64,000 nucleotides of DNA from Sphingobium boeckii (lineage in GTDB: Bacteria > Pseudomonadota > Alphaproteobacteria > Sphingomonadales > Sphingomonadaceae), in assembly GCF_014199215.1 (NCBI RefSeq), contig NZ_JACIJC010000005.1, positions 248,001-312,000 of the forward strand. Reading direction: 5' to 3'. Below are positions 1 through 64,000 of this stretch, piece after piece. The notes under the pieces are model-generated. The model ran no database searches and was not told where the DNA came from. It saw only the letters and a list, made by a program, of their open reading frames with translations. Made by a program: the position numbers and the translations under genes. Each line of letters opens with the position of its first letter. Positions within the stretch are counted from its first letter, which is position 1.

Positions 1-118
1 GCGCATCGGGCATGGCGTCCAGCGTGCGACCCAGATCGATCAACAGGCGATAGCGGTCATCGGCGTCCAGAAATTCATATTCGTCGCGCAGATCGGAGAG
101 GGAAGGGCTGTCGGTCAT
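1..118 (-). CDS. sufE: SufE-family Fe-S cluster assembly protein (partial, N-terminal part only)
   Basis: Only the first 39 codons lie in the window; the gene runs off the left edge. The visible N-terminus contains L-x-D-L-R-D-E-Y-E-F-L, then D-D-R-Y-R-L-L-I-D-L-G. This matches the SufE start, where an E/D-R-Y-x-x-L-I-x-L-G helix precedes the sulfur-accepting region. SufE takes persulfide sulfur from the cysteine desulfurase SufS and passes it to the SufBCD scaffold. The catalytic Cys loop is outside the window and cannot be checked. The ATG at 118 is the first start after the upstream gap. The assignment rests on a short stretch. Confidence 0.72.
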   Translation of the reverse strand, partial: MTDSPSLSDLRDEYEFLDADDRYRLLIDLGRTLDAMPDA

Positions 119-348
119 CCGCCGCGCTTAGCGGGGGGCGGGGGCAGGGGCAATGTCTGGAGGATTTTGAGGGGCGTCAAATGCCGCTCGGGTGAGTCTG
201 TCAAAACCTCTTCCTCTATCTTCCTTCCACGCCTTTGTGGAGCGGCCGGGGGTGGTTCTTCTTCTTTCGTAGATTCTTGGAACCAGAAGAAGAAAGAAGC
301 TGCCACCCCCAACCCCTCCAGCAAGGGCTGAAGGGGAGTTAGAAAGAG

Positions 349-379
349 CAGGGCTTCGACAGGTTCAGCCTGAACGGGG
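349..379. repeat. Short palindromic repeat unit (GGGCTTCGACAGG type)
   Basis: The unit reads GGGCTTCGACAGG, then TTCAGCCTGAACGGG. Two near-identical units occur at 4591-4617 (inverted) and 4647-4675, with CTCAGCCCGAA in place of TTCAGCCTGAA. It lies in the spacer between the sufE start and the end of the last psp-locus gene. The rest of 119-396 shows no convincing gene and presumably holds the sufE promoter. Confidence 0.6.
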
Positions 380-396
380 TGGGAATGATGTGGCGC

Positions 397-630
397 TCAA
401 AGATCCACGCCGGCAGCGATTGCTTCCAGTTTGCGGATGCGTTCCTTCAAATCCGCCACTTCGATCCGCGATCCTGCGGAGGGCGTGGCGCTTTCCAATC
501 GGGTCTGCTGCAGTTCAGCGCGTTTCAGCTCCAGCCAACCGCGCCATCCGCGCAGCGAGGCCAAAGCGATGATGCCGATCGCAGCGAGGCTGCTCATGGC
601 GATGGTCAGGGCGATATATGGGTCAGTCAT
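397..630 (-). CDS. Small membrane protein at the end of the psp operon (TM helix plus coiled coil)
   Basis: A 77-aa protein with an N-terminal hydrophobic helix (about residues 5-27) and a charged C-terminal helix. The tail contains V-A-D-L-K-E-R-I-R-K-L-E, a short heptad-like stretch. The layout (one TM segment, then a short coiled coil) is that of PspB, and the L-K-E-R-I-x-x-L-E motif recurs in the neighbouring 664-915 protein. A purine-rich GGGAAG lies just upstream of the ATG. It is the last gene of the minus-strand psp run, so it should be induced with pspABC. The gene is probably real because its layout and tail motif match its neighbour. A specific function is unknown. Confidence 0.7.
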   Translation of the reverse strand: MTDPYIALTIAMSSLAAIGIIALASLRGWRGWLELKRAELQQTRLESATPSAGSRIEVADLKERIRKLEAIAAGVDL

Positions 631-663
631 TGGTCTTCCCCGTCTTTCCTGTTGCGGTCGGGT

Positions 664-915
664 TTACACCCGGTCCTTGTCGCGCAGCTTTTCGATCTCG
701 CGATCCAGGCTGCTGGTGCTGTCTGTTGCCAGGCGCTCAAGAACGGCGATCCGCTCCTTCAACTGCCTGATCTCGTCCTTCATCCGGCCTGCGTCGGGAT
801 CACGCGGGATGACATCATTGCCATGCCCGTCCCGGTTCATGTGGCGGCGGTTGCTGATCACCTTGCCGATCGTGACGATGGCGATGATCAGGACGACCAT
901 TTCAAATGGGTTCAT
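664..915 (-). CDS. PspB-like small membrane protein
   Basis: An 83-aa protein starting M-N-P-F-E-M-V-V-L-I-I-A-I-V, a single TM helix. A basic segment (S-N-R-R-H-M-N-R) follows, then a coiled coil with D-E-I-R-Q-L-K-E-R-I-A-V-L-E-R-L. The ATG is preceded by CAGGGAG at good spacing, the same leader seen before pspC and the 49-aa gene. It lies between pspC and the 397-630 gene on the same strand. The architecture is like PspB but the sequence differs from the true PspB at 1445-1705. It may be a partner or modulator of the PspA/PspC membrane-stress complex; that is inference from layout and operon position. Confidence 0.78.
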   Translation of the reverse strand: MNPFEMVVLIIAIVTIGKVISNRRHMNRDGHGNDVIPRDPDAGRMKDEIRQLKERIAVLERLATDSTSSLDREIEKLRDKDRV

Positions 916-1027
916 TTCGAATTCTCCCTGAATTCTAAAATCGGTTGATTTGGCCCGTCAGGGCATTTGTACGAAAGCGACGCCATTTTTCGACCAGAGG
1001 CCTGCACTCTTCGATCAACGTCAGCCT

Positions 1028-1408
1028 TTAGCGCAGGCTGTCGATCTCGTTAGCGAGGCTGGTGTTGCGGCTGGTGTAATACAGCTCGACATCAGCCAGG
1101 CGGCGATCGATGTCGCGGAATTTGGAGCGGACATCGCGGGTGGTGCGCGCCGGAGACTGGCGCACGCCCTGCCAGAATTTGGCATCCTCGGGATCGTTAT
1201 ACAGGCCGTAAGGCCTGGGATTGGCCACCCAGGCGGTCGCGACATAAGCGATCAGCGTCCAGGGAAAGCCCCCGAGAAGCGTGAGGAGCACCGCGCCGAC
1301 GCGGACCCAGGTGACATCCACCCCGGTATAATCGGCGATGCCGGAGCAGACGCCCTTCCATTTGGCATTCTGCTTGTCGAGGTAGAAATTGGTGCGGCTT
1401 GCGGACAT
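1028..1408 (-). CDS. pspC: Phage shock protein C
   Basis: A 126-aa protein with the PspC domain at residues 5-65: F-Y-L-D-K-Q-N-A-K-W-K-G-V-C-S-G-I-A-D-Y, then a hydrophobic segment around residues 37-62. The C-terminal half (R-S-K-F-R-D-I-D-R-R-L-A-D-V-E) is a predicted coiled coil, as in proteobacterial PspC. PspC is an inner-membrane sensor that responds to secretin mislocalisation or loss of proton motive force and recruits PspA. CAGGGAG lies about 10 nt before the ATG. The gene is 36 nt downstream of pspB in the same operon. Confidence 0.94.
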   Translation of the reverse strand: MSASRTNFYLDKQNAKWKGVCSGIADYTGVDVTWVRVGAVLLTLLGGFPWTLIAYVATAWVANPRPYGLYNDPEDAKFWQGVRQSPARTTRDVRSKFRDIDRRLADVELYYTSRNTSLANEIDSLR

Positions 1409-1444
1409 GTCATTCTCTCCCTGCGAGAAAATCGGTGAATGGAA

Positions 1445-1705
1445 TTAGTGGCGGTTGTCGATCCTGGGGGCGGGGGCATTCAGATCCCCCGCTTTCCAGT
1501 TCGGATTGTCGATCGTCATGATCCGCTCGATGGTATTGAGCCGGTCGTCGAGCCGCCGTGCGGTGTCGTGCAGCTCGTCGAGCAGATTTTCATCCTCCCG
1601 CGTGATGCCGCCGGCGCGCTTCCACTGGGTGACATAGTGAAGGATCAGCCAGGGCATTCCGATGAAGATCGAGACGATGGCGATGAGCGGGATCAGATTG
1701 TCCAT
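1445..1705 (-). CDS. pspB: Phage shock protein B
   Basis: An 86-aa protein: N-terminal TM helix (M-D-N-L-I-P-L-I-A-I-V-S-I-F), then W-L-I-L-H-Y and a charged coiled coil (L-L-D-E-L-H-D-T-A-R-R-L-D-D-R-L). This is the standard PspB layout. PspB works with PspC at the inner membrane to release PspA from PspF under envelope stress. The start is 4 nt after the pspA stop, with AGGAGGG upstream, so the two genes are probably co-translated. Confidence 0.93.
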   Translation of the reverse strand: MDNLIPLIAIVSIFIGMPWLILHYVTQWKRAGGITREDENLLDELHDTARRLDDRLNTIERIMTIDNPNWKAGDLNAPAPRIDNRH

Positions 1706-1709
1706 GATC

Positions 1710-2381
1710 TCAGCCCTCCTGGCCGGCGGCCTTGGCCTTCATCGCTGCCAGTTCGGCATCGACCCGCTCATTGGAGCGCAGCTCGGCAATCTCTTCCTCA
1801 AGCGTCTTGCCGGGGGCGCCCAGCGCCAGCGCATCGGCGCGGCCCTCGGCCAGATCGGCGCGGCGTTCGAGCAGTTCGAAGCGCGAGAAAGCGTCTTCCA
1901 CCTTTTGCCCGGCATAGGCTTCGCGGACCTTGGCGCGGTTATGCGCGCTTTCAAGACGGGTCTGGATCGAATTCTGGCGGGCGCGGGCCTCACGCATCTT
2001 GCCCTGGAGCTTGGCGATATCTTCTTCCGAAGCGCGCAGCGCATCGTCCAGCACCTGGATTTCGCCCTGAAGCTGATCCGACATGTCGGCCGCCTTCTGC
2101 TTTTCGACCAGTGCGGCCTTGGCCAGATCCTCACGATCCTTGGACAGCGCCAGATGGGCCTTTTCGGTCCAGCTTTCCTGAAGCTTGTCCAGCTTCACGA
2201 TATGGCGGCGCATTTCCTTCTGGTCCGCGATGGTGCGGGCGGCGGAGGCGCGCACTTCGATCAGCGTCTCTTCCATTTCCAGAATAATCATCCGGATCAT
2301 CTTTGCCGGATCTTCCGCCTTGTCGAGCAGGTCGGTCATGTTGGCGGCGATGATGTCACGGGTGCGAGAGAAAATTCCCAT
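1710..2381 (-). CDS. pspA: Phage shock protein A
   Basis: A 223-aa protein matching PspA/Vipp1 length. It starts M-G-I-F-S-R-T-R-D-I-I, the amphipathic membrane-binding helix. D-P-A-K-M-I-R-M-I-I follows, then a long coiled coil over most of the chain (A-S-E-E-D-I-A-K-L-Q-G-K-M-R). In unstressed cells PspA binds and inhibits PspF; under stress it oligomerises on the inner membrane and limits proton leakage. AGGAG sits before the ATG. It is the second gene of the minus-strand operon, after the 49-aa peptide gene. Confidence 0.97.
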   Translation of the reverse strand: MGIFSRTRDIIAANMTDLLDKAEDPAKMIRMIILEMEETLIEVRASAARTIADQKEMRRHIVKLDKLQESWTEKAHLALSKDREDLAKAALVEKQKAADMSDQLQGEIQVLDDALRASEEDIAKLQGKMREARARQNSIQTRLESAHNRAKVREAYAGQKVEDAFSRFELLERRADLAEGRADALALGAPGKTLEEEIAELRSNERVDAELAAMKAKAAGQEG

Positions 2382-2465
2382 ATTGGCTACTCCTGAAACG
2401 GTCTGGTCGGGAAGGGGTGCCGGGGCGGAAGCAAGGGGAAATTCCGCCCCGGCTGGGGGATGTCG

Positions 2466-2615
2466 TCAGGCGAGGGGCCGGACGACGGGTGAAGGGGTAT
2501 GGCCGTCCGCAGCCTTGGCCGGGGCCACCGCGCTCAGCACGCAGGTGGTGCTGAAAAGGATGGTGCAGACGATGGCGGTAAAGGTCTGGCTGAACTTGCT
2601 GCTGGTGTTGATCAT
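2466..2615 (-). CDS. Small exported protein, first gene of the psp operon
   Basis: A 49-aa protein from the ATG at 2615, preceded by CAGGGAG. A longer reading from 2720 would run through the sigma-54 promoter and is rejected. It has a basic N-terminus (N-T-S-S-K-F), a hydrophobic stretch (T-F-T-A-I-V-C-T-I-L-F-S-T-T-C-V-L) and A-P-A-K-A-A-D, which looks like signal peptidase site A-K-A. Cleavage would leave a mature peptide of about 14 residues. It could instead be a membrane-anchored peptide. It lies between the promoter and pspA, so it should be strongly induced by PspF. I know no function for it. Confidence 0.75.
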   Translation of the reverse strand: MINTSSKFSQTFTAIVCTILFSTTCVLSAVAPAKAADGHTPSPVVRPLA

Positions 2616-2676
2616 CGTGGTAACTCCCTGAAACCTTGAATGGTGCGCTGCTTCATCAGCAGCTTGTCTTTTGCTT

Positions 2677-2692
2677 TGCAGGGGGCGTGCCA
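2677..2692 (-). promoter_or_regulatory. Sigma-54 (-24/-12) promoter of the psp operon
   Basis: Read on the minus strand, the site is TGGCACGCCCCCTGCA. The consensus is TGGCACG-N4-TTGCW, so 15 of 16 positions agree, including the invariant GG and GC. It lies 62 nt upstream of the 49-aa gene and faces the psp operon. The divergent gene is pspF, the enhancer-binding activator of this promoter class. PspF sites would be expected between here and 2793; I could not define them. Confidence 0.92.
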
Positions 2693-2793
2693 ATCCGCGG
2701 AAATGGCGGGAATCTGTCATTTTTAATCCAGTCCAACCTCGATCAAGCGATTTTTCCTTGCCAAAAAATAGGAAATAATCCTAAGATTTGGGA

Positions 2794-3810
2794 ATGGATC
2801 GCGAAAATCATTTCATCGGTCAATCGACCGCCTTTCTGGACTCGGTCGAGCGTGCCAGCCGCGCCGCCGCGCTCAACCGGCCGGTGCTGGTGATCGGCGA
2901 ACGCGGCACGGGCAAGGAGCTGGTGGCCGAGCGTCTCCACCGCCTGAGCCCGCGCTGGGATGGCCCCTTGGTCACGATGAATTGCGCGGCGCTGCCGGAG
3001 ACGTTGATCGAGGCTGAATTGTTCGGGCATGAAGCGGGCGCGTTCACCGGCGCGACCCGGGCGCGGCAGGGGCGGTTCGAGGAAGCGGATGGCGGGACGC
3101 TGTTTCTGGACGAACTGGCGACGCTTTCGGCTTCCGCGCAGGAGCGGCTGCTCCGCGCGGTCGAATATGGCGAGGTGACGCGGATCGGCTCCAACAAGGC
3201 GATCCGCGTGGATATCCGCATCGTGGCAGCCACCAACGAGCATCTGCCCGGCCTGGTCGATCAAGGGAAATTCCGCGCCGATCTTCTGGACCGGCTGAGT
3301 TTCGAAGTGGTCACGCTGCCGCCGCTGCGCAATCGCGAGGGTGACGTGCCCGTGCTGGCGGATCATTTCGGACGGCGCATGGCCTCTGAACTGGGATGGC
3401 CCTATTGGCCGGGCTTTACCGAGGATGCCGCCGAGGCGCTGCTCGCGCATCCCTGGCCGGGCAATGTCCGCGAATTGCGCAATGTAGTCGAGCGCGCAGT
3501 CTATCGCTGGGATGATCCCGAACGCCCGGTGGCCGAGATCGTGTTCGATCCCTTCGCCTCGCCCTGGCGGCCCGAGGCGGCTGCGGTCGAAGACAAGGGC
3601 GCGCCGGTCGTCCCAGCGGCGGCCGCCGTGCCACCGGCCGCGGCGGTGACGGATGTTACGGATTTCAAGCAGGCGGTGGATGCGCATGAGCGCATGATCC
3701 TGGAAGGTGCCCTGGCGCGCAGCCGCTACAATCAGCGCGCCGCCGCCAAGAGCCTGAATCTCAGCTATGATCAGCTTCGCCACGCCTTGAGACGGCACGA
3801 TCTGCTCTGA
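2794..3810 (+). CDS. pspF: PspF, sigma-54-dependent activator of the psp operon
   Basis: 338 aa from the ATG at 2794; an in-frame TTG lies 6 nt upstream. The AAA+ domain has Walker A G-E-R-G-T-G-K-E, the sigma-54-contacting loop G-A-F-T-G-A, Walker B (G-G-T-L-F-L-D-E-L) and the W-P-G-N-V-R-E-L-R-N motif. A C-terminal Fis-type HTH (Y-N-Q-R-A-A-A-K-S-L-N-L-S-Y-D-Q-L) binds DNA. There is no N-terminal receiver domain, as in true PspF. It activates the divergent sigma-54 promoter at 2677-2692 and is held off by PspA. Confidence 0.96.
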   Translation: MDRENHFIGQSTAFLDSVERASRAAALNRPVLVIGERGTGKELVAERLHRLSPRWDGPLVTMNCAALPETLIEAELFGHEAGAFTGATRARQGRFEEADGGTLFLDELATLSASAQERLLRAVEYGEVTRIGSNKAIRVDIRIVAATNEHLPGLVDQGKFRADLLDRLSFEVVTLPPLRNREGDVPVLADHFGRRMASELGWPYWPGFTEDAAEALLAHPWPGNVRELRNVVERAVYRWDDPERPVAEIVFDPFASPWRPEAAAVEDKGAPVVPAAAAVPPAAAVTDVTDFKQAVDAHERMILEGALARSRYNQRAAAKSLNLSYDQLRHALRRHDLL

Positions 3811-3921
3811 CGATCAGGCTGATCGAAAAAAAGCGCCAAGGTCCGCCCTTTTTGCGCTTGCCGCGGTATATTTTTTCCTCTCCGAGCGTTGGGCATTCAT
3901 ACCCGATCACTGGAGGAATAC

Positions 3922-4545
3922 ATGGCTTTCACACTGCCCGCACTGCCCTATGCCAAGAATGCGCTTGAGCCGCATATGTCCGCGGAAACCTTCGACTATC
4001 ATCATGGCAAGCATCACAAGGCCTATGTCGACAAGGTGAATGGCTGGATCGAGGAAAAGGGTCTTGCCAATTTCTCGCTGGTCGAGACCGTCGAGAAGGC
4101 CAAAAATGATGGCGACAAGGGGCTGTTCAACAATGCCGCGCAGATCTGGAACCACAGCTTTTTCTGGCAATGCCTGACCCCCGATGCCGCCAAACCCTCC
4201 GCCGCGCTGCAAAAGAAGATCGACGATGCTTTCGGTTCGACCGACGATCTGCTTGCTAAGCTGAAGGAGGAATCGATCGGCCATTTCGGTTCGGGCTGGG
4301 GCTGGCTCGTGCTGAAGGACGATAAGCTGGCGATCACCTCCTATCACGATGCCGACACGCCGCTCGTCCATGAAGGCGTGAAGCCGTTGCTCACGCTCGA
4401 TGTGTGGGAACACGCTTATTATGTCGATTATCGCAATGCGCGGCCGAACTATCTGGATGCGGTGTTGAAGAACCTCGTCAATTGGGACTTCGTCGAGCGG
4501 AATCTGGACGGCAAGGGCGCAGGCCGGGCCGATCAGGAACAATAA
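3922..4545 (+). CDS. sodB: Superoxide dismutase, Fe type
   Basis: 207 aa starting M-A-F-T-L-P-A-L-P-Y at the ATG 3922, after GGAGGAAT; an upstream in-frame ATG lacks this site. Metal ligands are visible: His in Y-H-H-G-K-H-H, His in W-N-H-S-F-F-W, and Asp and His in D-V-W-E-H-A-Y-Y. The A-A-Q-I-W-N-H context favours the iron (or cambialistic) type over Mn-SOD. It dismutates superoxide in the cytoplasm. It converges on yciB, with palindromic repeats between them. Confidence 0.96.
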   Translation: MAFTLPALPYAKNALEPHMSAETFDYHHGKHHKAYVDKVNGWIEEKGLANFSLVETVEKAKNDGDKGLFNNAAQIWNHSFFWQCLTPDAAKPSAALQKKIDDAFGSTDDLLAKLKEESIGHFGSGWGWLVLKDDKLAITSYHDADTPLVHEGVKPLLTLDVWEHAYYVDYRNARPNYLDAVLKNLVNWDFVERNLDGKGAGRADQEQ

Positions 4546-4590
4546 GGCGTAAAGTTCTCTCCCCTAAAAAGGAGAGAGCTTTCCTCACGA

Positions 4591-4675
4591 CCCGTTTGGG
4601 CTGAGCCTGTCGGAGCCTTTCCTTCTTTCGATATCGTCAGAAGTGAGGGCTTCGACAGGCTCAGCCCGAATGGCG
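4591..4675. repeat. Inverted pair of palindromic repeats between sodB and yciB
   Basis: Two copies of the same unit as at 349-379 face each other: TTTGGGCTGAGCCTGTCGG at 4595-4613 and GGGCTTCGACAGGCTCAGCCC at 4647-4667 (unit ends near 4675). Together they can form a long imperfect hairpin. Position between two convergent genes suggests a possible bidirectional transcription stop, though no clear U-tract follows on either strand. Confidence 0.7.
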
Positions 4676-4685
4676 CTTTTTCTGA

Positions 4686-5327
4686 TTACCCCTGCGGTGG
4701 AGCCTGTTCGGCAACATCGTCAGCGCCAACATCCAGCCCGTGCTTCATCATCATCGGCACATTGGCGATGGCGAACAGGAAGGACAGGATCGTGACGCCC
4801 CAGACCTTCAATGTCAGCCAGGTGTCGAAATCGAAACTGGCGCGGATGGCCTCGTTCACGCCGGCCATGGCCAGGAAGAAGATCGCCCAGTTGCGCGTGA
4901 GCTTCATCCAGCCCGCATCGTCCAGCCCGTCATAGGCCGCCTGCAGCAGATATTTGAGTAATGGCCGCTTGGTGGCCACACCAAAGAACAGGCCGCCGGC
5001 GAAGAGCAGATAGATGATCGTCGGCTTGATCTGGATGAAGCGCTGATCGTGGAAATAGATGGTGAGCCCACCAAAGCCGAGCACCAGAGCCGCGGAAATC
5101 CAGAGCATCGGTGAAATCTTGCCCAGTTTGATCTTCGAGATGAGCAGCGCTGCCACGATCGCGACCATGAAGGCACCCGTGCCCGCAGTGATCGCCTTGA
5201 TCGCCTGCACCGGATTATCGACCGGCCCGTTCAGCCGGTAGGTGAGGAAAAAGATCAGCAGCGGCCCGAAATCGAGCGCGAAGCCCAGCCAGCCGGGCTT
5301 CTTTTCTGCAACATTGCTCGTGGTCAT
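4686..5327 (-). CDS. yciB: YciB/IspZ family inner-membrane septation protein
   Basis: A 213-aa polytopic membrane protein. Family hallmarks are visible: D-F-G-P-L-L-I-F-F near the N-terminus, a central K-P-T-I-I-Y-L-L-F segment, L-T-R-N-W-A-I-F-F, and N-E-A-I-R with W-L-T-L-K-V-W-G. YciB (intracellular septation protein A) is linked to cell-envelope synthesis and division; its molecular activity is not settled. The start overlaps the ftsY stop by 4 nt, so the two genes are coupled. Confidence 0.93.
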   Translation of the reverse strand: MTTSNVAEKKPGWLGFALDFGPLLIFFLTYRLNGPVDNPVQAIKAITAGTGAFMVAIVAALLISKIKLGKISPMLWISAALVLGFGGLTIYFHDQRFIQIKPTIIYLLFAGGLFFGVATKRPLLKYLLQAAYDGLDDAGWMKLTRNWAIFFLAMAGVNEAIRASFDFDTWLTLKVWGVTILSFLFAIANVPMMMKHGLDVGADDVAEQAPPQG

Positions 5328-6250
5328 CGATTACTCCCGGCGATCACATCCGCCACTTCCTTCGCATCGAACGGGCGAAGATCCTCAATGGTTTCGCCCA
5401 CGCCGATCGCATGGATCGGCAGTCCGAATTTTTCCGCCGCCGCCACGAGCACGCCGCCGCGCGCCGTGCCATCCAGCTTGGTCATGACAAGGCCCGTGAC
5501 GCCCGCCACTTCCTTGAACACCTCGATCTGGGAGAGCGCATTCTGGCCGGTGGTGGCGTCCAGCACCAGCACCACGTCATGCGGCGAGGCAGGGTTGAGC
5601 CGGCCGAGCACGCGGCGGATCTTGGCCAATTCGTCCATCAGTTCGCGCTTGTTCTGCAGCCGTCCGGCGGTGTCGACGATCAGCACGTCGATCCCGGTTT
5701 CGGTCGCCTGTTTGACCGCTTCGAACACGATTCCTGCGGAGTCACCGCCTTCGGCACCGCTCACGATCGGCACGCCCAGGCGCTCTGCCCAGACCTTCAA
5801 CTGCCCGATCGCGGCCGCGCGGAAGGTGTCCCCCGCGGCCAGCATCACGCCGTAATCCTGCTCGATGAAGAGATGCGCCAGCTTGGCGATGGTGGTCGTC
5901 TTGCCCGAACCATTGACGCCGATGACCAGGATCACCTGCGGGCGGGGAAAGGCCTCCACCTCCAGCGGCTTGGCGACAGGGGCCAGAACCTGTTCGATTT
6001 CCTCGGCCACCAACGCGCGGACGCCGGCTTCATCGATGCCCTTGTCAAACCGTCCGTCGGCCAGCTTGGCGCGCACGCGCGCGGCCATGGCGGGGCCGAG
6101 ATCGGACATGATGAGGGCTTCCTCGATCTCATCGAGCGTCTGATCGTCCAGCGCGGATTTCGTGAACAGGCCGGTGAGGTTTTCGCCCAGCTTGTCCGAC
6201 GTACGCTTGAAGCCGCCGAGCAGCTTCTTGTGCCATGGGGTGTCGCTCAT
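5324..6250 (-). CDS. ftsY: Signal recognition particle receptor FtsY
   Basis: 308 aa. The NG domain includes G1 G-V-N-G-S-G-K-T-T-T, D-T-F-R-A-A-A, D-T-A-G-R-L and T-K-L-D-G-T-A-R-G-G. The acidic A domain of E. coli FtsY is absent, as in many alphaproteobacteria; an amphipathic basic N-terminus (K-K-L-L-G-G-F-K-R) probably contacts the membrane. FtsY pairs with Ffh (10336-11796) to deliver ribosome-nascent-chain complexes to the translocon. It overlaps mtaB by 4 nt and yciB by 4 nt. Confidence 0.97.
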   Translation of the reverse strand: MSDTPWHKKLLGGFKRTSDKLGENLTGLFTKSALDDQTLDEIEEALIMSDLGPAMAARVRAKLADGRFDKGIDEAGVRALVAEEIEQVLAPVAKPLEVEAFPRPQVILVIGVNGSGKTTTIAKLAHLFIEQDYGVMLAAGDTFRAAAIGQLKVWAERLGVPIVSGAEGGDSAGIVFEAVKQATETGIDVLIVDTAGRLQNKRELMDELAKIRRVLGRLNPASPHDVVLVLDATTGQNALSQIEVFKEVAGVTGLVMTKLDGTARGGVLVAAAEKFGLPIHAIGVGETIEDLRPFDAKEVADVIAGSNR

Positions 6251-7599
6251 AGGGGAGTGCCCGTCAGTTGTGCGCCTTCAACGCCCGTAATCTTCACGCT
6301 TGATAATCCTCCCACGGCATTGCCGAGATAGTTCGGGTTATGAAAAGGCCGGAGGCGCGCGAAATTGGGCGCGTGGCCGCCGCCGTCCTTTTCCACCAGC
6401 ACATCCTGGACACTGCCCACCAGGGATTGCAGCCAGCGCGTTTGCCAATCCGCGGCCGCCTCACGCAGCCGCTTGGCGCGCGCTTTCACCCTGTCGCGCG
6501 GCACTTGCGGCATCCGGGCGGCGGGCGTGAATGCGCGGGGCGAGTAAGGGAAGATATGGCCATGGACCACATCGCAATCCTCGATCAGGCGCAGCGTGCT
6601 TTCGAACATGGCGTCTGTCTCGGTGGGAAAGCCCGCAATCAGGTCCGCGCCGACCGCGATCTCCGGCCGCGCGGCCTTCAGGCGCTCGACGATCTTAACC
6701 GCATCAGCACGGCTGTGACGGCGCTTCATGCGTTTGAGGATCATGTCGTCGCCCGATTGAAGCGAGAGATGGAGGTGCGGCATCACGCGCCGCTCCTGCG
6801 TGACCAGCGCGAACATCCGGTCATCGATCTCGATCGAATCCAGCGAGGATAAGCGCAGGCGGGGGAGGGCGGGCACATATTTCAGTATACGCTCGATCAA
6901 CACCCCAAGCGACTGATCGCCCGGCAGATCGGGACCATAGCTGGTCACGTCCACCCCGGTGAGCACGATTTCGCGATAGCCCTGGTCCACTAGCGCCGCG
7001 ATCCGGTCGATCACCGCACCGGCGGGCGCCGAGCGGCTGTTGCCGCGGCCATAAGGGATCACGCAAAAGGTGCAGCGATGATCGCAGCCATTCTGGACTT
7101 CGACGAAGGCGCGGGCGTGATCGGCAAAGCCGGAGACGAGGTGGGGTGCAGTTTCCTGGACGGCCATGATGTCGGAGACGCGGACATCGGCTGGAATAGG
7201 AAAAAAACCGTTGGTGTCGAGCGAAGTCGAGACACGTTTCGAACTGTCCCCACGTCCCTCGACTTCGCTCGGGACAAACGGTGTGGGCGGAGACAGGAGA
7301 ACTTCAAAATTCTCCGCGAACATCTTTTCGCGATTGCCCAGCACCCGGCTGACTTCCGGCATGGCCGCAAATGTCTCCGGCTCGATCTGCGCCGCGCAAC
7401 CCGTGACGATCACGCGCGCGTCGGGCCGCGCACGCTTGGCGCGGCGGATGGCCTGGCGGGTCTGGCGCACGGCTTCCGCGGTCACGGCACAACTGTTCAC
7501 GATCACCAGATTGTCGTCCGCCCCGGCCAGTGCGCGCATCGCCTCGCTCTCGGCGATGTTCAGCCGGCAGCCGAGCGTGATCAGCTCGGGTCCGCTCAC
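6247..7599 (-). CDS. mtaB: tRNA t6A37 methylthiotransferase MtaB, with a repeat-derived insertion
   Basis: 450 aa from a GTG at 7599 that overlaps the dapF stop (GTGA). The UPF0004 domain carries Cys11, Cys37 and Cys68 for one 4Fe-4S cluster. The radical-SAM motif C172-x3-C176-x2-C179 lies in N-G-C-D-H-R-C-T-F-C. A TRAM-like domain closes the protein. MtaB converts t6A37 to ms2t6A37 in ANN-decoding tRNAs. Residues of about 107-131, in the linker between the two domains, are encoded by a palindromic repeat (7207-7282) and contain P-S-E-V-E-G and S-T-S-L-D-T-N-G. The frame is kept and all cluster Cys residues are present, so the enzyme is probably functional. Confidence 0.93.
   Translation of the reverse strand: MSGPELITLGCRLNIAESEAMRALAGADDNLVIVNSCAVTAEAVRQTRQAIRRAKRARPDARVIVTGCAAQIEPETFAAMPEVSRVLGNREKMFAENFEVLLSPPTPFVPSEVEGRGDSSKRVSTSLDTNGFFPIPADVRVSDIMAVQETAPHLVSGFADHARAFVEVQNGCDHRCTFCVIPYGRGNSRSAPAGAVIDRIAALVDQGYREIVLTGVDVTSYGPDLPGDQSLGVLIERILKYVPALPRLRLSSLDSIEIDDRMFALVTQERRVMPHLHLSLQSGDDMILKRMKRRHSRADAVKIVERLKAARPEIAVGADLIAGFPTETDAMFESTLRLIEDCDVVHGHIFPYSPRAFTPAARMPQVPRDRVKARAKRLREAAADWQTRWLQSLVGSVQDVLVEKDGGGHAPNFARLRPFHNPNYLGNAVGGLSSVKITGVEGAQLTGTPL
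7207..7282. repeat. Palindromic repeat inserted in frame inside mtaB
   Basis: The left arm (GGTGTCGAGCGAAGTCGAG from 7213) pairs with the right arm (CTCGACTTCGCTCGGGAC from 7258), and the outer ACCGTT/AACGGT-like ends also pair. The unit adds about 25 codons to mtaB without breaking the frame. Related GTCGAGCGAAGTCGAG palindromes are common intergenic repeats in sphingomonads (recalled, not searched). Confidence 0.85.
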
Positions 7600-8402
7600 G
7601 CCAGCCAGCCCTCGCTGAGTTCGCCGGTGAAGACATGGGTGGCAGCCCCCGTCATGCTGATTGTTTCGCCTGGACGCCAGTCGATCTCCAGATCGCCGCC
7701 GGGCAGCGTGACCGTGACCGGCCCCGTGACCAGTCCAAGCCGGATCGCTGCCACTGCGGTGGCGCAAGCACCCGTGCCGCAGGCGCGCGTGATGCCCGCA
7801 CCGCGCTCCCATACTCGCAGCGTGATCGCATGAGGGCCGGTCACCGTGGCGACGTTGACGTTGATGCGCTCGGGAAACAGGGGGTCGGTCTCGATGCGCG
7901 GCCCCAGCGTTTCCAGCGGCACGGCATAAGTATCGGGCACGAAGAAGATCACATGCGGATTGCCGACATTGGCGACCGTGGGCCGCTCCAGCGCATCCCA
8001 GCTCACCGGCATGTCGCGTGTGTCCATGGCATAGGCGAGCGGGATGGTTTCCCAATCGAAACGCGGCACGCCCATGTCGATCGTCGCGTCGTCGCCGATC
8101 ATGCGCCCGTGCAGGATGCCGCCCAGGGTTTCGATCCGGGCGTCATGGCCGATCAGCCGCGTGACGCAGCGCGTGGCGTTGCCGCAGGCCTCGACTTCGC
8201 CGCCATCCGCGTTGAAGATCCGCATCCGCACATCGGCCACGCTGGACGGTTCGATCAGGATCAACTGGTCACAGCCGACCCCGGTGTGCCGGTCCGCCAG
8301 CGCGCGGATGCTGGCTTCGCTGAGCGCGATCGGCCCGGCGCGTCCGTCGATGACGACGAAATCATTGCCCAGCCCGTGCATCTTGTGAAAGCGAACGCTC
8401 AT
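7596..8402 (-). CDS. dapF: Diaminopimelate epimerase
   Basis: 268 aa. It begins with F-H-K-M-H-G-L-G-N-D-F, the family N-terminus. The two catalytic Cys motifs are present: E-A-C-G-N-A-T-R-C and R-A-C-G-T-G-A-C-A. It interconverts LL- and meso-diaminopimelate, supplying lysine and the peptidoglycan crosslink. It is the first gene of the dapF-mtaB-ftsY-yciB run, whose genes overlap by 4 nt at each junction. Confidence 0.97.
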   Translation of the reverse strand: MSVRFHKMHGLGNDFVVIDGRAGPIALSEASIRALADRHTGVGCDQLILIEPSSVADVRMRIFNADGGEVEACGNATRCVTRLIGHDARIETLGGILHGRMIGDDATIDMGVPRFDWETIPLAYAMDTRDMPVSWDALERPTVANVGNPHVIFFVPDTYAVPLETLGPRIETDPLFPERINVNVATVTGPHAITLRVWERGAGITRACGTGACATAVAAIRLGLVTGPVTVTLPGGDLEIDWRPGETISMTGAATHVFTGELSEGWLA

Positions 8403-8446
8403 GCGCGCGATCTAGGGTGCCGATGCGGCGAAGTCCACCGGCGGTG

Positions 8447-10105
8447 TCAGGCGGTCTTGCGGAAATCACCATCCGGCTGCGGCGCGGCGCCCTCGCGCTC
8501 CGCATTCCACTGCCGCAGCGAGGGGATCAAATTCTTCTCCGCCAGCAGCTTGCGAATCTGCGTGATCGGCATGGGCTTGCCAAAATGCCAGCCCTGACCC
8601 TTGTGCACGCCCAGCACGCGCAGGCGTTGTTCGATCTCGGCATCCTCAATGCCCTCGGCGGTGATCGGCAGACCGAGACTGTCGCCCAGCCGCGTGATCG
8701 CATTAACGATCGCGGCGCTTTCGGGATTCTGGTTGATCGAGGAAACGAAGCTGCGATCGATCTTGATGCGGTCGAACGGCAAAGCGCGCAAATGCGCCAG
8801 AGAGCTGTAGCCTGTGCCGAAATCATCCAGCGCCAGCTTGATCCCCTGATTCTTGAGGCTGCCGACGATGGATTGGGCGAGCGAGAGATTTTCGAACAGC
8901 GAGCTCTCGGTGATCTCCACTTCGAGCCGCTCGGCCGGATAACCGGTTTCCACGAGCAGCTTTACCAGCTTTTGCGCCAGCCAGGGATCCTTGAGCTGGG
9001 TCGGGGAGATGTTGACCGAAATCGTGAGCGAGGGATCCCAATCCCGCCCATGCTCCATCGCCTGACGGATGACGGACATGGACATGTCGCCGATCATGCC
9101 GGTTTCTTCAGCCACCGGGATGAACAATTCGGGCGAGACCAGTCCCTGAATGGGGCTTTCCCAGCGCGCGAGCACTTCGAAGCCGTGAAGCCGTCCGGTG
9201 GTGAGATCGATCTGTTGTTCATAATAAGGGACAAATTCCCCCTTGGGGATCCCGCTGCGCAGGCCCGCCTCCAGCGTGTTGCGCACCTGGAGGTCGCGCT
9301 CCATCGAAGCGTCAAACCAGCAATGACGGTTGCGGCCCGAGTTTTTTGCCGCATACATGGCGATATCGGCGCGGCGCATCAGGGCGTCCACGGTGTCGCA
9401 ATCCATTTCCGAACGCGCGATGCCGAGCGAGACGCTGATGTGCGCGTGAACGCCATTGGCGTCGAACGGCTTGGCGAGGCGCGACACGATCTGTTCGGCC
9501 ACGCGGCTCACGGTTTCGGGCGCGGTGGGATCGAAGAGAAAGGCGCAGGCGAATTCGTCGCCGCCGAGCCGGGCGGCCAGCGCCACCGGGGGCAGAGCTT
9601 CGTCGATCGCGGCGGCCACCTGCTTGAGCAGCGTATCGCCGGTGGCATGGCCGTGCGCGTCGTTCACATTCTTGAAGTGATCCAGATCGAGCATCAGCAT
9701 TGCCACGCTTTTCTGGCGCCGCGCTGCGCGCGCCAGCATCGCTGCGCCGGTTTCGGCCAGCGAACGACGATTGAGAAAGCCGGTCAACGGATCCTTGGAC
9801 GCGAGTTCGCGGGCGCGCTCCTCGGCCATGGCGCGGTCTTTCACCTCACGGGTAAGATCCGCATAGCGCCGCCAGCCAAACAGGATGAGCGCGATATTGA
9901 GCAGAAGTGCGATCACCAAAACGCGGTCCGCGCCGCCGCCCACGCCCGTAATCGCATTGATGGTCGAGGTGGCGACGCTGCCCCCGGTGCCGACAAAGAG
10001 CAGAATGGCACCGACCGTGACCCCGCCGGTGACGATATCGCGCCGCGCGCCGCTGACGGCGGACCCGGTTATGCTGGTCGATCGCTTGCCGATCCGGTTT
10101 CTCAT
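8447..10105 (-). CDS. Membrane GGDEF-EAL c-di-GMP enzyme
   Basis: 552 aa. The N-terminal region has two hydrophobic segments (about residues 25-48 and 60-78). A GGDEF domain follows (about 105-265) with D-P-L-T-G-F-L-N-R-R and an intact L-G-G-D-E-F. The EAL domain (about 275-530) has F-E-V-L-A-R in place of E-A-L, N-I-S-P-T-Q-L, the metal-binding D-D-F-G-T-G-Y, K-I-D-R-S-F-V, and E-G-I-E. The key acidic residues of both domains look present, so both synthesis and breakdown of c-di-GMP are possible. It stands alone and is divergent from ffh. Confidence 0.92.
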   Translation of the reverse strand: MRNRIGKRSTSITGSAVSGARRDIVTGGVTVGAILLFVGTGGSVATSTINAITGVGGGADRVLVIALLLNIALILFGWRRYADLTREVKDRAMAEERARELASKDPLTGFLNRRSLAETGAAMLARAARRQKSVAMLMLDLDHFKNVNDAHGHATGDTLLKQVAAAIDEALPPVALAARLGGDEFACAFLFDPTAPETVSRVAEQIVSRLAKPFDANGVHAHISVSLGIARSEMDCDTVDALMRRADIAMYAAKNSGRNRHCWFDASMERDLQVRNTLEAGLRSGIPKGEFVPYYEQQIDLTTGRLHGFEVLARWESPIQGLVSPELFIPVAEETGMIGDMSMSVIRQAMEHGRDWDPSLTISVNISPTQLKDPWLAQKLVKLLVETGYPAERLEVEITESSLFENLSLAQSIVGSLKNQGIKLALDDFGTGYSSLAHLRALPFDRIKIDRSFVSSINQNPESAAIVNAITRLGDSLGLPITAEGIEDAEIEQRLRVLGVHKGQGWHFGKPMPITQIRKLLAEKNLIPSLRQWNAEREGAAPQPDGDFRKTA

Positions 10106-10214
10106 TCAATCATGTCCCAATCCCCACGCGAATGGCTCTGGCGCAAAACCGTGTAAATCCGGTTAAGCACCTCTGTGGCTTGCATCCGCGGGACGCCGCG
10201 TGTAAGCGCGCTGC

Positions 10215-10262
10215 CATATCGTTCCATCCAGAACGAACGCGCAGCATATCTGAACGATATGC
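10215..10262. promoter_or_regulatory. Nested inverted repeats upstream of ffh
   Basis: CATATCGTTC at 10215-10224 is the exact reverse complement of GAACGATATG at 10252-10261. A second arm, GCATATC at 10244-10250, also pairs with GATATGC at 10256-10262. The two alternatives share the right arm and exclude each other. It lies 74 nt before the ffh start, in the 230-bp divergent spacer. It could be an operator or a switchable leader RNA; nothing else shows which. Confidence 0.5.
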
Positions 10263-10335
10263 AGGCCGGCCGACGAGGTTTCGTCCGCCGGCTCATTTTG
10301 CGTTTGGGCGGATGGCGCGGAAATGGAGCGTAACG

Positions 10336-11796
10336 ATGTTTGAATCACTGAGCGAAAGGCTGGGCGGCGTCTTCGAGCGTCTTCGCGGGCGCGGTGCGCT
10401 TGGCGAGGCGGACGTGCGTGCGGCCATGCGCGAAGTGCGTATCGCATTGCTGGAAGCCGATGTCGCGCTTCCGGTGGTGCGCGATTTCATCGAAAAGGTG
10501 ACCGAGCAGGCCGTCGGCCATCAGGTGGTCAAATCGGTCACGCCGGGCCAGCAGGTCGTCAAGATCGTCAATGACGCTCTGGTCGAAATGCTGGGCAGCG
10601 AGACGGCCGAGCTTGAGCTGGACGTATCGCCACCCGCAATCATCATGATGGTGGGCCTGCAGGGGTCGGGCAAGACGACCACCAGCGCCAAGATCGCCAA
10701 GCGGCTCACCGAAAAGGACCGCAAGAAGGTTTTGATGGCGTCGCTGGACGTCAACCGTCCGGCCGCGCAGGAACAGTTGGCGACGCTGGGCACGCAGGTG
10801 AACGTCGCCACGCTGCCGATCGTGGCCGGCCAGCAGCCCGTCGATATCGCGCGCCGTGCGCTGCAGGCTGCCAAACTCCAGGGCTTTGATGTTCTGGTGC
10901 TGGACACCGCAGGCCGCCTTCACGTCGATCAGGCGCTGATGGACGAGATGAAGGCTGTGGCCGATGTCGCGCAGCCGCAGGAAATCCTGCTGGTGGTCGA
11001 TTCGCTCACCGGCCAGGATGCGGTCAACGTCGCCAAGAATTTCTCTGAGCAGGTGCCGCTGACCGGTGTGGTGCTCACCCGCATGGATGGCGATGCGCGC
11101 GGTGGCGCAGCGCTGTCGATGCGCGCGGTCACCGGCAAGCCGATCAAATTCGCGGGCATGGGCGAAAAGCTCGATGCGCTGGAGCAATTCCACCCCAGCC
11201 GCGTGGCCGGCCGCATCCTTGGCATGGGCGACGTCGTGTCGCTGGTCGAGCGCGCCACCGAAACCATCAATGCGGACGAGGCCGAAAAGCTCGCGCAGAA
11301 GATGGCCAAGGGCCAGTTCGACATGAACGATCTGCGCGCGCAGCTCGATCAGATGAAGCGCATGGGCGGCATGGGCGCGCTCGCCTCGATGATGCCCGGC
11401 ATCAAGAAGGTGCAGAATGCCATGGCCAATGGCCAAGTGGACGATCGCATTCTCGTGCGCATGGATGCGATGATCGGCTCCATGACGCCCAAGGAGCGCA
11501 GCAAGCCCGAATTGCTCAATGCCAAGCGCAAGATCCGCGTTGCCAAGGGCAGCGGCACCACGGTGCAGGACGTCAACCGGTTGCTGAAGATGCACCAGGA
11601 AATGTCCAGCGCGATGAAGAAGATCCGCAAGATGGGCGGCCTGAAAGGCCTGGGCGCGCTTTTTGGCAAGAGCGGCGGCATGGGCGGGATGCTGGGGGGT
11701 GGTGCGCCCACCGGCGGCATTCCGGGTCTGCCTGGCCTTGGCGGCGGATCCCCGCCGGGGCTTCCACCCGGTTTCGAGAAATTTCTGAAGAAATAA
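10336..11796 (+). CDS. ffh: Signal recognition particle protein Ffh
   Basis: 486 aa from the ATG at 10336 (TGGAGCG upstream). NG domain: G-L-Q-G-S-G-K-T-T, D-V-N-R-P-A-A, D-T-A-G-R-L, T-R-M-D-G-D-A-R-G-G. The M domain follows, with the Met-rich signal-binding helices and S-G-T-T-V-Q-D-V-N-R near the SRP RNA-binding helix. The C-terminal tail is Gly/Met/Pro-rich. Ffh binds signal sequences and docks with FtsY. It lies 33 nt before rpsP and may share its transcript. Confidence 0.97.
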   Translation: MFESLSERLGGVFERLRGRGALGEADVRAAMREVRIALLEADVALPVVRDFIEKVTEQAVGHQVVKSVTPGQQVVKIVNDALVEMLGSETAELELDVSPPAIIMMVGLQGSGKTTTSAKIAKRLTEKDRKKVLMASLDVNRPAAQEQLATLGTQVNVATLPIVAGQQPVDIARRALQAAKLQGFDVLVLDTAGRLHVDQALMDEMKAVADVAQPQEILLVVDSLTGQDAVNVAKNFSEQVPLTGVVLTRMDGDARGGAALSMRAVTGKPIKFAGMGEKLDALEQFHPSRVAGRILGMGDVVSLVERATETINADEAEKLAQKMAKGQFDMNDLRAQLDQMKRMGGMGALASMMPGIKKVQNAMANGQVDDRILVRMDAMIGSMTPKERSKPELLNAKRKIRVAKGSGTTVQDVNRLLKMHQEMSSAMKKIRKMGGLKGLGALFGKSGGMGGMLGGGAPTGGIPGLPGLGGGSPPGLPPGFEKFLKK

Positions 11797-11829
11797 GTTT
11801 GAACTGATTGTAAAAGAAGGAATTATATC

Positions 11830-12402
11830 ATGGCAGTTTCCATTCGTTTGTCGCGCGGCGGTTCCAAGAAGCGTCCTTATTATCGCATCGTCGTGGCCGA
11901 TGCCCGTTCGCCCCGCGATGGCAATTTCATCGAAAAGATCGGCACCTATAACCCGCTTCTCGCCAAGGATTCGCCCGATCGCGTGAAGCTCGACGCTGAT
12001 CGCGCCAAGCATTGGATCTCGGTCGGCGCGCAGCCTACCGATCGTGTCGCCCGCTTCCTGGACGCCGCCGGCGTGATCGAGCGCGCCGCGCGCAACAACC
12101 CGAACAAGGCGAAGCCCGGCGAAAAGGCCACCGAACGCGCTGAAGAGCGTGCCGAAAAGGCGACCGCCGCGGCCGCCGCTGCTGCTGAAGCTGCCGCAGC
12201 GCCTGCGCCTGAGCCGATCGTTGAAGAAGCGCCTGCGGTCGAAGAAGCACCCGCTGTCGAAGCCGTTGCCGAAGTGGCTCCCGAAGCCCCGGCGGCTGAA
12301 GAAGCCCCCGCTGCCGAAGAGCCGGCTGCTGAAGCTGCGCCAGCCGCTGAAGAGGCACCTGCAGCCGAAGCGCCTGCTTCTGAAGAAAAAGCCGAGGGTT
12401 GA
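11830..12402 (+). CDS. rpsP: 30S ribosomal protein S16 with long acidic/Ala-rich C-terminal tail
   Basis: 190 aa, about twice the usual 80-90 residues of S16. Residues 1-80 are canonical: [28 protein letters not shown]. From about residue 95 the chain becomes low-complexity Ala/Glu/Pro (repeated E-E-A-P-A), which should be disordered and strongly negative. AAGGA precedes the ATG. It is the first gene of the rpsP-rimM-trmD-rplS operon. Confidence 0.96.
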
Positions 12403-12405
12403 TCC

Positions 12406-12885
12406 TTGGCTGATCGCCCCGTCACGCTGGCCGTCATCATCGGCGCGCATGGCGTGATGGGGGAGGTGCGCCTCAAGCTGTTCGCGGACAATGCGGACAG
12501 CTTGAAGGCGCACACCTCTTTCAATGGCGGTGCCTTGACGCTCAAGAGCCTCCGCCATGGCAATAATGGCGCGATTGCCCGCTTTCCCGAGATTGCGGAC
12601 CGGACCACGGCCGAAAAGATGCGCGGCACCGAACTCACGGTTCCGCGCGATGCCCTCCCGCCGCTGGGCGAGGGCGAATATTATCACATGGATCTGATCG
12701 GCCTGCCCGCCGTCTCCACCAATGGCGATGCGCTGGGTATTGTCATCGCGGTCGAGAATTTCGGCGCGGGCGATGTCATCGAGATCGAGCGGCCTACGGG
12801 CAAGCGCTTCATGGTGCCGATGAAGCCCGAAGCCGTCCCTTCATGGGGCGAAACCGTGCTGATTGACGCGGATTTCGTGGAATAG
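12406..12885 (+). CDS. rimM: Ribosome maturation factor RimM
   Basis: 159 aa from a TTG at 12406, 3 nt after the rpsP stop; no ATG is available near the N-terminus. It has the RimM start (L-A-V-I-I-G-A-H-G-V-M-G-E-V-R-L) and a PRC-barrel C-terminal half (D-L-I-G-L-P-A-V and M-V-P-M-K-P-E-A-V). RimM binds S19 and helps mature the 30S head. Its last base overlaps the palindromic operator of the vapBC pair. Confidence 0.95.
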   Translation: MADRPVTLAVIIGAHGVMGEVRLKLFADNADSLKAHTSFNGGALTLKSLRHGNNGAIARFPEIADRTTAEKMRGTELTVPRDALPPLGEGEYYHMDLIGLPAVSTNGDALGIVIAVENFGAGDVIEIERPTGKRFMVPMKPEAVPSWGETVLIDADFVE

Positions 12886-12905
12886 TATATACATTGCGTA
12901 TATAC
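12885..12905. promoter_or_regulatory. Paired GTATATAC palindromes, probable toxin-antitoxin operator
   Basis: Two copies of the self-complementary octamer GTATATAC, separated by ATTGC, lie just before the antitoxin start. Paired palindromes of this kind are usual autoregulatory sites for AbrB-type antitoxins. The AT-rich block stands out from the GC-rich operon around it. Confidence 0.72.
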
Positions 12906-12915
12906 GGAGCGGGAC

Positions 12916-13188
12916 ATGAGCAAGGAATATAAAGCGAAGGTTTTCAAATCGGGCAATTCGCTTGCTTTGCGCCTGCCGAAGGCGCTCGGGCTGGTCGATG
13001 GCGATGAGATGGTGTTGCGCGAAGAGCGGGGCAAATACTCTTTTGAACCAACCCTCACAAAGCCAAGGACGATCGATCTGACCGGGATTTATGGCTCCAT
13101 GCCGGGCCTGAAGGCTTTAATATCCGATGACAGGATGATGGAGCCGCGCGATCTGGATTGGGATGGGAAGCTGCTGCGGCGTGGTTGA
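12916..13188 (+). CDS. vapB: AbrB/VapB-type antitoxin
   Basis: 90 aa. The N-terminal swapped-hairpin DNA-binding domain reads K-A-K-V-F-K-S-G-N-S-L-A-L-R-L-P-K-A-L-G, typical of SpoVT/AbrB antitoxins. The C-terminal half is the likely toxin-binding tail. It should neutralise the PIN toxin encoded next and repress the operon through the palindromes at 12885-12905. The pair sits between rimM and trmD. Subfamily naming (VapB versus another AbrB type) is inferred from the PIN partner. Confidence 0.88.
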   Translation: MSKEYKAKVFKSGNSLALRLPKALGLVDGDEMVLREERGKYSFEPTLTKPRTIDLTGIYGSMPGLKALISDDRMMEPRDLDWDGKLLRRG

Positions 13189-13570
13189 TCCGCTTTTTCT
13201 GCTGGATTCCAACGCCTGCATCTATATTCTCGAAGGGCTGTCTATCCCGCTGCGGCAGCGTGTGGAAGCGCTTGAACCTGGACGAATTGTAACATCATCG
13301 ATCGTCTATGCCGAAGTCATGCGCGGTATCGATCGAGATGATCAGGAGGCGAATGCAAAAGCGTCGCGTCTGTTCGAATTGATTCCGGCACTAGCGTTCG
13401 ACACGAACGCTGCGGAGGTTTATCGGTGTATTCCGTTCAAGCGGGGCAAGTTCGATCGGCTGATTGGTGCTCATGCGCTTTCTCTCGGTTTGACGGTTAT
13501 CACGAATGACATAAGTGATTTCGATGATATCCCCGGCTTGAATATCGAAAACTGGACGCTTCCGCTTTGA
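13181..13570 (+). CDS. vapC: PIN-domain toxin, VapC type
   Basis: 129 aa from the GTG at 13181, overlapping the antitoxin by 8 nt; an in-frame ATG at 13163 is an alternative. The PIN fold acidic residues are visible: F-L-L-D-S-N near the start, a central E in Y-A-E-V-M-R-G, and C-terminal F-D-R-L-I-G-A-H-A and I-T-N-D-I-S-D-F. VapC toxins are Mg-dependent ribonucleases that cut specific RNAs, often initiator tRNA or 23S rRNA. The stop overlaps the trmD start (TTGA), so toxin and trmD translation may be coupled. Confidence 0.88.
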
Positions 13571-14307
13571 CCTTCGCCGCGACGATCCTCACGCTATATC
13601 CCGAAATGTTTCCCGGACCGCTCGGTCAGTCGCTGGCGGGCAGGGCGCTGTCGGAGGGGCGGTGGTCATGCGACCCCGTCCAGATCCGTGATTTCGCGAC
13701 GGACAAGCATCGCTCGGTGGATGATACGCCCGCAGGTGGCGGCGCGGGAATGGTGCTGCGCGCCGACGTGATCGCATCGGCTGTGGATCATGCGCTCGAC
13801 AGCCAGCCGGAGGCGCCGATTTTGGCGATGACCCCGCGTGGCAATCCGCTGACGCAAGAGCGCGTCCGTGCGCTTGCCGCTGGCCCCGGTGTCACGATTC
13901 TCTGCGGGCGGTTCGAGGGATTTGACGAACGCATTTTCGAAGGCCGGCCGATCGAGCCGGTTTCGATCGGTGATTACGTGCTTTCGGGCGGGGAAAGCGC
14001 CGCGATCGTGCTGCTTGATGCTTGCATTCGGCTGCTGCCCGGCGTAATGGGCGCGGCTTCTAGCGGTGATGACGAGAGCTTCGAAACGGGGCTGCTCGAA
14101 TATCCGCATTATACCCGACCTGTTGAATGGGAAGGGCGCACGATTCCCGAAGTGTTGCGATCGGGGGATCATGCGAAGATCGCGGCATGGCGGAAACGCC
14201 AGGCGGAGATCGATACACGGCTAAGGCGGCCGGACCTTTGGGAGCGCCATGAGGGGGCTCGGGTCAAGTCGCCCTCTGGTGCGCACGACAAGAAGAAGGA
14301 GCGATGA
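13567..14307 (+). CDS. trmD: tRNA (guanine37-N1)-methyltransferase TrmD
   Basis: 246 aa from a TTG at 13567 that overlaps the vapC stop by 4 nt. Trefoil-knot SAM-binding motifs are clear: [20 protein letters not shown], and [10 protein letters not shown]. The general-base Asp region (S-S-G-D-D-E-S-F) is present. TrmD makes m1G37 in tRNAs reading CNN/UNN-type codons and prevents +1 frameshifts. It normally follows rimM directly; here the toxin-antitoxin pair separates them. Confidence 0.96.
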
Positions 14308-14309
14308 GC

Positions 14310-14699
14310 ATGAACCTCATCCAGACGCTCGAAGCCGAGCAGATTGCCAAGTTTTACGAGAGCAAGAAGGTTCCCGAATTCCGTCCCGGCGACACGCTGA
14401 AGGTCGGTGTGAAGGTTGTTGAAGGCGAACGCACCCGCGTCCAGAATTACGAAGGCGTGTGCATCGCACGTTCGAACAAGGGCATGGGTTCTTCCTTCAC
14501 GGTTCGCAAGATTTCGTTCGGTGAAGGCGTGGAGCGCGTGTTCCCGCTCTATTCGCCCAATATCGATTCGATCGAAGTGGTCCGCAAGGGTGCCGTGCGT
14601 CGGGCGAAGCTCTATTATCTGCGTGGCCGCACCGGCAAGCGCGCCCGTATCGCCGAGCGTCGCGATACGCGTCCTGCCAAGGGCAGCGTCGAAGCCTGA
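14310..14699 (+). CDS. rplS: 50S ribosomal protein L19
   Basis: 129 aa from the ATG at 14310, placed 8 nt after AAGGAG; an ATG at 14304 overlapping the trmD stop is possible but too close to this site. Family motifs: [31 protein letters not shown]19 lies at the 30S/50S interface. Last gene of the operon, followed by a strong terminator. Confidence 0.96.
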
Positions 14700-14720
14700 T
14701 CGACTGATCCAGACTTTCGT

Positions 14721-14764
14721 AAGGGCGTCGGCAGCGATAAGGCTGCCGGCGCCCTTCGTCGTTT
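14721..14764 (+). terminator. Terminator after rplS
   Basis: A stem of AAGGGCG-TCGGCAGC pairs with GCTGCCGG-CGCCCTT around a short GATAAG loop. A weakly T-rich TCGTCGTTT follows. It closes the translation operon. Confidence 0.8.
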
Positions 14765-14790
14765 AGGGGCGTGTTATTCAGGATGATCGG

Positions 14791-17007
14791 ATGCGGACAT
14801 TATGGCTGAGTGCGGCAACGCTTTTTCTGATGACGGCGGAAACCCCCGCAATGGCTGAGCCGGTTCAGCCCCCACTTACCCTAGAACGCATCTTCGCCAG
14901 CCCGGATCTGAACGGCCCGCGCCCGCGCGCGCTGAAGATCGCGCCCGATGGCTCGGTGGTGACGCTGCTGCGCAACCGGCCTGACGACCGCGACCGCTAT
15001 GATCTCTGGACGATCGATACGACCAGCGGCAAGGCGAAGATGCTGGTCGATTCCGAGAAGATCGGGAGCGGGGCAGAGATTTCCGAAGCCGAAAAGATGA
15101 AGCGCGAGCGCGCGCGGATCGGGGGAACCAAGGGCATCGTCGATTATAGCTGGGCACCAGACAGCCAGGCGCTGCTGGTGCCGATCGACGGAGATCTGTT
15201 TCTGGCGTCGCGCGACGGCGATGTCCGTCGCCTGACCGAAACGCAAGGGACAGAGCTTGATGCCACGATCAGCCCCAAGGGCGGGTTTATCTCCTTCGTG
15301 CGCGATGCCGATCTTTGGGCGCTTGACCTGAAAAGTGGCAAGGAGCGCAGGCTGACCGTCGACGGCGGAGATGCAATCACCTGGGGCGTCGCCGAATTCG
15401 TGGCGCAGGAAGAGATGCACCGCACGCGCGGCCATTGGTGGTCGCCCGATGACAGTCATATCGCGGTGGCGCGGGTGGATGAGAGCGGCGTGATGATGAT
15501 CAGCCGCGCGGCGATCGGGGCCGATGGCACGAAGCTCTACGAACAGCGCTATCCCCGCGCCGGCACGCCCAATGCCAAGGTGGATCTCTATGTGATGCGC
15601 GCCGACGGATCGCAGGCCTATAAGCTCGATCTGGATGATGCGCCCGATCATTATCTCGCTCGCGTCAATTGGGCACCCGATGGCAAGGCACTCTATGTGC
15701 AATGGCAAAATCGCGCGCAGACCGCACTCAAACTGCTGAAAGTGGATATCTCGACCGGCAAGATCACCGTCGTGATCGAGGAGAATGCAAAAAGCTGGAT
15801 CAACCTCCACGATAATCTGCGCCTGTTGAACGACGGCAGCCTGATCTGGTCGTCCGAACGCAGCGGCTACAATCATCTCTATCACTGGAAGCATGGTGCC
15901 CTGACCCCGCTGACCAGCGGCGATTGGATGGTCAGGGATGTGGCCGGGGTCGATCAGGCCAGAGGGCGCGTTTTCTTCACGGGCAATCGCGAGACGCCTT
16001 TAGAACAGCATCTCTATGCGGTGGACATCGCAAAGCCTGGAATCGTCTCGCGGCTGACCGACGCGGGAACATGGAACAGCGCTGTAATGGATGGCAAGGG
16101 CAGCCGCGCGATCATCACGCGTTCAAGCCCCACCCAGCCCGAGCAGGTTTATCTGGCCGATGCCGCGGGCAAAAGGCTCGCCTGGATCGAGCACAATGCG
16201 CTGACGGGCGCGCATCCCTATACGCCGTTCGTGGCGGATCATGTGGCACCGCAATTCGGCACGATCACGGCGGCCGATGGCTCCATCCTGCACACCAAAT
16301 TGCTGACGCCTAGGATGGAGCCCGGCAAACGCTATCCCGTGTTCGTTCAGGTCTATGGCGGGCCGGGCGGGGGGCGTCAGGTGACGGCGGCATGGGGCGG
16401 CGCGCTTCAGCAATATCTGGTCGACAAGGGCTGGATCGTGTTTTCGGTGGATGGGCGCGGCACACCCGATCGCGGCCAGGCTTTCGAGAGCCAGATCCAC
16501 CGGGCCATGGGCAGTGTCGAGGTGCAGGATCAATTGGCGGGTGTGGCGTGGCTGAAAAGCCAGGCTTTCGTCGATCCCGACAGAATCGCGGTCTATGGCT
16601 GGTCCTATGGCGGTTATATGACGTTGAAACTGCTCGAAGCGGCTCCGGGTGCTTTTGCGGCGGGTGTGGCGGGTGCACCGGTGACGAAATGGGAGCTTTA
16701 CGACACCCATTATACCGAGCGCTATATGGGCAATCCCTTGACCGATCCTGCGGTTTACATCCGTTCCGGAGCCATATCGGACGCAATAAGGATTGCGGAC
16801 CCGCTGCTGCTGATCCACGGCATGGCGGACGATAATGTGCTGTTCGAAAATTCGACCGCGCTGATGGCGGCGTTGCAGGAAGCGGCGCACCCGTTCGAGA
16901 CGATGGTCTATCCTGGTCAGACCCATCGACTGGCGGGCGAGGGGGTGAACCTCCATCTGTGGAAGACGATCGAAGCTTTTCTGGCGCGGCAGACGGCGCG
17001 GGATTAG
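14791..17007 (+). CDS. Exported S9B dipeptidyl peptidase IV
   Basis: 738 aa. Residues 1-22 form a signal peptide ending A-M-A. The N-terminal beta-propeller carries the S9B glutamate motif (E-F-V-A-Q-E-E-M-H-R), which binds the substrate amino end. The C-terminal alpha/beta-hydrolase domain has nucleophile Ser605 in G-W-S-Y-G-G, Asp680 in A-D-D-N-V and His712 in Q-T-H-R. It should release X-Pro or X-Ala dipeptides in the periplasm. It has its own transcription unit after the rplS terminator. Confidence 0.93.
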   Translation: MRTLWLSAATLFLMTAETPAMAEPVQPPLTLERIFASPDLNGPRPRALKIAPDGSVVTLLRNRPDDRDRYDLWTIDTTSGKAKMLVDSEKIGSGAEISEAEKMKRERARIGGTKGIVDYSWAPDSQALLVPIDGDLFLASRDGDVRRLTETQGTELDATISPKGGFISFVRDADLWALDLKSGKERRLTVDGGDAITWGVAEFVAQEEMHRTRGHWWSPDDSHIAVARVDESGVMMISRAAIGADGTKLYEQRYPRAGTPNAKVDLYVMRADGSQAYKLDLDDAPDHYLARVNWAPDGKALYVQWQNRAQTALKLLKVDISTGKITVVIEENAKSWINLHDNLRLLNDGSLIWSSERSGYNHLYHWKHGALTPLTSGDWMVRDVAGVDQARGRVFFTGNRETPLEQHLYAVDIAKPGIVSRLTDAGTWNSAVMDGKGSRAIITRSSPTQPEQVYLADAAGKRLAWIEHNALTGAHPYTPFVADHVAPQFGTITAADGSILHTKLLTPRMEPGKRYPVFVQVYGGPGGGRQVTAAWGGALQQYLVDKGWIVFSVDGRGTPDRGQAFESQIHRAMGSVEVQDQLAGVAWLKSQAFVDPDRIAVYGWSYGGYMTLKLLEAAPGAFAAGVAGAPVTKWELYDTHYTERYMGNPLTDPAVYIRSGAISDAIRIADPLLLIHGMADDNVLFENSTALMAALQEAAHPFETMVYPGQTHRLAGEGVNLHLWKTIEAFLARQTARD

Positions 17008-17083
17008 CGATCGTCTGCTGGATAGGATTGCGCACTGGTTCGTTATCTAATCTTCACTGAAGCTGTTTGCGTAAGGATATATC

Positions 17084-18088
17084 TTGTCGGGCATGACGGC
17101 TGATCCGAAACTGAACGACGAACCCGCACGCATTGCGGCACTGCACCGCTATGAGGTGCTCGATACTCCTGCCGAAGCGCCGTTCGACAAGATCACCAAT
17201 CTGGTGCGCGCGGTTCTGGGCGTGCCGATTTCAGCGGTGTCGCTGATTGATTCAGACCGGCAATGGTTCAAATCGCACCCTGGGATCGACGCGGAAGAGA
17301 CGACCAGAGACATTGCTTTTTGCGATCACACCATTCGATCGCGCAATCCGTTGATCGTGGCGGATGCCAGCCTGGATGATCGGTTCAAAGGCAACCCACT
17401 GGTGATGGGGGATCCCAATATCGGAAGCTATGCGGGTGTTCCGCTGGAGACACCGGATGGCTATAATATAGGCTCGCTTTGCGCGATCGATACGCGCCCG
17501 CGTCATTTCGATCCCGCGCAGATTGACGTGCTCAAACGCCTGGCCGCTCTGGTGGTCGATCAACTGGAATTGCGCCGTATCGCCGAGCGCGATTATCTCA
17601 CCGGCGCACTCACCCGTCGAGCCTTCGTGGCGGAACTCGATCGCGCGATCGCGCTGCACAAAAGGCATGAGCGTCCCGCAGCGCTGGTGCTGATCGATAT
17701 CGATCATTTCAAGGCGGTGAACGACAGCCACGGTCATCCGGCAGGAGATCGGGCGATCTGCGCTTTGGTCGATTGCGTAAGCGGCATGAAGCGGCCGAGC
17801 GATGTCTTCGGCCGGATTGGCGGAGAGGAATTTGGGCTGCTGCTGCCAGAAACATCCCAGAGCGACGCCTTCCAGGCGGCCGAACGCTATCGGGAAGCCG
17901 TGGTTGAACTGATCGTGGCCAATGGCGAGCCATTCGGGCTGACGGCGAGCTTCGGCGTGGCCGGGCTGATGGATGCGGATAGCGAACTCTGGTTCGAGCG
18001 GGCCGATGGTGCGCTTTACGATGCCAAGAGATCGGGGCGGAACCGCGTTTGTGTAGCGAAGCCGGAACTGGATCGCACCACAGCCTGA
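17084..18088 (+). CDS. GAF-GGDEF diguanylate cyclase
   Basis: 334 aa from a TTG at 17084 spaced 7 nt after AAGGAT; an ATG at 17093 is an alternative. Residues of about 10-165 form a GAF domain of the type R-I-A-A-L-H-R-Y-E-V-L-D-T with R-Q-W-F-K-S. The GGDEF domain (about 170-325) has D-Y-L-T-G-A-L-T-R-R, D-I-D-H-F-K, and an intact G-G-E-E-F. No TM segments, so it is cytoplasmic; it probably makes c-di-GMP in response to a GAF ligand that cannot be named. Confidence 0.93.
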   Translation: MSGMTADPKLNDEPARIAALHRYEVLDTPAEAPFDKITNLVRAVLGVPISAVSLIDSDRQWFKSHPGIDAEETTRDIAFCDHTIRSRNPLIVADASLDDRFKGNPLVMGDPNIGSYAGVPLETPDGYNIGSLCAIDTRPRHFDPAQIDVLKRLAALVVDQLELRRIAERDYLTGALTRRAFVAELDRAIALHKRHERPAALVLIDIDHFKAVNDSHGHPAGDRAICALVDCVSGMKRPSDVFGRIGGEEFGLLLPETSQSDAFQAAERYREAVVELIVANGEPFGLTASFGVAGLMDADSELWFERADGALYDAKRSGRNRVCVAKPELDRTTA

Positions 18089-18169
18089 CCCCCATTTTGC
18101 GCGCTGACACTGGACAATTGCGGCAGGCGCGCTAGATCGCGCTTCTCGCTTAATTGGAGTGCGTGAATA

Positions 18170-19198
18170 ATGGGCTACCGGGTGGTGGTTGCCGGTGCGA
18201 CCGGCAATGTCGGGCGTGAAATGCTGAACATTCTGGCGGAACGCGAATTTCCGCTGGACGAACTGGCCGTGCTGGCATCAGCGCGCAGCCAGGGTGACGA
18301 GATTGATTTCGGCGAAACCGGCCGCAAATACAAGATTCAGAATATCGAGCATTTCGATCCCAAGGGCTGGGACATGGCGCTGTTCGCCATCGGCTCCGAA
18401 GCGACCGCGATCTATGCGCCCAAATTCGCCGCCGCCGGCTGCACCGTGATCGACAATTCGTCGCTTTATCGGATGGACCCCGATGTGCCGCTGATCGTGC
18501 CCGAGGTGAATCCGGAAGCGATCGACGGTTACAAGAAGCGCAATATCATCGCGAATCCGAATTGCTCGACCGCGCAGATGGTGGTGGCATTGAAGCCCCT
18601 GCATGACGCCGCGAAGATCAAGCGCGTAGTGGTCTCCACCTATCAGTCCGTATCCGGCGCCGGCAAGCAAGGCATGGACGAACTGTTCGAGCAGAGCCGC
18701 AACATCTTCGTCGGTCAGGCCGTTGAGCCGCGCAAATTCACCAAGCAGATCGCGTTCAACGTGATTCCGCATATCGACAGCTTCCTGGATGATGGCTTCA
18801 CCAAGGAAGAATGGAAGATGGTGGTGGAGACCAAGAAGATCCTCGATCCCAAGATCAAGGTCGTCGCCACCTGCGTGCGCGTGCCCGTGTTCGTCGGCCA
18901 TTCGGAAGCGATCAACATCGAGTTCGAGGATGAAATCTCCGCCAAGCAGGCGCAGGCGATCCTGCGCGAGGCACCCGGCGTGATGCTGATCGACAAGCGC
19001 GAGGACGGCGGATACGTGACGCCGATCGAAAGCGTGGGCGAATATGCCACGTTCATCAGCCGCGTGCGCGAAGATCCGACCGTGGACAGCGGCCTTGTGC
19101 TGTGGTGCGTGTCTGACAATTTGCGTAAAGGTGCCGCGCTGAACGCGGTGCAGATCGCCGAATTGCTCGGGCGCAGGCATTTGCAGAAAGCGGCCTGA
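18170..19198 (+). CDS. asd: Aspartate-semialdehyde dehydrogenase
   Basis: 342 aa. NADP-binding G-A-T-G-N-V-G-R-E lies at the N-terminus. The catalytic Cys132 is in N-P-N-C-S-T, followed by Y-Q-S-V-S-G-A-G. It reduces aspartyl phosphate to aspartate semialdehyde, the branch point to lysine/DAP, threonine and methionine. A terminator follows. Confidence 0.97.
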   Translation: MGYRVVVAGATGNVGREMLNILAEREFPLDELAVLASARSQGDEIDFGETGRKYKIQNIEHFDPKGWDMALFAIGSEATAIYAPKFAAAGCTVIDNSSLYRMDPDVPLIVPEVNPEAIDGYKKRNIIANPNCSTAQMVVALKPLHDAAKIKRVVVSTYQSVSGAGKQGMDELFEQSRNIFVGQAVEPRKFTKQIAFNVIPHIDSFLDDGFTKEEWKMVVETKKILDPKIKVVATCVRVPVFVGHSEAINIEFEDEISAKQAQAILREAPGVMLIDKREDGGYVTPIESVGEYATFISRVREDPTVDSGLVLWCVSDNLRKGAALNAVQIAELLGRRHLQKAA

Positions 19199-19221
19199 GC
19201 CACCCTGCTTCATAACGAATC

Positions 19222-19256
19222 AACCCCGGCCGGCGATCAACCGGCCGGGGTTTTTC
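19222..19256 (+). terminator. Rho-independent terminator after asd
   Basis: A perfect 12-bp stem (AACCCCGGCCGG / CCGGCCGGGGTT) with a 7-nt loop is followed by TTTTT on the plus strand. The convergent PEP-CTERM gene ends just beyond it. Confidence 0.92.
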
Positions 19257-19260
19257 ATGG

Positions 19261-19977
19261 TCAGGCGAAGCGGACCGACACCTTGGCCTTGCGGCGCATT
19301 GCGCCACCGACGAAGCCGAAGCCGGTGATCATCATCGCCCAGGTGGCGGGTTCAGGCACGGCGGCGACCTGATCGAGCGTGACGTTATCGAAATATTGGC
19401 CGCGCACGTCCTTTGCCGGGCCATAGGGACGCACAACCTGAAGCTGGAGCGTGTGCTGCCCTGCGCTCAGATTGGTCGAGAATGACAGGGTATTGCGGGT
19501 TGTGCCCGCGACTGTCGTGCCGAAATCATAGGCATCCAGCGCGACGCCATCGAGCAGGACGCTGAAGATGCCGCCCGTGTCGGTGCGCGTTCCCCAGAAG
19601 GCGATATCGGCGGTAAAGGTGGCGAGCCCTGCCAGCGATGTGAAGATCTGCGAAACGCCGCCGCCTTCGTAATTCTGACCAAAGAACTGGCCAGGGCGGG
19701 TCTGATATTCGCCGGCGTTCAGCCACAGCGCGTTTGAGGTGCCCGAACCCGTGACATTGAACGACGCCGTTTCGGCCTGTTGCACGGTGTAAGGCGATCC
19801 GCCCGAATTGGGCGTGGTGGGCGAGATCGTGCCGTAATCCACGCTGGTGACATAGGATGTCCAGCCCGTGAGGCCGCTGCTGAAATTGCCGTTCTGCAGC
19901 AATTCCGTGGCGTGCGCCGGCATCGCGGTCGCGGCCAGCGTCAGCGCGAACGCTGATAATAAGACCCTGTTTTTCAT
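19261..19977 (-). CDS. PEPxxWA-CTERM sorted exported protein
   Basis: 238 aa. A signal peptide (M-K-N-R-V-L-L-S-A-F-A-L, cleaved near A-H-A) precedes a beta-rich body that starts L-L-Q-N-G-N-F-S-S-G-L-T-G-W, as in carbohydrate-binding-like secreted proteins. The C-terminus has V-P-E-P-A-T-W-A-M-M, a TM helix and the basic tail M-R-R-K-A-K. This PEP-CTERM signal is processed by an exosortase, which is not in this window. The body's function is unknown. A near-CtrA-type box lies upstream at 20072-20086. Confidence 0.9.
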   Translation of the reverse strand: MKNRVLLSAFALTLAATAMPAHATELLQNGNFSSGLTGWTSYVTSVDYGTISPTTPNSGGSPYTVQQAETASFNVTGSGTSNALWLNAGEYQTRPGQFFGQNYEGGGVSQIFTSLAGLATFTADIAFWGTRTDTGGIFSVLLDGVALDAYDFGTTVAGTTRNTLSFSTNLSAGQHTLQLQVVRPYGPAKDVRGQYFDNVTLDQVAAVPEPATWAMMITGFGFVGGAMRRKAKVSVRFA

Positions 19978-20071
19978 GACGTGATAACTCCGATGGACAA
20001 TGGATACGCATCTCCGAAGGCATCGCTTCAGAAACCGTCCGATCGGATACTTTTCACGCTTTCGTGACTCG

Positions 20072-20086
20072 TTAGTGAAGAATTAA
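20072..20086. promoter_or_regulatory. Near-consensus CtrA-type box (TTAG-N7-TTAA)
   Basis: TTAG, 7 bases, TTAA lies 95 nt before the PEP-CTERM start. The CtrA consensus is TTAA-N7-TTAA, so 7 of 8 positions match. The stretch is AT-rich, so chance cannot be excluded. Confidence 0.3.
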
Positions 20087-20256
20087 CTTTGTTTTCAAGA
20101 CTGTGTCAGCGCTGTCCGATTTTGGCACGCTCGCCAACGTGCGGGCGGGTGATGACGATGGCGAGGCGTTGTTCCGAACACGCAAAAGGCCATGGTTCCG
20201 ATCCGGCTTGAAGCTATCATGGCAGGCGCGTGGATTTGGATGAAGGAGCGCCAGAG

Positions 20257-20508
20257 ATGAACCGGACCATGACCGGCGGATGCCAGTGCGGCACGCCGCT
20301 GGGCTTTGCCTTTCCCGATGGCGAGACTGTAGATCTCACCGTGGGGAGTTTCGATGATCCATCGCATTTCCGCCCGGTCCATCATTTCGGCGTGGAAAGT
20401 CTGCACGAAGCCTGGATCGACACAGCGGATTTGCCGCGCTACCGCGCGGACGAGTATGACGCCCTCAATGAACGCTGGATCAGAGCCATTGGCACACGCC
20501 CCGATTAA
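20257..20508 (+). pseudogene. GFA-family (CENP-V fold) gene with internal deletion
   Basis: 83 aa from the ATG at 20257, preceded by AAGGAGCG. The N-terminus M-T-G-G-C-Q-C-G is the first zinc motif of GFA-family proteins, which normally run to about 130 residues. It continues directly as C-G-T-P-L-G-F-A-F, which belongs to the third Cys motif far downstream in full-length members. The middle, with the C-x-C-x-x-C cluster, is missing. The reading frame is intact, and the tail (F-R-P-V-H-H-F-G-V-E-S-L-H) is conserved. The product would lack most metal ligands and is probably inactive. Confidence 0.78.
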
Positions 20509-21256
20509 AACCGAACGCCATCATTTCACCGGACCGGGCGGTGTCGCACTCGCCTGGCACGAAATGGGCGAGGGGCATCCGCTGATCCTGATCCATGGCT
20601 ATTTCTCCAACGCGCAGACCAATTGGGTGCGCTATGGCCATGCCGCGCTGATCGCCGCCGCCGGCTTTCGGGTGATCATGCCCGATCTGCGGGGGCATGG
20701 AGACAGCGCCAAGCCGCATGATGCCGCTTCTTATCCGCCCGATATCCTGGCGGCAGACGGCTTTGCGCTGATCGCGCATCTGGGCCTGACCGATTATGAT
20801 CTGGCGGGCTATTCGCTGGGCGGGCGCACCGTGACGCGGATGCTGGCCCAGGGGGCCAGTCCGCGCCGCGCCATATTGTGCGGCATGGGACTGGACGGGA
20901 TATTGAACACGGGCGGGCGCGGCGGATATTTTCACAATGTGCTGACCAATTTGGGCAGCTTCGCGCGCGGATCGAGCGAATGGCTCACCGAAGCGTTTCT
21001 GAAAACCACCAAGGGCGATCCGCAAGCCCTGCTGCTGATCCTGAACACCTTTGTCGATACCACGCGCGCCGAACTGGCGGCGATCCGATGCGATGTATTG
21101 GTCGTGACGGGGGAGGATGACGATGACAATGGTTCGGGAGCGGAACTGGCCGCGGCGATCCCCGGCGCGCGGTTTGCCAGCATCCCCGGCAACCACATGA
21201 GCGCCGTTACCAAGCCCGAACTTGGCGCGGAAATTCTTGCGTTTCTGGTGGCTTGA
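20468..21256 (+). CDS. Alpha/beta hydrolase
   Basis: About 262 aa from the ATG at 20468; a TTG at 20489 is also possible, and both overlap the GFA remnant. Hydrolase motifs: oxyanion region I-H-G-Y-F-S, D-L-R-G-H-G-D-S, nucleophile Ser in G-Y-S-L-G-G, a late Asp in G-E-D-D-D, and His in P-G-N-H-M-S. Substrate cannot be told. The overlap suggests coupled translation with the upstream GFA gene. Confidence 0.85.
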   Translation: MNAGSEPLAHAPIKTERHHFTGPGGVALAWHEMGEGHPLILIHGYFSNAQTNWVRYGHAALIAAAGFRVIMPDLRGHGDSAKPHDAASYPPDILAADGFALIAHLGLTDYDLAGYSLGGRTVTRMLAQGASPRRAILCGMGLDGILNTGGRGGYFHNVLTNLGSFARGSSEWLTEAFLKTTKGDPQALLLILNTFVDTTRAELAAIRCDVLVVTGEDDDDNGSGAELAAAIPGARFASIPGNHMSAVTKPELGAEILAFLVA

Positions 21257-21315
21257 CCATCCGCCGGGGCCGGTCCAGTCTGGCTGCAAGACGATGTTCC
21301 AAGGGGTTCAATTCC

Positions 21316-23157
21316 ATGAAAGTCATGATTTCAGCACTTGCGCTGGCCACCATGCTGGCGAGCGCCGGGCCTGTTTTTGCCAAAAAGGCCGACACGCCCG
21401 TCTCCGAAGCCGCCAAGGCACCCACGCCGGTCGATGTGGACCGCTTCCTCGCCGCCGCGGAGAAGGAGCTTTACGATTATACCGTGGACGCGAGCCGCAC
21501 AGCCTGGGTCAACAACACCTATATCACCGATGACACGGACGCGCTGGCCGCTGAGAGCGGCGCCGAGGGGACGGAGAAGGCGGTGCGGCTCGCGCTGGAG
21601 GCGGCGAAATATCAGAAGGTGACGGGGCTTTCCGACGACACCAAGCGCAAGCTGGATATCCTGCGCGGCGGCATCGTGCTGCCCGCGCCGACCACGCCGG
21701 GCGCTGCGACCGAACTTAACCAGATCGCAACGCGGCTGAACTCAACCTATGGGAAGGGCCGTGGCACGCTGGACGGCAAGGAGATCAACGGCAGCGATAT
21801 CGAAGCGGCCATGGGCGAGAGCCGAGATCCCGCCAAGCTGCAGGAGATGTGGGTAAGCTGGCATGACAATGTCGGCGGCCCGATGCGTGAGGATTATGCC
21901 AAGATGGTCGCCATCGCCAACAAGGGCGCGGTGGAACTGGGCTATAAGGACGTGGGCGCGATGTGGCGCTCGCAATATGACATGCCGGCGGATGAATTCG
22001 CCAAGCTGACCGACAGGCTGTGGGCGCAGGTGAAGCCGCTCTATGACGATCTGCATTGCTATACGCGCACCAAATTGAACGAGAAATACGGCGACGAGGT
22101 GCAGGCCAAATCCGGCCCGATCCGCGCCGATCTGCTCGGCAATATGTGGGCGCAGGAATGGGGCAATATCTATGACGTGGTCGCGCCCAAGGGCGCGGGC
22201 GATATCGGTTACGACATTGGCGAACTGCTGGCCAAACGTGGTGATGATCCGATCAAGATGGTGAAGGTGGGAGAGGGTTTCTACAGCTCGCTCGGTTTTT
22301 CGCCCTTGCCCGAGACCTTCTGGAAACGGTCACAATTCACCAAGCCGGCGGATCGCGAAGTGGTGTGCCACGCCTCGGCTTGGGACGTGGACAATAAGGA
22401 CGATCTGCGCATCAAGATGTGCATCAAGGTGAATGCCGATGACTTCATCACCATCCATCACGAGCTTGGCCACAATTATTACCAGCGCGCCTATAACAAG
22501 CAAAGTTTTCTGCATCTGAATGGTGCGAACGATGGCTTTCATGAGGCGATTGGCGATTTCGTCGCGCTTTCGATCACGCCTGATTATCTCGTCAACATCG
22601 GCTTGCTCGATCAGACCAATGTGCCCGCGGAAGACAAGGATATCGGCTTGCTGCTGCGCCAGGCGATGGACAAGGTGGCCTTCCTGCCATTCAGTCTGCT
22701 GGTGGATAAATGGCGTTGGGGTGTGTTCAACGGGACGATCCCGACGCGCTTCTACAACACGGCCTGGACCGATCTGCGCCTGCAATATCAGGGCATCACA
22801 CCCCCGGTGGAGCGCAGCGAGGCGAATTTCGATCCGGGCGCGAAATATCATATTCCTGGCAACACGCCCTATTCGCGCTATTTTCTGGCGCGTATCCTGC
22901 AGTTCCAATTCTACAAGGCCGCCTGCGAGCAGGCCGGATGGACCGGGCCGCTGCATCGCTGCTCCTTTTATGGCAATAAGGAGGTGGGTGCGAAGCTGAA
23001 CAGGATGCTGAAAATGGGGGCGTCCAAGCCCTGGCCCGACGCGCTTGAGGCCTTCACCGGATCACGCGCGATGGATGGCCGCGCGATGCTTGATTATTTC
23101 GCGCCGCTTCAGGCGTGGTTGAAAAAGCAGAATGAAGGCAAGCAGTGCGGCTGGTAA
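21316..23157 (+). CDS. Exported M2-family (ACE-like) peptidyl-dipeptidase
   Basis: 613 aa from the ATG at 21316; the longer frame upstream lacks a signal peptide. The signal peptide (M-K-V-M-I-S-A-L-A-L) ends at V-F-A-K-K. The zinc motif H382-E-L-G-H386 is followed by the third-ligand segment G-F-H-E-A-I-G-D. Length and motifs match bacterial M2 metallopeptidases, which remove C-terminal dipeptides. It lies near the exported DPP-IV, so both may serve periplasmic peptide use. Confidence 0.94.
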   Translation: MKVMISALALATMLASAGPVFAKKADTPVSEAAKAPTPVDVDRFLAAAEKELYDYTVDASRTAWVNNTYITDDTDALAAESGAEGTEKAVRLALEAAKYQKVTGLSDDTKRKLDILRGGIVLPAPTTPGAATELNQIATRLNSTYGKGRGTLDGKEINGSDIEAAMGESRDPAKLQEMWVSWHDNVGGPMREDYAKMVAIANKGAVELGYKDVGAMWRSQYDMPADEFAKLTDRLWAQVKPLYDDLHCYTRTKLNEKYGDEVQAKSGPIRADLLGNMWAQEWGNIYDVVAPKGAGDIGYDIGELLAKRGDDPIKMVKVGEGFYSSLGFSPLPETFWKRSQFTKPADREVVCHASAWDVDNKDDLRIKMCIKVNADDFITIHHELGHNYYQRAYNKQSFLHLNGANDGFHEAIGDFVALSITPDYLVNIGLLDQTNVPAEDKDIGLLLRQAMDKVAFLPFSLLVDKWRWGVFNGTIPTRFYNTAWTDLRLQYQGITPPVERSEANFDPGAKYHIPGNTPYSRYFLARILQFQFYKAACEQAGWTGPLHRCSFYGNKEVGAKLNRMLKMGASKPWPDALEAFTGSRAMDGRAMLDYFAPLQAWLKKQNEGKQCGW

Positions 23158-23199
23158 GATGAAGTCAGGCGCGACCATGGCGGAAGGGCGGACCGGGCG

Positions 23200-24348
23200 T
23201 TGAATATCGCACTCACGAATCTCGCGATCCTGATCAGCACGGCGTTGATGCTGTGTCTCGCGATGAGCCTGTCCTGGCTCTATTTCGGGCGGCAGCGTTA
23301 CGCGCTGATCTGGGCGGTCGCGGCTGGCGGCGGCGCATTGCACTGGACCCTGAATGCCGCCGCTCGCGCATCGGACAACAATGCGGATTGGGTGATGATC
23401 GTCTCCGGCATTTTGGTGGTGATCGATGCCACGCTGGTGGCGGTCGGGAGCCGGGAGCGCACCGGCCTGCCACTCCGCCTGCCACTGTTCGTCAGCCTGG
23501 CGGCGATCGCGATCGCCGGCGTCCTGATGATGGTGCTCATCTATGACAATATCGGGCTGCGCGGCTTCATCACCAACAGCTATTGCGCGATCATGATGGT
23601 CGTGGCGGGCGGGGCTGTGTTTCCGCGGCACCGCGTCGTCTCGGTTCCAGAGATCCTGGTGTTCGTGGTGCTGCTGATTTTCGCATTGCTCTGCATGGCG
23701 CTGGCGATGCTGTCTCTGGGGGCAGGGCGCAGCGGTTCGGGGGCCGGGGCCGACGTGTTTCGGGCAGTGCTCGTGGTCGGTCTGCCCTCGGCCTATTCGG
23801 CGCTGGGCATCGCCATCATGTTTCTGCTCGCCACCGATCTGAACGAGCAGATGAAAGCGCTGATCACGCGCGATCCGCTGACCGGCGTGCTCAACCGACG
23901 CGGCTTTGCGCATCAGGCGAATGCCGCCATCGCCAATGCGCGCCGGCGTCAGCAACCCATTGCGCTGGTCATGACCAATATCGATGGGTTCAAATCTCTG
24001 AATGCCCGGCGCGGCTATCCTTTCGGTGACAGGGTGCTCGCCGGCTTTGCCGATCTGATCTGCACCAACGTGCGCGAGGAAGATGTGGTGGGCCGGACGG
24101 ACGGCAATGTGTTTTCGCTGGTGTTGATCGATTCCGATGCCGATCAGGCGCAGGACGTGGTTGAGCGGGTGCGCCGCGATCTGGCGCTCCTCTCCATCGA
24201 TGGCGAAGCCGATCTTGGTCTAAGCGCCAGCTTCGGCATCGCCTCCGATCTGTCTGACGACATCACCATGGGTTCGCTGGGCAAAAGAGCGGACGATGCG
24301 TTGCAAGGTGCCCGTGTCGCGCGCGCGCATCACGCGATCGCGGCTTGA
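23200..24348 (+). CDS. Membrane protein with degenerate GGDEF domain
   Basis: 382 aa from a TTG at 23200. Six hydrophobic segments (about residues 5-205) form a membrane sensor. The C-terminal domain keeps the frame of a GGDEF domain (R-D-P-L-T-G-V-L-N-R-R-G-F, F-G-D-R-V-L), but the signature is R-T-D-G-N-V-F in place of G-G-D-E-F, so cyclase activity is unlikely. It could bind GTP or c-di-GMP, or act as a partner. The next gene is a clear paralog, 10 nt downstream. Confidence 0.88.
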   Translation: MNIALTNLAILISTALMLCLAMSLSWLYFGRQRYALIWAVAAGGGALHWTLNAAARASDNNADWVMIVSGILVVIDATLVAVGSRERTGLPLRLPLFVSLAAIAIAGVLMMVLIYDNIGLRGFITNSYCAIMMVVAGGAVFPRHRVVSVPEILVFVVLLIFALLCMALAMLSLGAGRSGSGAGADVFRAVLVVGLPSAYSALGIAIMFLLATDLNEQMKALITRDPLTGVLNRRGFAHQANAAIANARRRQQPIALVMTNIDGFKSLNARRGYPFGDRVLAGFADLICTNVREEDVVGRTDGNVFSLVLIDSDADQAQDVVERVRRDLALLSIDGEADLGLSASFGIASDLSDDITMGSLGKRADDALQGARVARAHHAIAA

Positions 24349-24358
24349 GGCCGAGGCA

Positions 24359-25543
24359 ATGAATCCGGCGGTCGTCATCCTGTCCGTGCTGTTTTTCACG
24401 AGCGGCATCATGTGTGCGGCGATGATCATGGCCTGGATCCATTTCGGGCGAGATCGTCACGCGGCGACATGGGCCTGCGCCTTCGGCCTGGGTGCGCTGC
24501 AATGGATCGTCAATGCGGTCGGCGTGATGGCGATGCCCGGCCAGGTCGCCCCCATCATCCTGGCCAGCGCGATCGTGATCGTGACCAGTTCACTGGTCGC
24601 GATCGGTGCGCGCCAGCGTTCGGGATTGCCCGCGGCATGGGGCAAGTTCGCGCTGTCCGGCGGCATCGCCATTCTCGTGATCGTGGTGATCTACACCCGT
24701 CTCGATCACATGGGCCTGCGCGCCGGCTTCACCAATCTCTATGCTGCGGCGATGATGCCGCTGGCGGTGGCGGCCGTGATCCCCCGTGATCGCAAGGCCA
24801 ATGCCCCGGAGATCGCGTTCGCGACCATGATCACGATCTTCGCCATCTATCAACTCATGCTGGGGCTGGTCGGCCTGAGCATCGGCAGGCTGCCCAATCC
24901 GGCGGGGCTTGAGCATTATCGCACGGTGCTCGGCATCGGTCTGCCCGCGGCCTATGTCGGATCGGGCGTTGCGGTGCTCTTTCTGCTGGCAGGCGACCTT
25001 TCGGAAAATCTGCGCGCGCTTGTGACGCGCGATCCGCTCACCGGGAGCCTGAACCGGCGCGGGCTGGAACAGGCGGCGACGACCGCGATGGCCACGGCGC
25101 GGCGGCATGGACAGCCCCTGGCGGTGGTGGTGGGCGATATCGACCGGTTCAAGGCGATCAATGACCGGATGGGCCATGCCGCGGGGGATCGCGCGCTGGT
25201 GGCGTTTGCGGATCATGTTCATGCCGGCGTGCGGGAGGAGGATCTGTTCGGGCGGCTGGGGGGCGACGAATTCTGTCTGGTGCTGATGGACGCGTTGCCG
25301 GAACAGGCAGCGGACGTGATCGAGCGCACGCGGCGGGAGATCGCCGCGCTTGAGATCGACGGGCCACCGCGTTTTTCACTGACCGCCAGTTTCGGCGTGG
25401 CGGGCTTTCTGCCCAGCGATCTGTGTTTCGCCGACATCCTGACGCGCGCGGATTATGCGCTGTACGAATCCAAGGCGGCGGGCCGCAATCGCACCACGGT
25501 CTCAGCGCCGCTATCGCCGGTCAGCGGAACGGCGGCTCGTTAA
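24359..25543 (+). CDS. Membrane diguanylate cyclase, paralog of the preceding gene
   Basis: 394 aa from the ATG at 24359. The same six-TM N-terminus (about residues 1-210) is shared with the upstream protein (A-W-I-H-F-G-R-D-R-H versus S-W-L-Y-F-G-R-Q-R-Y). The GGDEF domain is intact: R-D-P-L-T-G-S-L-N-R-R-G, D-I-D-R-F-K, and L-G-G-D-E-F. It should make c-di-GMP at the membrane. Its 3' end overlaps that of the convergent amn gene by 23 nt. Confidence 0.93.
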   Translation: MNPAVVILSVLFFTSGIMCAAMIMAWIHFGRDRHAATWACAFGLGALQWIVNAVGVMAMPGQVAPIILASAIVIVTSSLVAIGARQRSGLPAAWGKFALSGGIAILVIVVIYTRLDHMGLRAGFTNLYAAAMMPLAVAAVIPRDRKANAPEIAFATMITIFAIYQLMLGLVGLSIGRLPNPAGLEHYRTVLGIGLPAAYVGSGVAVLFLLAGDLSENLRALVTRDPLTGSLNRRGLEQAATTAMATARRHGQPLAVVVGDIDRFKAINDRMGHAAGDRALVAFADHVHAGVREEDLFGRLGGDEFCLVLMDALPEQAADVIERTRREIAALEIDGPPRFSLTASFGVAGFLPSDLCFADILTRADYALYESKAAGRNRTTVSAPLSPVSGTAAR

Positions 25544-26972
25544 ACGCGCGCAATTTGCGGCTGTGCAGCTTTGATCCTTCGCGGCGAAGCTGTTCGCATG
25601 TCTCGATGCCGATCCGCATATGCTCGCTGATCGCACGCTCATAGAAGCGGTTGGCCTGGCCGGGCAGCTTCAACTCACCGTGCAGCGGCTTGTCCGATAC
25701 GCAGAGCAATGTGCCATAGGGAACGCGGAAGCGATAACCCTGTGCGGCGATGGTCGCTGATTCCATGTCAATCCCGACGGCGCGGGACAGCGAGAAACGC
25801 AGCGCCGATTTCGAATAGCGCAATTCCCAATTGCGGTCGTCGGTGGTCACGATCGTGCCGGTGCGCAGACGGCGCTTGAGATCCTCGCCGCTCTCGCCGG
25901 AGACTGTCTCGGCGGCGCGCGCCATGGCAACCTGAACCTCGGCGATGGCGGGGATCGGGATTTCGGGTGGCAGCACATCGTCCAGGACATGATCGTCACG
26001 CAGATATGCGTGCGCCAGCACATAGTCGCCGATCCGCTGGCTGGGGCGCAGACCGCCGCAATGGCCGATCATCAGCCAGGCTTCGGGCCGCACCACGGCG
26101 AGATGATCGGTGATCGTCTTGGCATTGGATGGGCCGACGCCGATGTTGACCACGGTGATGCCGGAGCGATCGGGTGCCATCAGATGATAGGCCGGCATCT
26201 GGTGCCGCCGCCATGCGCTATCCGCCACCACTTTTTCCGGATCCGCTGTTTCCGCCGTGACCATCACGCCGCCCGCACCGGACAGCGCGGTATAGCGGCT
26301 GCCCTCGCCAAGCTGCGCGCAGCCCCAGCGGACGAATTCGTCGATATAGCGATGATAATTGGTGAACAGGATGAAGCGCTGCACATGCTCGGGCGGGGTC
26401 CCGGTGTAGTGCCGCAACCGGGCGAGGGAGAAATCGGTGCGCAGGCCATCGAACAAAGCGAGCGGACGCGCCTCATCGGGCATCCCCACAAAGAGACCGT
26501 CGGCAATCTCGTCGCCGATATGCGCCAGTTCGGTGGCCGGGAACCAGCGGGACAATTCGGTCGCGCTCACATCGTCGAGCGTCAGATCATGACCGGCCTC
26601 GAGCACATAGGGAAAGGGGATTTCCTGCTTGCCAGGAACGGCTTCCACCTCGACATCATAATCCTCGATCAGCAGATTGAGCTGTTCCACCAGATAATCG
26701 GCGAACAGCGCCGGCCTGGTCACGCTGATCGCATAGATGCCGGGTTCCACCAACCGTCCGAACGACCGCATCGGCGGCGGCAGACTGTCCTGCCCCTTAT
26801 AGGTCAGGCGGATCTCGGGATAGCAGAAGGCCCCGGTCGCGCGGAGACCCGGATGCGGCCGTTCACCCTTGGTGATGAACGCCTGAAGCGCATGGCGAAG
26901 GCGATCGACCGACGCGCGATAGAGCGTGTCGAGTTGCTGAACGATGGTTTCTGCTTGGGTCATCCCAAGCAT
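25521..26972 (-). CDS. amn: AMP nucleosidase
   Basis: 483 aa, the usual length. The N-terminal regulatory domain includes G-A-F-C-Y-P-E-I-R-L-T-Y. The C-terminal nucleosidase domain has V-N-I-G-V-G-P-S-N-A-K, H-C-G-G-L-R-P-S-Q, and D-M-E-S-A-T-I-A-A-Q-G-Y. It splits AMP into adenine and ribose 5-phosphate, tuning purine pools. The ATG at 26972 is preceded by GGATCGGATAG; an ATG at 26963 is also possible. Confidence 0.94.
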   Translation of the reverse strand: MLGMTQAETIVQQLDTLYRASVDRLRHALQAFITKGERPHPGLRATGAFCYPEIRLTYKGQDSLPPPMRSFGRLVEPGIYAISVTRPALFADYLVEQLNLLIEDYDVEVEAVPGKQEIPFPYVLEAGHDLTLDDVSATELSRWFPATELAHIGDEIADGLFVGMPDEARPLALFDGLRTDFSLARLRHYTGTPPEHVQRFILFTNYHRYIDEFVRWGCAQLGEGSRYTALSGAGGVMVTAETADPEKVVADSAWRRHQMPAYHLMAPDRSGITVVNIGVGPSNAKTITDHLAVVRPEAWLMIGHCGGLRPSQRIGDYVLAHAYLRDDHVLDDVLPPEIPIPAIAEVQVAMARAAETVSGESGEDLKRRLRTGTIVTTDDRNWELRYSKSALRFSLSRAVGIDMESATIAAQGYRFRVPYGTLLCVSDKPLHGELKLPGQANRFYERAISEHMRIGIETCEQLRREGSKLHSRKLRAFNEPPFR

Positions 26973-27035
26973 CTATCCGATCCATCGTTACGCTTGCAAG
27001 TCGGTCCGCTCCATCGCGCATTCGATCACCACAGA

Positions 27036-27338
27036 TCAGTCGAGACGAACTGCCTCTGGCAGCGATTGGGGATCGATCGACGTTGCAAGATCATCCGGGC
27101 TGTCCGCATCATCCTGTGCACCGATCCGGTGTGCGATTACCGAGGCACCATAAGCGGTCGCCGCCACCGTCGCCACCACGCCCGCGCCGATCGCGGCCGT
27201 GCGCCAAGGGTTTTCCTGCGCGGCGGTGAAGGTCGCGTCCAGATATTCGCGGCCCTTGCTGCGCCAGGACCCGATCACGGAATCGCCGGCTGCGTTTTCA
27301 GGAAAGTCGATGATCTTGTTGGGGGTCGTCATCACCAT
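27036..27338 (-). CDS. Small single-TM protein, DUF883/ElaB-like
   Basis: 100 aa with AAAGGAG about 8 nt before the ATG at 27338. The polar N-terminal half is followed by Q-E-N-P-W-R-T-A and one TM helix (A-A-I-G-A-G-V-V-A-T-V-A-A-T). An E-N-P-W before a glycine-rich TM helix resembles ElaB/YqjD proteins, which anchor ribosomes to the membrane in stationary phase. The tail is longer here, so the match is loose. Confidence 0.75.
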   Translation of the reverse strand: MVMTTPNKIIDFPENAAGDSVIGSWRSKGREYLDATFTAAQENPWRTAAIGAGVVATVAATAYGASVIAHRIGAQDDADSPDDLATSIDPQSLPEAVRLD

Positions 27339-27450
27339 GTCAAAGCTCCTTTGTCAGATGCACTTCATCCAACACAGGAGCTTCGGGACGGTTCCGGCCC
27401 GCGGCGGGAACGGTCGCCTTATTGCGCCGTCCCGTCGCAGACCGAAAATT

Positions 27451-27933
27451 TTAGAGCTGGCCGAGCATATATTCGGCGGAGCTGACCTTATATTCGCCCG
27501 GTCCTTCCACGTTCAACTGCTCGACCACGCCATCGTTCACGATCATCGAGAAGCGCTGGCCGCGCGTGCCCAGACCGAATTTGGAGCCGTCCATTTCAAG
27601 CCCGACTGCCTTGGCGAAGGCGCCATTGCCGTCCGCCAGCATGGTCACCTTGCCATCGGCGGCATTGGCCTTGGACCAGGCACCCATCACGAAAGCGTCG
27701 TTCACGGCCGTGCAGGCAACAGCATCAATGCCCTTGGCTTTCAGCGCATCGGCATTGTCGACATAGCTCGGCAGATGCTTGGCGGAGCAGGTGGGCGTGA
27801 AAGCACCCGGCACCGAAAAGAGCGCCACCTTGCGGCCCTTGAAGAAGCTCGCGCTGTCCACGGGCTCGGGGCCGGTTTCGGTCGGCGTGGTGAAATGGCT
27901 CTCTGGAAAAGTATCGCCAGCCTTGATCGTCAT
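27451..27933 (-). CDS. Peroxiredoxin, Prx5 subfamily
   Basis: 160 aa. The peroxidatic Cys49 lies in V-P-G-A-F-T-P-T-C-S, the Prx5 signature. The conserved Arg is in R-G-Q-R-F-S-M. It reduces H2O2 and alkyl hydroperoxides in the cytoplasm with a glutaredoxin or thioredoxin partner. It stands divergent from yqgE. Confidence 0.95.
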   Translation of the reverse strand: MTIKAGDTFPESHFTTPTETGPEPVDSASFFKGRKVALFSVPGAFTPTCSAKHLPSYVDNADALKAKGIDAVACTAVNDAFVMGAWSKANAADGKVTMLADGNGAFAKAVGLEMDGSKFGLGTRGQRFSMIVNDGVVEQLNVEGPGEYKVSSAEYMLGQL

Positions 27934-28058
27934 GCTCGTCTCCTGTGCTTCATCGCCCCGCGCGGGGTTCGCCGCCGGATATAGGGGGGCAGGCTTTGCG
28001 CCGCCAGCACCGCGGATAGATTTTTGCGTCGACGCGATCCGCGCCCTATACGCACATC

Positions 28059-28619
28059 ATGGATATGCCTGCCTTTCTCAGTGGAAAAATGCTGCTCGCC
28101 ATGCCGGGAATCGGCGATCCGCGGTTCGAGCATGCGGTGATCGCGATGTGCAGCCATGATTCCCAAGGCGCGCTGGGCGTGGGCATCGGGCATGTCATCC
28201 GTGGCATGGGGTTTCACGAACTGCTCGCGCAATTCGATATCGCGCCCGGCGTTGCGCCTGACGTGCCTGTCCATGCCGGCGGGCCGGTGGAGCCGCAGCG
28301 CGGGTTTATCCTGCATGGCAATGATTGGGGCGGGCAGGATAGCATTCATGTCGGCGATCGCTGGGTGTTGACCGGGACGATCGACATCCTGCGCGCCATC
28401 GCGGCTGGGACGGGGCCGCGCCAGTGGATCGCAGCGCTGGGCTATGCCGGATGGGGGCCGGGGCAATTGGAGGGAGAGCTGACGCGGCATGGGTGGTTCG
28501 TGGCCGATGGCGATGCGTCCGCCTTGTTCGATCGCCGCACCGAGGAACGCTGGCGCGCGGCTTATGCGGCGGCCGGCGTGGATGCCAGCCTGTTGGCACC
28601 TGCGGCCGGGCGCGCCTGA
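28059..28619 (+). CDS. yqgE: YqgE/AlgH family protein
   Basis: 186 aa. Family motifs: G-K-M-L-L-A-M-P-G-I-G-D-P-R-F, S-Q-G-A-L-G-V, V-H-A-G-G-P-V, and a Trp-rich G-Y-A-G-W-G-P-G-Q-L-E. The biochemical function of this widely conserved family is not settled. Confidence 0.93.
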   Translation: MDMPAFLSGKMLLAMPGIGDPRFEHAVIAMCSHDSQGALGVGIGHVIRGMGFHELLAQFDIAPGVAPDVPVHAGGPVEPQRGFILHGNDWGGQDSIHVGDRWVLTGTIDILRAIAAGTGPRQWIAALGYAGWGPGQLEGELTRHGWFVADGDASALFDRRTEERWRAAYAAAGVDASLLAPAAGRA

Positions 28620-28632
28620 CTCGCAATTGAAC

Positions 28633-28652
28633 ATATAAAGACATCTTTATAT
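28633..28652. promoter_or_regulatory. Perfect palindrome upstream of ahcY, candidate SAH-responsive operator
   Basis: ATATAAAGA, CA, TCTTTATAT: two perfect 9-bp arms around a 2-bp centre, 98 nt upstream of the ahcY start. AT-rich palindromes of the ATAAAGA...TCTTTAT type are bound by SahR, an ArsR-family repressor that responds to S-adenosylhomocysteine and controls ahcY and met genes in Proteobacteria. Assigning it to SahR here is inference; no regulator gene lies in the window. Confidence 0.65.
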
Positions 28653-28749
28653 TTGCGTTTGGAACGATGCAGCGCTATTTGCGCGCCATCGGCCGCCCCT
28701 CGTTCAAAGCGTGCGTGGCCTGAATGATTTGCCTTTCAGGAGAAAATTT

Positions 28750-30159
28750 GTGGCTACTGCCCCCGTTGTCGATACGAACGATTATGTGATCGCCGATATC
28801 TCGCTCGCCGAATTCGGCCGTGCGGAGATGAACATCGCCGAAACCGAAATGCCCGGCCTGATGGCGCTGCGCACCGAATTTGGTGCCAGCCAGCCACTGA
28901 AGGGCGCGCGGATCACCGGATCGCTGCATATGACGATCCAGACCGCGGTGCTGATCGAGACGCTGACCGCTCTGGGCGCGGACGTCCGCTGGGCGACCTG
29001 CAACATCTTTTCCACCCAGGATCATGCCGCCGCCGCCATCGCCGCATCGGGCGTGCCCGTGTTCGCGATCAAGGGCGAGAGCCTGGCGGACTATTGGGAT
29101 TATGTGGGCAACATCTTCGATTGGGGCGACGAAACCTGCAACATGATCCTCGACGATGGCGGCGACGCCACGATGTTCGCTTTATGGGGTGCCAAGCTCG
29201 AAGCCGGCCAGACCATGCCCGAGCCCGACAATGAGGAAGAGGTGGAGATGCAGCGCGCCTTGAAGGCGTTCATCGCCAAGCGCCCCGGCTATCTCACCGA
29301 GACCGTCAAGAACATCAAGGGCGTCTCGGAAGAGACCACCACCGGCGTTCACCGTCTCTACGCCATCGCCAAGAAGGGCGAACTGCCTTTCCCCGCGATC
29401 AACGTGAACGACAGCGTCACCAAGTCCAAGTTCGACAATCTTTATGGCTGCAAGGAATCGCTGGTCGACGCGATCCGTCGCGGCACCGATGTGATGCTCG
29501 CCGGCAAGGTCGCCTGCGTCGCCGGCTTTGGCGATGTCGGCAAGGGTTCGGCCCAGTCGCTCCGCAATGGCGGCGCGCGCGTGCTGGTGACCGAGGTCGA
29601 TCCGATCTGCGCATTGCAGGCCGCTATGGAGGGCTTTGAAGTCGTCACGATGGAAGAAGCCGTGACCCGCGCCGACATCTTCTGCACCGCCACCGGCAAT
29701 GCCGATGTGATCACCGCCGATCACATGAAGGGCATGAAGAACATGGCGATCGTCTGCAACATCGGCCATTTCGACAGCGAGATCCAGATTGCGGCGCTCT
29801 CAAACTACAAATGGACTGAAGTGAAGCCCCAGGTCGATCTGGTGGAATTCCCGGATGGCAAGCAGATCATCATCCTGTCCAAGGGCCGTCTGGTGAACCT
29901 CGGCAATGCGACCGGCCATCCCAGCTTCGTGATGTCGTCGAGCTTCACCAATCAGGTGCTGGCGCAGATCGAGCTTTGGGGCAATTCCAGCGCTTATGGC
30001 AATGACGTGTTCGTCCTTCCCAAGCATCTCGACGAGAAGGTGGCGATGCTTCATCTCGAAAAGCTGGGTGTGAAGCTCACCACGCTGAGCCAGAAGCAGG
30101 CCGATTACATCGGCGTGCCGGTCGAAGGTCCGTTCAAGCCGGATCATTACCGCTACTGA
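28750..30159 (+). CDS. ahcY: S-adenosylhomocysteine hydrolase
   Basis: 469 aa from the GTG at 28750, placed 7 nt after CAGGAG; a longer GTG-started frame from 28711 is rejected. NAD-binding [10 protein letters not shown], catalytic [11 protein letters not shown], and the C-terminal K-P-D-H-Y-R-Y are all present. It splits SAH into adenosine and homocysteine, relieving inhibition of methyltransferases. A palindromic operator candidate precedes it and a strong hairpin follows it. Confidence 0.98.
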
Positions 30160-30183
30160 TCAATCGCAACGCGATCGAGGCCG

Positions 30184-30228
30184 AGGGCCGCAGCGACATT
30201 CCGCAAGGTTTGTCGCTGCGGCCCTTAG
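30184..30228 (+). terminator. Hairpin after ahcY
   Basis: A perfect 15-bp stem, AGGGCCGCAGCGACA at 30184-30198 with TGTCGCTGCGGCCCT at 30211-30225. Only two Ts follow, so termination may rely on stem strength. Confidence 0.75.
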
Positions 30229-30312
30229 CATGTGATGAATAGCGCAATCTTAACCATTTTTAGAGGTTAGAAAGGCATAGCGAAGCGGCAAGTATCAGGT
30301 TCGGGAGCAACC

Positions 30313-33249
30313 ATGTCTTATCGTCTCGCCATGCGCCGTCGTCTTTATGCAGGCATTTCGCTTGCCGGCGCGCTTTGTGCAGCCCATCCGGCTTTCGCCC
30401 AGGCGATCGAAGCCGATGACGGCGGCGATGAAATCGTCGTCACGGGATCGCGCATCCCGCAGGCGGACATCGTCACGGCCAATCCCGTTTTGTCGCTGGA
30501 TTCAGGAACGATCCAGGCATCGGGCACGATCAACATCACCGACGTGCTCATCAATTATCCAGCGCTGGTCGGCTCTTCGACCGCGTCCGACAATTCGGGC
30601 GTTCGCGCGTCGATCGGCAATGCCGGTCTCAATCGCCTCAATCTGCGCAATCTCGGCCCCGATCGCACGCTCGTGCTGGTCGACGGCCGCCGCCATGTAG
30701 CGAGCCTGCCGGGATCGTCCGCGGTCGATATCAATGTGCTGCCGACCGATTTGATCGAAAGCGTCGAAATCCTCACGGGCGGCGCGTCCGCGATTTACGG
30801 TGCCGATGGCGTATCCGGCGTGGTCAATTTCAAACTCAGGCAGGATTTCCACGGGATCACAGCGCGCGTCCAATCCGGCATTTCGGAAAAAGGCGATGCC
30901 GGGCAGCGCCTGGCGGCGATCACGATCGGGCATAATTTTGCCGGCGGGCGCGGCAATGTCGCGCTGGCTTATGAATATGGCAAGGAAAGCCGGCTCGAAG
31001 CCAGCGATCGCAGCTATCTGAGCGGCAGTGACGCGATCAATTTCGTGCGCAACCCGGCCGATCTGATCGCTGGCGTGGATAATCCCAATGTTCCCGATTA
31101 TGTGCCGCTGGCCAATATCCGCTATGTGAACAGCGCGCGCGGCGGGACAATCGACGTTGATTTCGATGGTGCTCCCGATTTCAACGGCGATGGCACGCCT
31201 TACGAATATGGGATGCCGATCCCGCCATTCTCGCTTTATGGCAATATGCAGGGGGGCGATGGAACGCTCGTGTCCGATTATGAGGGCGATCTGCTGCCTG
31301 AAGTGCGCCGCCATGTGGTCAATGCCCTGGCGCATTTCGATGTGTCGGACGCTCTGACGCTCTATGCCGAAGGCAAATATGCCAATGTCCGCACGGTCTC
31401 ATACCGCCAGCCGACCTATGATTATGATCTGCTGATTTTCGGCTACAATCCTTATCTGCCGCAGAATTTGCAGGATATGGGCGTGCCCGCCGTTCTCGTG
31501 AATCGCGATAATTTCGATCTGGGACGGCGCGGTGAGGATGTGGAGCGCGAAACCTACCGGGCCGTGCTTGGTGCGCGCGGTGCGATCTCCCCGAGCGTGA
31601 ACTATGATCTCTCCTTCGTCTATGGCCGCACGGACATCACCAACCGCTATATCAACAACATGTATAACGATCGCTTCTATGCGGCGATCGACGTGGTGGA
31701 TGGTCCGAACGGCCCCACCTGCGTTGCCAATCTGGATCCGACCTGGGCACCGTTCCAGCCCATGGCCAGCCGTGGGGCCACGGGCGCGACGCTCAGCTTC
31801 ACGCCGGGCCAGTGCGTGCCCTTGAACCTCTTCGGCGAGGGCCAGGCATCCCAGGCCGCGCTGGACTTTCTCCGTGCCGACACGGTGGATCGTTCGCGAA
31901 TCGAGCAATATGTGGTTTCCGGCGCGATAACCGGCGATCTTCGCACGCTCTTCTCTCTGCCGGGCGGCGAACTCGGTTTTGCGATCGGCGGTGAATATCG
32001 CAAGGAAAAGAGCCGTTTCACGCCCGATGCGATCGCATCGCAGGGGTTGACGTTCACCAATGCGCTCTCCGCCACGCAGGGACAATTCGACGTCAAGGAG
32101 GTGTTCGCCGAACTGAGCGCACCCATCCTGAGCGATGTGCCACTGGCGCATGAACTGAGGCTGGGCGCGGCGATCCGCTATTCGGACTATTCCACGATCG
32201 GCAGCACGACCACATGGAAATTCGACGGCGCCTATGCGCCGGTGCGCGATATCAAATTGCGCGCGACTTATTCCCAGGCCGTCCGCGCGCCGAACATCGG
32301 CGAATTGTTTGGCGGCGCGAGTGAAAGCCGCGTCGCGATCAACGACCCCTGCGCCTTCTTCAACGTCGACAGCGGTTCCGCATCGCGCGCTGCCAATTGC
32401 GCGATATTGCTGGCCGATGCTGGCGTGGCCGATCCTGCCACTTTCACCGGCACCAGCCCCACCACGCAGATTTCCGGGGGCTTTATCGGCAATCCGAACC
32501 TATCGGAGGAAAAAGCGAAAACCTGGACAGCGGGCCTCGTGGTGCAACCGCGCTTCGTGCCGGGCCTCACGCTTTCCGCCGATTGGTATGACATCAAGCT
32601 GCGTAACGCCGTGAATACGGTGACGGCACAGCAATTGACGGAATTGTGCGTCGATCAGGCCAGCGTCAATAATCAGTTCTGCGACGATGTGTTGCGCGCG
32701 CCCACGACGGGACTGATCTCCACGTTCCGTTTGCAGCCGCAGAACGTCTCCCGCTTCAAAACCGCGGGGCTCGATCTCGCGGTCAATTATGTGCTGAAGC
32801 CTGACTGGAATTACGGCGGCTTCAATATCCGCATGACTGCCAATTATCTCGATAAGCTGAGCCTGATCGGCACGCCAGGTGCAGCGCCCACCGATTTGCG
32901 TGGCATCATCTACGCGCCCAAATATCAGGCCAATCTCGACGCCACATGGCAGATGGATGGTTTCGCGCTGAATTACGGCCTGTCATGGTTCGACAAGACC
33001 CAGCGTTATTCGGCCAATGAAATGGCGGCGGATCCCGATATCGTCGAAGCGCGCTATCTTTATTATAAAGAGCGCTGGCAGCATGACATCTATGCCAGCA
33101 TCGACGTGGATGCGCGGTTTCAGCTCTATGGCGGGGTGAATAATTTCACCAATGCCAAGCCGGATATCGGGCAGAATCGCTACCCCGTCAGCGCGGTGGG
33201 CCGCTTCTTCTTCGTCGGTGCCAAGGTGAAGCTCGCGGACATCCTCTAG
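30313..33249 (+). CDS. TonB-dependent outer-membrane receptor (large)
   Basis: 978 aa. A signal peptide (G-I-S-L-A-G-A-L-C-A, cleaved near A-F-A-Q) precedes D-E-I-V-V-T-G-S-R-I, the usual TonB-box region. The plug includes R-N-L-G-P-D-R-T-L-V-L-V-D-G-R-R and G-A-S-A-I-Y-G-A-D-G-V-S-G-V-V-N-F. The rest is a beta barrel ending in F-F-V-G-A-K-V-K-L. These sequences match sphingomonad receptors that take up oligosaccharides, peptides or siderophores; the substrate cannot be told. Confidence 0.94.
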   Translation: MSYRLAMRRRLYAGISLAGALCAAHPAFAQAIEADDGGDEIVVTGSRIPQADIVTANPVLSLDSGTIQASGTINITDVLINYPALVGSSTASDNSGVRASIGNAGLNRLNLRNLGPDRTLVLVDGRRHVASLPGSSAVDINVLPTDLIESVEILTGGASAIYGADGVSGVVNFKLRQDFHGITARVQSGISEKGDAGQRLAAITIGHNFAGGRGNVALAYEYGKESRLEASDRSYLSGSDAINFVRNPADLIAGVDNPNVPDYVPLANIRYVNSARGGTIDVDFDGAPDFNGDGTPYEYGMPIPPFSLYGNMQGGDGTLVSDYEGDLLPEVRRHVVNALAHFDVSDALTLYAEGKYANVRTVSYRQPTYDYDLLIFGYNPYLPQNLQDMGVPAVLVNRDNFDLGRRGEDVERETYRAVLGARGAISPSVNYDLSFVYGRTDITNRYINNMYNDRFYAAIDVVDGPNGPTCVANLDPTWAPFQPMASRGATGATLSFTPGQCVPLNLFGEGQASQAALDFLRADTVDRSRIEQYVVSGAITGDLRTLFSLPGGELGFAIGGEYRKEKSRFTPDAIASQGLTFTNALSATQGQFDVKEVFAELSAPILSDVPLAHELRLGAAIRYSDYSTIGSTTTWKFDGAYAPVRDIKLRATYSQAVRAPNIGELFGGASESRVAINDPCAFFNVDSGSASRAANCAILLADAGVADPATFTGTSPTTQISGGFIGNPNLSEEKAKTWTAGLVVQPRFVPGLTLSADWYDIKLRNAVNTVTAQQLTELCVDQASVNNQFCDDVLRAPTTGLISTFRLQPQNVSRFKTAGLDLAVNYVLKPDWNYGGFNIRMTANYLDKLSLIGTPGAAPTDLRGIIYAPKYQANLDATWQMDGFALNYGLSWFDKTQRYSANEMAADPDIVEARYLYYKERWQHDIYASIDVDARFQLYGGVNNFTNAKPDIGQNRYPVSAVGRFFFVGAKVKLADIL

Positions 33250-33256
33250 GCATTGA

Positions 33257-33292
33257 TGATCGGCTGACCCTCGGGAAAGGAGCAGCCGATCA
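33257..33292 (+). terminator. Possible terminator after the TonB receptor
   Basis: Arms TGATCGGCTG and CAGCCGATCA form a perfect 10-bp stem 7 nt after the receptor stop. No T-tract follows. Confidence 0.55.
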
Positions 33293-33382
33293 ATCTCTTG
33301 GGTGCAACGAATATTTGCATGGCGGCGGCGTTCTTCTAAGGACGGTGTTCATGCACCGCCTTGAATCCTTCCGCACAGATAC

Positions 33383-35731
33383 ATGACCGGGTCGCCGCTG
33401 ATGCCGCTTGTCGCCGGCCTTGTTATGGCGGCGTGGCTGGGCGGAGCAGCGTGGGCGCTGGTGACGGGGCTCAGGATGCGGCGCGGGGCGCGAATCCTGG
33501 GCACGCAGGCTGAAAAACTCCAGCAATTGCTCGATTCCGCGCCGGCTCTGCCGATGATGGTGCGGCCCGATGGGCGGATCGAAGCGCCCGAGCGGCTGGC
33601 GGACTGGCTGGGGCTGGCGCGGATGCCCAATTTCCTGGCCGATCTCACGGGGGCGGACAAAGGCCTGACGGAGGATGACGCCGCCGGACTGGCGCGCGAT
33701 GTCGCCGTGGCGCAGAAATCGGGCAAGGCCTTCACGCGCGCGGCGCGGGCGCAGGGATCTTCGCGGACGCTGCTGATCCGGGGGGCTGCGGCGACCTCGG
33801 CGCTTTCGGAACCCGGCGGCGTGATCTTGTGGTTTTTCGATGCAACCGAAAGCCAGGCCGAGATCGGCCGGCTGGGCCAGGAAGCGGCGCGGCTCGCGCG
33901 TGCGTTCGATGCCCTGTCCGGCCTGATCGAGGCTTCGCCCTTTCCGATGTGGCATCGCGGCCCCGATCTGCGACTGACGCTGGTCAATTCGGCTTATGTG
34001 AAGGCGGTGGAGGGGCATGACGCGGCAGACGTGATCGCGCGCGGGCTTGAACTGGTGGAGACCAGCGGCGGGCGTTCCCCGCTGGCGCTGGCGGCGTCGG
34101 CGCGTGACGGCAAGGCCGTGGTGACGCGCACCGTACCGGCCACGATATCGGGTGAGCGCCGGATGATGCGCGTGGTGGATGTGCCGCTGGGTGATGCGGG
34201 CGTGGCGGGCTATGCAATCGATATCGAAGAGACCGAGCAGGTCCGCAGCGCGTTCAAGCGGTTCAGCGATGCCCAGCGCGACATGCTCGATCTGCTGTCC
34301 GCCGGCGTGGCGCAATTCGGCCCCGATCGCGCGCTCGCTTTTTCCAATCAGCCGTTCCAGCGCATCTTTGCGATGAAGCCCGAATGGATCGCCGATCGCC
34401 CTGAATTCGATCGCGTGCTCGATCGGATGCGCGAGACCGGTCGCATCCCCGAGAGCCGGGATTTTCCGGGCTGGAAGGCCGAGCGGCGCGAATGGTTCAC
34501 CGTGCCCGAAGGCGTGGCGGAGGAAAGCTGGCTGCTGCCGGGCGGCACGCATCTGCGCGTCGTGGCCCAGCCGCTGCCCGATGGCGGGTTGCTGCTGATC
34601 TTCGAGGATCGCACCGAGGAGGTGCAATTGGCCAGCGCGCGCGATACGCTGCTGCGCGTGCGCACCGCCACGTTCGACAATCTGTTCGAGGCGGTGGGCG
34701 TGTTCGCGGCGGATGGGCGGCTCAATCTGTGGAACACGCGTTTCCGCCAGGTCTGGGATTTCGAGGAGGATTTCCTGGCGACCCATCCGCGCGTCGATGT
34801 GCTGGCGGAGGCAGCGGGCGAGCGGCTCACCAATCCGGCGCGCGCCTCGCTCATCCGCGAACTGGTGCGGATCGCCACGGTGGAGCGGCAGCAGCGCAGC
34901 GGGCGCGTGGCGCTGAAGAATGGCAAGCATTATGAATTCGCCGCGGTGCCGCTGCCCGATGGCAATGCGCTGTTTACGATGCTCGACATTTCCGACAGCC
35001 GCCAGATCGAGCGCGCTTTGCGGGACCGCAACGAGGCGCTGGAACAAGGCGATAAATTGAAGACCGCCTTTGTCGAGAATATGAGCTATGAATTGCGCAC
35101 ACCGCTCACATCGATCGGCGGGTTCGCCGAGATGCTGAAGGAAGGCTATGCCGGGCCGCTGGAGGATCGGGCGGTCGACTATGTGGCTGCGATCCTCGAA
35201 TCGGTGGCGAGATTGGGGCTGCTGATCGATGGCGTGCTCGATCTCACGCAAAGCCAGGCGGGCGTGCTGCCGCTGGAATTGCAGCCGGTGAACCTGATCG
35301 CGATGGCGCAGGAAGCTGCCAAAGGATTTACCGATGCGGCGGCGACGAAATCGATCGACTTCGCGGTGGACCTGGATCCCTCTCTGGGCGGCATCCGGGG
35401 GGATGCCAAGCGTCTGCGCCAGGCGATCGAGCATCTGCTTGAACATGCCATCGCCGGCACGGCGGCGGGCGGGCGCGTGCTGCTGCACGGTAGCGGCGAT
35501 GACCGGATGGCGCGCATCGTCGTCTCCGACAATGGCCGCGGGATGAGTGCGGCCGAACAGGCGCGCGCGTTCGACCGGTTCAACAAGGCGGAATCGGCAC
35601 GCAATGGCGGAGACAGGCTGGGGCTTGCGCTGCCGCTCGCCAAGCAATTCGCCGAGGCGCATGGCGGTTCGGTGACGCTCTATTCAGAGCCGGGCGCAGG
35701 GACTGTGGTCTCCATCGAACTGCCACGCTGA
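33383..35731 (+). CDS. divL: DivL-like PAS kinase with Tyr in place of the H-box His
   Basis: 782 aa, close to the 769 of Caulobacter DivL. An N-terminal TM helix is followed by several PAS-like regions (about 50-520). The dimerisation segment reads F-V-E-N-M-S-Y-E-L-R-T-P-L-T-S-I, with Tyr569 exactly where histidine kinases have the phosphorylated His. The C-terminal ATPase domain has D-N-G-R-G-M and a G-x-G-like L-G-L-A-L-P. In Caulobacter, DivL uses this Tyr form to regulate CckA and hence CtrA. The tyrosine and the gene neighbourhood support orthology. The name remains an inference. Confidence 0.82.
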   Translation: MTGSPLMPLVAGLVMAAWLGGAAWALVTGLRMRRGARILGTQAEKLQQLLDSAPALPMMVRPDGRIEAPERLADWLGLARMPNFLADLTGADKGLTEDDAAGLARDVAVAQKSGKAFTRAARAQGSSRTLLIRGAAATSALSEPGGVILWFFDATESQAEIGRLGQEAARLARAFDALSGLIEASPFPMWHRGPDLRLTLVNSAYVKAVEGHDAADVIARGLELVETSGGRSPLALAASARDGKAVVTRTVPATISGERRMMRVVDVPLGDAGVAGYAIDIEETEQVRSAFKRFSDAQRDMLDLLSAGVAQFGPDRALAFSNQPFQRIFAMKPEWIADRPEFDRVLDRMRETGRIPESRDFPGWKAERREWFTVPEGVAEESWLLPGGTHLRVVAQPLPDGGLLLIFEDRTEEVQLASARDTLLRVRTATFDNLFEAVGVFAADGRLNLWNTRFRQVWDFEEDFLATHPRVDVLAEAAGERLTNPARASLIRELVRIATVERQQRSGRVALKNGKHYEFAAVPLPDGNALFTMLDISDSRQIERALRDRNEALEQGDKLKTAFVENMSYELRTPLTSIGGFAEMLKEGYAGPLEDRAVDYVAAILESVARLGLLIDGVLDLTQSQAGVLPLELQPVNLIAMAQEAAKGFTDAAATKSIDFAVDLDPSLGGIRGDAKRLRQAIEHLLEHAIAGTAAGGRVLLHGSGDDRMARIVVSDNGRGMSAAEQARAFDRFNKAESARNGGDRLGLALPLAKQFAEAHGGSVTLYSEPGAGTVVSIELPR

Positions 35732-36174
35732 TGCGGCTGGCCGATGAAGCGGCGACTCTGGCGCTGGGTGTGCGGATCGCGGCGGTGGTCCGGCCGGGCG
35801 ATGTGATCGCCCTGTTCGGCGATCTGGGGGCGGGCAAGACCACGCTCTCACGCGGACTGCTCTCAGCCCTCGGGCTTGAAGGCGAGGCACCCAGCCCGAC
35901 CTTCGCGATCGTGCAGCCTTATGTCCCGCCCGAAACGCGCATCCCCGTGGCGCATATCGATCTGTACCGGCTCGACGATGCGGCGGAGGCCGAAGAGCTG
36001 GGGCTGGACGATCTGCTGGAGGATCATGTGCTGCTGATCGAATGGCCCGAGCGACTGGGTGATGCGCTCTGGCCCGACGCCCTGCGGCTCACCCTTATCC
36101 GCACCGATGACGGCGCGCGCTGCTTGACAGCCGCGGTGCCGAAGGCATGGGAAGACCGATGGCCGCTGACATGA
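35731..36174 (+). CDS. tsaE: tRNA t6A biosynthesis ATPase TsaE
   Basis: 147 aa. Walker A G-D-L-G-A-G-K-T-T, S-P-T-F-A-I-V, H-I-D-L-Y-R-L, and I-E-W-P-E-R are the family motifs. TsaE powers the TsaBCDE cycle that adds threonylcarbamoyl to A37 of ANN-decoding tRNAs, the substrate later modified by MtaB. The ATG shares its A with the divL stop (TGATG). Confidence 0.96.
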   Translation: MRLADEAATLALGVRIAAVVRPGDVIALFGDLGAGKTTLSRGLLSALGLEGEAPSPTFAIVQPYVPPETRIPVAHIDLYRLDDAAEAEELGLDDLLEDHVLLIEWPERLGDALWPDALRLTLIRTDDGARCLTAAVPKAWEDRWPLT

Positions 36175-37151
36175 TTCCCCCGCCCGCCGCTCCCGCTTTC
36201 CTGGCCGCTCATGGCTGGGAGGGTGCAGAGATCCTTCCTCTGGCCGGCGATGCTTCGTTCCGCCGCTATTTCCGAGCGATCGCGCCCGGTCGTCAGGCGG
36301 TGTTGATGGATGCGCCGCCGCCGCATGAGGATCCGACCCCCTTTATCGCAATCGCGGAGCATCTGACGCGGATCGGCTTTGCAGCACCCGCCATTCTGGC
36401 GAGCGATCTGGATGCCGGGCTCGTGCTGCTCGAGGATTTCGGTGACGCGCGGATGCGCGAAGTGGTGGATGCCGCGCCCGAGAGCGAGGAGCGGATCTAT
36501 CGCGATGCGGTCAGCCTGATCGCGCGTCTCGCCGGACACGAACCCGCGGACGTGCCGCCTTATGATCGCGAGCAATATCTGCGCGAGGCCAATCTGCTGA
36601 CGGAATGGTATTGCCCCGCGGTGGGCATCGAACCCGATCAGGCGGCTTATGCTGCGGCATGGGACGCGGCCTTGGCCCCGCTTTATGGCACGGACGCGCG
36701 CAGCGTGACGGTGCTGCGCGATTATCATGCCGAAAACATCATGCTGATCGAAGGGCGTGAGGGCGTGGACGGTCTCGGTCTGCTCGACTTTCAGGACGCG
36801 CTGGCAGGGCATCCGGCCTATGATCTCGTCTCATTGCTGCAGGATGCGCGGCGTGACGTGCCGCCCGCTCTCGAAACGCGGATGCTGGCGCATTACAAGG
36901 CCGAAGCCGCGCCCGATGCCGGCTTCGAGACAGCATATGCGTTGCTCGGCGCGCAGCGCAACGCCAAGATCGTGGGCATTTTCATGCGGCTGTGCAAGCG
37001 CGACGGCAAGGCGCGCTATCTGTCGTTCCTGCCGCGCGTGTGGGGCTATCTGGAGCGCGATCTGGCGCATCCGGCGCTGGCACCGGTCAAGTCCTGGTTC
37101 GACGCGCATATCCCGGCAGACAAGCGCGCCGCGGCATGGGCCGATCTGTGA
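36159..37151 (+). CDS. amgK: AmgK, N-acetylmuramate/N-acetylglucosamine kinase
   Basis: 330 aa from the ATG at 36159; ATGs at 36147 and 36171 (overlapping the tsaE stop) are alternatives. Phosphotransferase-fold motifs: P-L-A-G-D-A-S-F-R-R-Y-F near the start, V-L-L-E-D-F-G-D, the catalytic L-R-D-Y-H-A-E-N, and L-L-D-F-Q-D-A. The H-A-E-N and D-F-Q-D segments are the APH catalytic and metal sites. AmgK phosphorylates MurNAc at C1, feeding MurU, in a recycling route that bypasses MurA and lowers fosfomycin sensitivity. Confidence 0.9.
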   Translation: MAADMIPPPAAPAFLAAHGWEGAEILPLAGDASFRRYFRAIAPGRQAVLMDAPPPHEDPTPFIAIAEHLTRIGFAAPAILASDLDAGLVLLEDFGDARMREVVDAAPESEERIYRDAVSLIARLAGHEPADVPPYDREQYLREANLLTEWYCPAVGIEPDQAAYAAAWDAALAPLYGTDARSVTVLRDYHAENIMLIEGREGVDGLGLLDFQDALAGHPAYDLVSLLQDARRDVPPALETRMLAHYKAEAAPDAGFETAYALLGAQRNAKIVGIFMRLCKRDGKARYLSFLPRVWGYLERDLAHPALAPVKSWFDAHIPADKRAAAWADL

Positions 37152-37912
37152 CGCCGGCGAAGAAAACACTCGCGATCCGGCCCGATCCGGGCGGGCTGAA
37201 ACTGCGCACTGCGATGGTGATGGCCGCTGGTCTGGGCAAAAGGATGCGACCGCTGACCGCCACGCGGCCCAAGCCGCTGGTGGAATTGAACGGCAAGGCG
37301 CTGCTGGATCATGCGCTCGATCGGCTGCGCTCGGCGGGCATCACCCGCGCGGTGGTCAACGTCCATTATCTGGCGGATTCGCTCGAAGCCCATCTGAAAA
37401 GCCGGGCGGGCGATCTGGAGATCGTGATATCCGATGAACGCGCGGAATTGATGGAGACCGGCGGCGGGCTGGTGAAGGCGCTGCCGCTGATCCCGGATGA
37501 CCCGTTCCTGTGCGTCAATAGCGATAATCTGTGGGTCGATGGGCCGATCGACGCGATCCGCCTGCTCTCCGCCCGCTGGGATCCCGATACGATGGACGCG
37601 CTGCTGCTGGTGGTGCCGCTGGCGCGCGCAAATTGCCACGGCGGGCAGGGCGATTTCAACATGGATCCGCAGGGGCGGATCACCGGACGGCGCGTGCGCG
37701 GCAAGGTGGCGCCCTTTGTCTACACCGGTATCCAGATCGTCTCGCACCGGTTGCTGCGTGATGCGCCGGAAGGTCCGTTTTCGACCATGTTGTTCTGGGA
37801 ACGCGCGATCGCCGAGGGCAGGCTCTATGGCCTTGTCCATCAGGGATTGTGGTTCGACGTGGGAACGCCCGTGGCGATCAAGAAAACCGAGGCGATGCTC
37901 GCTTATGGATGA
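37148..37912 (+). CDS. murU: MurU, N-acetylmuramate-1-phosphate uridylyltransferase
   Basis: 254 aa from a GTG at 37148 overlapping the amgK stop. The nucleotidyltransferase signature M-A-A-G-L-G-K-R-M-R-P-L-T is followed by R-P-K-P-L-V-E-L. It makes UDP-MurNAc from the AmgK product. Tight amgK-murU coupling is the standard arrangement. Confidence 0.94.
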   Translation: MTPAKKTLAIRPDPGGLKLRTAMVMAAGLGKRMRPLTATRPKPLVELNGKALLDHALDRLRSAGITRAVVNVHYLADSLEAHLKSRAGDLEIVISDERAELMETGGGLVKALPLIPDDPFLCVNSDNLWVDGPIDAIRLLSARWDPDTMDALLLVVPLARANCHGGQGDFNMDPQGRITGRRVRGKVAPFVYTGIQIVSHRLLRDAPEGPFSTMLFWERAIAEGRLYGLVHQGLWFDVGTPVAIKKTEAMLAYG

Positions 37913-40880
37913 GCGGAACCAGCCGCGCGTCTACACCATCCCGCATCATCGCGCCTTTGCCGATGCGCTGGCCGAAGGTCTGCTGAAAAGCCACGGTGCC
38001 GATCCGCTGGGGCTGGCGCGGGGCATCATTCTCGTTCCCAACAACCGCGCGGCGCGGGCGATCACCGATGCGTTCGTGCGCCGCGCCGAAGGTGGGCTGC
38101 TGCTGCCCCGGCTGATCCCGATTGGCGATCCCGAATTGGACGAGCGGCTGGGCAGTGCGCTCGATCCGATCGGGGCGGGGGATATGATTCCGCCCGCGGT
38201 GGAGCCGATGCGGCGGCGGATGATGCTCGCCCGGCTGGTGCAGCAGGAGCGCCAGCGGGCGGGGGAGCCGGTGGATGCTGCCGAGGCGATCCGCCTCGCG
38301 ACCGAATTGGCGCGGACGCTCGATCAACTGCTGATCGAGGGCGTCGATCCGAAACGCCTGCACGCGATCGAGGTGGAAAGCGAGCTTTCCGCGCATTGGC
38401 AGAAATCTTTGGCGTTGCTGTCGATCATTCTCGATCGCTGGCCGGAAGAACTCAAGCGCATCGGGCGGATCGACATGGCGGACCGCCGCAATCGCCTGCT
38501 CGACAAGGTGGCGGCGCGCTGGAAAGAAGCGCCGCCGCCGGGCTTCGTGATCGCTGCGGGGATAGACAGCACGGCACCGGCCGTTGCGGGGGTGTTGCGC
38601 ACCGTTGCGCGTATGGCGGGCGGCTCGGTGGTGTTTTCCGGACTGAGCCTGAGCGACGAGATGGCGGAAGAGGAATGGATTGCGCTCGGTCCGTTCCAGC
38701 CCGATCCCCTGACCGGCTTTCGCAAGCGATCCGTCGAAACGCACCCGCAATTTCATCTGAAACTGTTGCTCGACCGGATGGATGTTGCGCGCGGTGAAGT
38801 GGCGCTGTGGCGCTGGGGCGGCGGGCATGATGCGCGCGCGGTGCGCAGCAAGGCGATCGCCAACGCGCTGACGCCTGCCGAATTTACCGACAAATGGGGC
38901 GATCCCGAAACGGAGCGCAAGCTGAGCGGGATCCGGGCGCTCGAAGTCGCCACGCCGGCCGAAGAAGCGCAGGCGATCGCGATCGCATTGCGCGAGGCTC
39001 TGGAGACACCCGAGCGAACGGCGGCGCTGGTCACGCCCGATCGCGCGCTGGCGACACGGGTTTCGGCGCATCTGCAACGCTGGGGAATCGTCGCGGATGA
39101 TTCCGCAGGTCGCCCGCTGTCCACCAGACCCGAAGGCGCGCTGCTGCTGGCGCTGGCCGAAGCGGTGGCCGAGGATTTCGCACCCGTGGCTCTGCTGGCG
39201 CTGCTCAAGCATCCGCTGGTGAAAAGCGGTGAGGGGCGGCTGGACTGGCTGGAGAAGGCGCGCTGGCTCGATCTGGCGTTGCGTGGACCCAGGCCGCCCG
39301 CTGGGCTGGCCGGCGTTACTGCCTATTTGGCGGGCGGCAATGATCGAGAGCGCTATGCGCGCGACAAGGCGGCCAAGGGCTGGCCCGATATGGCGACATT
39401 GCTTGAACCACTGGAAAATGCGTTCCGCCATGCCTCCAGCCTGTCGGCGTGCCTGGCGGCGCTGCGCGATGCGGCGACGACGCTGGCGGGCGATGCGATC
39501 TGGAGCGGAATTGCCGGGCGCGCGGCGGCGGAGCTTTTGTCCGACGTGGAGGCGCACGCCCCCGATGGCCCCGCGGGTGTGCGGATCGACAGCATCGCGC
39601 CGCTGCTGCGCCGCTTGATGGATGAGATCGCGGTGCGTCCGCCGCAGGGCGGGCATCCGCGCATCTCGATCTGGGGTCTGATCGAGGCGCGGCTGCAGCA
39701 GCCCGATCTGATGATCGTGGCAGGGCTGAACGAGGGCGTCTGGCCCGCTCTGCCCAGCCCGGACCCGTGGCTGGCACCGCGCGTGCGCAGCGAATTGGGA
39801 TTGGCCAGCCTCGAACGGCGGATCGGGCTGTCCGCTCATGATCTGGCGGGGGCATTGGGCGCGCCGCAGGTGGTCGCGACGCGCGCGCGGCGCGATGCGG
39901 CCTCGCCCGCGATCGCCTCGCGCTTCTGGCTCCGCATGGAGGCCATGGCGGGCGGGCTGACGCCGGTGGAAGCACTGGGCTCGCTGGCGCTCGAGATCGA
40001 CAAGCCGCCGGATTTCGCGCCGGAGAAACAACCAGCGCCGACGCCGCCAACCCTTGATCGTCCCAAGCACCTGAGCGTGACGCAGGTCGATCGGCTCAAG
40101 GCCGACCCTTATGCCTTTTACGCGCAGAAAATGCTTTCCCTGCGGTCTCTCGACGCGATCGACGCCGATCCGAGCGCCGCATGGCGCGGCACGGCGGTGC
40201 ATGACATTCTGGATCACTGGGCGAAGGATGGCTGGAAGCGCGATGCCCTGATCCCGCTCGCGGAGAGCTTCTTTACAAGGCCCGAGGTGCATCCGCTGCT
40301 CCGCGCCTTGTGGCAGCCGCGCGTGATGGAGGCGCTGGCCTGGATCGACGCGCAGATCGCCGAGGGACGGATCGAGGGGCGCGAACCCCTGTGCGCCGAG
40401 GAAAAGGGAAAGGTGACGCTCGGCGGCGTGGAATTGAGCGGCACCGTAGACCGGATCGACCGGCTGCCCAACGGCAGACTCGCGATCGTCGATTACAAGA
40501 CCGGCAAGCCACCGTCCGATATCGCGGTGGCCGAAGGCTTTGCGATGCAGCTCGGCCTGCTGGGCGTGATCGCCGAAAAGAGCGATTTCGCGGGCTTGAA
40601 CGGCGTGGCGGGTGCGTTCGAATATTGGTCTTTGGCAAAGGCGGGCGGACAATTCGGCAGTCGCCGGTCGCCGGTCGATCCCGATGGCAAGCGCGGCAAG
40701 ATCGTGACGGACGATTTTACCACGCGCGCGGCCGCGAACTTCCTCGATGCCGCAGGGCGCTGGCTGACGGGGAGCGAACCCTTCACTGCGAAGCTCCATC
40801 CCGAACATGCGCCTTATGGCGATTATGACCAGTTGATGCGGCTCGACGAATGGTATGGCCGGGAGAAGAGCGCGTCATGA
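37905..40880 (+). CDS. addB: Double-strand break repair protein AddB
   Basis: 991 aa from the ATG at 37905, overlapping the murU stop by 8 nt. The N-terminal half resembles an inactive UvrD-type helicase (V-P-N-N-R-A-A-R-A). The C-terminal nuclease has G-T-V-D-R-I-D-R and V-D-Y-K-T-G, the PD-(D/E)XK active site. With AddA it resects broken DNA ends to Chi-like sites and loads RecA. Confidence 0.94.
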   Translation: MDERNQPRVYTIPHHRAFADALAEGLLKSHGADPLGLARGIILVPNNRAARAITDAFVRRAEGGLLLPRLIPIGDPELDERLGSALDPIGAGDMIPPAVEPMRRRMMLARLVQQERQRAGEPVDAAEAIRLATELARTLDQLLIEGVDPKRLHAIEVESELSAHWQKSLALLSIILDRWPEELKRIGRIDMADRRNRLLDKVAARWKEAPPPGFVIAAGIDSTAPAVAGVLRTVARMAGGSVVFSGLSLSDEMAEEEWIALGPFQPDPLTGFRKRSVETHPQFHLKLLLDRMDVARGEVALWRWGGGHDARAVRSKAIANALTPAEFTDKWGDPETERKLSGIRALEVATPAEEAQAIAIALREALETPERTAALVTPDRALATRVSAHLQRWGIVADDSAGRPLSTRPEGALLLALAEAVAEDFAPVALLALLKHPLVKSGEGRLDWLEKARWLDLALRGPRPPAGLAGVTAYLAGGNDRERYARDKAAKGWPDMATLLEPLENAFRHASSLSACLAALRDAATTLAGDAIWSGIAGRAAAELLSDVEAHAPDGPAGVRIDSIAPLLRRLMDEIAVRPPQGGHPRISIWGLIEARLQQPDLMIVAGLNEGVWPALPSPDPWLAPRVRSELGLASLERRIGLSAHDLAGALGAPQVVATRARRDAASPAIASRFWLRMEAMAGGLTPVEALGSLALEIDKPPDFAPEKQPAPTPPTLDRPKHLSVTQVDRLKADPYAFYAQKMLSLRSLDAIDADPSAAWRGTAVHDILDHWAKDGWKRDALIPLAESFFTRPEVHPLLRALWQPRVMEALAWIDAQIAEGRIEGREPLCAEEKGKVTLGGVELSGTVDRIDRLPNGRLAIVDYKTGKPPSDIAVAEGFAMQLGLLGVIAEKSDFAGLNGVAGAFEYWSLAKAGGQFGSRRSPVDPDGKRGKIVTDDFTTRAAANFLDAAGRWLTGSEPFTAKLHPEHAPYGDYDQLMRLDEWYGREKSAS

Positions 40881-43800
40881 ACCCGCCCATCACCCTGAAG
40901 GGCAATCAGAAGCGCGCTTCCGAACCGCGCGAGAATGTGTGGCTCTCCGCCTCGGCGGGCACGGGCAAGACGCAGGTCTTGACCGCGCGGGTGATGCGGC
41001 TGCTTTTGAGCGGGGCCGATCCGTCTGGCATATTGTGCCTCACCTTTACCAAGGCGGGCGCGACCGAAATGGCGGACCGCATTCATAGCAAGCTGGCCTC
41101 TTGGGTGCGGATGAAGGATGCCGATCTGGCGCAGGAACTGATGGCGCTGGGCGAACCGCATGATCCTGCCATGCGCCAGGCCGCGCGCAAGCTGTTCGCC
41201 AAGGTGCTGGACGCCAGTGGTGCGGGGCTGCGCATTCAGACGATCCACAGTTTCTGCCAGACCTTGCTTGCGGGCTTCCCCGTCGAGGCCGGGCTGATCC
41301 CCGGTTTCCGGCCGCTGGAGGCGCGCGAGGAGACCGCGCTGCAGCGGCAGACGATGGCGGATATGCTGGTGGCCGCGGAAGCGGGGGGCGATGATGCGCT
41401 GATCCCCGCGTTGCAGGCCTTGAGCTTGCGACTGGGCGAGGGCGGTGCGGAGAGCTTTCTCGCCAATTGCGCGCGCGCGCCCGATGCGATGGAGGCGCTG
41501 GGTGAGGATATCGGCGCGGCGGTGCGTGGTGCACTCGACGTTCCCGAGGGCGATGTGGAAGCCGCGATCGCGGCGGCGTGCGACGATGATCTGTTCGACA
41601 TCGACGCCCTATGCTTCATCGAAGGCGCGAATGCGGCCTGGGCGACCAAGGGCGGGCAGGGGCGCTCGGCGGTCATTCGCCAATGGCTGGAATCCGCACC
41701 CGCAGACCGCGCGGCCAAGCTCGACGAACTCCATCTGGTCTGGGCCAAGGCCGATGGTGATCCGCGATCGTGCAAATCGGGGCAGGCGCCGCAAGTTGAG
41801 GGCTATCCCGACGCGTGCGAAGGGCTGTTCGAAGCGGTGTCCGCATTGCTCGGCCTGCGCGCGCGCGCCGGGCTGGCGGCGTTGCTGACGCAGGGGCTGG
41901 GCGCGGGGCGGACCTATGCGCGCGCCTATGCGGAGGCCAAGCGCCAGGCCGCGGTGGTCGATTTCGACGATCTGATCCGCAAGACCGTGTCGTTGCTCGG
42001 CCAGTCGCGCATGGCCGAATGGATCCGCTTCAAGCTGGATCAGGGGATCGATCATATCCTGGTCGATGAGGCGCAAGACACCAATGCGCGGCAATGGGCG
42101 ATCATCCGGGCGCTGGCGGAGGAGTTTTTCACCGAGGAATTGCCGGATGACGGCCCCGCGCGGGTGCGAACGCTATTTTCCGTGGGCGATTTCAAACAGG
42201 CGATCTTCGGCTTTCAGGGCACGGATCCCATCAACTTCAGCGCGATGCAGCGCTATTTCACGGCGCGGGCGGAAGAAGCCGGACGCGAAGTGCACGGACT
42301 TTCGCTTGTGGAATCCTATCGCTCCACCGCGCCCGTTCTCGAACTGGTCGATGCCGTACTGGACGGGCTGGGCGAGGGCGCATTGAGCGCGATGATCGAT
42401 CTGGAGGCGCACAGAAGCGGTGTGGAGGGGCCGGGGCGCGTGACGCTGTGGCCGCCGGTCTCGCCCGAGGCCGCGGATGGGGAGGAGATAGAGGGCGAGG
42501 AAAGCTGGGTCTCGGATTCCACGCGGCGGTTTGCAACGCAACTCGCGCGGCAGATCAAGGCCTGGCTCGAGGATGAGATCTGGATCAACAATCGCGGCAA
42601 GCCCAAGAAACTCGAGCCGCAGGATATCCTCATCCTCGTGCGTCGGCGGAGTGAACTCGCCGCTTTGATCGTCGCGCGGCTCCATGCCGAAGGTGTGCCG
42701 GTGGCGGGGGTGGATCGGTTGCGGCTGAATGCGCCGCTCGCGGTGCGCGATCTGTTGGCGGCGGTGCGCTTCGTGCTGCAGCCCGAGGACGATCTCAATC
42801 TGGCGGCCTTGCTCGTGTCACCGCTGATCGGCTGGTCGCAGGACGATCTGTATCAGGCGGCGCATGGCGAGCGCGGGGCGCTGTGGCGGCATCTGGGTGC
42901 GCGCCAGCCCGAGGCTTTGCGCGACATGCTGGCGCGCGCGGATTTTTCCACGCCCTACCGGTTTCTGGAGGAAATCTTGTCCGGCACGCTCGACGGGCGC
43001 CGCAAGCTCCTCCGGCGGCTGGGCCATGAAGCGCGCGATCCGATCGAGGAATTGCTGAACGCCGCGCTGCAATTCGAAAATGATGCCACGCCTACGCTGC
43101 AGGCGTTTCTCGATCGCTTCGAGCGTGAGACCGAGGATATCAAGCGCGATCCTTCCAAGCCGCTCGATGCCGTGCGAGTGATGACCGCGCATGGCGCCAA
43201 GGGGCTACAGGCACCGATGGTGATATTGGCGGATGCCACGGTCGATCCCGGCAGCAGCCCGCAGCGCAAGCTCGATTGGCCGATGGTGGAGGGCGCGGAG
43301 GATGTGCCGATCTTCCGCCCGCGCAAGGCCGAATTGACCGGATCGCTCCAGACTGCGGCGGACCAGGCCGATGCCAAGGACATGGAGGAGCATTGGCGGC
43401 TGCTCTATGTCGCGCTCACCCGCGCGGAGGAATGGCTGGTGATCGGCGGCGCGCTGGGGCCGAAAGCCAAGGGGGTTGCGCCCGAGAAAAGCTGGCACGC
43501 GGCGGTGGAGCGCGCGATGACGGCGCTTGCGGTGACGGCCGAGGACGATGGCGCGCGGCATTGGCTGGGGCAGTTGCCGGCACCCGCCATAGTCCCGCAG
43601 CCCCGCGCGCAGACCGCGCTCCCGCCGCGCGCAGCCTTGCCGGCCTGGCTGACCGCGCCCGCGCCGCGCGAGGCCCGGCCGCCACGGCCGCTCGCGCCTT
43701 CGTCCCTGGGTGACGATACCGAATCCGATCCGCCGCCCGGCCCGGCCATGCGCCGCGCAGCCGAGCAGGGCCGGTGGCTCCATGCACTGTTCGAGCGTCT

Positions 43801-44287
43801 GCCCGATCTCGTGCCCGAAGCGCGGCGCGCTGCGGCGTTGCGTTGGCTGGAGCATAGCGCGGGGGTGAGCGATGAAGCGGAGCGCACCAGCATCGCTGAT
43901 CGCGCGCTGGCGGTGATCACGGATCCTGCCCATGCGGCATTGTTCGCGCCGGGCGCGCTGGCCGAAGCGCCGATTGCGGCGGTGGTCGGCGGCGACGTGA
44001 TTTCCGGCACGGTCGACCGGCTTCTGGTTGGCCCCGATCTGATCCGGCTGATCGATTTCAAGACCGGACGGCGCGTGCCGGCCAGCGCCGAAGCCGCGCC
44101 GGTCCACCATCTGCGGCAGATGGCGGCCTATGTGGAGGCGCTGAAGGTGATCTTTCCCGGCCGGCGCGTGGAGGCGGCATTGCTCTACACATCCGGCCCG
44201 AAGCTGCTCGATCTGCCCGCCGATCTGCTCGCGCTGCACAAGACCGGCTTGCAAGGTGCGGAGCAAAGCTTGGGCATTGGCGGTTGA
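40877..44287 (+). CDS. addA: Double-strand break repair helicase AddA
   Basis: 1136 aa from the ATG at 40877, overlapping the addB stop (ATGA). UvrD/SF1A motifs: Walker A S-A-S-A-G-T-G-K-T, L-V-D-E-A-Q-D-T, G-D-F-K-Q-A-I-F-G-F-Q, T-A-H-G-A-K-G-L-Q. The C-terminal nuclease shows G-T-V-D-R-L and I-D-F-K-T-G-R-R. It is the motor and one of the two nucleases of the AddAB complex. Confidence 0.96.
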   Translation: MNPPITLKGNQKRASEPRENVWLSASAGTGKTQVLTARVMRLLLSGADPSGILCLTFTKAGATEMADRIHSKLASWVRMKDADLAQELMALGEPHDPAMRQAARKLFAKVLDASGAGLRIQTIHSFCQTLLAGFPVEAGLIPGFRPLEAREETALQRQTMADMLVAAEAGGDDALIPALQALSLRLGEGGAESFLANCARAPDAMEALGEDIGAAVRGALDVPEGDVEAAIAAACDDDLFDIDALCFIEGANAAWATKGGQGRSAVIRQWLESAPADRAAKLDELHLVWAKADGDPRSCKSGQAPQVEGYPDACEGLFEAVSALLGLRARAGLAALLTQGLGAGRTYARAYAEAKRQAAVVDFDDLIRKTVSLLGQSRMAEWIRFKLDQGIDHILVDEAQDTNARQWAIIRALAEEFFTEELPDDGPARVRTLFSVGDFKQAIFGFQGTDPINFSAMQRYFTARAEEAGREVHGLSLVESYRSTAPVLELVDAVLDGLGEGALSAMIDLEAHRSGVEGPGRVTLWPPVSPEAADGEEIEGEESWVSDSTRRFATQLARQIKAWLEDEIWINNRGKPKKLEPQDILILVRRRSELAALIVARLHAEGVPVAGVDRLRLNAPLAVRDLLAAVRFVLQPEDDLNLAALLVSPLIGWSQDDLYQAAHGERGALWRHLGARQPEALRDMLARADFSTPYRFLEEILSGTLDGRRKLLRRLGHEARDPIEELLNAALQFENDATPTLQAFLDRFERETEDIKRDPSKPLDAVRVMTAHGAKGLQAPMVILADATVDPGSSPQRKLDWPMVEGAEDVPIFRPRKAELTGSLQTAADQADAKDMEEHWRLLYVALTRAEEWLVIGGALGPKAKGVAPEKSWHAAVERAMTALAVTAEDDGARHWLGQLPAPAIVPQPRAQTALPPRAALPAWLTAPAPREARPPRPLAPSSLGDDTESDPPPGPAMRRAAEQGRWLHALFERLPDLVPEARRAAALRWLEHSAGVSDEAERTSIADRALAVITDPAHAALFAPGALAEAPIAAVVGGDVISGTVDRLLVGPDLIRLIDFKTGRRVPASAEAAPVHHLRQMAAYVEALKVIFPGRRVEAALLYTSGPKLLDLPADLLALHKTGLQGAEQSLGIGG

Positions 44288-44338
44288 GCAAAGGCGCAAT
44301 GCTTCCTAGATACGTTTTCGACACAAGGAGATCAGGCG

Positions 44339-44659
44339 ATGGCCACCAAGCAAATCAGCGATGCGAGTTTCAACAGTGACGTGATCGAGGCCGCTGGCCC
44401 CGTGCTCGTCGATTTCTGGGCCGAATGGTGTGGCCCCTGCAAGATGATTGGCCCGTCGCTGGAAGAGATTTCGGAAGAGCTGGGCGAAAAGGTGACGATC
44501 GCCAAGCTCAATATCGATGACAATCCCGATGCGCCGGCGAAATATGGCGTGCGCGGGATCCCCACGATGATCCTGTTCAAGAATGGCGCGCCAGCCGCTA
44601 CCAAGGTGGGCGCAGCGCCCAAGAGCCAGCTCAAGGGATGGCTCGAAGGCGAGCTTTGA
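44339..44659 (+). CDS. trxA: Thioredoxin 1
   Basis: 106 aa. The active site W-C31-G-P-C34-K and the cis-Pro segment G-I-P-T-M are present. It reduces cytoplasmic disulfides (for example in ribonucleotide reductase and peroxiredoxins). AAGGAG precedes the ATG. It follows addA by 51 nt and is closed by a terminator. Confidence 0.97.
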
Positions 44660-44670
44660 TCGGGTGAAGG

Positions 44671-44699
44671 TGCCAGGCGAAGTTATCGCCTGGCATTTT
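44671..44699 (+). terminator. Terminator after trxA
   Basis: TGCCAGGCGA and TCGCCTGGCA form a perfect 10-bp stem with a 5-nt loop, followed by TTTTC. Confidence 0.85.
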
Positions 44700-44703
44700 C
44701 GCA

Positions 44704-45270
44704 CTATTGTATAGGTGGCGCTGCAACGGTGGTTTGATCGACTAACGGCGCTATTGCCGCCGCTGCGGGAGCAGGAGCCGTTGTAGCCATGCTTGCTCGA
44801 AGAAACACGGCTTGGTCGATTTTCTCGAAAGCTTCTTGATATACGATGGGGTCCAAAATCGGCTCTTCATCTTGAGCGCCGGCACCGTAAATTGTGCTTT
44901 TCAATTTTCCCATCACGAAATTTATACGAACTCGGGTAATGCCTGGACCGATTTGTTCAATGTAGGCAGAGACAATAGGTGTCTTTTTAGATTTACCGAA
45001 GCCCATGAATAAATTGTAAGTCACTTTTCCAGAAGTCGATCCCAAGCCCGTTATAAGACCAGTGTCTTTGTCCGCGGCCTGAATGCGATATCCTGCATCC
45101 TGAAATACCGACATAACTGCACCAAAAACAATTTCCTTTGATCCCTCAATGTCTTTTGATTGCATTTGTTGAAGTTCTAAACCGGAAATTTTGGGTTCTT
45201 TTTTCGCATGAGCGTGCGTTATGCTTAACGTGGTTGCGATCAATGCCGTAATTATTGCCGATTTTTTCAT
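44704..45270 (-). CDS. Exported protein of unknown function
   Basis: 188 aa. A signal peptide (I-I-T-A-L-I-A-T-T-L, cleaved near A-H-A-K) is followed by a soluble domain with Q-S-K-D-I-E-G-S-K-E-I-V-F-G-A-V, Y-R-I-Q-A-A-D-K-D-T-G, and I-G-P-G-I-T-R-V-R-I-N-F-V. The tail is Ala/Pro-rich. The body resembles periplasmic or lipoprotein-like domains with alternating strands, but I recognise no named family. Codon use is richer in A/T than in the neighbours. It is 24 nt downstream of a second exported gene, forming a pair. Confidence 0.85.
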   Translation of the reverse strand: MKKSAIITALIATTLSITHAHAKKEPKISGLELQQMQSKDIEGSKEIVFGAVMSVFQDAGYRIQAADKDTGLITGLGSTSGKVTYNLFMGFGKSKKTPIVSAYIEQIGPGITRVRINFVMGKLKSTIYGAGAQDEEPILDPIVYQEAFEKIDQAVFLRASMATTAPAPAAAAIAPLVDQTTVAAPPIQ

Positions 45271-45294
45271 GTGGATCTCCCCCGAAGTATATTT

Positions 45295-45711
45295 TTAAAA
45301 CGAGCTGCTGCGGCTCTTAAAATCAGACACAGTTTTCTTTGCATCAAATTTGATAATTAAAGTCATTGTTCGACTTGATTGGCTGGATTTTGATTTTTTC
45401 TTGCCAAATCCGAGGCCGCCGCCGCCTCCGACGTCTCCGCCTCCGCCACCCAAAAGCATCCCAATGGAAAATCCCGAAGAAGAGTCAGAGGCTACTGTGG
45501 CGTGCCGGTCGTAAACCCACATCTCTTGACCGCTTCCGTCCATAGTGGTGATGTTGGGAGCGCCAAAGGTTTCCAAAATCTCGGATTGCCTTGTTTCCCC
45601 CACTCGAAGTGTCATCTGCACCATGCCGTGCGTAAGGGTGTTCGCGTTGTCGGCGGCTAAAACGAGTGCTGGTGCCACCAGCATCGCGGCGGCTACTAAA
45701 TATCGAATCAT
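45295..45711 (-). CDS. Exported BamE/SmpA-like small protein
   Basis: 138 aa from the ATG at 45711, preceded by GGGGAAAG; an upstream ATG would remove this site. After the signal peptide (residues 1-20, ending V-L-A-A), L-R-V-G-E-T-R-Q-S-E-I-L-E-T-F-G-A-P and M-W-V-Y-D-R fit the BamE/SmpA fold. A Gly-rich stretch (L-L-G-G-G-G-G-D-V) precedes G-F-G-K-K-K-S-K-S-S and a final beta strand. It pairs with the next gene. Function unknown; an envelope role is likely. Confidence 0.83.
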   Translation of the reverse strand: MIRYLVAAAMLVAPALVLAADNANTLTHGMVQMTLRVGETRQSEILETFGAPNITTMDGSGQEMWVYDRHATVASDSSSGFSIGMLLGGGGGDVGGGGGLGFGKKKSKSSQSSRTMTLIIKFDAKKTVSDFKSRSSSF

Positions 45712-45842
45712 TTTTCTTTCCCCCAATGTGAGGGGTATGATCGTAATTACTAAGAAATCAAAGTATCAGGGCGTCTATTTTTTTCAAATACTTAGGATCG
45801 GCGCGCGCGATTTTATCGACTGCCGTCCACCCATCCCTGATT

Positions 45843-47072
45843 TTAGCTCCGGTAATCAGCGTTGATCGCGATATAGCCATGGGTCAGGTCGCACGTCCAA
45901 ACCGTCGCGCGGCCTGATCCCAGGTTCAGATTGACGCCGATCTCGATCTCGCTGCCTTTCAGATGCGCCGACACGGGTGCCTCGTCATAACCTTCCACCG
46001 CAAGACCGCCTTCGGCCACCTGCGTCGTGCCGAAGCGGATGGCGAGCTGGTCGCGTTCGGCGGGTTCGCCCGCCTTGCCGATCGCCATCACGACGCGGCC
46101 CCAATTGGCATCCTCGCCGGCGATGGCGGTTTTTACCAGCGGCGAATTGGCGATGCTGAGCGCGATCGTGTGCGCGCTCTTGTCCGATGTGGCCCCCTCC
46201 ACCGCAATCTCGATGAACTTGCTGGCACCCTCGCCATCGCGCACGACCAGATGCGCAAGCTGCAGGCAGAGATCGGACAGCGCGGCATGAAAGGCCTCCG
46301 CGCCCTCGTCGTCCATGGTCGCAAGCGGCGCATTGCCGGCCTTGCCCGTCGCGAACGCCAATACGGTGTCGCTGGTCGAAGTGTCGCTATCCACGGTGAT
46401 GCACGAAAAGCTCTTGCCGTTGGCGGCGGAGAGCATCCCCTGCAGCAGCGCCGGCTCCACGGCGGCGTCGGTGAAGATGAAGCCGAGCATCGTCGCCATA
46501 TCCGGCGCGATCATGCCCGATCCCTTGATGATGCCGATCAGATGGACCGTGCGGTCACCGATGATCGCCTTGGTTGCCGCGGCCTTGGCGAAAGTGTCGG
46601 TGGTCATGATCGTGGCGGCGGCCTCTTCCCAGGAGCAGGGCGCGGCGGCGAAGGCCGCGTCAAGCCCGGCTTCGGCCTTGTCGATCGGCAATGGCACGCC
46701 GATCACCCCAGTGGAGGCGATGAAGATGTCCGAGGGCTGGCAGCCGAGATGGCCGGCCGTGCGCGCGGCGATGGCCTCGACCGCGGCGCGGCCACGATGG
46801 CCGGTAAAGGCGTTGCTATTGCCCGCATTTACCACCAGCGCGCGCGCCTTGCCGAGCGGGAGCGCGTCGCGACACCATTCCACCTCGGGCGAGGGGCATT
46901 GGCTCTGCGTGGTGACCCCCGCGATCGCGGTGCCTTCATCCAGCGTGATGAAGGTCAGATCGCAGCGATCCCAGCTCTTGTAATGCGCGCGGGCAATGCG
47001 CGGGGTGACGCCGGCAATGGCGGGAAGAGCGGGAAAGCCAGCAGGCGCGAGCGGGGAGCGGGTATCGGTCAT
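45843..47072 (-). CDS. argJ: Bifunctional ornithine acetyltransferase / N-acetylglutamate synthase
   Basis: 409 aa from the ATG at 47072; a longer frame upstream carries no family sequence. Autoprocessing motif D-M-A-T-M-L gives the Thr nucleophile of the beta chain after K-G-S-G-M-I. Other motifs: N-A-G-N-S-N-A-F-T-G, A-S-T-G-V-I-G-V. It recycles the acetyl group in arginine synthesis. Divergent from the toxin-antitoxin pair. Confidence 0.96.
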   Translation of the reverse strand: MTDTRSPLAPAGFPALPAIAGVTPRIARAHYKSWDRCDLTFITLDEGTAIAGVTTQSQCPSPEVEWCRDALPLGKARALVVNAGNSNAFTGHRGRAAVEAIAARTAGHLGCQPSDIFIASTGVIGVPLPIDKAEAGLDAAFAAAPCSWEEAAATIMTTDTFAKAAATKAIIGDRTVHLIGIIKGSGMIAPDMATMLGFIFTDAAVEPALLQGMLSAANGKSFSCITVDSDTSTSDTVLAFATGKAGNAPLATMDDEGAEAFHAALSDLCLQLAHLVVRDGEGASKFIEIAVEGATSDKSAHTIALSIANSPLVKTAIAGEDANWGRVVMAIGKAGEPAERDQLAIRFGTTQVAEGGLAVEGYDEAPVSAHLKGSEIEIGVNLNLGSGRATVWTCDLTHGYIAINADYRS

Positions 47073-47153
47073 GGCGCGGCGATGGCACAATGCAGGGCTC
47101 GGGGACAGTCCATATGGCTTGACCAAGCTGCTTGGCCAAGGTAATTTTCCTCT

Positions 47154-47444
47154 ATGACCATTCATGTCAACATTGGCGAAGCGAAGACCCGGCTTTCGGA
47201 GCTTGTGGCCGCCGCTGTGCGTGGCGAGGAGGTGGTGCTGTCAAAAGCCGGTGCGCCGCAGGTGCGGCTGGTCGCAGTGGCCGATGCGAGCCTTGAGGAG
47301 CGCAAGAGGGTCGCCGAGAAGCGGGCGGCGGCGATCGGCATGTGGGCAAAGGAATTTGAAGGCTGGAGCACCGACGTTCCGCCATCCATGACCGATGAGG
47401 ATATGGACGCGCGCTGGCGGAGGAAATTTGGACCTTCTGCTTGA
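47154..47444 (+). CDS. Phd/YefM-type antitoxin
   Basis: 96 aa. The N-terminal Phd fold reads N-I-G-E-A-K-T-R-L-S-E-L-V, then G-E-E-V-V-L-S-K-A-G-A-P-Q-V-R-L-V. The tail (W-R-R-K-F-G-P) should wrap the toxin. It overlaps the PIN toxin gene by 17 nt. This is a different antitoxin fold from the AbrB type at 12916. Confidence 0.9.
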   Translation: MTIHVNIGEAKTRLSELVAAAVRGEEVVLSKAGAPQVRLVAVADASLEERKRVAEKRAAAIGMWAKEFEGWSTDVPPSMTDEDMDARWRRKFGPSA

Positions 47445-47802
47445 TACGCAGACGATCGTCTGGATCATCAGTGGCGATCCACGACTTTCGAGCGCGGCGC
47501 GCCAAGCCATGGTCGCCGAGGATAGCCGGATTTTCATCAGCGCCGTCACGGCATTCGAATTTTGGGATCTGGAAGTGCGCGGCCGTTTTCCCGATGCGGT
47601 CAGATTTTCGGTCGCCTGTGACACGCTGAGTGCCGGGTTGCTCGATTTTCCGGCGGAGGCCTGGAGTTTGATCGCGGCATTGCCGATGCTGCATCGTGAT
47701 CCGGTCGATCGGATGCTGATCGCCCATGCCATCCATGCAGATCTCACGCTGGTGACGGCGGATACGATCATGCGGGACTATCCGGTCAAAAGCCTGTGGT
47801 AA
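47428..47802 (+). CDS. vapC: PIN-domain toxin, VapC type
   Basis: 124 aa from a TTG at 47428 with AGGA upstream; the longer ATG frame from 47395 adds unrelated residues. PIN motifs: L-L-L-D-T-Q-T-I-V-W, A-F-E-F-W-D-L-E, and H-R-D-P-V-D-R-M-L-I-A and T-A-D. A ribonuclease toxin neutralised by the upstream antitoxin. The pair separates argJ from the secA region. Confidence 0.88.
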   Translation: MDLLLDTQTIVWIISGDPRLSSAARQAMVAEDSRIFISAVTAFEFWDLEVRGRFPDAVRFSVACDTLSAGLLDFPAEAWSLIAALPMLHRDPVDRMLIAHAIHADLTLVTADTIMRDYPVKSLW

Positions 47803-47878
47803 TGGGCCGTCCGTTTTTGATTAGACGAATGCGCTTGCGGCAACTAAGGCGGTTCGCCGCGCTATAACGGGATCACAC

Positions 47879-48157
47879 TTGGAACTGCTGCTCTTCCTTT
47901 CAGCCTTGCTGTCCGGCCTGACCGGGGTGATTTCCGGCGAGCGCAAGGCGGAGCAGGCGCAGGTGCAGCGCAGCGCCTCGGAAGCCGCGATCGGCATCAT
48001 CGCCGAGGCGGCGGTCAAGCGGGTTCTTCCCGGCCGACATGCGGTGACCATTGCGGTTTCACTGGCCGATCAGGCGCAGCCGCCGCTCGATTGGAGCGTG
48101 CAGACGGCCGATATCGCGCAGGATGTGCGGCTGTTGAGCGAGAAGCGGCAGGAATAG
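47879..48157 (+). CDS. Hypothetical 92-aa protein upstream of secA
   Basis: 92 aa from a TTG at 47879. A short hydrophobic N-terminus (L-L-L-F-L-S-A-L-L-S-G-L-T-G-V) may be a signal or anchor. The rest is mixed, with A-I-G-I-I-A-E-A-A-V. No family is recognised. A GC-rich hairpin overlaps and follows its stop (about 48156-48175). Confidence 0.55.
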   Translation: MELLLFLSALLSGLTGVISGERKAEQAQVQRSASEAAIGIIAEAAVKRVLPGRHAVTIAVSLADQAQPPLDWSVQTADIAQDVRLLSEKRQE

Positions 48158-48273
48158 CCGCGCCGGGGCGGCTGGTTTCTTAACCTGGCACCCCCATATC
48201 CACAGATCAGATTCACGCGCGCAAGGGACGACCCGCGCTGCGCTATCCCAATTGACAAGACAGGATTTCCTCC

Positions 48274-51012
48274 ATGTTCGGTGGCATCGCCAAAGCTATT
48301 TTCGGTTCGTCCAACGACCGCTACGTCAAATCGCTCGACAAGATCGTGGCGCAGATTGCCGCTTTCGAGCCTGCGATGCAGGCGCTTTCCGAAGACGAGC
48401 TTTCGGCGCAGACCGTGAAGTTCCGAGGGATGCTGGAAAATGGCAGCACGCTCGACGATATCCTGCCCGAAGCCTTTGCCACCGTGCGCGAGGCGGGTGT
48501 GCGCGTGCTGGGGATGCGGCATTTCGATGTGCAGATGGTGGGCGGCATCGTGCTCCATCGCGGCGAGATCGCAGAGATGCGCACGGGCGAGGGCAAGACT
48601 TTGGTCGCCACGCTGGCCTGTTATCTGAACGCGCTGCCGGGGACAGGCGTGCATGTGGTGACGGTCAATGACTATCTGGCGCGCCGCGATTCCGAATGGA
48701 TGGGCCAGGTTTACCGTTTCCTCGGCCTCAGCGTCGGCGTGATCGTGCCCAATATCGGCGATCAGGCGCGCCGCGATGCTTATGCCGCGGACATCACTTA
48801 TGGCACGAACAACGAATTCGGCTTCGATTATCTGCGCGACAATATGAAATATGAGCGCGGCCAGATGGTGCAGCGCCCGTTCAATTTCGGCATCGTCGAC
48901 GAGGTGGATTCGATCCTGATCGACGAGGCGCGCACGCCACTCATCATCTCCGGCCCGACCGACGACAAATCCGATCTCTACAAGCGCGTCGACGTGGTGG
49001 TGAAGCAACTCGCGGCCGAGGATTATGAGGTCGATGAGAAGCAGAAGTCGATCATCCTGACCGAGGATGGCACCGAAAAGGTGGAGCGGATGCTGGAAGC
49101 GGCCGATCTGCTGGAGGGCAGCAACCTCTATGATTACGAGAATACGCAGGTGGTCCATCATTTGAACCAAGCGCTGCGCGCCAACGTCATCTTCAAGCGC
49201 GATACCGATTATATCGTGAAGGATGAAAAGGTGGTCATCATCGATGAATTCACCGGACGCATGATGGACGGGCGGCGCTGGTCCGATGGGCTTCACCAGG
49301 CAGTGGAAGCCAAGGAAGGCGTGAATATTGAGCCGGAAAACCAGACGCTCGCCTCGATCACCTTCCAGAATTATTTCCGCATGTATCCCAAACTCTCGGG
49401 CATGACCGGCACCGCGGCGACCGAGGCCTCGGAATTTTACGATATCTACAAGATGAATGTCGTCTCCATCCCCACCAATGTCGGCGTGCAGCGCATCGAT
49501 GAGGAAGATGAATTCTACAAGAACACGATCGACAAGTTCGGCGCGATCGCCAAGGGCATCCGCGAAAAGGCAGACAAGGGTCAGCCTGTGCTGGTCGGCA
49601 CCGTTTCCATCGAAAAATCCGAATTGCTCTCCGAATTCCTGGTGAAGGAAGGCGTGAAGCATGAGGTGCTCAACGCGCGCTTTCATGAAAGCGAAGCGCA
49701 TATCGTGGCGCAGGCCGGGCGCATGGGCGCCGTGACCATCGCCACCAACATGGCGGGCCGCGGCACCGATATCCAATTGGGCGGCAATCTCGAATTCCGT
49801 ATCGGCGACGAGCTTTCCGACCTGCCCGAAGGGCCGGAGCGCGTTGCCGCGATCGAGCGTCTGCGCGTGGAGATCGAGGCGGAAAAGGCGGCTGTGCTGG
49901 CGGCCGGCGGCCTGTTCGTGCTGGGCACCGAACGGCATGAAAGCCGCCGCATCGACAATCAACTCCGCGGCCGTTCGGGCCGTCAGGGCGATCCGGGTCT
50001 GAGCCGCTTCTATCTGTCGCTCGACGATGATCTGCTGCGCATCTTCGGGCCGGACACGTTGTTCGCCCGGATGATGAACAAGAATCTGGAGGATGGCGAG
50101 GCGATCGGCTCCAAATGGCTCTCCAAGGCGATCGAGACCGCGCAGAAGAAGGTCGAGGCGCGCAATTACGATATCCGCAAACAGGTCGTCGAATATGATG
50201 ACGTGATGAACGATCAGCGCAAGGTGATCTACGAGCAGCGCAGCGACATCATGGACGCCGATACGGTGGACGATGTGGTGGTGGACATGCGCGCGGAGAC
50301 GGTGAACGGCCTGGTCGCCGATGCCTGCCCGCCCGATACCTATCCCGAGCAATGGCATATCGAGGAACTGAAACAGCGCCTGTCGGACGTGCTGGATCTC
50401 CACCCGGATCTGGATGCGTGGCTGAAGGAAGAGGCGGTCGATCCCGAAGTGATCGAGCAGCGCCTGCAGGATATGGCGGACGCCTCGATCGCGGACAAGA
50501 CCGCCGATCTCGATCCCGAAAGCTGGAAGCAGGTGGAAAAGAGCATCCTCCTGCAGTCGCTCGATCATCACTGGAAAGAGCATCTGGCCACGCTCGATGC
50601 CTTGCGTCAGGTAATCCATCTGCGCGCCTATGCGCAAAAGACGCCGATCAACGAATATAAGCAGGAAGCCTTTGCCTTGTTCGAACGGATGCTCACGCTG
50701 ATCCGCGAGGATGTGACCAAGATTCTCGCCCATGCGCGCTTCACGATGGAAGAGCCGCCCGAACTGCCGCAGATGCCCGATTTCGTGACCACGCATTATG
50801 ATCCGCTGACCGGCGAGGATAATAGCGCGGACATTGATAGCGGTTCGCTCGGCCTGATTAACACGCGCATTCCGCCGCTGCAGATGATCCAGCCCGATAT
50901 CAGTGCCGAACTGGGCGATGATCCCGAAACATGGGGGGCGCAGGTGAGCCGCAACGCCGCCTGTCCCTGTGGGTCGGGCCGGAAATATAAGCATTGCCAC
51001 GGGGCGCTTTAG
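48274..51012 (+). CDS. secA: Preprotein translocase ATPase SecA
   Basis: 912 aa. Walker [44 protein letters not shown]. The C-terminal SEC-C zinc motif is [13 protein letters not shown]. SecA drives proteins through SecYEG. It is transcribed alone after the short hypothetical gene. Confidence 0.98.
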
Positions 51013-51060
51013 TCCGGGAGCGGACTCCCTGCGCGCGCGGGGTGACGGGAGAAATGGTCG

Positions 51061-51813
51061 ATGCTCGTTCTAGCCGCGCTGTTTGCGCTCACCGCCGCGC
51101 TTTATGCCACGGTGGGGTTCGGCGGCGGATCGACCTATAATGCGCTGCTGGCGCTGCACGGCACGGATTACCGCATTCTCCCGGCGATCGCGCTGACCTG
51201 CAACATCATCGTGGTGACGGGTGGCACGATCCGCTTTGCGCGTGCGGGGCTGATCCCGTGGAAGCGGATCTGGCCGATCCTGTTGCTGTCCGCGCCGCTG
51301 GCCTGGGCAGGCGGATTGACCCCGATCTCCCAGACGCTCTTCCTTGGCCTGCTGGGCGGGGCGCTGCTCATCGCCGGCCTGCTGATGCTGTTCCAGCGCG
51401 ATGCGTCCGACGCGGCACCGCTCCGGGATTCGCCCTGGATCGCGCCGGGCGCGGGGGCGGGGATCGGCTATCTCTCCGGACTGGTCGGCATCGGCGGGGG
51501 CATCTTCCTCGCGCCCCTGCTGCATTTGCTCCACTGGGATCGCGCCAAGCCGATCGCGGCGACCGCATCGGTGTTCATCCTGGTCAATTCGATCACCGGA
51601 CTGATCGGCCAGACGATGAAGATCGGCACGCTCGGGCTTGCGGGCGACGTTGCCGCGCATTGGCCCTTGTTCGTGGGCGTGCTGATCGGCGGGCAGATCG
51701 GCAGCATCGCGAGCCTGAAGCTGTTTTCGCAAAGAACCGTGAAGCGGCTGACGGCAGTGTTGGTGCTGTATGTGGCGGTGCGGCTGCTATGGCAGATCGC
51801 CACCGGGGCGTGA
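51061..51813 (+). CDS. TauE/SafE-family membrane permease
   Basis: 250 aa, about eight hydrophobic segments. Two family repeats are visible: A-T-V-G-F-G-G-G-S at the N-terminus and L-V-G-I-G-G-G-I-F in the middle. Members export sulfite or organosulfonates and related anions; the substrate is unknown here. Confidence 0.9.
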   Translation: MLVLAALFALTAALYATVGFGGGSTYNALLALHGTDYRILPAIALTCNIIVVTGGTIRFARAGLIPWKRIWPILLLSAPLAWAGGLTPISQTLFLGLLGGALLIAGLLMLFQRDASDAAPLRDSPWIAPGAGAGIGYLSGLVGIGGGIFLAPLLHLLHWDRAKPIAATASVFILVNSITGLIGQTMKIGTLGLAGDVAAHWPLFVGVLIGGQIGSIASLKLFSQRTVKRLTAVLVLYVAVRLLWQIATGA

Positions 51814-52097
51814 TGATTGTATGGCGCTCATAAGCCAGGATATTCAGTCGGCGCGCTACCTGATCCGTCGGCCAACACACTTGGGCGCAGCACGCAAACC
51901 GTAAACAATGGTCAAATGACGGGCTTCGGTCAGCGACGGCAACCAGCCATTATGGTTTCGCAGCGCATGAATAGCCAAAGGTGAGCGGCATCCACCGGCC
52001 CTGCCGCGGGAATGGGGCCGAACACTTTCCTGTGTCGTGAGCGTGCGGATCGGCATAAGCTGGAAAAAATGGCCAAAACGGCGGGCAGAGGCGTGTC

Positions 52098-52784
52098 ATG
52101 AAATTAGCGATTGTCGATGACAGCAAGGATCATGCGGATTTCGCGCGCGATATCCTGCAGCACGCCGGCCATGCCGTGGAGAGTTTTCAATCCATCAGCG
52201 ATTTCCAGCGGCGGATCCGGCGTGACACCTTCGATCTGGTGATGCTGGACTGGACGATGCCCGAAATGAGCGGGCTCGATGTGCTGCGCTGGCTGCGCGA
52301 GACCGGCGCGCCGGGGATGCCGGTGATCATGGTCTCCTCGCGCGCCGATACGGATGATATCGCCCAGGCTCTGGAAGCGGGTGCCGACGATTATGTCACC
52401 AAGCCGTTCGATCGCGCGATCCTGCTGGCGCGTCTGCGCGCGGTCGCACGGCGGACGTTCGAAAAGCCCAAGACCGATGCGCCGATCGAGGTGAAGGCGA
52501 TCCGCCTCAAGCCCGGATCGGGCCAGGCCTGGGTGGGCGATGAGGAGGTGTCGCTGACCGCCAAGGAGTTTGAGCTGGCCGCGATGCTGCTCACCAATCT
52601 CGCGCGGCCGCTGTCACGCGGCTATCTGCTCGAAATGATCTGGGGCAAGCATCAGGATGTGGTGACCCGCACGCTGGACGCCCATGTGTCCAAGGTGCGC
52701 ACCAAGCTGCGGATGCGCCCGCAGGACGGCTTCGCGCTGACGACGATCTATGGCTATGGCTACCGGCTGGAGCTGATCGACTAG
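52098..52784 (+). CDS. OmpR/PhoB-type response regulator
   Basis: 228 aa. The receiver domain (1-120) has D-D-S near the N-terminus, phosphoacceptor Asp51 in M-L-D-W-T-M-P, S-S-R, and Lys in V-T-K-P-F. The winged-helix DNA-binding domain (about 130-226) ends I-Y-G-Y-G-Y-R. No sensor kinase gene is adjacent, so its partner is encoded elsewhere. The 284-bp spacer before it (51814-52097) holds no gene I can support. Confidence 0.93.
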   Translation: MKLAIVDDSKDHADFARDILQHAGHAVESFQSISDFQRRIRRDTFDLVMLDWTMPEMSGLDVLRWLRETGAPGMPVIMVSSRADTDDIAQALEAGADDYVTKPFDRAILLARLRAVARRTFEKPKTDAPIEVKAIRLKPGSGQAWVGDEEVSLTAKEFELAAMLLTNLARPLSRGYLLEMIWGKHQDVVTRTLDAHVSKVRTKLRMRPQDGFALTTIYGYGYRLELID

Positions 52785-52854
52785 CTGCGTGGTGCAGCGA
52801 CGCCTATCGTCCCGATGTGCGGATATTCGAACGCGCCCGGCATGGCCAAGAAGC

Positions 52855-53835
52855 TCACGGGACGAGAATGATCTTTCCGGCGCGGGCCTCGCCCGTGCGG
52901 GCGGCGTGGCGGAGGGCTTCGGGAGCCTGATCGAAGCTGTAGACAGCGGCGATCTCTGCGTTCAGCGGTTCTGTGGCGATGAAGCTTTGCAATGCTTCAG
53001 CCATCCGGTCGCGGCCTTCGCGGCCGATCTTCTGGACGGCGCGGTCGATCATCATGGCTTCCAGGCGGACGTTGCGGAACATCGCATCGGGATAGTCGAG
53101 TTGATAGGGCTGTTCGGACAGGAAACCATAGGCGAGCACCAGTCCGTTATCTGCTGTGACATTGCCCAGCCGGGCGGTGGCATCACCACCGATGGCATCG
53201 AGCGACAGGCGCGGGCGCGCGCCGAGCTTTTCGCAGATTGCCGCAATCGCTTCCCGTGTATCAAGCGCGACGTGGATCCGCCCGCTTTCCTTGAGGGGCT
53301 GGATCAGCTCTGGCCGGCGGACAAGGTCGATCATCCCGATGCCGCACGAGGCGGCGAGCGCGGCGGTATAGCCTGTCACGTTGGAATTGGCTGCATTCTG
53401 GATGATCCAATCGCCCGGCTGCAGATCGACATAGGCATTGAGCAGCAGCCAGGCGGTGGTGAGGTTGATGCGCACCAGCGCAAGCTGTTCGGCCGGAACA
53501 TGATCGGGCGCGTGCCACAGGTCTTGCGCGGCGACGGCGCGATGTTCCCGCCACGCACCGTAGGCCAGCGGGAGGATCACGCGATCTCCGACTTTCCAGC
53601 CGTCCACATGGGCACCGCATTCGATGATGCGGCCCACGCCTTCGAAACCCGGTGTGCCCGGCCCTTGCGGGATGAAGGCAAGGCCACCTTCGATCGCCTT
53701 GAGATCGGCGATATGGACCGGTGCGGCTTCAAGCGCGACGATCACCTCATTCCCGGCCGGCTCGGGGGTGGGGCGTTCGATCTGGCCGATGACGTCCCAT
53801 GCCGCGCCGTTGGATAGATATTCGAGACAGCGCAT
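52855..53835 (-). CDS. MDR-family oxidoreductase, enoyl-thioester-reductase-like
   Basis: 326 aa from the ATG at 53835, preceded by AGGGATC. The cofactor region is Q-P-G-D-W-I-I-Q-N-A-A-N-S-N-V-T, close to mitochondrial-type 2-enoyl reductases (MECR), and the zinc ligands of alcohol dehydrogenases are absent. The likely reaction is NADPH-dependent reduction of an enoyl or quinone substrate. It follows the TonB receptor gene by 85 nt on the same strand. Confidence 0.87.
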   Translation of the reverse strand: MRCLEYLSNGAAWDVIGQIERPTPEPAGNEVIVALEAAPVHIADLKAIEGGLAFIPQGPGTPGFEGVGRIIECGAHVDGWKVGDRVILPLAYGAWREHRAVAAQDLWHAPDHVPAEQLALVRINLTTAWLLLNAYVDLQPGDWIIQNAANSNVTGYTAALAASCGIGMIDLVRRPELIQPLKESGRIHVALDTREAIAAICEKLGARPRLSLDAIGGDATARLGNVTADNGLVLAYGFLSEQPYQLDYPDAMFRNVRLEAMMIDRAVQKIGREGRDRMAEALQSFIATEPLNAEIAAVYSFDQAPEALRHAARTGEARAGKIILVP

Positions 53836-53920
53836 AACGATCCCTGAATCCAAGAAAAAGGAGGACGGGTTCTCACCCGCCCTCAGCTTTTACTCCTTCA
53901 TGCGTTCCGAAGGAGGTTCA

Positions 53921-56092
53921 TCAGAATTTGTAGCGGAAACCACCGCGCCAGATGCGGGGTTCTGCCGGATACAATGTGCCGAACACGCCCGGAATGAACA
54001 CCAATGCGCTCACATAATCCTTGGAGTTGGTTACGTTGGTGGCCTGAAGGTAGATGTCGAGATGCTTGTCCGCCGTTGTGTAGGTGATCGAGGCGTTACC
54101 CCGGTCGATCGCTTTGACCTCGCTGAAGGTGTAGAGCGGCACCTGTGTGTTGAACCGTCCGCGATAGTTGTAATCGGCGGCCAGCATCACCGATCCCGCG
54201 TCGCCAAGGCCAATCTCATAGCTGCCGCCAAATTGATATTGCCAGCGCGAGATCATCGGCAGGCGCGTGGCACCGTTCAACGCCGCCTGGCTGCCCGGAT
54301 CCAGCTTCTGATATTTATCAAAGGTATAGGCACCGCTGACGAACAGCGAGAGTCCCGTTACCGGCTTCAGTCCGCCTTCCCATTCGATGCCCTGCACCTT
54401 GGCCTTCGCCGCATTTTGGATGGTGAAGCAGCCATTGCCGCAATCGGTGAGCGTCTGCAGATCGCTGAGCTGCTCGTGATAAGCCGCGATGTTCAGATAC
54501 GCCTTGCGATTGGCTGTCTGCGCTTTGAGGCCAAACTCATAGGACCAGGCGAATTCCGGGGCATAGGGCGAGCCGAAATTGGCCGGATCGGCGATCACGA
54601 GTGAGTTGAAGCCACCTGCGCGATAACCACGCGATACGGTGGCATAGGCCATGATATCCGGCGTGAAATTATACTGGATGTTGACCTTCGGGGTCCACAC
54701 ATCGGCCTTGGTGCCCGTGAGACTGGCGGCCAAAGGCGCACCCAGGCCAGGCGCGGTGGGGGACAGGCCATCGAACGTCTTCTTATCGTTGGTGTGACGG
54801 ATGCCGACCGAGACCTTCAGGTCGTCGATGATCTCGTAATCCGCCTGCGCATAGAAGGCGAGGCTCTTCGACGTGGTATCGAAGACGCTCGGCTCATAGG
54901 TCAGGAAAAAGGCGGCCAGATCGTCGTTCAGGAAGCTCTGGCTCGCCTTTTCCTTATAATAAAAGGCACCGACGATCCAGTTCAGGCGATTGTCGAATGC
55001 CTTGCCAAGCGCCTGGAATTCCTGGGTGAACTGATTCTGTTTGCCGGCACTGCTGCGGAAGAAACCGGCGATCGTGGTACCGGTGAAGGGCGAGTCATAA
55101 CCGCCGGAGAAATCCAGCGCCCAATTGTCCTTCATCTCCTGATAGGCGGTGATCGAGCGGATCGTTATGTCGCCCACGTCATAGCCCAGGCGCAGCGATA
55201 CGCTTTTCTGGCGGTTGTCACCGTCGGCGTCGTCGCGCGGCGTGCGGGTGTTATACACGCCGCCCGCGAGGTTGCCGCCGGTCGTCAAATCCAGGGGAGC
55301 ATAATGCTGGCCATCGCTCAAACCGGCGACATAGCGGCCGGTCAGAACCGCTTCGACACCCGGTATGTCGTAAAGGCCGACCGCAAGCTGGACACCATAT
55401 TTCTTGAAGGTGCTGACCCGCTTGTCGAGCACTTCATTATACTGCCATCCTTTGCCGCGCTGATTGTAAAAGGCCGAGGCCGCGACCGCGATGTGGTCCG
55501 TCACCGGTCCACCGACGCTGACCTTGGCCTTGGTTTCCTGAAAGGAGGCATAGCTCACATCGGTGTTCAGCCAGGTCTTGCCGTCGGGCTGGCGGGTGAT
55601 CAGCTTGATCGCACCGGTCATGGAATTCCGGCCGTACAAAGTGCCCTGCGGGCCGCGCAGCACTTCGACGCGGACGATGTCGGCCAGATCGTAATTCGCA
55701 CCGCTGAGACGCGACTGGTAGACGTCGTCGATATAGATGGCGACCGGCGATTCAGCCGTGATCGTGCCGCCATTCTGTTCAAGCGCACCGCGCATCGAGA
55801 TCATGATGGCGTTCGGCGACGCTGTGATCGGTGTGATGTTTAGGCCGGGCGTGCTCGCGGCGATATTTTCAAGCTTGGTCACGCCGCGCTGCTCGAGCAT
55901 CGTCGCCGTGAAAGCGCTGACCGCGACCGGCGTCCTTTGAAGCGATTCTTCGCGACGCTGCGCCGTGACGACGATCTCGCCGGTGTCTTCGGCCTGAGCC
56001 TGTGCGGCCGTGTCCTGCGCAACCGCGGGCTGGGAGATGAAGCCCGCAACGAAGAGGGCATTGGCTAACGGCCACGTCCGGTAAATGGTCAT
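53921..56092 (-). CDS. TonB-dependent outer-membrane receptor
   Basis: 723 aa from the ATG at 56092, preceded by GGGGAAT. A signal peptide (A-L-F-V-A-G-F-I-S, cleaved near A-V-A-Q) precedes E-I-V-V-T-A-Q-R-R-E-E, the TonB-box region. The plug contains L-R-G-P-Q-G-T-L-Y-G-R-N-S-M-T-G-A-I-K, and the C-terminal strand ends G-F-R-Y-K-F. It may import a substrate handled by the downstream reductase; that is inference from position. Confidence 0.94.
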   Translation of the reverse strand: MTIYRTWPLANALFVAGFISQPAVAQDTAAQAQAEDTGEIVVTAQRREESLQRTPVAVSAFTATMLEQRGVTKLENIAASTPGLNITPITASPNAIMISMRGALEQNGGTITAESPVAIYIDDVYQSRLSGANYDLADIVRVEVLRGPQGTLYGRNSMTGAIKLITRQPDGKTWLNTDVSYASFQETKAKVSVGGPVTDHIAVAASAFYNQRGKGWQYNEVLDKRVSTFKKYGVQLAVGLYDIPGVEAVLTGRYVAGLSDGQHYAPLDLTTGGNLAGGVYNTRTPRDDADGDNRQKSVSLRLGYDVGDITIRSITAYQEMKDNWALDFSGGYDSPFTGTTIAGFFRSSAGKQNQFTQEFQALGKAFDNRLNWIVGAFYYKEKASQSFLNDDLAAFFLTYEPSVFDTTSKSLAFYAQADYEIIDDLKVSVGIRHTNDKKTFDGLSPTAPGLGAPLAASLTGTKADVWTPKVNIQYNFTPDIMAYATVSRGYRAGGFNSLVIADPANFGSPYAPEFAWSYEFGLKAQTANRKAYLNIAAYHEQLSDLQTLTDCGNGCFTIQNAAKAKVQGIEWEGGLKPVTGLSLFVSGAYTFDKYQKLDPGSQAALNGATRLPMISRWQYQFGGSYEIGLGDAGSVMLAADYNYRGRFNTQVPLYTFSEVKAIDRGNASITYTTADKHLDIYLQATNVTNSKDYVSALVFIPGVFGTLYPAEPRIWRGGFRYKF

Positions 56093-56326
56093 GATATTCC
56101 CCTTGGTTTTGGCGGCATTTTGCTGTTTTTTTGAAACTCTCACGACGGGTCATGCCGGGACAGTCGCAACGAGAAGTTGTTCGCTGGTCGGAGAATATGG
56201 GGCTGGCGGGTCGGCGATCCGGCGGCCTCGCGCGGCGAATAAATCAGGCTTGGATGCCCAACAGCCGCGGAACAGGCGATTTCGCCGATCGTTGCTATGC
56301 CGTCCCATAGCGAAGAGGTTCCCAAT

Positions 56327-57136
56327 ATGCTGTCCAACGAAGCCGCCACTGTCCTTGCGCGTCTCGGGTTTGCTGCGCGCGGCCTGGTCTATCTGATCAT
56401 CGGGTGGTTCGCGGTTGATGCCGCCATGCGGGGTGGGGCGGCTGCGGATAATCAGGGGGCGATTGCGACGCTCGCGCACCAGCCCTTTGGCCAGATCCTT
56501 TTGTTCATCGTGGCCGCCGGTTTGGCGGGTTACGCCGTGTGGCGCCTGACCGAAGCGGCGGCCAATCCCGAGCAAATCGCTCATGACGCGCACGGCAATT
56601 TGAAGCGGATCGGTTCAGCGGTGAGCGGCATCGCCCATGTGACCCTGGCCTGGACCGCTGTAAAACTGGCGTCGCATAGCGGCAGCGCATCGGGGGCGCG
56701 CTCGCCGGGAGACGACAATGCCCGCGATTGGACGGCATGGCTTCTCTCCCAGCCTTTCGGAAGGCTGCTCGTTGCCGCGGTGGCGATCGGGCTGTTCGCG
56801 GCCGCCTTTCAACAGGGAAAGAAAGCCTGGACCGCCAGCTTCACCGCCGAATTGAAAGGCGATACGCCCGTTCCAGCCTATGTTACCCTGATGGGAAGGA
56901 TCGGATATGGCGCGCGTGCGATCGTCTTTACCATCATCGGTGGCTTTTTCACCGCCGCCGCATGGCAGGCGCGCGCGAGCGAGGCCGGCGGCATGGCCGA
57001 TGCGCTGGCAAAGTTGCAGGGCCAGCCCGGTGGAAAATGGCTGCTGATGGCGATGGGGATCGGCCTGGCTCTCTTTGGTATTTTCAGTCTGATCGAATCC
57101 CGCTTTCGTCGCATCGATGTGCGTCTGCCACGTTGA
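56327..57136 (+). CDS. DUF1206-like membrane protein with three internal repeats
   Basis: 269 aa from the ATG at 56327, with AGAGG 8 nt upstream. Three repeats, each of two TM helices, are visible: R-L-G-F-A-A-R-G-L-V-Y-L-I-I-G at about residue 10, R-I-G-S-A-V-S-G-I-A-H-V-T-L near 90, and R-I-G-Y-G-A-R-A-I-V-F-T-I-I-G near 190. The Arg-Gly/Ala-(aromatic) segment at each repeat start is the DUF1206 hallmark. Function unknown. Confidence 0.9.
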   Translation: MLSNEAATVLARLGFAARGLVYLIIGWFAVDAAMRGGAAADNQGAIATLAHQPFGQILLFIVAAGLAGYAVWRLTEAAANPEQIAHDAHGNLKRIGSAVSGIAHVTLAWTAVKLASHSGSASGARSPGDDNARDWTAWLLSQPFGRLLVAAVAIGLFAAAFQQGKKAWTASFTAELKGDTPVPAYVTLMGRIGYGARAIVFTIIGGFFTAAAWQARASEAGGMADALAKLQGQPGGKWLLMAMGIGLALFGIFSLIESRFRRIDVRLPR

Positions 57137-57302
57137 AACGCGTTGATGCGTGAGAGAGATGGGACGGCAGGATGCTTGTGCTCCAGCACGGTCATCGGGG
57201 CCTTGACCCCGATTCCGGCCTGACCACTGTGTCATTTCGGGACGACGCATTTGGCTGCGTTAAATCCGGAACACTTTGAAGATGCGGGCGTTCAGCGAAT
57301 TC

Positions 57303-57317
57303 CTAACAATTCGTTAA
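57303..57317. promoter_or_regulatory. Near-consensus CtrA-type box (CTAA-N7-TTAA)
   Basis: CTAA, 7 bases, TTAA lies 86 nt before the second PEP-CTERM gene. It matches the CtrA consensus TTAA-N7-TTAA at 7 of 8 positions. A similar box precedes the other PEP-CTERM gene. Confidence 0.3.
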
Positions 57318-57402
57318 TGCGAGTGATGCGGGTCAATAACCGATCCAAAGATCGGGGTTCCGGCGAGCTCGAAATACCCGATTGTCGCGTAAAGGGGTTA
57401 TC

Positions 57403-58107
57403 ATGATCAAGCCAATGCTGGCAGCAGCGTCTGCCATTTTCCTATCCAGCACAGCCCATGCCGCCGTTACGGTATCGATCACGTCCGGCCCGACGGCTTT
57501 CGCCGCATCGGGCGTCACATCCGGCACGGACAAGATCGTGACGTTTGATTATGTCGATGGTCAGGCAGGCCTGCCTTCGGGCATTGCAGCATCGGGCATT
57601 TCCTGGGCGAACGATATCAAGATCGGCTCGTCGACAGGCAATTGGCTGACCCCAACAGGCGATTCGAGCCAATATCTGCGCGTGCAGACCACGAGTGCTG
57701 ATAGCAAGGGCGGCGTCTCTTTCGCGGCCACGGGATCGCAAAATCCATTGTTTGACACCGTCAGCCTCTATTGGGGTTCGATCGACAACCAGAATGTCGT
57801 TTACGTCTATGGCACTGGCAATGAGGCCATCGCCGCGTTCACGGGAGCGCAGATGCTGAAGCTCGCCGGGCTTGCGACCAGTGGTTCGGAAAGCCTTCTG
57901 GTCTCGTTCACCAATACGGACGGGGCGATCGGGAAGATCAGCCTGGCATCGCCGCATATCCCGCTTGAGGTCGACAACATCCGCTTTTCCAACGCGAATT
58001 CCACCGCGGTCCCCGAACCCGCCACTTGGGCGATGCTCCTCGTCGGCTTCAGTGTTGTCGGCTCCACTATGCGCCGCCGCAAAACCATGAAGCGTTCTTT
58101 CATCTAG
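57403..58107 (+). CDS. PEPxxWA-CTERM sorted exported protein
   Basis: 234 aa from the ATG at 57403, with AAAGGGG upstream. A signal peptide (M-L-A-A-A-S-A-I-F-L, cleaved near A-H-A) precedes a Ser/Thr/Gly-rich beta body. The C-terminus is V-P-E-P-A-T-W-A-M-L, a TM helix and M-R-R-R-K. It has the same sorting signal as the 19261-19977 protein but a different body. Its stop codon is the first base triplet of the repeat element at 58105-58244. Confidence 0.9.
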   Translation: MIKPMLAAASAIFLSSTAHAAVTVSITSGPTAFAASGVTSGTDKIVTFDYVDGQAGLPSGIAASGISWANDIKIGSSTGNWLTPTGDSSQYLRVQTTSADSKGGVSFAATGSQNPLFDTVSLYWGSIDNQNVVYVYGTGNEAIAAFTGAQMLKLAGLATSGSESLLVSFTNTDGAIGKISLASPHIPLEVDNIRFSNANSTAVPEPATWAMLLVGFSVVGSTMRRRKTMKRSFI

Positions 58108-58244
58108 AGCGCGATGACTTTCGGTCGATCCAACCCGTCATTGCGAGCGTAGCGAAGCCATCCACAGCGGTTTCTGTCCAGCTTGGATTGCCGCGTCGCT
58201 GCGCTTCTCGCAATGACGGAGCCATGTAATGTCATCACGCTCTA
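58105..58244. repeat. Nested palindromic repeat element (MITE-like) beside a PEP-CTERM gene
   Basis: Outer ends TAGAGCGCGATGACTTT and the reverse complement of AATGTCATCACGCTCTA pair with two mismatches. Inside them, CGTCATTGCGAG at 58137 pairs with CTCGCAATGACG at 58207-58218. The left end supplies the PEP-CTERM stop codon TAG (58105-58107). Such REP-type units are multi-copy in many alphaproteobacteria (recalled, not searched). Confidence 0.85.
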
Positions 58245-58291
58245 ATTGGGGGCGTTGACAAATTGATGCCCTCGCGGGGCCGGGCAGATAG

Positions 58292-59344
58292 CTAGCGCCG
58301 GACCAGTCCCTTGGGCTGGACGATTCCGATATCGAAATGCGTCACGACGCCTGCGGGGGCGTCGCAGACATCGGGCACGACGTTGCAGCCGACAAGCCCC
58401 GTCCAGGGAATGCCCAGGAAGGGATGGTGCCCGTCGGCGTCTTCCATCGCCATGAGATGACATTCGAGCGGTGGATCGCCATGGATGCGCACCCGGTATT
58501 TGGCCTCGCCCTGTTCCCAGAGCGGCTCGATTTCGGTGCCGAGTTGCCAGTAAAAATGATAGACGATCAATGGCTTGCCCTGGCACCACGCGGTCCACTC
58601 ATAATGCTGCCCGCCGCAGGTTCCTGCTTTCACCAGTCCGAATTCATGGCTGATGTCCACCTTGGCCCTGGAAACTTCGAACTTCACCGTGACGTCATCG
58701 ATCTCGACACCAAGCCCGTTGGCAATTGCGGTCATCGACGAAAAGAAATGCTTGTAGGTTTCGGGCGAACGGCGCGGGTTGGCGAGCAGGTCGTCACAGT
58801 CCGTGCCGAAACCCATGATCTCGGTGTAGATCATCGGATTGCGCACCTTGTCGATGATCTCGGCCACCTCGATGCAGTCGATCCGGCTCATCAGCCGGGC
58901 GAGCGTCAGGGGCAGGATGTCCCCCGCAAAGCCGGGGTGAATGCCGCAGCCGTGGAACGATGTGTTGCCCTCCTTGCAGGCGGCTTCCACGCGCGCGGCA
59001 TGATCGGGGATGAATTTGTTAGGCAGAAACGGCCCTGCCGGAGAAACGACATTCTTGCCGGAAGCCAGCAGGCGGCAGACCATGTCGATGGGCGGTGTCA
59101 TCATCGAAGGCGCGAACAATACGCAATCCGCCGGCATGGCGATGATGGCCTCTTCGTCATCGGTGCAGCGCACACCGGTCTTCGGCAGACCGACAATGTC
59201 TCCGGCATCTTTGTCGACTTTGTCCGGATTGGTGACAAGCACGCCGACAAGCTCGGTCAGGGGGTTCTCGATGAAATATTTGAGCGCCGCCTTGCCGACC
59301 GTGCCGGTGGCCCATTGGATGACCTTATATGTCTTTTGCGCCAT
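58292..59344 (-). CDS. Dihydrodipicolinate-reductase-like NAD(P)-dependent oxidoreductase
   Basis: 350 aa, AGGAG upstream of the ATG. Rossmann start V-I-Q-W-A-T-G-T-V-G-K-A-A-L. Later motifs include H-G-C-G-I-H-P-G-F and V-V-H... are absent, so it is not the lysine-pathway DapB. Members of this group act on amino or amine substrates (for example 2,4-diaminopentanoate dehydrogenase). It follows the SDR gene by 11 nt and is likely co-transcribed with it. The substrate is unknown. Confidence 0.83.
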   Translation of the reverse strand: MAQKTYKVIQWATGTVGKAALKYFIENPLTELVGVLVTNPDKVDKDAGDIVGLPKTGVRCTDDEEAIIAMPADCVLFAPSMMTPPIDMVCRLLASGKNVVSPAGPFLPNKFIPDHAARVEAACKEGNTSFHGCGIHPGFAGDILPLTLARLMSRIDCIEVAEIIDKVRNPMIYTEIMGFGTDCDDLLANPRRSPETYKHFFSSMTAIANGLGVEIDDVTVKFEVSRAKVDISHEFGLVKAGTCGGQHYEWTAWCQGKPLIVYHFYWQLGTEIEPLWEQGEAKYRVRIHGDPPLECHLMAMEDADGHHPFLGIPWTGLVGCNVVPDVCDAPAGVVTHFDIGIVQPKGLVRR

Positions 59345-59355
59345 GGCGACACTCC

Positions 59356-60162
59356 TCAGTTAAGTCCGCGGACCTGTCCGCCGTCGACGCGGTAGTTCGC
59401 ACCGGTGATGAAGCCATTGGCCGGGCTGGCGAGCAATGCTGCCACCATCGCCAGTTCACGCGGCAGCCCGAAGCGTCCGGCTGGCGGCACGTCGAACACG
59501 GCTTCGGCGGCGAGCCGGGCGTTCACCTCGTCGGCGGTCATGTCGGGATCGCCGAATTTGGCCCGCCCGAAGCGGACCAGCCCGTCGACCATGATGACGC
59601 CCGGAGTCAGCACGTTGGCGGTCACGTTCACGCCGCGCAGCGATCCTGCCAGGCTGACGGTGTAATTGTTGAGCGCCGCCTTGGCCGCCGAATAATCCGC
59701 GCCCATGAAGTTAGGCTGCATGGCGACAGCACTGGACACGTTCACGATCCGCCCGAACTTGGCCGCAACCATGTCGGGCACGCAAAGCTGGCACAATTGC
59801 ACGGCACCGAGCGCATTGGCCTTGTAATTGGAGAGAAAGTCGGGCGCCGAAATCGCGGCCGGAGGCTTGGAGGTGTTGCCTGCGGAATTGCCACCCGCAT
59901 TGTTGATGAGGATTTCGATGCTGCCGCCCAGCGCGGAAACCGCCTCGCCGTGGATCGAAGCGGCCCCATCGTCAGCGACCAGTTCGCCAATGGCAACGCC
60001 CGCCGCGCCGATCTGGGCAGCGACCGCCTCGGCCCGTTCGCGATTGCGCCCATGGACAACCACCCGCGCACCCTCTTCGGTGAACAATCGCACGATGGCC
60101 TCACCGATACCGCTGCTGCTCCCCGTGACCAGCACGCGGCGGCCTTTCAGATGTAAATCCAT
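59356..60162 (-). CDS. Short-chain dehydrogenase/reductase
   Basis: 268 aa from the ATG at 60162, with GGAGGGA at about 8 nt; a longer TTG frame runs through that site and is rejected. Cofactor motif T-G-S-S-S-G-I-G, N-N-A-G, catalytic Ser in V-S-S-A and Tyr-x3-Lys in Y-S-A-A-K. A C-terminal R-V-D-G-G. First gene of a two-gene operon with the reductase-like gene. Substrate unknown. Confidence 0.93.
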   Translation of the reverse strand: MDLHLKGRRVLVTGSSSGIGEAIVRLFTEEGARVVVHGRNRERAEAVAAQIGAAGVAIGELVADDGAASIHGEAVSALGGSIEILINNAGGNSAGNTSKPPAAISAPDFLSNYKANALGAVQLCQLCVPDMVAAKFGRIVNVSSAVAMQPNFMGADYSAAKAALNNYTVSLAGSLRGVNVTANVLTPGVIMVDGLVRFGRAKFGDPDMTADEVNARLAAEAVFDVPPAGRFGLPRELAMVAALLASPANGFITGANYRVDGGQVRGLN

Positions 60163-60571
60163 CCATTCCCTCCTCAATCAGCACGCTCTCGTCGTGACAT
60201 GCTCTCCGGCATATCCACAGTGAGAACGAGTTACCCGTTATTAACATGGGCCTTCATGTTGGTACGCTTGGTAGAAGCCTTGATACAAGCCTTGATACAA
60301 GGCGTTACAAGGGAGACTGGCTGGAAAAAACCTTCTTCTATAACGGTGGGAGGCGGTTTGTGTGGACGATGCCGCAACCATGCTCACGTCGGCGCCTGTC
60401 TTTCATGGGGCATCAGACCAGCAATAGACGCCATTTGGCCCAGCTCTCAGAATGCCAATCTGCAGGTTCGTGAGGGCTGGCCGTCCGGGTGGCGACCTGC
60501 GGATCGTGAAAAAGCCGCATCGCTAGCTTGTTTCAGTCACATCCGGGACAAAAATCCCAAGATAAACGAAA
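60163..60571. other. 409-bp gap between SDR gene and tRNA-Asn; no supported gene
   Basis: The SDR promoter must lie near its left end. The rest contains a 12-bp tandem repeat (60277-60300) and no supported gene. A plus-strand open frame crosses it and runs into the antisense of the tRNA, and is judged spurious. Confidence 0.6.
60277..60300. repeat. 12-bp tandem repeat beside tRNA-Asn
   Basis: GCCTTGATACAA occurs twice in a row, and a degenerate third unit (GGCGTTACAA) follows. Each unit contains the near-palindrome CTTGATACAAG. It lies about 270 bp from the tRNA 3' end. Confidence 0.7.
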
Positions 60572-60646
60572 TGGCTCCCCGAGTTGGATTCGAACCAACG
60601 ACCAAGTGATTAACAGTCACCTACTCTACCGCTGAGCTATCGGGGA
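60572..60646 (-). tRNA. tRNA-Asn (anticodon GTT)
   Basis: On the minus strand the acceptor arm TCCCCGA (5') pairs with TCGGGGA (3'), followed by discriminator G and encoded CCA (60572-60574). The D-arm contains AGCTCAGCGGTAGAG, the anticodon loop is CTGTTAA with GTT, and the T-arm has GGTTCGAATCC. The 72-nt body plus CCA is a complete tRNA. Confidence 0.97.
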
Positions 60647-60698
60647 ACACTAACGGAGGCGTGCCTATAGCAGCGGGATTCGCGGCTTGGCAAGCGGT

Positions 60699-61472
60699 TC
60701 AGATCACAAATTGTTCCATCGCGATGCGATCGTCCAGCGCATGTTCGGGATCGAACATCAGGCTGAGCGTGCACGACCGATCAATCGCGACGTCCACCTT
60801 CACCACATCGCGGATTTCGCGCTGATCGGCCACCGCGCTGATCGGGCGCTTCTCGGGATTGAGCACGCGAAAGCCGAAGCGCGTCTTTTCAGGCAGGATC
60901 GCGCCGCGCCAGCGACGGGGGCGGAACGGGCTGATCGGGGTGAGCGCGAGCATCGCCGATCCCAGCGGCAGGATCGGCCCTTGCGCAGAGAAATTATAGG
61001 CGGTCGATCCTGCGGGCGTGGCCACCAGCACGCCATCGCAGACAAGTTCGGGCAGAACGATATTGTCGTTCACCTTCACCTCGATCTTCGAGGTCTGACG
61101 CGTCTCGCGCAGCAGCGAGACCTCGTTGATCGCGGGCAGCGAATAGCTTTTGCCTTCGATGGTTTCCACATCCATGCGCAGTGGCGTCACGCTGAACGTC
61201 CGCGACCGCGCCAGCCGGGCGTCGAGCAATTCGGGATTCCATTCGTTCATCAGAAAGCCGACGGTGCCCAGATTCATCCCGAACACAGGCACGATCCGGC
61301 GGCGTTCGAGCATGGCGTGCAGCGTTTGCAGCATGAAGCCGTCGCCGCCGAGGACCACGATCATGTCCGCGCGCTCGGGCTCCACCCAATGGTAAAGCTC
61401 ACGCAGCGTCTTTTCCGCCTGCTTGGCGGCTTCGGTGGGGGAGGCGATCAGACCTCGTGTCTGTTCGCTCAT
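60699..61472 (-). CDS. nadK: NAD kinase
   Basis: 257 aa. The catalytic motif V-L-G-G-D-G-F-M-L lies near residue 40, with N-L-G-T-V-G-F-L, and a T-P-A-G-S-T-A-Y-N segment in the C-terminal domain. It phosphorylates NAD to NADP. The start overlaps the moaA stop by 4 nt. Confidence 0.96.
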   Translation of the reverse strand: MSEQTRGLIASPTEAAKQAEKTLRELYHWVEPERADMIVVLGGDGFMLQTLHAMLERRRIVPVFGMNLGTVGFLMNEWNPELLDARLARSRTFSVTPLRMDVETIEGKSYSLPAINEVSLLRETRQTSKIEVKVNDNIVLPELVCDGVLVATPAGSTAYNFSAQGPILPLGSAMLALTPISPFRPRRWRGAILPEKTRFGFRVLNPEKRPISAVADQREIRDVVKVDVAIDRSCTLSLMFDPEHALDDRIAMEQFVI

Positions 61473-62488
61473 CCGCCGGTCACGCTCATATGCCGCGTGA
61501 CGGCAGGGGCGGCTTCGCGGGTTTCGATCCGGAAATCATGGCGCGCGGGCTTTACGCGCAGCGCGTCATCAATCGCTACATCCACCGCATCCATCCCGCC
61601 GGTGCGCAGCGCATCCTTCAGGTCGACGCGATCTTCATGCCCCAAGCACATGTAGAGCTTGCCCGATGCGGTGAGCCGGATGCGATTGCAGCCATCGCAG
61701 AAATTGCGCGTCAGCGGCGAGATCATGCCCAGGCGCACCCCGAGCGGCTCCACCCGGCTGTAACGCGCCGGACCGCCGGTGGAGAAATCGAGCGGGACCA
61801 GCGTGAACTCCTGCTGGAGCCGTTCATGGACATTGGTCAGTGGCAGGAAGCGGTCGGTCCGGTCTTCATCGATATGCCCCAGCGGCATCGTCTCGATCAG
61901 CGTAAGGTCGAACCCCTCGTCGGCGCACCAACGCAACATGGGCGCGATCTCATCCTCATTCAGCCCTTTCAACGCCACCATGTTGATCTTGATCGCGAGC
62001 CCCGCCTGCTTGGCGGCAGCGACGCCGGCGAGCACCTTGTCCACATCGCCCCAGCGGGTGATGTAGCGAAACCGATCGGGATCGCGCGTGTCGAGGCTGA
62101 TATTGATCCGGCGCACCCCCGCATCGCGCAGGGGGGCAGCCATCTCGGGGAGCTTGTTGCCATTGGTGGTGAGCGTCAGTTCGTCCAGACCGCCGCCATC
62201 CAAATGACGGCCGATCGTGGACGCCAGCCCCTCGAAACCGCGGCGCACCAGCGGTTCGCCGCCGGTCAGCCTGATCCGGCGAATGCCGCGCGCCACGAAC
62301 CGGTCCGCGATCGCCGCCATTTCCTCCAGCGACAGGATGGCGCTCCGCGGCATGAAATCCATCTTTTCGGACATGCAATAGCGGCACCGCAGATCGCAGC
62401 GATCGGTCACCGACAGGCGCAGATAGCTGATCCGGCGGCCGATGCCGTCGATCAGCGGTGCGGGCGCGGCGGGAAGCGCGGTTTCCAT
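61469..62488 (-). CDS. moaA: GTP 3',8-cyclase MoaA
   Basis: 339 aa. The radical-SAM cluster is C31-x3-C35-x2-C38 (R-C-D-L-R-C-R-Y-C). The C-terminal cluster motif F-C-D-G-C-N-R-I-R ends with a third Cys in Y-M-C-L-G, and the protein ends in the functional G-G. It starts molybdopterin synthesis from GTP. The 101-bp gap before the next gene (62489-62589) holds both divergent promoters. Confidence 0.97.
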   Translation of the reverse strand: METALPAAPAPLIDGIGRRISYLRLSVTDRCDLRCRYCMSEKMDFMPRSAILSLEEMAAIADRFVARGIRRIRLTGGEPLVRRGFEGLASTIGRHLDGGGLDELTLTTNGNKLPEMAAPLRDAGVRRINISLDTRDPDRFRYITRWGDVDKVLAGVAAAKQAGLAIKINMVALKGLNEDEIAPMLRWCADEGFDLTLIETMPLGHIDEDRTDRFLPLTNVHERLQQEFTLVPLDFSTGGPARYSRVEPLGVRLGMISPLTRNFCDGCNRIRLTASGKLYMCLGHEDRVDLKDALRTGGMDAVDVAIDDALRVKPARHDFRIETREAAPAVTRHMSVTGG

Positions 62489-62589
62489 GAGGTCTAGCTA
62501 GGCGTTCGGGCGCGCCGCGGCAAGACAAAGGCGATTGGCGAATACCATTACGCTCGCTAAGCATGGCAGCGTGGGGGATTGGGCTGACG

Positions 62590-64000
62590 ATGGAAACCGG
62601 AGAATCGCCTGGAGCGCGGCGTCAGTCGCCGCTTTTGCTGCTATCGTTCCGGCATCGTGACGAACTCGCGGCCTCGGCGGAAGCCGCGGGCTGGCGCACG
62701 ATCGCTGCACGCCGGGCCGAGGGCATTGAGCGGCGGTTTCTGGCGAGCGGTGCCGCGGTGGCGGTGGTCGACGCCCGCGGCGCGCTGGAGGAAGGCCTGG
62801 CGGCGGCGCGGTTGCTGTGCGACACCGTGGAGACCAATGCCGCCGCGCTGCTGGTGCTGCTGTCGCGCAATGATGTGGTCGCACTGGATGACGTGTTTGC
62901 GGCGGGCGCCACTCATTACCTTGCCAGCCCCTTTGGCGACGCTGAATTCACCCAGGCTTTGCGCTTTGCCGAACGTCATGCCGAGCGGCTGACCGGCGGG
63001 ACCGGTGGCGCGCTCGATCGCGCGCGTGCCGCGGTCAGCGAGATGCTGGGTTGGCATTATGCACGGGAGACGGGGTTGCGCATCGGCGCACCGCTCAGCG
63101 AGTTGCTCGGCCTCGATACGAACAAGCCTTCGCGCCCCGCTTCGCTTTACCGTTTGCTGTCGCTCGAAGGGCGCGAGGCGGCGCGCGGCGCGATGCTGCG
63201 GATCAAGGCGGGCGCGCGCGCCACCGCGTTCGCGCATGATATGCCGGGGCCGGGCGGAGAGCGCGTGGCGCATCATCTGCGGATCGATCCGGCCGATGGC
63301 GCGATCCTGGGCAGCATCGAAACACTCGATACGCTGGGCGACGACGATATGCTGGCCGAGCGCGGGCGGCGCGATGCGCTGACGGGGCTGCGCGACGGCA
63401 TCGCGACACGGCGCTGGATCGAAGTGCAGGTGGAGGCGCAACGCCCCCTGTCGCTCATGCTGCTCTCCATCAACCGGTTCGAGATGATCAATGCCGCGTT
63501 CGGGCGCGACACGGGTGACGCGATATTGCGTTCCGTGGCGCGCCGGATCGAGCGGCTTGCGACGGCGGCTGCGGGCCGCAAGGCGCTGGTCGCCCGGATC
63601 GCGGGCGCTGAATTCGCGGTGGGGCTGGACGCCAATGTCGCGTCGGAAAACGTCCGCATTCTGGCGCACGAGCTGTCCCATTCGCTAGCGCGGCCCTTTG
63701 TATCGGGCGAACATGTGGTGCCGCTCGCCTGCCGGATCGGGCTGGCTGAAAGCGCTGGCGGCACGGAGGACGCCACCGGATTGCTGCGCCGCGCGAGCGC
63801 CGCGCTGGCCGAGGCAAAGGCATCCGACGGCAATCCCATCCGCATCATGACCGATGCCGAAGCGGGTGTGGTAGAGCGGGACAATCGGCTGGAAATCGAT
63901 CTGCGCCGGGCGCTGGATCAGGACGAGATCGAAATCGTGTTCCAGCCGCAGGTTTCGGTCAGCAGCGGGAAGATCGTGGGTGTCGAGGCGCTGGCGCGCT
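62590..64000 (+). CDS. Multidomain GGDEF/EAL protein with degenerate GGDEF (partial, 3' end missing)
   Basis: 470 codons are visible; the gene leaves the right edge. Residues 1-130 look like a receiver-type fold (repeated L-L-V-L-L-S and A-G-A-T-H-Y-L) with no clear phosphoacceptor Asp. A PAS-like region follows (about 140-250). The GGDEF domain (about 260-420) has R-D-A-L-T-G-L-R-D-G but I-A-G-A-E-F instead of G-G-D-E-F. The EAL domain begins V-F-Q-P-Q-V, then G-V-E-A-L-A-R. The likely role is c-di-GMP breakdown, with the GGDEF part as a GTP or regulatory site. Confidence 0.9.
   Translation, partial: METGESPGARRQSPLLLLSFRHRDELAASAEAAGWRTIAARRAEGIERRFLASGAAVAVVDARGALEEGLAAARLLCDTVETNAAALLVLLSRNDVVALDDVFAAGATHYLASPFGDAEFTQALRFAERHAERLTGGTGGALDRARAAVSEMLGWHYARETGLRIGAPLSELLGLDTNKPSRPASLYRLLSLEGREAARGAMLRIKAGARATAFAHDMPGPGGERVAHHLRIDPADGAILGSIETLDTLGDDDMLAERGRRDALTGLRDGIATRRWIEVQVEAQRPLSLMLLSINRFEMINAAFGRDTGDAILRSVARRIERLATAAAGRKALVARIAGAEFAVGLDANVASENVRILAHELSHSLARPFVSGEHVVPLACRIGLAESAGGTEDATGLLRRASAALAEAKASDGNPIRIMTDAEAGVVERDNRLEIDLRRALDQDEIEIVFQPQVSVSSGKIVGVEALAR

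Follow-up and report, generated by a model that had tools for sequence, protein, structure and literature searches.

What is an open-reading frame of 49 amino acids (aa) doing at the head of the psp operon of Sphingobium boeckii, between the sigma-54 promoter and pspA, in one of the most intensively studied responses to envelope stress? The locus lies in a 64,000 nucleotide stretch of the genome (the window), in which pspA, pspB, pspC and pspF each pass their NCBIfam equivalog cut-offs. Its features, in window coordinates, are as follows:

1028 to 1408, minus strand: pspC (TIGR02978, 124.2 bits, above cut-off).
1445 to 1705, minus strand: pspB (TIGR02976, 80.8 bits, above cut-off).
1710 to 2381, minus strand: pspA (TIGR02977, 266.7 bits, above cut-off).
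2419 to 2453, minus strand: RNA hairpin with a 12-bp stem, GCCGGGGCGGAA/TTCCGCCCCGGC, and the loop TTTCCCCTTGC, its base 12 nt past the micro-protein stop codon.
2466 to 2615, minus strand: micro-protein gene, first gene of the psp operon; a conserved ORF in a fixed position, with purifying selection and charge asymmetry.
2624 to 2630, minus strand: Shine-Dalgarno (SD) site CAGGGAG, 8 nt 5' of the micro-protein ATG, read from the sequence.
2677 to 2692, minus strand: sigma-54 promoter TGGCACGCCCCCTGCA, a TGGCA-type −24/−12 site, with a predicted transcript start ca. 50 nt 5' of the micro-protein ATG.
2794 to 3810, plus strand: pspF, the divergent sigma-54 activator (TIGR02974, 484 bits, above cut-off).

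A first-pass annotation of the window had proposed that a 49-aa gene with its own CAGGGAG site stands between the sigma-54 promoter and pspA as an extra first gene compared with the classical psp operon, and this description held in each part. The ORF runs on the minus strand from a start codon at 2615–2613 to a stop codon at 2468–2466 and encodes MINTSSKFSQTFTAIVCTILFSTTCVLSAVAPAKAADGHTPSPVVRPLA, the CAGGGAG site is at 2630–2624, and a gene in this position behind the sigma-54 promoter, missing from the classical operon, is kept across the Sphingomonadaceae. The product has one predicted membrane span (ca. residues 13–31, N-in/C-out) and the tail VVRPLA; the chain stops ~15–20 residues past the span, and does not carry the TonB_C domain of the long forms described below. 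Pfam-A and NCBIfam held no family covering the short forms, and neither the micro-protein nor its relatives matched PspB, PspD or PspG. RpoN is encoded in the S. boeckii genome, and with its −24/−12 promoter and adjoining pspF the micro-protein gene appears to belong to the PspF/sigma-54 regulon. A TGGCA-type −24/−12 site was present in all informative pspF-pspA loci of the Sphingomonadaceae, with the predicted start 22–78 nt 5' of the ORF. By eye, an inverted repeat (TAGGA-AATAA-TCCTA, window 2769–2783) between the sigma-54 promoter and pspF is a candidate PspF binding site. At the other end of the operon, 3' of pspC, two small ORFs on the minus strand (664–915 and 397–630) encode PspB-like membrane/coiled-coil proteins with weak or no profile matches; passages of PMC11237479 report PspB duplicates in psp operons.

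When the 49-aa protein was used to query 299 genomes of the family, matches were found in 33. Apart from L026, every locus fetched from this search lies directly 5' of pspA, and nearly all of them fall in the pspF-pspA gap. L026 is no relative of the micro-protein, as it encodes an S53-type peptidase whose signal peptide is similar, and a second match in the S. boeckii genome (L002) is a chance overlap within another gene. The closest relatives among named genome records are from Sphingomonas, including S. cavernae and S. colocasiae (the same genus group as the window), and 20 of 20 matches in such records adjoin psp genes. PspA itself was found in 280 of the 299 genomes, and 100 further pspA upstream regions were fetched as an added sample. 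The pspF and pspA genes were divergent in all 126 loci having both, and an ORF was present in the slot before pspA in 127 of 138 informative Sphingomonadaceae loci, comprising 102 short forms (36–75 aa), 23 long forms (150–178 aa), one run-on (L009) and one ORF overlapping pspA (L028). The slot was empty in the other 11 loci, in ten of which the gap is no longer than 242 bp. That an SD-like site is seen 5' of the ORF throughout the family follows from the rule used to select these ORFs. We then applied a strict rule to gaps of at least 350 bp, under which an ATG with an SD had to open a correctly spaced hydrophobic ORF, 36 aa or longer, with its stop before pspA. Such an ORF was present in 115 of 125 family loci vs. 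0.2% of dinucleotide shuffles and 4.8% of reverse-strand controls. The search of related psp loci suggested by the first-pass annotation thus returned a conserved reading frame, far beyond chance, and the micro-protein ORF is a genuine conserved gene. In L009 (G276) the micro-protein frame continues in-frame into pspA with no stop, for which a fusion and a sequence error are both possible; we dropped it as a gene-fusion argument, as such a fusion would export PspA and the frame may be in error.

Purifying selection, the other comparison proposed for this ORF, was found in six of six groups. Micro-protein statistics are optimistic because related sequences were treated as independent; on this basis pooled pN/pS was 0.63 in the window genus (bootstrap interval 0.44–0.90) and 0.30–0.61 in five other groups of relatives, with the interval below 1 in all six. 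The constraint is moderate, as the window-genus value is much higher than that of pspA, which is far more constrained. Beyond the span and tail the sequence is only modestly conserved, and within the tail the middle part is unconserved. The membrane span and the last residues are the constant features of the family. The final residue is Ala in 81 of 101 distinct short forms (Ala frequency in tails 21%), 47 of which end in Leu-Ala, and the tail is kept with mixed synonymous codons, so the constraint acts on the protein. The N-terminal flank of the span is more positive than the C-terminal flank in 98% of the 101 forms (K+R density 0.143 vs. 0.037), and an N-in, C-out orientation is therefore predicted. 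By sequence, members of the family resemble membrane proteins with one span, N-in/C-out.

The long forms (150–178 aa) carry a TonB-C-like domain after the span (PF03544, e-values down to 5.7e-8). They are intermingled with the short forms on a PspF tree, with at least 12 label changes, three of them forced by well-supported branches, in what is a quick version of the tree with many weak forks and with L009 mislabelled as long. Owing to this intermingling we consider that the TonB-C-like domain was lost or gained several times whilst the N-terminal segment was kept. The long form of Zymomonas is ZMO1062, to which a published ZMO1062 qPCR primer matches exactly. Like the window gene, it has a sigma-54 site and occupies the slot between pspF (ZMO1061) and pspA (ZMO1063), at an equal distance to pspF (slot and pspA co-induction: PMC3495753, PMC8237431, PMC8645129); unlike the short form, it is 172 aa long, with the TonB-C-like domain and without the short tail. 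Published induction data in the family are for this long-form homologue only, ZMO1062 being raised together with pspA at 45 °C (log2 2.33 and 2.9; PMC8237431). Its label “putative phage shock protein pspD” is unjustified, as its matches are to TonB_C and none are to PspD.

Relocated copies came to light in genomes without the ORF at pspA, and a PspC-domain search in 94 genomes led to 57 extra pspC loci away from pspA. A small, SD-led, single-span ORF lies 5' of pspC in 55 of these 57 (shuffled control 0.2%), and a sigma-54-like site is present in 56. In the DNA retrieved for the 57 loci we detected neither pspA nor pspB nor pspF, though several of these stretches reach only ~150 bp beyond pspC. 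In S. boeckii the second unit consists, in order, of TGGCACGCTCCCTGCA, CAGGGAG, MTFNLDALQRAAFSLVGALFLATVFVGSAVVPSETVVAVAPVA and a 61-aa PspC; the search of its own genome with the 49-aa protein missed this copy because it has diverged. Six loci (L301, L216, L292, L293, L295 and L296) have at least two tandem micro-protein ORFs before the lone pspC, probably three in L301. A profile of the operon-head proteins scored the second-unit set at a median of 15 bits (reversed sequences 0.3; hhalign 96%), and by this sequence comparison the two sets of micro-proteins are related. The second-unit proteins are also under purifying selection (pN/pS 0.38–0.71). Two neighbours are constant in both units, namely pspC and the sigma-54 promoter. 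The window gene shares the features that define the family: a short SD-led ORF, one N-in-biased span, a sigma-54 promoter and pspC in the unit.

We propose that the gene encodes an inner-membrane micro-protein of the PspF/sigma-54 regulon which probably acts with PspC in the membrane. A role as membrane partner of PspC appears the best supported, as judged from gene neighbourhood, because the sigma-54 promoter and pspC are the neighbours kept in both units. The known PspB–PspC membrane complex, which signals and counteracts secretin toxicity (PMC5596341), also favours this reading, since PspC stands without a detected PspB in the second unit. The suggestion in the first-pass annotation of a small PspC ligand thereby gains strong gene-neighbourhood support, in that related micro-proteins sit with a lone pspC behind a second sigma-54 promoter. 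Once PspF is active, the micro-protein would be expressed from the leading gene of the psp operon, and would cross the inner membrane once, with a cytoplasmic N terminus and a short periplasmic tail whose last residue is usually alanine or else one that is small or hydrophobic. The second sigma-54 unit would make a related micro-protein and a lone PspC. In each setting the micro-protein may pair with the membrane segment of PspC and so hold, stabilise or tune it, and in the PspB-less second unit it may fill a place comparable to that of PspB. In a bolder form, held tentatively as a little short of probable, the micro-protein, under sigma-54 control, would be an overlooked universal part of the Sphingomonadaceae Psp response and an obligate membrane partner of PspC, both at the psp head and in a second unit free of PspA, PspB and linked PspF, and the PspC branch could act alone. 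Conservation, selection, promoter, topology signal, pspC linkage and hairpin covariation are established here at the level of sequence. Several observations sit poorly with a PspC partner: the TonB-C-like long forms misfit a purely intramembrane role, the main-operon micro-protein adjoins pspA, not pspC, so PspA could equally be the partner there, the modest conservation beyond span and tail picks out no contact surface, and the constraint in the window genus is moderate.

In the gap that separates pspA from the micro-protein gene, the hairpin is GC-rich, has a C-rich loop and, lacking a U-tract, is not a typical terminator. A stem of at least 9 bp was found at 64% of the loci with a short form and at 83% of those with a long form vs. 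11–13% of shuffles, and in 72% of stem-bearing loci the hairpin begins 5–20 nt past the stop codon. In an alignment of 23 sequences, picked for having the stem, both-side changes occurred at six of 11 pairs. The exact stem pattern has a single copy in the S. boeckii genome, and the leader had no match in Rfam. A probable role of this hairpin is to control how much micro-protein message there is relative to PspA message.

By analogy with LiaI and LiaH, the micro-protein could instead anchor or recruit PspA at the membrane, the pspC neighbourhood being secondary. The ORF is directly 5' of pspA in nearly all loci, four genomes of group g78 carry it before a second pspA, and there is a precedent in LiaI, described in passages of PMC9239133 as the membrane anchor of LiaH. 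We nevertheless consider this rather unlikely, as PspA is not the constant neighbour: 55 of the 57 second units pair the ORF with pspC and no detectable pspA, and ten loci have pspA near the promoter without the ORF. Less likely still is that the peptide itself is of no account, and that translation of the short ORF together with the hairpin controls pspA, by attenuation, stalling or the monitoring of Sec or membrane insertion. The fixed place behind the promoter, the covarying hairpin close to the stop codon and the unrelated small ORFs that occupy the slot in other lineages are all consistent with such a leader. Against it are amino-acid constraint with synonymous change in both loci, the tail kept with mixed codons and the tandem duplicates of the gene; no comparable GC-rich hairpin was seen on reading the S. 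boeckii second unit, and at ~49 aa the chain would be too short for its signal to engage Sec during stalling at the end of the ORF. We rank an arrest leader of the SecM/VemP type low, as length and amino-acid constraint argue against it.

The first-pass annotation had read the protein as a secretion signal with a very short mature part, possibly a stress-signalling peptide, and neither proposal gained support from comparison with the family. An exported peptide would require that a signal peptide is cleaved and that a mature part of ~12 residues acts outside the cytoplasm. In the window protein, APAKA-AD at the end of the hydrophobic stretch is plausible as a site for signal peptidase, and cleavage in S. 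boeckii itself is possible. However, AxA-like sites are no commoner in the family's tails (85%) than in shuffled ones (81%), forms of 33–39 aa end at or just past the hydrophobic segment with little or nothing to release, and the constant features are the span and last residues rather than the mid-tail. A cleaved signal peptide is thus not a common feature of the family, and we regard a signalling peptide as very improbable. The idea that the short form is a passive leftover, the decayed N-terminus of a longer TonB-C-domain protein, draws on the slot and N-terminal segment shared by long and short forms and on their repeated switching on the PspF tree. It is hardly credible, being largely refuted by pN/pS values below 1, whilst the conserved tail specific to the short forms, the duplication and the second sigma-54 locus also speak against it. 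We retain the PspC partner as our preferred reading.

Several known proteins resemble this putative PspC partner in part. PspB, too, is small, spans the inner membrane once, is encoded in the psp operon and works with PspC, but no sequence similarity to it was found, and it is a separate gene of the main operon that went undetected in the second units. PspG and PspD of E. coli are likewise small, extra members of the PspF/sigma-54 regulon; E. coli PspG has its own separate sigma-54 unit, in which it is alone, whereas the second unit of the Sphingomonadaceae pairs the micro-protein with PspC. LiaI of Bacillus subtilis, from a different phylum and regulated by LiaRS, is a small, strongly stress-induced membrane protein whose gene accompanies that of the PspA homologue LiaH, which LiaI anchors. 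The main-text passages of two large surveys of Psp gene neighbourhoods (PMC9239133 and PMC11237479) make no mention of the gene, probably because ORFs of 33–60 aa are easily missed. The family looks previously undescribed, and seems to be a standard component of bacterial membrane-stress responses that has gone unnoticed. A micro-protein tied to PspC would provide a handle on how PspC senses and responds, and on its role apart from PspA, and the second sigma-54 unit would set the response of the Sphingomonadaceae, a large family of ecological and industrial importance, apart from the E. coli model.

Other arrangements were seen around pspA. In the four g78 genomes (L199–L202), all of one genus, the pspF-linked pspA is without the micro-protein ORF, which is found 5' of a second pspA-pspC pair, where no recognisable sigma-54 site was found; this placement also favours a link with pspC. 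Other Sphingomonadales families (L152–L164) have, in the slot behind the sigma-54 promoter and before pspA, a small ORF of a different, soluble kind, often of the pattern MN.L..L..., whose C-terminus is rich in arginine and strongly basic. A third type (46–74 aa), with a C-terminal membrane segment W..F.AG...G..L, is present 5' of pspA in other Alphaproteobacteria (L168, L169, L171, L172 and L174).
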